From a virus: a DNA stretch of 28,490 bases. The notes beneath the pieces are model-generated. The model was not told the DNA's origin. It saw only the letters and a list, made by a program, of their open reading frames with translations, and did not search any database. Of the stretch, positions 1-28,490 are shown piece by piece. Each line of letters opens with the position of its first letter. Position 1 is the first letter of the stretch. The position numbers and the translations under genes are program-made. The stretch is from positions 1 to 28,490 of IMG/VR virus record IMGVR_UViG_3300003322_000945, one strand, 5' to 3'.

Positions 1-1813
1 ACCCCGTCACGGATGTTATTGCCGGTGTAACTGTCTGCGATGAAATTGCTGTTACTAGTCCTTTTCCATTAACGGTTATAATATTTGATTGTGTCGCGCT
101 TCCGAATGTTCCTACATTAGAGTTTACAGTTGCAAGAGTAAATGTATTGGTATTATTCGCTGTACCATTGAAAGTACTTCCTGAGCTTGTTCCATCTCCC
201 GTTATTATTCCTATAGTGCGAGCTGTCTGCAATGCTGTTGCCGTTCCTGCATTGCCTGACACGGATGTTTGGTCACCAGTATTTGTTCCTGATATAGAAG
301 ATGTTCCAGCTACAGCCAACGAAGGAGTCGAAGAACCAGACAATGTAATACCATTAACAGTTGTCGGTGTAATAGCTCCAAGAGTCAATGTTATTGCTGG
401 AGTTGTCGTTGAATTCGCAACTGACCCGCTTACACCATTCGCTGTAACAACTGATACATCTGATACAGTTCCAGTTCCACCGCTGCTCGCTATAGGAACA
501 CCTTCTATATCCCAAGTATTCGTGGCTGTTTTATGTGCAGTTACAGTAACCCCTTTAATCGATACAGGGAAGCTCGCACCATCTGCCAAATTTAAAACTA
601 CACCACCAGGTTGATCTATTGTTAATCCTCCTGTCCCTTTATTCCTGATTAGTAGGTAAGTTCCTATAGGGAAGGCCACCGAAGCATTTGTAGGTATAGT
701 GTACGTCAAAGCAGACGCAGAGTTCATCTGAACTACTTTGTTTATATCTGTTAATGCACCTGTGTGGTTAGTTGTAAATTCTACATCAGGCCAAAGCAGG
801 TTAGTTTTCTCAGCGTCTAGCTCCGCTCCCATTGCCTGAACATCTGTAGCAGATATACCGCCAGATGGTGAGTAGGGTAGCATATTAGCAGTAGGTGTAA
901 AGTATTCAATTCCATTAGCGCTAGAATTGGCGCGCATCCATTGAAGTGAAGAACCTACAACAGTAAGTCCAGTGCCTCCTTTACCTATAGATATAGGTGT
1001 TGCGTTCCATGAGCCTGTAGATATAGTACCTAAAGTTGTAATATTGGATGATCCTGCCCATGTTGATAGTTGCGTGTTCTCAACATTACTTAATCCTACA
1101 TCCGACTTAGTTAATGATAGATCGATCTTAAATTGTGCAGGAGTTCTATTTATCCAAGCTCCCGATTTGCGTTGGATAATATCATCATTTGTAGGCGTCA
1201 ATCCGGCAATAGCAGATAAATCACTATCCAATGGTTGTTTCTCTGTATCGAGTTCTATAATAGCATTCTGCAGATCAATAGCAGATATATTACCCGATGG
1301 GGTATTAGTTATTTGAGAAGCTGTGTAATCCCCACTTGCAGCTACAACATCGCCTGATCTGCTAAATACGCTAGAAACACCACTACTACCATTACTACCT
1401 CCAATAAAATCAAATGCCGTTCCGTTGTAAACAAGCCAGTATACCTTACCTGACTCAATAACACCAACTGCATTGTTTATAGTCCTATTACCTATACTGT
1501 TAATATTTAATGTAGAGGCACCAGATGGAGCATTGGTAAAACGAACTGCAATTTTTAGATCCTCATATTCGGTTATTCCATTCCCTGCACCAAGTCCCTC
1601 ATTAATTATATAGGTGTTTGTTCCTGAAGCAGTATATACCTTTATATTCTCCTTAGCATAATTTACATCATCAAATACAGACCCAACACGCTGAGGAGAA
1701 AGCGTTTTACTTTTGATCTCATTGGTTATCTGTGTCTGTAGTTCGCTATTTGTTTTCTGTGCGAACGTTCCAAAGGAGAGGATTAATAGGGTAAGGCAGA
1801 TTAAATTTTTCAT
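1..1813 (-). CDS. large tail-fibre-like protein with signal peptide (partial)
   Basis: This is an open frame of at least 604 codons without a stop that leaves the window at its left edge, so the C-terminus is missing. The protein starts with a Sec signal peptide: Lys at position 3, a hydrophobic core over residues 4-17, and a likely cleavage after A18 in the T-F-A|Q context common in Bacteroidetes. The rest is low-complexity Gly/Ser/Thr/Asn-rich sequence typical of phage fibres, including the repeat-type motif GKGGTG, the phrase SFNG-like STFNGTANNTNT and several GSS/TSG runs. Its ATG overlaps the stop of the membrane-protein gene upstream (ATGA). By composition and position at the end of the structural module I infer a tail fibre or adhesin. 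The signal peptide is unexpected for a virion part assembled in the cytoplasm; a secreted or surface-displayed adhesin is the alternative. Confidence 0.75.
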   Translation of the reverse strand, partial: MKNLICLTLLILSFGTFAQKTNSELQTQITNEIKSKTLSPQRVGSVFDDVNYAKENIKVYTASGTNTYIINEGLGAGNGITEYEDLKIAVRFTNAPSGASTLNINSIGNRTINNAVGVIESGKVYWLVYNGTAFDFIGGSNGSSGVSSVFSRSGDVVAASGDYTASQITNTPSGNISAIDLQNAIIELDTEKQPLDSDLSAIAGLTPTNDDIIQRKSGAWINRTPAQFKIDLSLTKSDVGLSNVENTQLSTWAGSSNITTLGTISTGSWNATPISIGKGGTGLTVVGSSLQWMRANSSANGIEYFTPTANMLPYSPSGGISATDVQAMGAELDAEKTNLLWPDVEFTTNHTGALTDINKVVQMNSASALTYTIPTNASVAFPIGTYLLIRNKGTGGLTIDQPGGVVLNLADGASFPVSIKGVTVTAHKTATNTWDIEGVPIASSGGTGTVSDVSVVTANGVSGSVANSTTTPAITLTLGAITPTTVNGITLSGSSTPSLAVAGTSSISGTNTGDQTSVSGNAGTATALQTARTIGIITGDGTSSGSTFNGTANNTNTFTLATVNSNVGTFGSATQSNIITVNGKGLVTAISSQTVTPAITSVTG

Positions 1814-2283
1814 TCTTTTGGAGTTTCAATTTTTGCTTTTTTATCGATCGCCTGATTCAATTCCTTATTTGTTCGGCTATAGAATCTTAAAGCCAGGTCA
1901 AGGCCGCCATAACCAACGGTAGTAAATAGTATGGATATAACCATTTCATAAATAACAATCTTACTCAGAGCAAACAAACCCCAAAAGAATGTTACTTTCT
2001 CATTAGGTATTTCCAAAACATTAGGATCGATCGCCGGCCCTGCAATCAAGAATAGAAGCGTTATTGCGCCAAGCGTTCCATATATTCGAATCTGCTCCTG
2101 CAAAACAAAAGCTTTGAACCCAATATACTTCACACCACCGGATGATGCTTTTTCAGTCATTGATTTGCTTTTTGCTAAAAGCTGGAACAATAATCCAAGC
2201 GCAGAGCACCCGATTAATTTAAAGTATAGAAATAGTAACATATATTTTTGTGGTTTAGTAGGCTCTCCATTTTTCCGGATCAT
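1810..2283 (-). CDS. three-helix membrane protein, possible holin
   Basis: The product is 157 residues from the ATG at 2283. I prefer this start because the frame upstream of it overlaps the coding sequence of the preceding gene and encodes an Arg/Pro-rich stretch that looks non-coding. Three hydrophobic segments are visible, at about residues 14-37, 69-87 and 99-127, followed by a charged C-terminal tail rich in Lys and Glu. The gene overlaps its upstream neighbour by 29 bases and its downstream neighbour by ATGA, so it is translationally coupled to the fibre-like protein. Small size, three helices and a charged tail fit a holin, and no other lysis gene is visible, but no family signature was recognised. 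It could equally be a membrane partner of the secreted fibre-like protein. Confidence 0.6.
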   Translation of the reverse strand: MIRKNGEPTKPQKYMLLFLYFKLIGCSALGLLFQLLAKSKSMTEKASSGGVKYIGFKAFVLQEQIRIYGTLGAITLLFLIAGPAIDPNVLEIPNEKVTFFWGLFALSKIVIYEMVISILFTTVGYGGLDLALRFYSRTNKELNQAIDKKAKIETPKE

Positions 2284-2608
2284 TCCCGGGATTATCTGCA
2301 AATGCTTCCAGAATAGTACCCTTTGGCCATAATTCAGGACCATCAGCACCTGGTATATATCCGGCAGATGTAAACCGCCATCTATTACCTTCTTGCGGAA
2401 TACCCATATTACCGGTGCCACCTGATACCGGCATCTGCGCATCCTCAGGGGCGGACGCTGGCTCAAATGGGACGGCCTTATAGCCCATAGCGGTGGCATT
2501 CTGATTCACTACATTTTTTATCTCATTGGCATCTTGATCCCTGAAATTTCTTCTCGGATTTGATGTTGGTAGCGTGTTATTTTTGTCTTCGTATGTTATA
2601 ACAGCCAT
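2255..2608 (-). CDS. hypothetical structural-region protein
   Basis: This is a 117-residue soluble protein with no membrane segment or signal peptide. The N-terminal half has a polar motif (NPRRNFRDQDANEIKNVVNQ, residues 18-37) that looks like a short helical attachment region. The C-terminal half is rich in Gly, Pro and Trp (WPKGTILEAF, then NPGNDPEKW), as in small tail-tip or fibre-associated proteins. It lies between the tail-terminator-like gene and the membrane protein, in the same orientation, and its 3' end overlaps the next start. I do not recognise a family. A virion accessory or fibre-attachment role is inferred from position only. Confidence 0.55.
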   Translation of the reverse strand: MAVITYEDKNNTLPTSNPRRNFRDQDANEIKNVVNQNATAMGYKAVPFEPASAPEDAQMPVSGGTGNMGIPQEGNRWRFTSAGYIPGADGPELWPKGTILEAFADNPGNDPEKWRAY

Positions 2609-2619
2609 GGCATCATTTT

Positions 2620-3225
2620 TTAGTTTTCCCCAAAATAATAATATCCTTCCTCACTTTCATGTAATTTCACAACTGTTTCAAAATCAGCTAATATTCGAGG
2701 CTGTACCGATCCATTAATTTCTACAGCCCTAACCTCAAATACAATTCTACCAGTCGCAGTACACACATTATCCTCTACTTTTGGATTGGCAAATCTTAAA
2801 TCAACAATCTGACGGCGTAATATAAAACCAGGCTCAAAACCAAGTGTTTTATATCTAGAATCCATCAGAATAGCCCGTATAACACCAACTAACCTATGCA
2901 TTTTACGCGTGGCTATAGCACTGCCATCAATCAACTTATCAACTTCTTTATACGATCTACCTTTTGTGTATACATCAATAAATATTGTATTTGCTCCATC
3001 AGACTGCAGCATGGTATTAGAGTCTAAATTAACTCTTGCAACGGTTATATTCACAGCATCATATTCCGATTCATTGAATGGAATAAATCGCTCCATGTAA
3101 ATTCTGGACTCAAATAACTTATCATACGTTAATTGGAATTGCATATCCAATTCATCCGCAATAATAACTCCTACTCTATCACGTATAATCTCAAATGACT
3201 GAGGACCTATAGCGTATTCAATCAT
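2620..3225 (-). CDS. putative tail terminator / head-tail joining protein
   Basis: The 201-residue product is a mixed alpha/beta protein. Its N-terminal helix region (IIRDRVGVIIADEL) is followed by strands, a central segment with TATRKMHRL-like helix (ATRKMHRLVGVIRAIL) and a strand-rich C-terminus (TGRIVFEVRAVEIN). This pattern (helix, strand carrying a scale-like IFIDVYTKG segment, helix, then paired strands) resembles tail terminator proteins that cap the tail tube and contact the head. Its ATG overlaps the stop of the head-completion-like gene upstream (ATGA). Position after capsid and connector genes supports a joining role. No catalytic motif is visible, and the assignment is by fold-like pattern and context, not by a recognised signature. 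Confidence 0.5.
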   Translation of the reverse strand: MIEYAIGPQSFEIIRDRVGVIIADELDMQFQLTYDKLFESRIYMERFIPFNESEYDAVNITVARVNLDSNTMLQSDGANTIFIDVYTKGRSYKEVDKLIDGSAIATRKMHRLVGVIRAILMDSRYKTLGFEPGFILRRQIVDLRFANPKVEDNVCTATGRIVFEVRAVEINGSVQPRILADFETVVKLHESEEGYYYFGEN

Positions 3226-3605
3226 AATTCTTCGTAGTTACTCAAAATAAAAACGATCAACCCAACAGTCTCATCCGGATGCCATTGCACAATGGCATAC
3301 TTGGCAGTTGTTCCAGTACTATCAGCCACCTCAACCGTGTGAGCCTCCATGTGTACAATACCATCCGAATTACGGACAGGATAGGCCAGATCTGTTAAAA
3401 ACTTTTCTGATACTGAAACATACGTTTGGAGTGAGTTTACTGGCGCACCTTCTCCTTGCTCATTCGGCAATGTAATTTTTGAAAATCTACCGTAAACCGC
3501 AGCTGTTTCACCTGAAGGAGCTGTGAATAACAATGCATGTCCACCGCCATTTGGATTTGACGTTATGCGTTCAATATCCCGCTTTGCTCTTTGTGCTATA
3601 TTCAT
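3222..3605 (-). CDS. putative head completion / head-closure protein
   Basis: The product is 127 residues from the ATG at 3605. A longer frame reaches 3716, but the extra 37 codons cross an intrinsic terminator and read like non-coding sequence, so the short start is preferred. The N-terminal helix (MNIAQRAKRDIERI) precedes a beta-rich body with GETAAVYGRFSKI and VQWHPDETVGLIVFIL, a small barrel-like composition seen in head-closure proteins that plug the portal. It is coupled by ATGA to the tail-terminator-like gene. Its start codon lies five bases after the U-tract of the upstream terminator, so its expression probably depends on read-through. The function is inferred from size, strand content and position after the capsid gene. 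Confidence 0.5.
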   Translation of the reverse strand: MNIAQRAKRDIERITSNPNGGGHALLFTAPSGETAAVYGRFSKITLPNEQGEGAPVNSLQTYVSVSEKFLTDLAYPVRNSDGIVHMEAHTVEVADSTGTTAKYAIVQWHPDETVGLIVFILSNYEEL

Positions 3606-3609
3606 AAAC

Positions 3610-3641
3610 AAAAAAATGCCCCAGCTTACCAGGCGGGGGCA
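3610..3641 (-). terminator. intrinsic terminator between head genes
   Basis: Read on the minus strand, TGCCCC at 3641-3636 pairs with GGGGCA at 3622-3617. A single A/G mismatch follows, then three more pairs and a short loop, and the hairpin is followed by seven T residues (3616-3610). It lies downstream of the stop at 3673 and ends only five bases before the ATG at 3605. Its form is that of a standard Rho-independent terminator acting on the leftward transcript. Confidence 0.8.
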
Positions 3642-3672
3642 CATGTTAAACCAATACCAATTCAAAAAACTA

Positions 3673-4110
3673 TTATCCTCCAATCCAAAGCTTGTACAGA
3701 TCGGCATAGGGCGCATTCTTTTCGAACTTAATTCCCCTTTCTTTAAGCTCTTTTTTAATCTGAGCTATACCAATCTGGTTATTATCTTCTTTTTCAGTTT
3801 CACGTGAAACATCAACTGATTCAACTTTTTCTGATGAAGGATCATTATCGGAGCTGCTATCCGAATCGCCACCCGTATCACTCGGAAGAGTATTTTCCGA
3901 ATCGCCACCCGTATCACTCGGAAGAGTCTTTACCGGTGTGCTTGGAGGATCGCATTTAACTTCACTTTCCAGTTCAATCAAATGCCCGCTTGATATCAAC
4001 CAATCTATATTCCGAGCCGGAAACATATCCTCGTTAACAATGGTCCCTGTGGTGTACTTTTTCTTACCCTTTCCTGTAACACACAGAGACTTTACTTTAA
4101 ATTCTCTCAT
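3673..4110 (-). CDS. capsid-associated protein with acidic repeats and HeH/LEM-like C-terminus
   Basis: This 145-residue protein has three parts. Residues 1-50 form a compact basic domain (FKVKSLCVTGKGKKKY, then DWLISSGHLIEL). Residues 62-85 are two near-identical 12-residue acidic repeats (TLPSDTGGDSEN and TLPSDTGGDSDS), followed by more Ser/Asp/Glu linker. Residues 112-145 (IAQIKKELKERGIKF and DLYKLWIGG) resemble the small HeH/LEM-type helical domain found in phage head and transcription factors. It follows the major capsid gene by ten bases and precedes a terminator, so it probably ends a capsid transcript. The arrangement suggests a flexible head-surface or neck protein; the precise role is unknown. 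Confidence 0.6.
   Translation of the reverse strand: MREFKVKSLCVTGKGKKKYTTGTIVNEDMFPARNIDWLISSGHLIELESEVKCDPPSTPVKTLPSDTGGDSENTLPSDTGGDSDSSSDNDPSSEKVESVDVSRETEKEDNNQIGIAQIKKELKERGIKFEKNAPYADLYKLWIGG
3861..3927. repeat. 31-bp perfect direct repeat, period 36 bp
   Basis: Positions 3861-3891 and 3897-3927 are identical over 31 bases and lie 36 bases apart, in frame with the gene that contains them. They encode the two TLPSDTGGDS units. Identity at the DNA level, including third positions, points to a recent in-frame duplication. Confidence 0.95.
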
Positions 4111-4120
4111 TAGACTTTTT

Positions 4121-5176
4121 TTAAGCCGCTACACCTCTGAACGTATAAATTGTGTCTATCGCTACAGGGATAGCCAGCGGAGCAGATTCAACAAATATCT
4201 CATGTGACTGATTCTTTTCATCAGTGTATTCACGAATGATGAATGCTCCTTTAGTAACCGGTTGTCCGGGTTTCAGTAATTGCGGAACTGCTGCGTATCC
4301 AATTTTGAAATTGGTGACTGTCGGCAACATTATTACCATTTTCGGGTCAATGTATTGAGTCAATACACCTGAATCCGGATGTTTATAATATTGCTCATAA
4401 GTCCATAGCTGAACTTTATACGTTCCCGCCGTAATTACACCATGCAAATTGGCGCCAGTGTTATCAACTCTCTGCGGTCCTGTAACCTGATCCAAATTCA
4501 AGTGGAAAAGATTTTGGCGGGAATTGAATTTAGCGTTATTCAAAAGGTCCTGCATGGCTTCTGTTCCAATGATAGCATTGAATACAGCGCCGGTTGCTTT
4601 ACCTTCTTTGCGCATGAATTGACACCCAGCCTCAAATAATGGGAATGGATCAATTGCATTGGCAAAATATTGGCCTGCACCTGGGTCAACCATTGACCCG
4701 CCTTTACGCTTGTAATCAATATCCTCACCCGCTCTCACCGAAACAACGCCATCATTGAAAATCTGAGCGCACTGTATCTCAACAGCTCTCTCGATTTTAG
4801 CCTGGATGTCGGCAACCTTCTCAGCTGTATCATTGATCAACTCTGCAAAAACTGCATCATCAATCTGTGTAGCTCCAAAAAGGCGATCATATAACTGCAG
4901 CTGCGTGATGTCCAAATATTCCTTGAAATATGGAGGTACGAAAAGCTTTTCAGTTGTACGGCTCCATGTGTTTCTGTTACCATCAGTCCCGCGGGCAACG
5001 TCTACAGCAACCCACTCATCACCTCGCTGAACTTCTATTGAAAGTTCCTTGGTGCTGGTCTCAACCGGAGTGAAAAACGACCGCAAGAAATTTGTTGTCG
5101 GCTGTCTCTCCTTATACACCGCAATTAATTTCTTGGTGTATAAACCGAATGCATCTGTTGTTGCTATATCTGCCAT
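4121..5176 (-). CDS. major capsid protein, lambda gpE family
   Basis: The 351-residue product matches the length and pattern of lambda gpE-type major capsid proteins. The N-terminal region carries the typical FLRSFF segment (fL...F), followed by VQRGDEWVAVDVARGT and FVPPYFKEYLDITQLQLYDRLFG. The centre has the helix of RAVEIQCAQIF plus the GAVFNAIIGTEAM segment. The C-terminal domain (VTNFKIGYAAVPQLLK, then SHEIFVESAPLAIPV) matches the barrel that closes the family fold. It follows the decoration protein and protease genes, the same order (protease, D, E) as in lambda. It forms the icosahedral shell. Recognition is by overall pattern and context, and I consider it secure. Confidence 0.9.
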   Translation of the reverse strand: MADIATTDAFGLYTKKLIAVYKERQPTTNFLRSFFTPVETSTKELSIEVQRGDEWVAVDVARGTDGNRNTWSRTTEKLFVPPYFKEYLDITQLQLYDRLFGATQIDDAVFAELINDTAEKVADIQAKIERAVEIQCAQIFNDGVVSVRAGEDIDYKRKGGSMVDPGAGQYFANAIDPFPLFEAGCQFMRKEGKATGAVFNAIIGTEAMQDLLNNAKFNSRQNLFHLNLDQVTGPQRVDNTGANLHGVITAGTYKVQLWTYEQYYKHPDSGVLTQYIDPKMVIMLPTVTNFKIGYAAVPQLLKPGQPVTKGAFIIREYTDEKNQSHEIFVESAPLAIPVAIDTIYTFRGVAA

Positions 5177-5239
5177 GTGACTAAAATTTTATTTGTATTT
5201 TATAAAAAATCCCTTTTTTTCTCGCTTTTGGTAAAAAGA

Positions 5240-5686
5240 TTACTCGTTATCCAATCTTGTCATTTCCTGATTCTGAGTAATCAGTTTAATGCCAACCGTG
5301 TCGGCACCGATACGATCTCTCAGGCGGCGACTTGATATAACGCTATCAAGGGTATCGGCACCGCTCAAAATCAACTGATCGGCAACAACATCTCCGGCAA
5401 CACAAAAGTAAACTTCTCCTGTATCACCCTCGTCAATTGTAACTGTATCCGCCACTACTCCCACTGGGAATTGGCTACCATCGTTAGCACTTGCAACCAG
5501 AGGTTTTAAAAGTCCTGTTGCGCTAACACGGCCAAGCAGTGTTCCAACCAACAACGTAACCGGGTCGTATGTTGAGTTAGTGTAGTTGCCTTTTTCATAT
5601 CGATTGCAACCAACAAATATTTTTGACGTGTCTGTGCGGATTATCGCTTGCTGGCCGGTATTAAGTACAATGGTTTGAGTGCTCAT
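5240..5686 (-). CDS. head decoration protein, lambda gpD-like
   Basis: The 148-residue protein has the gpD-type layout: an N-terminal arm (STQTIVLNTGQQ), then a beta-rich body with LLVGTLLGRVSATGLLKPL and the family-typical ANDGSQFPVGVVADTV, ending in GEVYFCVAGDVVADQL. Such proteins bind three-fold sites on the expanded capsid and stabilise it against internal DNA pressure. It lies between the protease and the major capsid genes, exactly where gpD is found in lambda-like heads. It has no signal peptide or membrane segment. The C-terminal extension after about residue 115 is longer than in lambda gpD. Confidence 0.8.
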   Translation of the reverse strand: MSTQTIVLNTGQQAIIRTDTSKIFVGCNRYEKGNYTNSTYDPVTLLVGTLLGRVSATGLLKPLVASANDGSQFPVGVVADTVTIDEGDTGEVYFCVAGDVVADQLILSGADTLDSVISSRRLRDRIGADTVGIKLITQNQEMTRLDNE

Positions 5687-5743
5687 GGAATGATTTTTTA
5701 TGTAAAGTAAACTTTAAAATCTAAAGAAATTAAATTTTTGGCA

Positions 5744-6823
5744 TTACTTTTTCTTGCCAAGACCTAAACGGGCATCCAAACTTGCCTCAAATTCAGCCAG
5801 TTTTTTTGTTTTAGGATCATCATCAGCCGCCTCCTCACCTTCTTTCTTGATCGTAGATGCATCAGGAGTTACTTTAGGCGCCGAATCATTCTTTGTTTTT
5901 TTCAATAACCCAGCATTCACAGATTTCAATGAAAGCTCTGCCATCTGTTTTTGTGTGAGCGGCTTACGCGATGCAATGGCTTTCTTTACTTCTGCCGGGT
6001 CGATCTCAGCAAAAACCATTATAGCATCAACACGATCAAATTCTGCATCCGCGCCATCTTTTTCACCTTCTGCTTTTGCTTGCGCATATACTGCCGGGAA
6101 TTTGGTTTTAAGTTCTTCCAGTGTCATATCTGTAATTTTTGGTTCGTCTGTTTGTTGGCTAGACTCATTTTTAGCGATCACCTTTGCTGCTGCCCTGAAG
6201 TCCTGAAGCGAGTTACATTTTTTAAAAGCCTCAATCTCTGCATTCAACTCGGCTTGTTTTGTCGGAGTCATTTTATTGATCTTTGAAACTAGACCTATTT
6301 TTTTAAGATCTGCCCCGGTTAATACAACCTCAATTCTTGAATCCATTGAAAATATATCCTTCAATTTCAGATTCTTTTCCTTGAATTGCGGTAATGACTC
6401 CAAAACTTCAATATCTGCACGGGCTCGTAACGCCTTTTCTAAATCCTTGTTTGTTTTCTGTAGCGTTATATCATAAACGCTATCCTTAAATTCTGCATGT
6501 TTTTCCAGCCATTGGGAATATGCTGCACGGTGTAAAACTGCCTGGGTAACATCTGAACATTCCACACGTTCAGCTGGAACATAGCACATCGCAAAAAAAC
6601 CAGATGAGTGCATCATAGCGCCACCTTTTATATAGATCTGATTTCCAAGCTCCTGAACCTTTTCAAGAATAGAAAGCATGTAATCAGGTTCTCCACCTTC
6701 AGTATTGACGCGCAACACAAGGTCCTCATCTTTATTATCTTTTGTTGCTTCTTTGATTTGGTCAAAGAAAAATAGGGTACTGTATTGCCCTATATGCCCC
6801 ATCAAAAGAATATCCTGTGCCAT
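5744..6823 (-). CDS. head maturation protease (ClpP/S49-like) fused to scaffold
   Basis: The 359-residue product has two parts. Residues 1-180 are a ClpP/S49-like serine protease: the core strand MAQDILLMGHIG, the LRVNTEGGEPD turn, the nucleophile region GAMMHSSG (68-75, likely Ser73) and a catalytic-type His in AVLHR (His98). Residues from about 230 to 359 are charged, Ala/Lys/Glu-rich and helical, with the EELKTKFPAVYAQAKAEGE segment typical of scaffold domains in phage protease-scaffold fusions. The protease would digest the scaffold and trim head proteins during maturation. Met185 or Met233 (codon at 6127-6125) could be an internal start for free scaffold, as lambda makes Nu3 inside gene C; that is inference. 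It lies between portal and decoration genes. Confidence 0.85.
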   Translation of the reverse strand: MAQDILLMGHIGQYSTLFFFDQIKEATKDNKDEDLVLRVNTEGGEPDYMLSILEKVQELGNQIYIKGGAMMHSSGFFAMCYVPAERVECSDVTQAVLHRAAYSQWLEKHAEFKDSVYDITLQKTNKDLEKALRARADIEVLESLPQFKEKNLKLKDIFSMDSRIEVVLTGADLKKIGLVSKINKMTPTKQAELNAEIEAFKKCNSLQDFRAAAKVIAKNESSQQTDEPKITDMTLEELKTKFPAVYAQAKAEGEKDGADAEFDRVDAIMVFAEIDPAEVKKAIASRKPLTQKQMAELSLKSVNAGLLKKTKNDSAPKVTPDASTIKKEGEEAADDDPKTKKLAEFEASLDARLGLGKKK

Positions 6824-6859
6824 TATGGTTGCGAATATTCCGAATAATCACAACTATTC

Positions 6860-6867
6860 CAAATTTA
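6860..6867 (-). promoter_or_regulatory. candidate -7 element before head genes
   Basis: TAAATTTG on the minus strand matches the Bacteroidetes -7 consensus TAnnTTTG and lies 36 bases upstream of the protease ATG. No TTG is present at the expected -33 distance, so the match is partial and may be chance in AT-rich sequence. Confidence 0.3.
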
Positions 6868-6881
6868 GGGTAAAAAATTTC

Positions 6882-8549
6882 CTATTCTGACTGGTCCGAT
6901 TCTTTAGGAACTGGCGGTTTAACGGCCGGGGCCTCTATTTTTAGCTCCTTAGATTTTTTCAATTCCCTTGAAAATTGTTCCATATTTTCTATCGATCCAC
7001 CACCATCTAATTCCTCGGTGGCTTCTTCCAATGTAGTCAATGGCATAGCTTCCGCGGTTGAGCCCAGCTTTAAACGAACCGCCTGAACTTCTTTAAGCGG
7101 ATCAATATGAGGAACATTAGCCCCTGTAAACCTTGCTCGTAAGTACGCACGCATAATCATCCATTTATCTGTCATCCAAGCCAAAATAAAACCAGGTGCT
7201 TGAATAACATTTTGAATGACCATTAAGAAAAACCAGAACGCATATATATGCTTTTCGAATTGATTTGAAAATGACTTGCGTCTTACCTTCAAGGTATGAC
7301 TCCAATCCTGTATAGCTGCACGGCTGGCAGAATAATTTGAATCGTATAGTGACATAGCAACATTCGGAGGTATACCAACACAAGCACAAACTATATTTAT
7401 ATTCACAGTATAGAAGTCCTTAAAGTATAATTCATTCTTTGTTTCCAGTGCTTTCAATGTTGACTCTATAGGCATATTGAAAGTTTGTTTTCCTGTGGTT
7501 GCTGCTATATTTCCGGCCAGTTGCTGCAACTGATCATCCGTTGGGAAATTTACTTTGTTCGCATTGTTATATCCCATAGCTGCCGCCATTTGCTGTACCA
7601 ATGGATTCTCCCCATCAGATCCTAAACCATGTTCGATAAAATATGCAATCTTCGCGCGCTCCTCTGCGCTACCAACTGTAGCTTCCTTGTAGCGTTCTAA
7701 TTTTTTTATTGTTTCAAGAACTACAGCGATGAGTGGTATACCTCTATGCGTGTCGAGTCGGTATTTATTACCATAAACCAAAAACGCCATCACCAATCCA
7801 GTCTCAGTTCCTCGCGCCTGAATTCTTTCATACTTTGTAATATCACCTGGCTTTATAATATAATATGCTATATGCTCATTCGATGGCGACAATTCAATCC
7901 CATTTTCAATCCTGTTACCATTTGCCAAAACCTGAGCATATATTTCGTTACCACCCTGCGGAGACCTAACATGCGCTCCATCGATCAACTGAATCGTTGG
8001 TATATCATTTTCATTTCTCAGTACAACCAGAACATCACCACCAACAATTGCATTCACAAACGCTGTCAATGATTGTTCGTTTTTGGTGTTCATTCTCGCG
8101 TGGTCAGACTCAGTTGATTCAGCATATAAATTGTAGAATGCTTCAACATTCTCGCTAAACTCAGTCGAATCTATTTCTATCCCTAATTGACTTAGTACTT
8201 TCTGACTCGGTTCAGCCTGCAGTTTCAACCCACTACCAATAACCCACGTTGCATATCGGCTTATTATTGTCTGAGTTATTTCGCTCTCCAAATATGACTG
8301 CCAAGATCTGACGCGTAATAATTGATAATTAGGGAGATATGATTTGGCGGGACCAACCCCACCAAATTCCTTTTCACCATCAAATGAATGGGTCCACAAT
8401 ATTCGTGATACACCGTATCCGGTTGACGCATGCTTTTGCGGGTGAATATTAGGCGCTGAATTCTTGACCATATTTTGCCCGAATGTGCCCGCGCGCATGT
8501 GCTTAATTAACCTTTCCTCAGATTCTGATAGTGTTTTAATGGCAGCCAT
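6882..8549 (-). CDS. portal protein, lambda-type
   Basis: The product is 555 residues from the ATG at 8549. The frame extends to a TTG at 8567, but the ATG has the better context. The N-terminal half shows the lambda-type portal pattern: W-THSFDGE, LPNYQLLRVRSWQSYLE (cf. the LR.RSRdL motif) and YATWVIGSGLKLQAEP. The middle carries IQLIDGAHVRSP and RGIPLIAVVLETIKKL, and the stem and clip region contains YSASRAAIQDW. The C-terminus has PHIDPLKEVQAVRLKLG, the family hallmark. Portals form the dodecameric ring through which DNA enters and leaves the head. It overlaps the gpW-like gene by 14 bases and precedes the protease, as in lambda (W-B-C). Confidence 0.92.
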   Translation of the reverse strand: MAAIKTLSESEERLIKHMRAGTFGQNMVKNSAPNIHPQKHASTGYGVSRILWTHSFDGEKEFGGVGPAKSYLPNYQLLRVRSWQSYLESEITQTIISRYATWVIGSGLKLQAEPSQKVLSQLGIEIDSTEFSENVEAFYNLYAESTESDHARMNTKNEQSLTAFVNAIVGGDVLVVLRNENDIPTIQLIDGAHVRSPQGGNEIYAQVLANGNRIENGIELSPSNEHIAYYIIKPGDITKYERIQARGTETGLVMAFLVYGNKYRLDTHRGIPLIAVVLETIKKLERYKEATVGSAEERAKIAYFIEHGLGSDGENPLVQQMAAAMGYNNANKVNFPTDDQLQQLAGNIAATTGKQTFNMPIESTLKALETKNELYFKDFYTVNINIVCACVGIPPNVAMSLYDSNYSASRAAIQDWSHTLKVRRKSFSNQFEKHIYAFWFFLMVIQNVIQAPGFILAWMTDKWMIMRAYLRARFTGANVPHIDPLKEVQAVRLKLGSTAEAMPLTTLEEATEELDGGGSIENMEQFSRELKKSKELKIEAPAVKPPVPKESDQSE

Positions 8550-8844
8550 TGAATGTCTCTTTATCAACCAATCTTGTCATCCGGCCCATCTTCTGATTGA
8601 CCAGTTTATTTTTTATAATGTTCCAACTGTCGTACGCCTTCATAACAGATGAAGCATCTCGATATGATGTTGAAATTATAGTTTTACCGTCATTTAGTGA
8701 GTATTGCGAAATATCGCTATTATTCTCTGCAACCTGTTGAGCGACTATCAATAAAGCCGCTTGTATTGCTTCTATGGCCGCAATTTTATCCTTGATAGAT
8801 TTGCATGTGCCTACGAACTCACTGGCTGTCTTGTAGATGAACAT
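8536..8844 (-). CDS. small gpW-like protein upstream of portal
   Basis: The 102-residue helical protein has no membrane segment. Its middle (YSLNDGKTIISTSYRD) resembles the beta-hairpin of small head-tail joining proteins, flanked by helices (KIAAIEAIQAALLIVAQQV and DSWNIIKNKLV). In lambda-like heads a small protein, gpW, is encoded directly upstream of the portal and plugs it after packaging. The same location and 14-base overlap with the portal are seen here. The link to gpW is by position and rough shape, and sequence evidence alone would not prove it. Confidence 0.5.
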   Translation of the reverse strand: MFIYKTASEFVGTCKSIKDKIAAIEAIQAALLIVAQQVAENNSDISQYSLNDGKTIISTSYRDASSVMKAYDSWNIIKNKLVNQKMGRMTRLVDKETFNGCH

Positions 8845-8857
8845 AGGCCAAATCTAA

Positions 8858-9388
8858 TCATAAAGTTTTTATTTCATCAATCTTAGAGCCGCTTATGTCT
8901 GCAGTTGAGGGCTGTGCCGGTATCCCAATACCTGGCGTTGGTGTTGATGGCGGGCCAGTCGCTGCGGTTGCGTGCATGTGTGCATTAAAAGCGTCTACCA
9001 ATTTATTATGGTCTTCTTTCAACGCATTAAATCCTGATTCCAATTCCTGATACCGGACCATGTTTTTCGTATTGCCACCGATCTCAATCGTACCATCATT
9101 TTTCAACCAGACACTAATTTTTAAATCTCCCTCTTTATCGGTAGAGAACAATCGTATTTCCCCGACCGCTGCCAGTTGGTTTACATTCAAATATCCTATT
9201 ACAAAGGTTTTCCCCTTAACTGATGTTTGGGCATATATCGCAATCATATCTTTCACTGGATTACTATCTATACCAAAAGGGGATGCCTCTTTACCAGTTT
9301 GAACATCGCGACTGCCAAGCCCGAGCACCTTCACAATTCTATGCTTTAGCTTATCGAACTCAGTTGATATTACTTTTCTCGTGAACAT
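8858..9388 (-). CDS. baseplate spike protein, Mu gp45 / gpV-like
   Basis: The 176-residue protein shows the spike layout. An OB-fold-like region covers about residues 10-80 (FGIDSNPVKDMIAIYAQT, then KTFVIGYLNVNQLAAVGEIRLFS). A short beta-helix-like segment follows (LKISVWLKNDGTIEIGG, 89-105), then a helix (residues 112-135) and a Pro/Thr/Gly-rich tip. A His-x-His pair (H137, H139) occurs just before the tip; such pairs bind iron in some phage spike tips, but whether they do here is inference. The protein would form the trimeric membrane-piercing needle under the tail tube. It lies two bases from the gp44-like hub gene and follows gpN and gp44, the order known from Mu. Confidence 0.75.
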   Translation of the reverse strand: MFTRKVISTEFDKLKHRIVKVLGLGSRDVQTGKEASPFGIDSNPVKDMIAIYAQTSVKGKTFVIGYLNVNQLAAVGEIRLFSTDKEGDLKISVWLKNDGTIEIGGNTKNMVRYQELESGFNALKEDHNKLVDAFNAHMHATAATGPPSTPTPGIGIPAQPSTADISGSKIDEIKTL

Positions 9389-9390
9389 TT

Positions 9391-10461
9391 TTAATGCAGG
9401 TTGATACCCTTAAATAAATACTCAGGTGTTCGGTCATTATAAACTTCCGGCAGGCAACATGTGAGAGTTGCCACCATGGATTTATTATCACCCTCTAAAC
9501 TTATTTCCTCGATAAACCAAGTAGATTTTTTATACAGGTATATTTTTGGATTACGGACAGAAATAACGCTATTGGGCTTTATACATTTACCATTTATCTC
9601 CCATCGATCTGTTGTAATCACCAACCTTAAATTTTTCAATTCAGAGGCTAATGCCATTCTTGCGGCCTTCTCTGTATCTATGTCAGTTCCTGAATTTTGT
9701 ATTATAACTTTTGGTCTATATACTGAATTTATTACATAAGGATTTCTAATAGTATATTCCCCCTCATTACCACCATCTGTATCTGGCTCTTTTAGCACTG
9801 TAATGTGAGAGTGCATCCCTTGTCCATTAAACGAAAATCCCATTTTAGTAAATGGAATTGAGTTTTCATCCTGAGTATCAAATGTAATTATCGATGGACC
9901 ATTTGTTCTTGCCCGCGTGAAAACTAAATTACCCTTTGCATTATGGCTTACTACTATATTTTTCTGACTTGCCAAACTTGTTATATAATCCTTAATTGTA
10001 GATGATGCCTCTGCGGTAGTCTCATCAAAAATCTCATCCATCTCCTTAGAAACAGCGCTGTCAACAACCATTGAAATACCGAAAGGTTTTATAAGTTTTT
10101 GTGCAATCTCACGCAAACTCAATCCATCAGATTGCAATGGATATAAGCTAGTTGGTATATTACAATCTTCCAAAACACCAGGTAAAGAATATCCACCTAT
10201 TGAAACCAACTCTCTAACATTTTGATCTGAAAAACCTTCTGATAATATATTACCAGTAAATAAAAGTTCTCCATTATGTTCAAGTGTACAGATGTGATAA
10301 TGACCTATACAGTATAACTCTTTATGTTCTGTATTATTTGGATCAAAATAACCACTAAAAGAAAATGCAGATGCTATACTATCATATCGAAGATTCAAAG
10401 CAATCCTACTGAACAACTCAACGCGCCTGTTCCTGATTCGATCATTTATCTTTAATATCAT
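9391..10461 (-). CDS. baseplate hub protein, Mu gp44 (gpP / late control D)-like
   Basis: The 356-residue protein fits the gp44/gpD hub family. The N-terminal region has IASAFSFSGYFDP and CIGHYHICTLEHNGELLFTGNIL, the strand-rich first domain. The middle carries the typical LREIAQKLIKPFGISMVVD helix-strand segment and SLASQKNIVVSHNAKGNLVF (the segment that reads 'a..r.ili..d..G.lv..r' in the family). It ends with TWFIEEISLEGDNKSMVATLTC. The hub closes the tail tube and carries the spike. Its ATG overlaps the stop of the gpN-like gene (ATGA), and the spike gene follows after two bases. Confidence 0.75.
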   Translation of the reverse strand: MILKINDRIRNRRVELFSRIALNLRYDSIASAFSFSGYFDPNNTEHKELYCIGHYHICTLEHNGELLFTGNILSEGFSDQNVRELVSIGGYSLPGVLEDCNIPTSLYPLQSDGLSLREIAQKLIKPFGISMVVDSAVSKEMDEIFDETTAEASSTIKDYITSLASQKNIVVSHNAKGNLVFTRARTNGPSIITFDTQDENSIPFTKMGFSFNGQGMHSHITVLKEPDTDGGNEGEYTIRNPYVINSVYRPKVIIQNSGTDIDTEKAARMALASELKNLRLVITTDRWEINGKCIKPNSVISVRNPKIYLYKKSTWFIEEISLEGDNKSMVATLTCCLPEVYNDRTPEYLFKGINLH

Positions 10462-11687
10462 ATATAGTATATTATTTTTCTCCCCTTTCGAATCGATAAC
10501 ACCTCATTCAATCCTATATTATTTTGACTAATGAATTGTTCCAAGTTCGCATTAGCCTCATCAATACCATAAAATCTATGTGTTAAAAGAACTGCATTTG
10601 AATCATCCTCCAATAATATAGTTCTCTCCTGCTTTCCATCTATAGCTATATCAAACAAATTAGATATAGCAAAATCAACAAGGTCTGCGAGAGACTGCAT
10701 AGAACCATGATCCGGAATATAACTATCAACAGATGCTCCATTTTCACTCTGCATTGAATCCAAGTCAGATATATATGTATTATAAGAACTGGTTATTTTT
10801 TCGATAACATTAACAACATCAGTTCTATTTCTGTAATCACCTTCTTGCGGCTGCGATGAAGCAACTACCATTGCTGACATTAACGCTCCAATATTATTTT
10901 CAAATATTCTCTTTTGAGAGTATGAAATTATTGATGGTATACTTACCCTCAAAGTATTAAACTGAGTTATCAAAAGATCAATTCTGTTCTGCACACTATC
11001 CGCAAAAAATGCCGGGGCATTAATAACCGCCTGCAATGCTGTTATAGCATCAAGTGGATCATTGGTCGCCTCAATTATTTTTGAGTTAGCGTTTCGAAAA
11101 GCATTAAAGTAATTCTCTGCATCGAGCGTTAGTTTTACTTTCTTCTTACCAACATTATATACCGTGTCGTTATTACTGTTAAGGTTTGCTACATCTGACG
11201 TTGATGGTATAACATCTGTAGCGAATGAATTCGAAAATACTGCATTTACATTCTCGTGGTCGGATAATATTTTATCCTTAGGGTCAATCGATGTTCGCGG
11301 CCTCACATCTGTTATTGTCTCTATAACTGACGCCGTCACCTTGGTGTAGTTCATCGATGTTTCATTATCAAAATTCACCGTTAATGGAGTCACCGTTAAA
11401 GTCCCATATAACGGGTGAATCAAAGTCCAATCGCGTGGGTCATCTGCAGACCGTTTAAAATCCAATGAATCATCTAAATGAAACTCCCCCTGAAAGTATA
11501 TTTCAACGTTATACATCATTCCTTTTGGGCGGGATCTCTTTGCTAATGTCCCATCAGTATCAGGGAATTCAAATTGTGCAACATTATATTCTTGTGTTCG
11601 GCTGGCATTCTTCCATAATACACTGAACTCTACACCGTCCCCGGTGCGAATTATGAGGTTATTGTTGTACTTCTGTATCCAGCTCAT
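10458..11687 (-). CDS. DNA circularization / baseplate protein, Mu gpN-like
   Basis: The 409-residue product has the conserved gpN N-terminal domain. GVEFSVLWKNASRTQEYNV is followed by EFPDTDGTLAKRSRPKG, then YNVEIYFQGEFHLDDSLDF and DWTLIHPLYGTLTVTPLTVN. This is the family pattern of a '...G...v.HeyP....p..ED.G.....y.v...' domain, adapted here. The remainder is helical and less conserved (residues 150-350), with TVYNVGKKKVKLTLDAENYFNAFRN as a long helix. In Mu, gpN belongs to the baseplate between tape measure and hub; the name DNA circularization is historical. It is coupled by ATGA on both sides, to the tail-completion-like gene upstream and to the hub gene downstream. Confidence 0.72.
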   Translation of the reverse strand: MSWIQKYNNNLIIRTGDGVEFSVLWKNASRTQEYNVAQFEFPDTDGTLAKRSRPKGMMYNVEIYFQGEFHLDDSLDFKRSADDPRDWTLIHPLYGTLTVTPLTVNFDNETSMNYTKVTASVIETITDVRPRTSIDPKDKILSDHENVNAVFSNSFATDVIPSTSDVANLNSNNDTVYNVGKKKVKLTLDAENYFNAFRNANSKIIEATNDPLDAITALQAVINAPAFFADSVQNRIDLLITQFNTLRVSIPSIISYSQKRIFENNIGALMSAMVVASSQPQEGDYRNRTDVVNVIEKITSSYNTYISDLDSMQSENGASVDSYIPDHGSMQSLADLVDFAISNLFDIAIDGKQERTILLEDDSNAVLLTHRFYGIDEANANLEQFISQNNIGLNEVLSIRKGRKIIYYI

Positions 11688-12388
11688 TTTTTTCTGATTC
11701 GATCGATTTGTTTTTCGGCCTGCTTGTAATATATCTTACTCAACTCCTCAGCGCTTTTCTCTGTTGCCGTCTGCATAAACTCCGTTTTTGAAACGGACAC
11801 ATCGCGCCCTTTATCATAAGAAAACAGAGGTGTTAATTTAAAATCTCTGCCGTCATTCTTAACCCTGAAAAGAGTTTGCTTTTCGTTGTTCCCCAACACA
11901 AAGCCTCCCTTACCTGCTTTTGAAACAGCATGCGTAAATTTCTGCTTCGCGGTCTTCCCCTCCATGGTATTCGCATTGACCACGTTTTTTATTTTAGATA
12001 TCCTGTTGCTCGGGCGAACCTGGCTATTGTGTGTGTTTCCTGAGCGGGCTGTATCCATTGGTATAAATGATCTCCCATCAATCTCCCCGCCATGCTCCTG
12101 CGCTTCTAAATCTTTTACAGCCTGATCATCGCCAATGAACCCAACTACCGCCTCCATGCTTCCTATATCGAATCCTTTGGCTTTATCCACACTACTTTTC
12201 GACTTAAAGAAATTCTCTTTACGAACAATAAATGCATCATCTGCAGCCTCTGGCATGGTGTGCATTTTAACATCAAATGCCGCCCCGTTTAATGTCTCCC
12301 GGACCGCAACAGGCAATGCGGAACGATGCATTTTCTCCAATTGATTGGTAAAAACTACAGCGGCATCATTGTTTATATCGAATATCAT
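11684..12388 (-). CDS. putative tail completion / minor tail protein (GpZ-like)
   Basis: The 234-residue protein begins with a helix in which LPVAVRETLNGAAFDVK (residues 25-41) matches the pattern 'lP.a.r.aLN.tA.d.k' seen in lambda gpZ-type minor tail and related completion proteins. The rest is basic and polar, with no membrane segment or catalytic motif, and the C-terminus (EELSKIYYKQAEKQIDRIRKK) is a charged helix. It is coupled by ATGA to the gpN-like gene. It is the first gene after the divergent region shared with the plus-strand lipoprotein, so its own promoter may lie there. The role is tentative and based on one motif. Confidence 0.5.
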   Translation of the reverse strand: MIFDINNDAAVVFTNQLEKMHRSALPVAVRETLNGAAFDVKMHTMPEAADDAFIVRKENFFKSKSSVDKAKGFDIGSMEAVVGFIGDDQAVKDLEAQEHGGEIDGRSFIPMDTARSGNTHNSQVRPSNRISKIKNVVNANTMEGKTAKQKFTHAVSKAGKGGFVLGNNEKQTLFRVKNDGRDFKLTPLFSYDKGRDVSVSKTEFMQTATEKSAEELSKIYYKQAEKQIDRIRKK

Positions 12389-12476
12389 GAATCAAATATA
12401 TGTAAAAATAGGGGTGTTTTTAAGGGTTACTATTGTATTGTTTTTAAAATACAAACAATATTTATAACTTAGCCGC
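12389..12476. promoter_or_regulatory. divergent intergenic region with a dyad
   Basis: This 88-base AT-rich region separates the minus-strand tail gene from the plus-strand lipoprotein. It holds a perfect 7-bp inverted repeat, ATTGTTT at 12437-12443 and AAACAAT at 12453-12459 with a 9-base centre, which suits a repressor or regulator site. TATATTTG on the minus strand (12393-12400) matches the -7 consensus and lies four bases from the ATG at 12388. No clear -33 element is seen for either direction. Confidence 0.4.
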
Positions 12477-12962
12477 ATGAAAAAGATAATAATCCCAATT
12501 GCATTCTTACTGTCTGGCTGTTTTTCTACTATAATGGATGATGATTATTCCAACATTGACAGTAACCTTCTGCCTTACGTAGAATCATTTATTAATGAGG
12601 CTAAGATTAGAGGAATTGATATATATCCTGATAATCTAAAGGTTAATTTTGGATGCCTTAATGGAGAGGCTGAGGGACGTACCCTTTATGAAACATCATC
12701 CATAATAATCGATTCATCATCAAATGCCTGGAAATCTGGAATGCGCGAGCAATTAGTATTTCATGAGTTGGGGCATCTACTTTTAAATCGCGGTCATGAT
12801 AATAATTTTTATGAATCAAAGCCATTCAACATCTGTAAAAGTATAATGAGTTCAAATGATTCACCGTACTATGAAAAAAAATATTCGTTCAGACGTGAAT
12901 ATTACATTAATGAATTATTCAATCCGAACGAACCTAAACCGAGTTGGATAAGTGACTTTTAG
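12477..12962 (+). CDS. lipoprotein with zinc metallopeptidase motif
   Basis: The 161-residue protein is the only plus-strand gene in the window. It starts with a lipoprotein signal (KK, hydrophobic core, lipobox LLSG followed by Cys15). Residues 96-107 read HELGHLLLNRGH: an HExxH zinc site with a third His seven residues after the second, followed by SIM at 122-124, which recalls the Met-turn of metzincin-like proteases. The spacing to the third ligand is longer by one residue than the classic HExxHxxGxxH. The product would be a lipid-anchored periplasmic or surface peptidase. It lies antisense within the tail operon, and its stop overlaps the convergent neighbour by four bases. Nothing suggests a virion part; I infer a moron acting on the host envelope, or lysis assistance. 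Confidence 0.75.
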   Translation: MKKIIIPIAFLLSGCFSTIMDDDYSNIDSNLLPYVESFINEAKIRGIDIYPDNLKVNFGCLNGEAEGRTLYETSSIIIDSSSNAWKSGMREQLVFHELGHLLLNRGHDNNFYESKPFNICKSIMSSNDSPYYEKKYSFRREYYINELFNPNEPKPSWISDF

Positions 12963-13504
12963 TCTGCCGTGTATCTGATTACGATAAAGCCTCTATTTGA
13001 TCCACCTGAAAAAAGCACATCATCATACTGTCCACCTGTCTTTCTGAATATCCTGATACCTGTTGATGTTAATGCAAAAGATCCATCCAATGTTGGTGAT
13101 GCTACTCCACGGCTAAATATCGATGAAAGTTCAGTTCCTCCATCTATACGTATGAATATACTAATCTCTCTCACTTTAGATGCGTCTATTCCGGTTGCAA
13201 CCAAAACATCATCGGTTGTCTGCATATCCCAAGCGCCTATATTTATAACCTTTGTTTTCAGGCCACCCATTAATGCAATCAATGCCTCCCAATATTGAAA
13301 TCCTGAGTATTCATTTTCAGGCATTCCATTCGCAGGCACACCACCTTCAGATAAAAGTTTCTCGAAAAATTGGTGTTGATCACCGCAGGTTTCCTCATTT
13401 ACGGGCGTGCCGTTACCGGTTCCGTTATCGTCTCTTACCCTACCAAATGGATAATCTGAATCCGGTGCAATTACGTTTGGTTTCGATGCTAATGAACGTG
13501 CCAT
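12959..13504 (-). CDS. probable tail-tip or fibre-associated protein
   Basis: The 181-residue protein follows the gp48-like gene by five bases, where Mu-type phages place fibre or fibre-attachment genes. The N-terminal region has a polar Gly/Asn-rich stretch (SDYPFGRVRDDNGTGNGTPV) followed by DQHQFFEKLL and the EYSGFQYWEALIALMGG helix. The C-terminal half is beta-rich (KVREISIFIRIDGG, then TGIRIFRKTGG and RGFIVIRYTAD), like a small jelly-roll or receptor-binding head. It has no signal peptide or enzyme motif. The assignment is by position and composition only. Confidence 0.5.
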   Translation of the reverse strand: MARSLASKPNVIAPDSDYPFGRVRDDNGTGNGTPVNEETCGDQHQFFEKLLSEGGVPANGMPENEYSGFQYWEALIALMGGLKTKVINIGAWDMQTTDDVLVATGIDASKVREISIFIRIDGGTELSSIFSRGVASPTLDGSFALTSTGIRIFRKTGGQYDDVLFSGGSNRGFIVIRYTAD

Positions 13505-13509
13505 TTTCT

Positions 13510-14217
13510 TTATATATAGTTTATGAATAAAAATCCAACAGTATCTGTTGCTTTTGTCTTTAATATCAACTGCCTGAACTCTGATTTTCTGTTTAATGGT
13601 ACTGTGGTAAAATCTCCAAGAATGGAGCCACCTATAAAAAATGTCCTCCTTAGGTTTGTGCCTATACTAAAATTCTTATCCAAATTTTCCTCAATCCGGT
13701 TAACAACCATGTTGCCATAATATGAACCATATTGAAATTGTCCATACTGAAATTGCCCATACTGCGGGGACACTGCCCCAACTCCGCCCGTTAAATCCAA
13801 CGGATTCTGAGTTGTATACCCTCCCATCCCATCCGGGAATCTATTTTCGTGGACAAAAACATTAAACCCCGCATCTTGTAACTGCTTCTCCAAAAATCTA
13901 TAATTCAGGCGCGCGGGTATGTTACCTGGATACTGCATCTTTCTGATTATAGCCGCTTTCCTATCAGCCAGAGAAACAGATGTGTTAGTTATTAACCCCA
14001 ATCTGCGCTCCCATACAGTGGCGTCATCATCTGAGAAATTATCGTTATCCGGAATCAGACTATCGAATACTGAAAGTAGATCATTATACGCTCTCACTTC
14101 ACTTTGTGCAAGCCCTTTATTCAATTGCTCGAAAAAAGATCCGGCAGCCATTTTAAAAACTCTACCTGTCGGGTATAGTTGCCGACTTAATTTCACTATG
14201 GTTGAAAGAGATATCAT
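13510..14217 (-). CDS. tail protein, Mu gp48 / YmfQ (DUF2313)-like
   Basis: The 235-residue protein has the family N-terminus: LSRQLYPTGRVFKM (the 'LLPpGraw' segment in the family), then FFEQLNKGLAQSEVRAYNDLLSVFDSLIPD and DATVWERRLGL with the 'L.dWE..lGL' pattern, followed by SLADRKAAIIRKM. These proteins sit at the baseplate periphery and link the gp47-type wedge to the tail fibre. The C-terminal half carries a short tandem repeat (YGQFQYGQFQYG) and a polar region ending the protein. It is coupled by ATGA to the baseplate J-like gene, the gp47-gp48 order of Mu. Confidence 0.8.
   Translation of the reverse strand: MISLSTIVKLSRQLYPTGRVFKMAAGSFFEQLNKGLAQSEVRAYNDLLSVFDSLIPDNDNFSDDDATVWERRLGLITNTSVSLADRKAAIIRKMQYPGNIPARLNYRFLEKQLQDAGFNVFVHENRFPDGMGGYTTQNPLDLTGGVGAVSPQYGQFQYGQFQYGSYYGNMVVNRIEENLDKNFSIGTNLRRTFFIGGSILGDFTTVPLNRKSEFRQLILKTKATDTVGFLFINYI
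13727..13769. repeat. 15-bp tandem repeat inside gp48-like gene
   Basis: Two near-identical 15-base units (13727-13741 and 13742-13756) and a partial third from 13757 all begin with CCATA. They encode the YGQFQ repeats on the minus strand. The units are in frame and differ at two positions. Confidence 0.85.
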
Positions 14218-15389
14218 GGGTACGTTACTGAGTCTAAGTGCCCAATATCGCCATTTAAAAACTGATATGTATTAACCGTTACACCGGCAACAGTTAATGT
14301 AACATCACTAAATAAAGCGCTCGGTTTAACCGATAGGATATCCGATATGATATGATTCTTATTGATCACATCTTTCTTTGATGCCAGTACATCCGCGCCA
14401 GCTACAAATGGCCGTGTTGTATTTACCCGTTCATTGATAGTATTAAATATCGCTGTCTTTTCATCGGCGGTAAAATCAACTGCATCCAAAATCTCTATAT
14501 CAATCATCTTCACTGTTACCGGTAAAAAATTCACAATCATTCCCATCGGCCGGCGCCCTCTTTGGTTGATTGGCTTTGTTGTGTCCGGATCCAACTCAAC
14601 AACATCCTCCACATCTGCCAACATTGATGGCGGTGGCGTCCCAAATCCATCTGTTGAATCCGCAACAGTAGCCTCTATGAATAAATTTATTTCCGCTGTA
14701 AACCCACTTCGCGCGAAAGGATATACACGCTCAACACCCTGCGCATCTGCAGCCCATATCCGATAGTCTCCAGGCGATCCACCATTTGGTTCTAATTGAT
14801 AGGCCTCTATTCCCTTTTGCCGGTAATCTTCTATTGATTCAGCATCCAATGGAGTTACAGTTTCCGAGTTGACAGTTACGATGCTATCCACATTTGCGAT
14901 CGGAGCGGTTGCAGTGAGTTGATCATTAATCAAAATTTTGCTTCCAGAACCGGCCGTTAAAGCCCTTATAGTTACACTATCTGATGTGGTCACCATCTCG
15001 TGCTCAACATCCAATATAAACAGCAAGCCCTGGTTTAAAGAATCATCATTACTCTTAAATGTGGTTTGCGCCGGTATTACTGCCCCGATAGTTCCGGTTA
15101 CGGTAACCGTATATTCACCTGCCTGCGCAGGAAAAGGATTACGACCTAACTTAACCCGGCCAAATCGTTCAAGTGTACCGCCAGATGATTCCGGATCCGC
15201 GCTATCGATAAATGAATTCTTCTGAACCTTACCGATAGCAACATAAAAAAGTTTCAATTTGGCGGCCTGTACCGCTGCAACAGCACGTAAAAATATTTTC
15301 CCGAAAAGCGGTATACTGACTTGCATCTCGCTTTCAAGATCATTCAAGATGCTATTGTATAGCTGGGTAAGGGTAGGTATTACAATCAT
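14214..15389 (-). CDS. baseplate J-like wedge protein, Mu gp47-like
   Basis: The 391-residue product matches baseplate J-type proteins. The N-terminus has LTQLYNSILNDLESEM and a helix leading into GGTLERFGRVKLGRNPFPAQAG, the family's 'dg..Ld..a...gv.R.pa..a.G' segment. Then come a strand-rich domain (GAVIPAQTTFKSND, TIRALTAGSGSK), the hallmark ESIEDYRQKGIEAYQLEPNGG-SPGDYRIWAADAQGVERVYPF segment, and a C-terminal domain that includes VTVKMIDIEIL. Such proteins form the wedge dimer that clamps the tail sheath and triggers contraction. It is coupled by ATGA to both neighbours, the gp46-like and gp48-like genes. Confidence 0.88.
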   Translation of the reverse strand: MIVIPTLTQLYNSILNDLESEMQVSIPLFGKIFLRAVAAVQAAKLKLFYVAIGKVQKNSFIDSADPESSGGTLERFGRVKLGRNPFPAQAGEYTVTVTGTIGAVIPAQTTFKSNDDSLNQGLLFILDVEHEMVTTSDSVTIRALTAGSGSKILINDQLTATAPIANVDSIVTVNSETVTPLDAESIEDYRQKGIEAYQLEPNGGSPGDYRIWAADAQGVERVYPFARSGFTAEINLFIEATVADSTDGFGTPPPSMLADVEDVVELDPDTTKPINQRGRRPMGMIVNFLPVTVKMIDIEILDAVDFTADEKTAIFNTINERVNTTRPFVAGADVLASKKDVINKNHIISDILSVKPSALFSDVTLTVAGVTVNTYQFLNGDIGHLDSVTYP

Positions 15390-15922
15390 ATAAAAATAAA
15401 ATCCAGTACGTAATCAAAACCGCTCGGTTCCGGTGTTGGCTTTGGCTTGACAATAGTATTATCTATTATTTCAAGCTCAGATCTTGTGTTATCCCACAGA
15501 AAAATAAACTCCCTTTTCTGCAAGTTATCCGGTTCCTGAATCTGCACGCCTATTATAATTCGATCATCTGATATAATGGAAACAGACACACCAACCTTTG
15601 CGAAATCCTTCATAAACCGCAGATCATTTATCACAGCCTGCTCTATCAGAGCCCGGCCGTAACTTGTGAGCGGTGTTTTCTTCAACGCACGTTCTGTTTC
15701 CGAATTGAATTGAATACCTGGCAGCGCCGGCATCAGCAAGTTATTAGCCCAATAGTCGTATGCCTGTTCCGTTGCCAATCTCTCTGTTGGCGTTGATGCC
15801 TCTACATTACCTCCGAACATAGCTATGTACGCCATGTTTTCGAATCCGTAAATAACAACAAGATCCTTTGCGGTCTTTACCAGATCACCACCATTCCCAT
15901 ATTCTATTAACCTTAAATCCAT
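15386..15922 (-). CDS. baseplate wedge protein, gp46 / gp25-like
   Basis: The 178-residue protein starts directly after the tape measure stop (TAAATG) and overlaps the baseplate J-like gene by ATGA. Residues 115-150 (VINDLRFMKDFAKVGVSVSIISD followed by RIIIGVQIQEPD) follow the gp25/gp46 pattern of helix, strand and strand that ends small wedge proteins. The N-terminal half (residues 1-100) is longer than in Mu gp46 and not recognisable. Location immediately before gp47 supports the wedge role. The C-terminal tail is Pro-rich (VKPKPTPEPSG). Confidence is moderate because the match is by pattern and position. Confidence 0.6.
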   Translation of the reverse strand: MDLRLIEYGNGGDLVKTAKDLVVIYGFENMAYIAMFGGNVEASTPTERLATEQAYDYWANNLLMPALPGIQFNSETERALKKTPLTSYGRALIEQAVINDLRFMKDFAKVGVSVSIISDDRIIIGVQIQEPDNLQKREFIFLWDNTRSELEIIDNTIVKPKPTPEPSGFDYVLDFIFI

Positions 15923-17887
15923 TTAGAATCCTGTTCGTGTTGATGAAAGCCTTATCGGAACAATATTATTATCGGACTCCACGGTTGCCCTGCCGGTATC
16001 ATCCTTGATTCCAATTTTAACATTCTGCGTTGTCGAACTTTCTATCCTCTGTGCCATTGAATCTTGCTCTACTGCCTTTGGATTAACCGGCTCACTCACA
16101 TTTACACCTAACTCTGCCCGGAATGCCTTTATATTTTCAGCCGCCTTTGCCGCCCAATCAGCGCCGGTAATATTGGATATTAATTCAACAATCTGTTGTA
16201 TAGGCATCAATACAGCGTCTAAAAGAACCTTCCCGATAGCCTTTATACCTTCAAGTATTCCACCATTTGTAAACGCATCTTTTATCATCTGCCAATTTCT
16301 CTTTAGAGACATTATTATTGACAATAGTAATCCGATCGGGCCAAGCATTATTGAAATAGCTGCCCCCCACTGATCCCATTTAACAATTATTGCAACAATC
16401 AGGGCTATAAGGGCCGCGATACCAACTATAATCAATCCTATTGGATTAGCGGTCATTGCCGCATTCCAAAGCCATTGAGCTGCTGTTATAGCCTTTGTTG
16501 CGTATGTTCCTATAACTAATACTTTTGACCAAACAGCCTGAAATACCGTGGCTAATTTGGTAATATTATTAGCGATCAACATTACATCAGCATATAATTT
16601 TACAGCTGCAGCAACACCAGAAATAACAAATGCTGTTGTTGATAAAGCTGCCACCAACATAAGTATCGTTTTGACCGTCCCTGGATTCTCTTTAGCAAAC
16701 TCTGTAAAACTTCTTATCATCGGTGAAACTGCAGTAATTACATCATTAATAACTGGCAACAAGTTTGTCCCTATGGTTATCGATAAGGCTTTAAAATTAT
16801 TTTTAGCCTTTTCAATATTCGCAGCAGTAGTATTATTCTTGGTATTATATTCATTCAATAACGATGTTCCTTTTTCAAACTCATTATTTGCAATTGTCTG
16901 AAATTCAGCAAGCATTTTTGTTGATGAGCCGAGCGCACCGACAACCTTAACCGCTCCCGCATCAGTAAGTTTTAATCCCTTCAGTGTTTTTGAAAGCTTC
17001 TGCGCATCCAGTCCGTTCAATGATTGGGAAAATTTATTTACAAATTCTGTCGGATCGGTGTTAATTAACCTGGCTGCATCCTTCTCGGTTAATTTCATTT
17101 GTTTGGCAAACTTCGGAAGGTTCTGCGCTGCGGTTAAAAGAACATCACCAAAAGCACGCGAAGCAATTTCCGCTGTAATCCCTGATTTATTGAAAACAGC
17201 TGCAAGCGCTGCAGTATTCTGTATGGATGGTTTTATTGCATCCGGAAGCTGACCAACCCTCGATATAAATTCGGTTACCTCGGGAACCACAACACCCTTT
17301 GCACTCAATGCATTTATCGCAGATCCAGCACGTGTTATAGCATCATCAACCCGTAAATCACGGGTCTCTTTGAAAAGATTTTTCAATCCACTTATTGCCT
17401 TTGCGGCACCCTCAACGCCGCCCTCAAAATCAGACCCAAGGGCCACATTGAATTTATTAACGCTGTCTGTGAATCCAATCAACTGATCATTAGCCACTCC
17501 CATCTGACCGCCGATGGCCGCTATTTGTTGCAACTCAGCTATTGATGTTCTTGTTGCCGGTGCGAGCCCCAACAAATCCTTACCTAATGCATCCAATTCC
17601 TTTCCGGCAAGTCCTGTTGTTTTCCCAACGTCTGCCATCCGATCCTCAAATTGGATAGCATCGTTGGCAGCCACAATGAATGGAGCCGCCAAGGCCGCCC
17701 CCACTATAAAAGCTTTTTTTGAAATATCCCAAGCCGTATCCCCCAACTTCCTAAAATGCCTTTCCAGCATGGCCACTTCTGCATCGGTTCTCTTTAGGAA
17801 TCCTGATAATGTACCAAACATTTTTTTGACCGGAGCTGTTAATCCATCAACAGCCTTAAAAACAGATGGTATTGTAAAAGCCTTCAT
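15923..17887 (-). CDS. tail tape measure protein, TP901 family
   Basis: The 654-residue protein has the TP901-type core near its N-terminus: AIQFEDRMADVGKTTGLAGK (residues 78-97), followed by long helices with ELQQIAAIGGQMGVANDQLIGFT and GGVEGAAKAISGLKNLF, which is the family signature region. The middle is Ala/Asn-rich helical. Several hydrophobic stretches occur at about residues 400-530, including ANPIGLIIVGIAALIALIVA, as in many tape measures that contact the host membrane. It sets tail length and is ejected ahead of DNA. At about 0.15 nm per residue a tail of roughly 100 nm is expected (inference). Its ATG lies three bases past the frameshifted chaperone stop at 17893-17891. Confidence 0.9.
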   Translation of the reverse strand: MKAFTIPSVFKAVDGLTAPVKKMFGTLSGFLKRTDAEVAMLERHFRKLGDTAWDISKKAFIVGAALAAPFIVAANDAIQFEDRMADVGKTTGLAGKELDALGKDLLGLAPATRTSIAELQQIAAIGGQMGVANDQLIGFTDSVNKFNVALGSDFEGGVEGAAKAISGLKNLFKETRDLRVDDAITRAGSAINALSAKGVVVPEVTEFISRVGQLPDAIKPSIQNTAALAAVFNKSGITAEIASRAFGDVLLTAAQNLPKFAKQMKLTEKDAARLINTDPTEFVNKFSQSLNGLDAQKLSKTLKGLKLTDAGAVKVVGALGSSTKMLAEFQTIANNEFEKGTSLLNEYNTKNNTTAANIEKAKNNFKALSITIGTNLLPVINDVITAVSPMIRSFTEFAKENPGTVKTILMLVAALSTTAFVISGVAAAVKLYADVMLIANNITKLATVFQAVWSKVLVIGTYATKAITAAQWLWNAAMTANPIGLIIVGIAALIALIVAIIVKWDQWGAAISIMLGPIGLLLSIIMSLKRNWQMIKDAFTNGGILEGIKAIGKVLLDAVLMPIQQIVELISNITGADWAAKAAENIKAFRAELGVNVSEPVNPKAVEQDSMAQRIESSTTQNVKIGIKDDTGRATVESDNNIVPIRLSSTRTGF

Positions 17888-17890
17888 ATC

Positions 17891-18489
17891 CTACTTTTTA
17901 TTTTTGGATTTGGCTTCTTCAGCCTTTCTCTTTATTTCATTACTCACCTCTACAACATCATTATACCAATAAACCAACCCCTGATAATCTGCGGCATCAA
18001 AATAAAGGGCACCGATTTGATCCGGTGCCCAATGATGTTCCCTTACAACACTTTTTACCATGCTGTCGAAACGCTGTTCGATTACATAAAAAAAATTCCT
18101 ATTGCTATCGACAGCTTTTTATCGAGTGAATCAAGTTTTGCAATTATACCACGGGCTTTTTCCGTAAGGCAACCAATAACAGCCCTTAACCTTTCATCAC
18201 CATCATCGTTTGCAACACCCTTATAATAATCTCTCAACATGTTGTCATTGATGCGTGCTCGGTAAGTCAATTCAGTAACACCGTCAAGAGGATGTAATAA
18301 CTTATGGGTTATAGTGAAATCCTCATTTATAACCAATACCCCATTTTGTATACCCTCTATGAGCAGGTTTATTTTGTCCTTATGCTCGTTTCTGGTAGAA
18401 TCAAATACCTTCTTGTGATTTAACCACCTTGTTACATCAGCCTCTGCAACATCGGCCGAAATTGCTTTTACAGTTGTGTAGTCTTCCAT
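17891..18489 (-). CDS. tail assembly chaperone, -1 frameshift product
   Basis: Reading through the run of eight T at 18095-18088 with a -1 shift joins residues 1-134 of the chaperone to 65 further codons that end at the TAG 17893-17891. The extension contains HHWAPDQIGALYFDAADYQG and a charged helix KRKAEEAKSKNKK. The first part, a short helical domain with a W-x-P motif, is typical of the T-type domain in gpG-gpGT-like chaperones. The total is 199 residues. The zero frame around the site reads ATT TTT TTT ATG TAA, so the heptamer T TTT TTT is in the correct phase for tandem slippage. Frameshifting at this locus, just before the tape measure gene, is conserved in tailed phages including Mu. 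The longer product would bind the tape measure while the tube polymerises. Confidence 0.8.
18007..18030 (-). other. perfect 8-bp hairpin inside the frameshift extension
   Basis: GGGCACCG (18007-18014) and CGGTGCCC (18023-18030) form a perfect 8-bp stem with an 8-base loop, followed on the minus strand by TTTATTTT. It encodes A-P-D-Q-I-G-A in the extension. It lies about 58 bases downstream of the slippery run, too far for a standard frameshift stimulator. It may be an attenuator before the tape measure gene. Confidence 0.55.
18082..18489 (-). CDS. tail assembly chaperone, short (zero-frame) product, gp41-like
   Basis: The 135-residue protein is helical and acidic (DYTTVKAISADVAEADVTRW, then KDKINLLIEGIQNGVLVI), with HPLDGVTELTYRARINDNMLR, a pattern seen in gp41-like chaperones ('L..p......v..l.lr.p...dl'). 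It ends with IFFM at the TAA immediately after the slippery run. It lies one base after the tube gene and directly before the tape measure gene, the place where every known contractile-tail phage has its chaperone. The short form is expected in excess over the frameshifted form. Confidence 0.75.
   Translation of the reverse strand: MEDYTTVKAISADVAEADVTRWLNHKKVFDSTRNEHKDKINLLIEGIQNGVLVINEDFTITHKLLHPLDGVTELTYRARINDNMLRDYYKGVANDDGDERLRAVIGCLTEKARGIIAKLDSLDKKLSIAIGIFFM
18088..18095 (-). promoter_or_regulatory. slippery site for -1 frameshift
   Basis: Eight T residues on the minus strand are preceded by GGAA and followed by ATGTAA. The heptamer T TTT TTT is in zero-frame phase, and the stop lies six bases past the run, as expected for a programmed slip. 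Confidence 0.8.
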
Positions 18490-18490
18490 A

Positions 18491-18898
18491 CTATGCTATT
18501 TTTTTCAGTTTCCCGCCACCGGCAATTTTCATATCGAAAGTTGCCGCGTTTGTATTACCCTCCAATGCACCAACAGGTTTACCGCTACCGCCATATACTG
18601 TACCGCTTATATGGGTAATAGTCCAATCTCCCAAAACAGGATTGGCAGCTAATTGCTGCGCAAATTCGAGGTCATCAGCACCAATCATATTCCAGGCGCA
18701 GACTAAGGACGCAGACCAACGTGTATTATTAAGTTGATCGATCATTTCCCCAGCTGATGTAACACCGTTTTCATCATCGTTGGAAATTATGCCGCCAAGA
18801 TTCAAAGTTGAATCCTCATTTGATTTCACCTGGAATGAACGTGAGCCCAATGTTGGGTGGCTCACTCTTATTTCGGTTATATCTCCACCGACTGCCAT
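18491..18898 (-). CDS. tail tube protein, Mu gpM-like
   Basis: The 135-residue protein follows the sheath by 24 bases, the sheath-tube order of contractile tails. It is beta-rich and has the typical tube pattern: an N-terminal strand with VSHPTLGSRSFQVKSNEDSTLNLGG, the central segment MIDQLNNTRWSASLVCAWNM (the 'g......r.Pg.....v' of tube proteins is weak here), and the C-terminal GTVYGGSGKPVGALEGNTN followed by ATFDMKIAGGGKLKKI. Tube proteins stack as hexameric rings to form the DNA channel. No signal peptide or membrane segment is seen. Assignment rests on position, length and strand content. Confidence 0.75.
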   Translation of the reverse strand: MAVGGDITEIRVSHPTLGSRSFQVKSNEDSTLNLGGIISNDDENGVTSAGEMIDQLNNTRWSASLVCAWNMIGADDLEFAQQLAANPVLGDWTITHISGTVYGGSGKPVGALEGNTNAATFDMKIAGGGKLKKIA

Positions 18899-18922
18899 AG
18901 AAATGTATGTTTAAATGGGTGA

Positions 18923-20434
18923 TTAATTTACGTTTCCAAAGTTAAATCCGGCCTCGGCATCAGTAGATGCAACGCGTACCGTACCACTTCTCTTATATCT
19001 AAAAAATGTTTCGAGTCTATCAGGGTTAACGGAACTCAACCCAACCTCAATAGAATTTTTCATGAAATCCGGATCTACTATCAGCGCCCGTGAAGTCAGC
19101 TCATCCGCGTATGTGAAAAGAACCTGTTTCCAGTTCTTTGGCTTCAGCACTTTGTTTGCCGTTACATTGTCCTCATCGCGCGCAATAACGTGATCAACAA
19201 CATTCACAAGTTCTTTCAGATAGTACCCGTAGTACACATTCCAATCGAGAATTATATTCCTGCAGTATCTGAATTGCGGCGGCTCCTCACCAACAGGATG
19301 GTATGTTGTTACAAAATCCTGCATTTGGTATCTGCCTGAGACAAGATCAACAGTTGAACAGCCTTTTTTCAGAATTGCATTTCTGTTTGTATAGACTCCC
19401 ATCGATCCTATTGAATCAGGGGTTGGCATATCCGGATATGATGTACCGCCAATATCGAGCTGTGGCGTATTTTGCGCGCAAATGGCCTGTATCCGGCATA
19501 CATTCGCAGCTGCTTCGAAGTGTAATCCAGCGCTGCCAGGCGCAGGAGCAATCGCAATTGTCATCTGATCTTTTCTAGAATCAGTGTATGAACTCGGATC
19601 ATCTTCAACGCTTCCTGTTATTGCAATGAATGGCTTGAAAATCACCGGTCCATATCTTCCTGTTGGTGGATCTGCAATACCATTGAAATTTTCAAACGTA
19701 TTCATCACCGATGTAACTGTACCGTAACCGTTTATAATCAGGGTATTCCAGTTATTCAAAAACAAATCCAATGATGCCTGAACTGATGGCGTTCCTGATC
19801 CTGCTTGTGTCGCGTTAACAGCGTATGTAATACCAAGGTCGTTACCATTTGTATCAACCTCCACCGAAATACCGTTAGCCGATAGGCCGGCCCATTTAGT
19901 GGTCAGGGTAGTAGAGTAATCATCAGATGATGCAATTACAGGCGATCCAAGCACAGCATTTATAACATCCTCCATTTTTTGGGTAATGTCTGCCGCAGTG
20001 TCTCCCGCTTCAATGTTGATATCGTAAAACAGGCCATCAACTCCCGTTCTTCCGGCGATCTTTAAAGTATGCGTACCGTTTCCGGTTGCCACTCCTGACG
20101 GCTCAACTTCCAAAACACGTTGAGTTGCACCAACAGCCTTTGCCTGCGGATAAACCACAGTCGGTATCCCGCCAACGCCATCGCTTCCAACGGGGCGCAA
20201 AATTCTCATCATCATGTGAATCGGTGAGCCATAGCCGTACACCTCTCCTGCCTGCTTGGCGCTCGTTATCTCCAACGGACTGGTGCTCAAATCAACCTGA
20301 TTCGCTTCATTGGCCTCGCCAAATATTGCAATTCGCATTGGCAGATTTGGGGAAACAACGCGGAAATCCCCTTTTTTAATTTGATACCCAAGAATCCGGG
20401 AAATGTATTCTAAACTAACCGCAGTTGATGCCAT
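18923..20434 (-). CDS. tail sheath protein, Mu gpL-like
   Basis: The 503-residue product has the gpL-type layout. The N-terminal region has FRVVSPNLPMRIAIFGEAN (the 'P.r.lliGq' pattern) and SAKQAGEVYGYGSPIHMM, then GIPTVVYPQAK. The central inserted domain (residues 105-300) is variable. The conserved C-terminal half carries IAIAPAPGSAGLHFEAAANV, DIGGTSYPDMPTP, GVYTNRNAILKKG (the gpL hallmark) and the closing RLETFFRYKRSGTVRVAST. The sheath surrounds the tube and contracts on adsorption. It is the first gene after a well-matched promoter and an intrinsic terminator, so it probably heads the tail transcript. Confidence 0.9.
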   Translation of the reverse strand: MASTAVSLEYISRILGYQIKKGDFRVVSPNLPMRIAIFGEANEANQVDLSTSPLEITSAKQAGEVYGYGSPIHMMMRILRPVGSDGVGGIPTVVYPQAKAVGATQRVLEVEPSGVATGNGTHTLKIAGRTGVDGLFYDINIEAGDTAADITQKMEDVINAVLGSPVIASSDDYSTTLTTKWAGLSANGISVEVDTNGNDLGITYAVNATQAGSGTPSVQASLDLFLNNWNTLIINGYGTVTSVMNTFENFNGIADPPTGRYGPVIFKPFIAITGSVEDDPSSYTDSRKDQMTIAIAPAPGSAGLHFEAAANVCRIQAICAQNTPQLDIGGTSYPDMPTPDSIGSMGVYTNRNAILKKGCSTVDLVSGRYQMQDFVTTYHPVGEEPPQFRYCRNIILDWNVYYGYYLKELVNVVDHVIARDEDNVTANKVLKPKNWKQVLFTYADELTSRALIVDPDFMKNSIEVGLSSVNPDRLETFFRYKRSGTVRVASTDAEAGFNFGNVN

Positions 20435-20465
20435 GTTTGGGATATTGAGTTGATGATATTTTCTA

Positions 20466-20496
20466 CAAACCTATAAGATTTTTAAATTAATCCAAA
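20466..20496 (-). promoter_or_regulatory. Bacteroidetes-type promoter for the tail operon
   Basis: On the minus strand TTTG (20496-20493), 19 bases, then TAGGTTTG (20473-20466) match the -33 and -7 elements of the Bacteroidetes consensus (TTTG, 19-21 bases, TAnnTTTG). The -7 element lies 31 bases before the sheath ATG. The -33 box begins right after the terminator U-tract. This is the best promoter match I found in the window. Confidence 0.75.
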
Positions 20497-20497
20497 C

Positions 20498-20524
20498 AAA
20501 AAAGCCGTGGGACCCATCCCCGGC
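20498..20524 (-). terminator. intrinsic terminator after the sugar-modification cassette
   Basis: On the minus strand GCCG pairs with CGGC and GGGA with TCCC, separated by one bulged A, with a four-base loop; the 8-bp stem is followed by six T residues (20503-20498). It lies 26 bases after the stop of the last cassette gene and just before the tail promoter, so it separates cassette from tail transcription. Confidence 0.85.
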
Positions 20525-20550
20525 ATAAAAATTAACAAATGAAAAACAGC

Positions 20551-21339
20551 TTATTTTAATATCGATCGCAGTTTAAAATGGTCCTGAACTTCTACAATTT
20601 TTCGGCCACTAAAGTACTTTATACCTGGGTTCTGTTGAATATCATACTCATCGTATTCCTGCATAAACATTTCAATCTCAGAATCTGCCCACGGACTTGC
20701 TGCGTTTTGGAACTTTAACCACACCGACTCCCGATCCTCGCGAACCAAAGAGTAATGATGCAACATCACATCATACTGATTGAGGACAACAAATTTACCA
20801 TACGTGTTCATCTGAACTGATGGGTCCACAAACACCGGGAAATTTCTAATGCGCTCTATTTTGGTGTTTGGGTGTAGCTTGCAGATGAAAGGCATGTGGT
20901 AAGTCTCCATTGGGGTTAACCTCCACTCTGGGTACTTGTAGTATGTGTACATCGCAGTGAAAGTACTATCTATACCCTGAGCCTCTATTTTTGATTTCCA
21001 TGAATGCAACTCCCCAGGCATATAGAAATGATCCGTAGCCATCATGAGAAAGTGGGTGCCGTTGAGTTGCTTTGCAACATCCACCATCATGTTATGCTTT
21101 CTCCTCTCGTTTTCTTTTGGCGGGCATGTTTGCGTTTCGTACATAACAATCATAACCTTGGACAGTTGTTGTACCCGGTTCATCAGATCATAGTGTTTTT
21201 CTATGTTCCATTTATTCCCCTTGTTAGACACCTCCTGATAACAAACAACTATACCATCAACGTACGGGTATATATTGTTAATTGATTTCTCCAACAGTTC
21301 GATCCCATCGAAAACGGTATAGCATGCTATTAATTTCAT
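20551..21339 (-). CDS. putative glycosyltransferase
   Basis: The 262-residue protein begins with MKLIACYTVFDGIELLEKSI, a GT-A-type first strand and helix, followed by VDGIVVCYQEVSNKG (second strand). A metal-site-like ATDHFY occurs at residues 101-106 after the strand GTHFLMM, where family-2-like enzymes carry their DxD. It has no membrane segment. The DxD is imperfect (D-H), so the assignment is weaker than for the other two transferases. Its ATG overlaps the stop of the asparagine-synthetase-like gene (ATGA), and a terminator follows 26 bases after the stop. It probably transfers a sugar in the cassette's glycan pathway. Confidence 0.55.
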   Translation of the reverse strand: MKLIACYTVFDGIELLEKSINNIYPYVDGIVVCYQEVSNKGNKWNIEKHYDLMNRVQQLSKVMIVMYETQTCPPKENERRKHNMMVDVAKQLNGTHFLMMATDHFYMPGELHSWKSKIEAQGIDSTFTAMYTYYKYPEWRLTPMETYHMPFICKLHPNTKIERIRNFPVFVDPSVQMNTYGKFVVLNQYDVMLHHYSLVREDRESVWLKFQNAASPWADSEIEMFMQEYDEYDIQQNPGIKYFSGRKIVEVQDHFKLRSILK

Positions 21340-22739
21340 TTTGAAATTGGTTTTGGTTTTATCTTATGACTTAATACAAACATTGCCCATTGGAAATTTG
21401 TCATGTATGGATTAGAGAATCCGCGTTTTTTTCCTTCAGTAACCTCTTTGCTCAATCCGCTTATATCCTTCAGTATTCTTTTATTCTTTCGATACTCAGC
21501 CGGGAGTGATAGCGCGAAATCAACAAAATCATTATCCAACAGTGGGTACCTGGTTTCCATTGTGTGATACCCTGAAATCCTATCCTCCACAACCAATATT
21601 GCTTTCAGAAATTTCCAATCATATTCCTTGTGGGTAATCTGGGTTGGATCGTAATACGGGTTTCTATCAAAGTCATCGGTTATTAATGTGCGTCTTATAA
21701 CATCGTTTATTGGGCGCTCATACCTGTGAGTATATCCATCAAACACCTCATCACCACCGGCGCCTGAGTATAATATTGTGCAGAACTTTGATGCCAACTC
21801 CGTAAGAGCAAAATTTGTGTAACAGCTTCCGGCCTTAGGATCATCCAACACCTCGGCGGCCGGATCCTTGTATGTATTGAAAAGCCTCTCATTGCAGATC
21901 AACGTATGGTGTATACCTACAGAGTTGTTTTTTATATTCTGTATTTCTGAAAACTTCTCATCTTGGTAATCCATACTGAAAGAATAATCAGGCTGCATTC
22001 TGTTGGCTATTATTCCACTATCCACACCACCCGATAAAAATATACCATCCTTTAATCCAACAACCTTATTCCTTTGAGCAGATTGATTGAATAGGTATAG
22101 TAATCTTTCTTTCGCCTCAGAATACGATATTGATATTTCTTTGGGCTGAAACAATGGCATCGGCTTAACTCTCTCTATACCGGTATATATAGTATCTTCA
22201 TTCATCACACCTAAACTATATATCCAATCCTCTGCACCTCGTTCCGATATCTCTATTTCATTTACAGCGAGTAACGATTTTACCTCACTAGCTATATATA
22301 TAGTATCTCCTTTTTTGTATCGGTATAATTGTTTTATGCCATACCTGTCTGTTACTGTATACACCTTCGATGATATAGCATCATAAGCAAGTATAGAAAA
22401 GAATCCGTTCAATGATCGCATCTGAACATTGTTCGGACCGCCAATAAAATTAATATACCATGCAAGAAACTCGGTATCACAATCTGTTTTCATTGGCGCC
22501 TTATACAGTATAGCCAGCTCACGGTAATTACTTATATAACCATTAAGCCATACCGTCCAGTTACCAAATGTATATGGCTGTGGTGGCGCGCTTGCATCTG
22601 TTATCGGAAGATGAGAAAACCAAACTTTTAAATTACCAATCTCAGTAACGTTACTTTTTGTGCCTCTATGGCGCAACGCATTGCCCATGCGTAATACCTC
22701 ATGCAATTGGCCATTTATTACCGCAGCTATACCACACAT
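21336..22739 (-). CDS. asnB: asparagine-synthetase-like glutamine amidotransferase
   Basis: The 467-residue protein has both domains of the AsnB family but is shorter than typical AsnB (about 550). Residues 1-160 are a class II glutaminase: Cys2 nucleophile in MCGIAAV, RHRGT at 23-27, WLNGYISN at 65-71 and D86 in the TDCD segment. Residues about 200-460 are an ATP-pyrophosphatase domain with the PP-loop SGGVDS (236-241), SGAGGDE (325-331), METRYPLLD (394-402) and KKRGF (437-441). In AsnB the glutaminase motif is NGE; here it is NGY, so the glutamate that binds substrate glutamine is replaced. The product moves amide nitrogen from glutamine to a carboxyl group after adenylation. In a sugar cassette the acceptor may be a sugar acid, not aspartate (inference). 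Confidence 0.8.
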   Translation of the reverse strand: MCGIAAVINGQLHEVLRMGNALRHRGTKSNVTEIGNLKVWFSHLPITDASAPPQPYTFGNWTVWLNGYISNYRELAILYKAPMKTDCDTEFLAWYINFIGGPNNVQMRSLNGFFSILAYDAISSKVYTVTDRYGIKQLYRYKKGDTIYIASEVKSLLAVNEIEISERGAEDWIYSLGVMNEDTIYTGIERVKPMPLFQPKEISISYSEAKERLLYLFNQSAQRNKVVGLKDGIFLSGGVDSGIIANRMQPDYSFSMDYQDEKFSEIQNIKNNSVGIHHTLICNERLFNTYKDPAAEVLDDPKAGSCYTNFALTELASKFCTILYSGAGGDEVFDGYTHRYERPINDVIRRTLITDDFDRNPYYDPTQITHKEYDWKFLKAILVVEDRISGYHTMETRYPLLDNDFVDFALSLPAEYRKNKRILKDISGLSKEVTEGKKRGFSNPYMTNFQWAMFVLSHKIKPKPISK

Positions 22740-22742
22740 ATT

Positions 22743-23102
22743 TCAATTGTAGTTTAATCCTGTTTGTTGAGATGGATGTACACTGCTGAGTTCTTTTACT
22801 TTATCACATTCGAACTCAACATATGTATCATATATAGTTACCTCTTGAACTGTTCTGCCTATACCCTTCTTTTTAACATCCAATATAATGTGATCCATTA
22901 TGTAATTCACATACATATCATCACCATGAATTTTATATATCGAAAAGTACGAACGTGTGTGACACAGTCCTTTTACCGGCTTATTGTCAATAAACAATTC
23001 TCTATCTATCTCTGGGCCCATTACATGAAAATGCTGAACTAACTGTATTAATTCAGGGTGTTTGTATTTTAGAATGTCCCTTTTAAAAGTAGTCTTTCCC
23101 AT
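22743..23102 (-). CDS. hypothetical protein of the cassette
   Basis: The 119-residue protein lies three bases upstream of the asparagine-synthetase-like start and one base after the acyltransferase stop, so it belongs to the cassette transcript. It is soluble, rich in His and Tyr (FHVMGPEIDRELFID, HTRSYFSIYKIHGDDMYVNY), with alternating strands in its C-terminal half (VQEVTIYDTYVEFECD). No known motif is seen. Its place between enzymes suggests a partner or a small binding fold, but function is unknown. Confidence 0.6.
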   Translation of the reverse strand: MGKTTFKRDILKYKHPELIQLVQHFHVMGPEIDRELFIDNKPVKGLCHTRSYFSIYKIHGDDMYVNYIMDHIILDVKKKGIGRTVQEVTIYDTYVEFECDKVKELSSVHPSQQTGLNYN

Positions 23103-23103
23103 A

Positions 23104-23673
23104 TTACTTAAATCTTTCGGTGTTATCTCCTATATCTCGCGCCGGACTCCCTGCGTATTTTCTACCTGGCTTAAGTATTGTTTTTTTTGTGATCGTACTG
23201 TTCATTCCAATCATGCATCCGGATGGTATATTTAATCTTTGATGAGCAACAGCGCCAAGTCCAAAATTGGTATTCTCTCCTACAACAGTATGGCCACCAA
23301 TGATTGAGTTGCACGATAACACAACACCGTTTTTTATTACAGCATCGTGACCAACATGGGCATTCTTCAAAAGAATAGTAAAGTCACCAATAAACGTCTC
23401 TTTGTCTGTGCCCGCATCAATAGTCACCTGCTTTGTGAATCGGTTGTTGTTCCCAATTATAACAAGACCACATTTGTCAAAGTATCCAATTTTCTCAGGA
23501 GCATCACCGATAATACAGTATGGGCCTATATGGTTGTTATCACCAATCAAAACATTCTCACGCACTATAGATCCCTCATAGAAAATATTGTTCTTTCCTA
23601 TGCGCGCGTGGGGGCTTATGTGTGAATTAAAATGGGCTTTGTTTCCATTGCCAAGATTAAAGAATTCATCCAT
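23104..23673 (-). CDS. LpxA-like left-handed beta-helix acyltransferase
   Basis: The 189-residue protein is built of hexapeptide repeats ([LIV]-G-x4-type), visible from residue 18 to 165. Residues 104-110 (NAHVGHD) align with the LpxA segment that holds the catalytic His, so His109 is the likely catalytic base. Other LpxA-like marks are VTIDAGTD (83-90), GGHTVVGE (126-133) and AVAHQ (141-145). LpxA itself has a C-terminal helical domain (total about 260); that domain is absent here, as in sugar O- or N-acyltransferases. The expected reaction is transfer of an acyl group from a carrier to a sugar hydroxyl or amine. It overlaps the upstream glycosyltransferase by eight bases, so they are coupled. 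Confidence 0.8.
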   Translation of the reverse strand: MDEFFNLGNGNKAHFNSHISPHARIGKNNIFYEGSIVRENVLIGDNNHIGPYCIIGDAPEKIGYFDKCGLVIIGNNNRFTKQVTIDAGTDKETFIGDFTILLKNAHVGHDAVIKNGVVLSCNSIIGGHTVVGENTNFGLGAVAHQRLNIPSGCMIGMNSTITKKTILKPGRKYAGSPARDIGDNTERFK

Positions 23674-24391
23674 ATATTAATTGGGCTAGGTTGTTAGGTA
23701 AATTTTCAAAAAGTAGTTTTTTACCATCTACAAATCTTGAATTCTCCCATTGCTCAAATGGTGTCATGTTCGTAGATGACTTTATATCAAGCGCAAATAA
23801 TTTATCGCGCATCAAATTTATTTCAATCTTCGACCCGGCCAGTCTCTCCACCTGCTTATCAAATGCTGTATCCAAAACACGATCATAACCAGGTGGCCAG
23901 CAAATCCAATTCATTTTATTGAGGAATGATTTTGAAATAAGGCGGCCTATACCTGCTCCTTTCCCCCGATTGAAGCTCCGAATATAGCCGCCCCAATACA
24001 AACCCCTCTTTGATACTGTATCGAAAAAATAACAGTCAGTTAAGTAAGCATAATCAACACCACGCTGCATTAACTCAAAGTATTTTTCCATTAGCGAATG
24101 TCCTATTATATCATCACTGCCAACCATCAAACAATAATCAGCTTCTAATTTTTTAGCAAGTGATGTTGCCTGATTCATCTTTGCACCAAGCGGCTGATTG
24201 GGTGTTTCCGTGTAAAAGAAATTGCTATACATTTCTACTATAGATCTGCTTATACTGCCTTCGCTGCCGGCGACACAACAAACTATTTCAATGCTGCCTT
24301 TAAACATATCCTGAAGATGCATAACACCGGCAGCAAACATGCTGAATATTTCCGGGCGTTTCCATATACCTGTCACTATCGCAACTCTCAT
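23666..24391 (-). CDS. GT-A-type glycosyltransferase (second)
   Basis: The 241-residue protein has a GT-A first strand (MRVAIVTGIWKRPEIFSMF) and a nucleotide-binding pattern with VCCVAGSEGS, then LEADYCLMVGSDDIIG, where GSDD (91-94) is the expected metal-binding site. Late in the protein GKGAGIGRLISKSFL and WPPGYDRVLDTAF match acceptor-side segments of family-2-like enzymes. It lacks a membrane segment, so it is a cytosolic enzyme using a nucleotide-sugar donor. It shares one base with the upstream transferase (TAATG) and overlaps the acyltransferase start. Confidence 0.75.
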   Translation of the reverse strand: MRVAIVTGIWKRPEIFSMFAAGVMHLQDMFKGSIEIVCCVAGSEGSISRSIVEMYSNFFYTETPNQPLGAKMNQATSLAKKLEADYCLMVGSDDIIGHSLMEKYFELMQRGVDYAYLTDCYFFDTVSKRGLYWGGYIRSFNRGKGAGIGRLISKSFLNKMNWICWPPGYDRVLDTAFDKQVERLAGSKIEINLMRDKLFALDIKSSTNMTPFEQWENSRFVDGKKLLFENLPNNLAQLIYG

Positions 24392-25104
24392 TAGTCTATC
24401 TGGCTTGGTAAGAAATCACAATTGTTTGATATCGATGGCTGTGAGAATTGAGAATAAAAATTAAAACTCTCCTCATCCATAATAGACTTCAGAAATCCAT
24501 TATCCAATGATCCCCTTGGAGGCTCGTATCTGTGCAGTCTGGTTGTATGAGACTGTCCACCGGTTTTACCAAAGCCATGCTTTATACCAATGGATATATG
24601 CGACTCCGGACAAAATGTAATTCTTGATTTTACTTTAGTCCATAACCACATGTCCGTGAATGGCTCGTTATCTACCGGCCATCCATCCCGTGATAACAAT
24701 TGAGGTATCTTTGGTTTGATGATTGTATTCATCGCGCTGGCTCGATCCGGATGGCTCATCTTGTAGTATTTGCGCAAACCTATATGATAGTAGATAGTAT
24801 AGTTGGTGCCAAATAAATCAGGGCGACCCGCTTTATCCCATTCGCGAATCATTGTTTCAAGGTATAGCGGTGAGTACCAATCATCATTTTCAATGAAGGC
24901 GATTAGATCAAGTGTATCGTATTTGGAGAGTAACTGATACCCGTGATAATAACGTGGGGTTATATCAACCTCATCGTTCACCGGCTTGTAATCAACAAGG
25001 TGTATATATTCCGGTTTTAATGTCTGCGCTTCGATCATGCGCAAACAGTTTTTAAGGAAGGCAGGTCGGTCCCCTCTATCGGGTATAAGAATTGCAACTT
25101 TCAT
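24391..25104 (-). CDS. GT-A-type glycosyltransferase (first)
   Basis: The 237-residue protein begins MKVAILIPDRGDRPAFLKNCL, a family-2-like N-terminus. DLIAFIENDDWYSP (residues 66-79) carries an END-D metal site after a strand, in the usual place. The segment DMWLWTKVKSRI and the polar C-terminus resemble acceptor-binding regions. No membrane segment is present. It is the first gene of the cassette, 25 bases after a -7-like element, with a 98-base gap upstream. Together with its neighbours it should act on a cell-surface glycan or a virion glycan; which one is not visible from sequence. Confidence 0.75.
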   Translation of the reverse strand: MKVAILIPDRGDRPAFLKNCLRMIEAQTLKPEYIHLVDYKPVNDEVDITPRYYHGYQLLSKYDTLDLIAFIENDDWYSPLYLETMIREWDKAGRPDLFGTNYTIYYHIGLRKYYKMSHPDRASAMNTIIKPKIPQLLSRDGWPVDNEPFTDMWLWTKVKSRITFCPESHISIGIKHGFGKTGGQSHTTRLHRYEPPRGSLDNGFLKSIMDEESFNFYSQFSQPSISNNCDFLPSQID

Positions 25105-25129
25105 TTAGTAGGTAGGGTAAATGTATTTC

Positions 25130-25137
25130 CAAATATA
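25130..25137 (-). promoter_or_regulatory. candidate -7 element for the sugar-modification cassette
   Basis: TATATTTG on the minus strand matches TAnnTTTG and lies 25 bases before the ATG at 25104. I see no TTG at the -33 distance, so strength is uncertain, but the 98-base gap before the cassette supports a promoter here. Confidence 0.4.
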
Positions 25138-25202
25138 TGGAATGAATCTATTAACGCGAACCGGGTTCGGGCAGGCCCTCCCCCGTACTCGCGAAAGTGT
25201 TT
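25138..25202. other. GC-rich non-coding gap before the cassette
   Basis: This stretch contains a run much richer in G and C than its AT-rich surroundings (about 25156-25195). It includes CGAACC-G-GGTTCG, a near-perfect palindrome with a one-base centre, and two copies of CGCGAA as a direct repeat. The short GGGC/GCCC arm is too tight for a good terminator. No tRNA cloverleaf can be drawn. It may be a recombination scar or an operator; I cannot tell. Confidence 0.35.
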
Positions 25203-25457
25203 TTAACTTCTATCGTAAATTTGCACAATGAAAGAATTATGATATTCTTTTTTATGATGTATAGAAAAATCATAATCTCCTTTCAATGAAGTACATATTT
25301 TCATAGCGCTATGGTGTGTCTTAACAGCAATCAATATTGATTCATTGGACGCATTTACCTCAGCTCCTATCCCCATCTCTTCCAATAAAAAATGCTTTAT
25401 ATCATCTGGATTTGACTTTGAAGGCAAGCAGCCATTAAAAGCAATTAATCTTGACAT
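25203..25457 (-). CDS. small hypothetical protein
   Basis: The 84-residue protein starts inside the preceding small gene, overlapping it by 13 bases. It is soluble, with a helix (NPDDIKHFLLEEMG), a strand (ESILIAVKT) and a second strand near the C-terminus (SFIVQIYDR). No family motif was seen. It lies between terminase and cassette in the same orientation. Small accessory proteins in this place may include regulators or inhibitors of host functions, but there is no sequence support for a specific role. Confidence 0.5.
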   Translation of the reverse strand: MSRLIAFNGCLPSKSNPDDIKHFLLEEMGIGAEVNASNESILIAVKTHHSAMKICTSLKGDYDFSIHHKKEYHNSFIVQIYDRS

Positions 25458-25690
25458 AAATCTATAGCCTGCTTTATGCTTGACGCAAAAATACCGTTAT
25501 AACCATTATATCCATTATCACGACCCTCTCTAACCACGTAGAGCGATTTAGCCTCACCATCAAAGTCAGTGAACAATATTACATTACCATTAAGTTTACC
25601 TTCATAAAAAGAACCAGCTTTGTTGGTTCTTACAATATTAACCTCTATACCCGCCTTATTTAATTTCTGGATAGCTGAAGTAGTTTTCAT
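25445..25690 (-). CDS. small hypothetical protein
   Basis: The product is 81 residues from the ATG at 25690. A longer frame reaches 25762, but it crosses the promoter-like region and the inner ATG is preferred. It has an N-terminal helix (TSAIQKLNKAGIEVNIV), strands (SFYEGKLNGNVILFTDF), a small repeat YNGYNG and a final helix (SIKQAIDLC). The pattern of helix, strand, strand and helix resembles small phage accessory proteins with unknown function. It is probably co-transcribed with the following small gene. Confidence 0.5.
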   Translation of the reverse strand: MKTTSAIQKLNKAGIEVNIVRTNKAGSFYEGKLNGNVILFTDFDGEAKSLYVVREGRDNGYNGYNGIFASSIKQAIDLCQD

Positions 25691-25720
25691 GACTTTCGCG
25701 TTTTGTGTTTGATTATGATG

Positions 25721-25751
25721 TAAAGTTATTGATAACTTTTTAAAAACAAAA
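25721..25751 (-). promoter_or_regulatory. candidate promoter with overlapping dyad operator
   Basis: On the minus strand TTTTG (25751-25747), 18 bases and TAACTTTA (25728-25721) resemble a promoter with an imperfect -7. A perfect dyad, AAAGTTAT (25722-25729), TG, ATAACTTT (25732-25739), covers the -7 element. This looks like a repressor-type site for the two small genes that follow. Confidence 0.45.
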
Positions 25752-25767
25752 CAATAATACACGAAAT

Positions 25768-27813
25768 TTATTTTTTACCAAGTATCGCATTAACCAAGTT
25801 GGTCCACGTTGGCTTATCTATTTTCATACTCTTACACATTATTGAAACGAAAATATCCCGGAGCGCTGTATTGTAGATCCTGCAGTCGAACATGTGATTT
25901 TGAACAGCTGAGTTTTTTTTCTTCCAGCGCCATGAAACAGTATTACCATCTTTCATCTCAGACACACGCTGCTCTGCCTCAAAATGGCTGAAATAATTTG
26001 TGTATAGGTACTTTTCGTCCGATGGAATAGGGAAGTTCATGAAGTTTGTAGGCTGTAAAGCGTCCTCAGATGCATCCCAATTGAGCTGTATATACCCCGA
26101 AAGAGTATCTTTTACCACGTTAACCTCAATCAAATACATGTTCGCGTGCTCTCTGGCCGGCTTAAATGGTGGTATATCAACGCCAAACTTGGTGGCCTTC
26201 GACTCATCTCGCCCCTTTAACGCCACTCTGAACGGGTTAGCAAGCTTATCTATGTATGGATATGCGTGTTCCGAGTAGTGGCCGCAGTCAATACCAGCCA
26301 TCAGGATACGCAATTTCCGCCCGCTCTGCGCCTCATAATCAGCGTTTAATATCTTGGTAAGCTCAGTCCATACGCTTCTTGGGCGGCCATGGTGATACGT
26401 CCAGCGCTCCCGATCTTCCCTATTATTTTTTTGTTTTTCGTTAGGCACAAACGTACCTATTGACCCGTGCACAACTGAATAACTCGGGCCGGCTTCTGAC
26501 CACGCTACAATTTCATAATCCAACCTGGCGTCATCAGGAACACCGTTCAAATCACACGCGCAAGTCAGTAAAACTATTCTACCATTCCCATCAGCTGCAG
26601 ACAATTCATCCGGAACAATACCAACTTTATATTTCCTGATGTTGTGTTGCTGTAATTTGTTCGCGTTTAACTCAGAAACCTCCGGTTCGTATGTCTCGGC
26701 CAACACAAGATTCACAAAAGTTTGATGCAATCCCTCGTTTCTTGGCTGCCCTGGCGGGTTTGCTTCGAGGTATTGACGCACATAATCCGTCCATGTGCTC
26801 ATGCCTGGCGGCGAATACAAGCAGGAAATGTGATAGGAATAATACCCAACCTCGGATGGCTCAGCGGTTGGCTCCCAAAAACCCTGCAAATTCATATTAT
26901 ATTTATGGCTTTCATCAAAAAAACCTCCGCATTCTTGGCATATATACCCCACAGAATTCTCATCGCCGACCAACACACCATCAATCAATCTGTTCTTTTC
27001 ATCAAGTCGCCAAGTTATACCACCTTTTTTTGTCCCATCTGTCCCGGTTATGTCAACGCTCCACATCAGCGGAATGAATGCACCGCACAATGGACACGGA
27101 ACTTTATACCTGCGCTGATCTCCTTTTAAAAACAACGGCTCTATGTTCGATGTTGATTTTCTCTCCGGAGTAGAAATAAATGCCACCTTCATTTTGTCCC
27201 TAAATGCAGTATGCCGATGCAAAATCATTCTCTCGGTTGATCCTGACTCCTTTGTTGCACGCGGTGCATTCTCAAAGTCATCATAAAGCCCGAATCTTAT
27301 AGATCTTTGACGCAACAATGCGTGATTACTTGACGCTCCAGCCACTAAAGATCCAGCGGGGAACTCTTTCGATTTAGCAGTATCGCCGGTTCGTTGGTTT
27401 TTTTTCTTCTTTATGGACGGGCGAATTAGATGGCGCAGGTTGCATGACTCAATCATTGCATCAATTCTTGTATTCATTGCCTCCTCTGAAAGTGTTTCAT
27501 GGCCCGATAAATACATTATAGGACCTGGATTTTCGCTTATTATCCAGCCAATAACGTTCTCTATAACGCCCGCGCTAAATCCTATCTGACCTCCTTTCAT
27601 CACGGCTACAATTCTTGCCGGGCTGTCCGGTGAAAATAAATCTAAAGGCTCCCGTAGGTATGGTGTAATATCAAAACGGAACGGGCCGGGGAACGCGCTG
27701 TCCAGCGGCATCACTCGCCTATCTTCAGCCCACGCACTCGGGGATACATTTGAAATTTTCTGTCTACCGACCTCAACAATGTTCAAAAGTTCGTTTACAT
27801 GGCTCAGTGTCAT
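25768..27813 (-). CDS. terminase large subunit, GpA type
   Basis: The 681-residue protein has the GpA-type layout. The N-terminal ATPase has a deviant Walker A (MKGGQIGFS, 72-80), Walker B with the catalytic Glu (FGLYDDFE, 174-181) and the coupling motif STPER (214-218). A zinc-like pair of Cys doublets follows (C240/C243 and C292/C295, CPLCG and CQECG), common in GpA proteins. The C-terminal nuclease domain begins near residue 413 with LLTCACDLNG; Asp421 is a likely metal ligand. It pumps DNA into the prohead and cuts it. It overlaps the small subunit by ATGA and is followed by a 77-base gap. Confidence 0.93.
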   Translation of the reverse strand: MTLSHVNELLNIVEVGRQKISNVSPSAWAEDRRVMPLDSAFPGPFRFDITPYLREPLDLFSPDSPARIVAVMKGGQIGFSAGVIENVIGWIISENPGPIMYLSGHETLSEEAMNTRIDAMIESCNLRHLIRPSIKKKKNQRTGDTAKSKEFPAGSLVAGASSNHALLRQRSIRFGLYDDFENAPRATKESGSTERMILHRHTAFRDKMKVAFISTPERKSTSNIEPLFLKGDQRRYKVPCPLCGAFIPLMWSVDITGTDGTKKGGITWRLDEKNRLIDGVLVGDENSVGYICQECGGFFDESHKYNMNLQGFWEPTAEPSEVGYYSYHISCLYSPPGMSTWTDYVRQYLEANPPGQPRNEGLHQTFVNLVLAETYEPEVSELNANKLQQHNIRKYKVGIVPDELSAADGNGRIVLLTCACDLNGVPDDARLDYEIVAWSEAGPSYSVVHGSIGTFVPNEKQKNNREDRERWTYHHGRPRSVWTELTKILNADYEAQSGRKLRILMAGIDCGHYSEHAYPYIDKLANPFRVALKGRDESKATKFGVDIPPFKPAREHANMYLIEVNVVKDTLSGYIQLNWDASEDALQPTNFMNFPIPSDEKYLYTNYFSHFEAEQRVSEMKDGNTVSWRWKKKNSAVQNHMFDCRIYNTALRDIFVSIMCKSMKIDKPTWTNLVNAILGKK

Positions 27814-28421
27814 ACCTTTTCCTTGTCGTTTTCGAGTTTAGATTTGATTATTTCAAGGCTTTCACGAGTAGAATTAACCGCATCATCGACAGATTTATTC
27901 AATCCCGATATCATTTTACTCCTGAATTCAGCCACTTGGTTTGTGTTCAGCTTCGCTTTTTGCGCTATTTCAGATAGGAAACCCTCGATGAATTGCTTAA
28001 AACTCATCGTTATTGACTTGCTGTGTTGGGCAAATAGGTTCTTAACATCATCTGTTGGGATCAACTTCCCTGCTTTTTTAGCCAGATCCAAGGCCATCAA
28101 TTCGTTCCTACTTCGAACAGCCTGTATGTCGTGTAGCTTTTTTTCCTTCTCTAACTCATAAAGCAACTTATCCCCGTCATCAGATTTGTTGCCGGGTGTA
28201 CTTTCCTTCTTCGCTTTGGCTTGTGATTTCTTTGGTGGGGGCGGCTCCTTCTGTAAATTTTTATCCACATGTCGACTCATGAAGTCCACATTTTTAAGGT
28301 TTGTATCATCAATTTGGCCGTCTGAATTGATTTCGACCTTTCCTCTTTTGATGTAAACGGACAGCTCACGCGTGCTGATTCCGCATTTTTCCGCGAATTC
28401 TTTTTTACTCAGTAGTGCCAT
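27810..28421 (-). CDS. terminase small subunit
   Basis: The product is 203 residues from the ATG at 28421. A frame ten codons longer begins upstream, but the inner ATG directly precedes the helix-turn-helix. Residues 3-32 (LLSKKEFAEKCGISTRELSV and onward) form a winged-helix or HTH domain typical of small terminase DNA-binding. A Lys/Pro linker follows (about 60-90), then a helical oligomerisation domain (DGDKLLYELEKEKKLHDIQA) and a charged C-terminus. It recognises the packaging site and recruits the large subunit, to which it is coupled by ATGA. The GGCAACAA repeats just upstream may be its binding sites. Confidence 0.8.
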   Translation of the reverse strand: MALLSKKEFAEKCGISTRELSVYIKRGKVEINSDGQIDDTNLKNVDFMSRHVDKNLQKEPPPPKKSQAKAKKESTPGNKSDDGDKLLYELEKEKKLHDIQAVRSRNELMALDLAKKAGKLIPTDDVKNLFAQHSKSITMSFKQFIEGFLSEIAQKAKLNTNQVAEFRSKMISGLNKSVDDAVNSTRESLEIIKSKLENDKEKV

Positions 28422-28464
28422 GGCAACAAATATAAATTGCTGTGGCAACAAATCGGCAACAATT
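28421..28464 (-). repeat. GGCAACAA iterons upstream of small terminase
   Basis: TGGCAACAAAT occurs at 28421-28431 and 28443-28453, exactly 22 bp apart, and CGGCAACAATT follows at 28454-28464, another 11 bp on. Spacing in multiples of 11 bp places them on one face of the helix. They overlap the terminase start and a TATATTTG element. They are candidates for a packaging (cos or pac) or operator site. Confidence 0.6.
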
Positions 28465-28490
28465 CCCCAAAATAGGGCAGCTTTGTTCTT

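Follow-up and report, generated by a model that had tools for sequence, protein, structure and literature searches.

Accessory islands of predicted sugar-modifying enzymes at the terminase–tail sheath junction of Bacteroidota-type contractile-tailed phages

The classic role of phage-encoded glycosyltransferases and acyltransferases is in serotype conversion, and the Gtr systems require a membrane flippase and a bactoprenol glucosyltransferase, normally encoded beside an integrase. The gtrABC cassettes resemble the locus described here in that both are moron-type sets of glycan-modifying genes on phage genomes, whereas GtrA, GtrB and GtrC are multi-spanning membrane proteins, of which there are none in the window, the whole 28,490-nucleotide stretch of viral DNA that we analysed. 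Mycobacteriophage glycosyltransferases are reported to act on the virion itself and to place glycans on capsid and tail-tube subunits (Freeman et al. 2023, as cited in PMC12619734 and PMC10877033). Going by the descriptions in these citing papers, the present cassette shares with them the phage-encoded glycosyltransferases, but it is multi-enzyme, with an acyl- and an amidotransferase, swappable and invertible, and belongs to Bacteroidota-type phages. Cellulophaga phage phi18:1, a Bacteroidota phage, likewise encodes a glycosyltransferase, gp41, within its structural module; gp41 is conserved in the genus of that phage, but it is a single gene of putative function (PMC11946311), unlike the three glycosyltransferases GT1, GT2 and GT3 studied here, none of which has a match among 50,697 deposited phage records. 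T4-like cyanomyoviruses offer a parallel, since their structural module too has a hypervariable site for insertions, a hyperplastic region of 4–14 genes between g15 and the sheath gene g18, which it immediately precedes; it belongs to another phage lineage and carries carbon-metabolism and plastoquinone-related genes (PMC2984593), whereas the window clade has inserts of glycan genes, and its sites may also be empty or its islands inverted. The cassette is a variant of two known kinds, the phage moron and phage-encoded glycosylation; it is unseen in the 50,697 phage records, and our literature searches turned up no account of its set of genes.

Gene content and enzyme families

The site is flanked upstream by TerL (25768..27813, minus strand; PF05876/PF20454; GpA, 2e-51) and downstream by the tail sheath gene (18923..20434, minus strand; phrog_165, 2e-83), whose product shows 49% to that of Cellulophaga phage phiSM. 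As the first-pass annotation had stated, six tightly coupled genes lie between them, an observation that we confirm; they occupy 20551-25104 on the minus strand. They are transcribed in the order GT1, GT2, LpxA-like, orphan, AsnB-like and GT3, with neighbouring genes overlapping or spaced by 1-3 nt. GT1, GT2 and GT3 are glycosyltransferases of the GT-A type, the LpxA-like gene encodes a short acyltransferase and the AsnB-like gene an amidotransferase. Two further orphan ORFs (25445-25762 and 25203-25457) lie between TerL and GT1 according to the ORF list, and neither Rfam families nor tRNA genes were found in the window.

GT1 (24391..25104, minus strand), of the GT-A/GT2 family, matches Glycos_transf_2 weakly (PF00535, 0.0044), and its family profile retrieves the solved glycosyltransferase 3bcv from the PDB (2.5e-4); its motif reads ENDDWY, with ENDD-Y invariant across a 21-row alignment. 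The core gene GT2 (23666..24391, minus strand) carries an SDD motif in a 26-row alignment and matches TIGR04440 at 0.01. The alignment of GT3 (20551..21339, minus strand) comprises 19 rows; a single-sequence scan with GT3 gave no match, and its relatives were reached via neighbouring genes. Family profile searches returned no convincing match for GT2 or GT3, and sequence searches of the PDB no clear homologue. Their structures are predicted with pLDDT values of 94.7 and 94.8, respectively, and Foldseek matched the GT2 model to WrtF (1e-8), K4CP, TarP and the PBCV-1 capsid glycosyltransferase (2e-6), and the GT3 model to SunS (8e-8) and SpsA (2e-7). Specifically, both models adopt the GT-A fold, and the alignments of all three proteins conserve an acidic metal/nucleotide motif (SDD, TDH/xDE and ENDD). 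Given the profile match of GT1 and the confident models of GT2 and GT3, all three glycosyltransferase calls stand, including that of GT3, where the first-pass annotation had counted two clear cases and a probable one.

The product of the next core gene (23104..23673, minus strand) matches the hexapeptide family PF00132 (1e-16) and LpxA TIGR01852 (6e-30, with a score below the family cut-off), and its PDB profile matches include 8e62 (4e-39) and many LpxA entries (about 1e-34 to 1e-31). The protein is predicted to form a left-handed beta-helix with the catalytic His, and His109 is present in 24/24 rows. These matches bear out the proposed LpxA-like acyltransferase, but in a short form: it has 189 aa compared with about 260 aa in LpxA, whose C-terminal helical domain is missing, the profile match stopping near residue 195 of 262. 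The orphan (22743..23102, minus strand, 119 aa) belongs to no family and has no homologue in any relative among the fetched loci, in agreement with its earlier listing as a protein of unassigned family.

The third core gene (21336..22739, minus strand) encodes an AsnB-like glutamine amidotransferase/ATP-pyrophosphatase, a family call upheld by PF00733 (9e-29), GATase_7 (PF13537, 4e-16), a match to human ASNS (4e-42), and the presence of the catalytic Cys2 and the SGG-DS loop of the ATP-PPase in 24/24 rows. AsnB-like amidotransferases of surface-polysaccharide loci share the N-terminal Ntn glutaminase, the ATP-pyrophosphatase and the location beside a sugar acyltransferase and glycosyltransferases. 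Unlike them, the window type occurs in phages and has changed equivalents of the glutamine-binding residues Arg49 (H/W/Q/Y in 21/24 rows) and Glu76 (Y/F/C in 21/24 rows); with the pocket so altered, amidation may not be glutamine-driven. Together, the family and fold matches support the sugar-modification chemistry first proposed for the cassette. The clade also adds several uncharacterised families of phage glycosyltransferases, to which the searched set of deposited phage genomes gave no match, along with a subfamily of AsnB whose glutamine pocket is changed.

The TerL-sheath junction is a site of accessory islands

We examined the junction in 51 relatives with both flanks visible, a sample anchored on the sheath gene and not selected on cassette genes. 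TerL and sheath genes adjoin, with 16-244 bp between them, in 23/51 contigs, and the other 28 carry an island of 1.0-9.2 kb. The islands are found in either orientation, and most oppose the strand of the structural genes. On the sheath tree, island presence changed at least 8 times, orientation at least 5 times, and the AsnB allele 5 times at minimum. The empty, occupied and inverted states, together with these changes, give good support to the description of the cassette as a moron, i.e. an accessory island at a fixed TerL-sheath hot spot. The condition under which the first-pass annotation would have been refuted, namely that related phages routinely keep these genes as structural-module fixtures lacking a separate transcript, does not hold, with 23/51 sites empty and most islands opposed to the structural genes. 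The opposite reading, that these are fixed structural-module genes co-transcribed without separate regulation, agrees with the closest relative, G001 (L031), in which gene order and strand are identical and 36 bp separate TerL from GT1. It conflicts with the empty and the inverted junctions across the clade and with the terminator and promoter-like element that lie between GT3 and the sheath gene in both the window and the close relative L138, and we consider it hardly credible.

Island content varies but keeps to glycan chemistry: glycosyltransferases and FkbM and TylF methyltransferases occur, joined in some islands by genes for a sulfotransferase, NDP-sugar epimerase, LpxA-like enzyme or AsnB; at least one recognised glycan gene is present in 25/28. 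GT1 is the hallmark gene, found in most islands, and GT3, where carried, is usually the last gene. Across 78 GT2 loci, the LpxA-like gene lies within three genes in 55 and AsnB in 45, and GT3 within five genes in 39; fusions of GT1 with GT2 and of AsnB with LpxA also exist, and together these patterns point to a functional link among the genes. That relatives lack the set, carry it inverted or carry another set suggests a swappable locus for chemical decoration during infection.

The terminator proposed behind the cassette is present after GT3 as a hairpin (20524-20504; GCCG GGGA..TCCC A CGGC) followed by six T (20498..20524 in all, minus strand). Its folding energy by itself is unremarkable (z -0.65). 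In L138 a different stem with a T-run occupies the corresponding position, and TAGGTTTGTA again comes next. A Bacteroidota-type promoter-like element, TTTG-N-TAGGTTTG, precedes the sheath gene (20466..20496, minus strand; TAGGTTTGTA also in L138), and a -7-like element, TATATTTG, precedes GT1 by sequence match (25130..25137, minus strand). On promoters, only the cross-clade counts are informative, not the window alone, in which TAnnTTTG occurs 36 times against 31 expected and sigma-70 sites 28 against 29.9, both at chance level; window-only promoter evidence was set aside. A terminator scan of the window likewise gave 5 hits against 6.6 expected and missed the bulged hairpin after GT3. Among relatives, TAnnTTTG is enriched before the sheath gene (20/69 upstream regions, 4.5 expected) and in front of the first gene in islands on the opposite strand (19/33, 3.0 expected under a mononucleotide null, the sequences being related). 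An enrichment at the tube gene (35/68) was dropped, because those sites sit in sheath coding sequence. Inverted islands need a promoter of their own, and with the TAnnTTTG enrichment and the terminator they suggest that the island would be transcribed on its own during infection.

Placement of the glycosyltransferases and a model for virion decoration

The head-module protein p145 (3673..4110, minus strand) is encoded between MCP and the head-closure protein Hc1, and its N-terminal domain is homologous to the N-terminal domains of many island glycosyltransferases (HMM matches down to 6e-24; hhalign 8.4e-17 and 5.7e-7). Additionally, the glycosyltransferase genes recur near virion structural genes, at the TerL-sheath junction in this clade and in tail or portal modules elsewhere: the core genes follow tape-measure/tail genes in one unrelated phage group and directly precede the portal gene in another. 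With tail or portal genes as the neighbours of the core trio in unrelated phages, and the p145-type domain on many of its glycosyltransferases, decoration of the virion, the second option of the first-pass annotation, is favoured and appears to fit best among the acceptor readings. The presence of p145 in the virion is putative, and its domain could serve another role when fused to glycosyltransferases. The Ser/Thr-rich linker of p145 was considered as a glycan acceptor and rejected, the linkers of other phages being mostly acidic, Lys- or Pro-rich; linker composition has no evident relation to island state in island-bearing and empty phages.

While the gene set, the folds, the three states of the junction and the association with structural modules are observed, we infer the rest of the mechanism, from catalysis and reaction order to acceptor and benefit. 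In it, the cassette would be one allele of a swappable accessory island for which the TerL-sheath junction serves as point of entry in this clade of contractile-tailed, Bacteroidota-type phages. Its soluble enzymes would draw on host sugar nucleotides, the glycosyltransferases building a short saccharide that the LpxA-like enzyme may acylate and the AsnB-like enzyme may amidate. Most likely, the acceptor would be a virion protein of phage origin, and its modification would take place in the cytoplasm at about the time of assembly. Virions would then differ in their coats from allele to allele, and such differences could help them to escape binding by host factors, grazers or competing surfaces. 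For this proposal as a whole, from swappable island and own transcription to soluble enzymes decorating a virion protein, we regard the chances as even. A more tentative extension, which we hold to be somewhat less probable than not, likens the site to bacterial O-antigen or capsule loci, as a "glyco-serotype locus": a fixed structural-module hot spot at which whole glycan alleles are swapped and inverted, their glycosyltransferases steered to assembling virions by a borrowed head-module domain. Should the virion prove to be the acceptor, cassette exchange would let phages vary their coats much as bacteria vary their surface polysaccharides, and the locus would make virion glycosylation genetically accessible beyond the mycobacteriophages.

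Other candidate acceptors

Instead, the target of the cassette might be a glycan of the host surface, whether O-antigen, capsule or a lipid-linked precursor, whose modification in lytic or lysogenic infection would mask receptors from released or competing phages. The precedent of serotype conversion speaks for this, as does the occurrence of LpxA/NeuD-like and AsnB-like enzymes in surface-polysaccharide loci, to which they are typical by family match, and soluble glycosyltransferases could equally use host lipid-linked precursors. Nevertheless, the cassette has no gene for a membrane protein resembling a flippase, GtrB or GtrC; its six products all stay below the hydropathy threshold (highest 19-residue value 1.16, none membrane-like), which only 6/182 island proteins of the clade exceed. 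An integrase occurs in 7/24 clade members of one set, five of the seven island-bearing, but most relatives lack one, and none was found in the searched AsnB-type carriers of the clade, the window being a fragment read as an ORF list. Resolvase and DNA polymerase A, tried as lifestyle markers, were each found in 0/26 and are uninformative alone. Moreover, 84,980 bacterial and archaeal species genomes yielded one match, on a phage-like MAG contig. These results give no support to the Bacteroidetes prophage setting and the exclusion of other phages by a lysogen, both envisaged at first; host-surface chemistry, which would still be conceivable in lytic growth but leaves the repeated structural-module placement and the p145 domain unexplained, is less likely, and we rate it as possible but rather doubtful.

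Hypermodification of DNA by virus-encoded glycosyltransferases, with a diversity of glycans, is also reported (Pyle et al. 2024, as cited in PMC12619734). Here they could attach sugar to hydroxymethylated bases of the phage DNA, and the other enzymes could then elaborate it into an anti-restriction shield. This is very unlikely: thymidylate synthase/hydroxymethylase (PF00303) was found in 0/31 related records, which are fragments, compared with 9/14 genomes in a control search, and in most phages the cassette sits in structural, not DNA-metabolism, modules.

Finally, the enzymes may make or modify a small molecule or a host protein, in auxiliary metabolism or counter-defence, the structural-module place being an accident of a tolerant site. 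Three islands (L148, L150 and L185) indeed lack recognised cassette genes, the core trio of L069 adjoins replication genes and not structural genes, and the cyanomyovirus g15-g18 region carries carbon-metabolism genes (PMC2984593). The glycan genes in 25 of the 28 islands, the recurrence of the core in unrelated phages, where it sits in tail and portal modules, and the p145-domain fusion, which this reading leaves unexplained, make it improbable beside virion decoration. Whichever acceptor applies, the clade is a natural experiment, with collinear phages in empty, occupied and inverted states of one site.

An island at the TerL–sheath junction

The window, a virus record in itself (28,490 bases), carries nearly all its genes on the minus strand, in the order TerS, TerL, two orphan ORFs, the six-gene cassette (20551-25104), sheath, tube, tape measure and baseplate, then portal, protease, decoration, MCP, p145, head-closure protein and on to tail-fibre-like genes. 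Sheath and terminase comparisons place Cellulophaga phiSM and Flavobacterium columnare phages nearest among deposited phages, at about 49% and 37% identity. Their gene order differs, with TerL distant from the sheath gene, so these phages lack the TerL–sheath site that holds the cassette in the window.

We sampled junctions by a sheath profile, blind to cassette content (80 loci), and scored the 51 loci with both TerL and sheath, a few near-duplicates among them. The gap was 16–244 bp in 23 loci and 1.0–9.2 kb in 28, and 25 of these 28 filled junctions contained at least one recognised cassette gene. Most islands are opposed to TerL and sheath, while fewer, including that of the window, are co-directional; the remaining structural module is collinear in five fully mapped relatives. 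A sheath tree of 60 rows requires at least 8 changes in presence and at least 5 each in orientation and AsnB content. Alternative alleles carry further glycosyltransferases (GTs), FkbM and TylF methyltransferases, a sulfotransferase or an NDP-sugar epimerase. The first-pass annotation had read the cassette as a moron, and a junction found empty or filled, in either orientation, upholds that reading, which we consider very probable. Architecturally, among published cases the island comes nearest to the hypervariable region that cyanomyoviruses carry between g15 and g18 (PMC2984593); Cellulophaga phi18:1 has a lone GT in its structural module (PMC11946311), as against six genes here. We found no literature report of a glycan island both invertible and swappable.

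Those islands that are inverted require a promoter of their own. The -7 element of Bacteroidota, TAnnTTTG, is present in 19/33 regions preceding the first gene of an opposite-strand island (3.0 expected) and upstream of sheath in 20/69 (4.5 expected), versus 2/69 at a control gene (2.1 expected); since expectations come from mononucleotide shuffling and the counted sequences are related, this enrichment is support, not proof. A terminator followed by TAGGTTTGTA precedes sheath in both the window and its closest relative, with differing stem sequences. In locus L200, ACGAGTACCTA stands in tandem copies between island and sheath gene.

Cassette enzymes and their joint travel

The predicted AsnB-like and LpxA-like assignments of the first-pass annotation are solid by family and profile matches. 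Its GT calls, which required family alignments, also held: GT1 was recognised by family profile, while high-confidence AlphaFold models of GT2 and GT3 had GT-A enzymes as top PDB matches. The GT2 matches include a PBCV-1 enzyme described as glycosylating the PBCV-1 major capsid, and the top GT3 match is SunS, a peptide S-glycosyltransferase; these likenesses, at fold level (10–14% identity), leave the modelled enzymes' substrate unfixed. The LpxA-like protein retains the catalytic histidine in 24/24 relatives and, unlike LpxA, has no C-terminal domain. The AsnB-like protein (21336-22739) retains Cys2 and the ATP-pyrophosphatase loop in 24/24 relatives. In AsnB, Arg49 and Glu76 bind glutamine; their equivalents are altered in 21/24 relatives (A8 alignment), mostly to His/Trp and Tyr/Phe, respectively, so glutamine is not assured as nitrogen donor. 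That the cassette performs glycan chemistry is highly likely. Phage DNA modification is disfavoured as its role, because a hydroxymethylase-family gene is absent from 31 records, all fragments.

The GT2, AsnB and LpxA-like genes travel together as a unit. A profile search of 2.9 million viral contigs gave 84 GT2 relatives; among the 78 loci with a called GT2 gene, 10 of which are truncated at a contig end, 55 have the LpxA-like gene within three genes of GT2, 45 have AsnB within three and 39 have GT3 within five. GT1–GT2 fusions were seen in L009, L011, L012 and L030, and an AsnB–LpxA fusion (664 aa) in L013. A comparable profile, run against 84,980 species of bacteria and archaea, yielded a single match, on a MAG contig with phage-like neighbours. 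Among 50,697 deposited phage records, GT1, GT2 and GT3 have no relatives, and AsnB relatives reach only about 27% identity or less. We found no literature report combining GT, LpxA-like and AsnB-like enzymes.

The acceptor

The chance that the acceptor is the virion is about even. It is favoured because the cassette proteins are soluble, and because core genes occupy structural modules in different phages (between TerL and sheath in the window, downstream of tape-measure and other tail genes in L002/L026-group phages, immediately before portal in the L112 group). It is also favoured by the N-terminal domain of many island GTs, homologous to p145 (hhalign 8.4e-17 and 5.7e-7), and by scarce lysogeny markers: integrase occurs in 1/26 and 7/24 records of two sets, and in none of their AsnB-type carriers of the window's clade. 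The trio of GT2, LpxA-like and AsnB-like genes in L069 adjoins replication genes, which counts against a virion acceptor. In function, the closest published case is the glycosylation of virions in mycobacteriophages (Freeman 2023, as cited in PMC12619734).

A candidate virion protein, p145 (3673-4110, minus strand) lies between MCP and head-closure protein in empty and occupied phages alike. The domain it shares with GT N-termini (L013, L017, L022, L055, L067, L068) spans roughly 50 aa, matches no Pfam family and could be a targeting module.

Other insertions and small ORFs

L067 and L218 show a second insertion site, flanked by the p102 and p176 genes. There, L218:10166-11914 with the adjoining GT1 forms an antisense pair of GT1 and p145-domain glycosyltransferase, as likewise at L067:8638-10260; the TerL–sheath junction of the L218 phage is empty. 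Relatives G007 and G008 (L136, L233) carry, in the head module between MCP and p145, an antisense insert of about four genes, one encoding a protein of 211–220 aa. In an island protein at L129:12465-13157, a NUMOD4 motif is joined with a weak match to sigma-70 region 2.

Between TerL and GT1 of the window lie two small ORFs (25445-25762 and 25203-25457) with no relatives in any fetched locus; after them comes a strong hairpin, rich in GC, at about 25155-25193. The sole sizeable plus-strand gene of the structural module outside the cassette (12477-12962, 161 aa) encodes a lipoprotein-like signal (LLSGC) and a HELGH zinc-protease-like motif, and looks like a second, single-gene moron.
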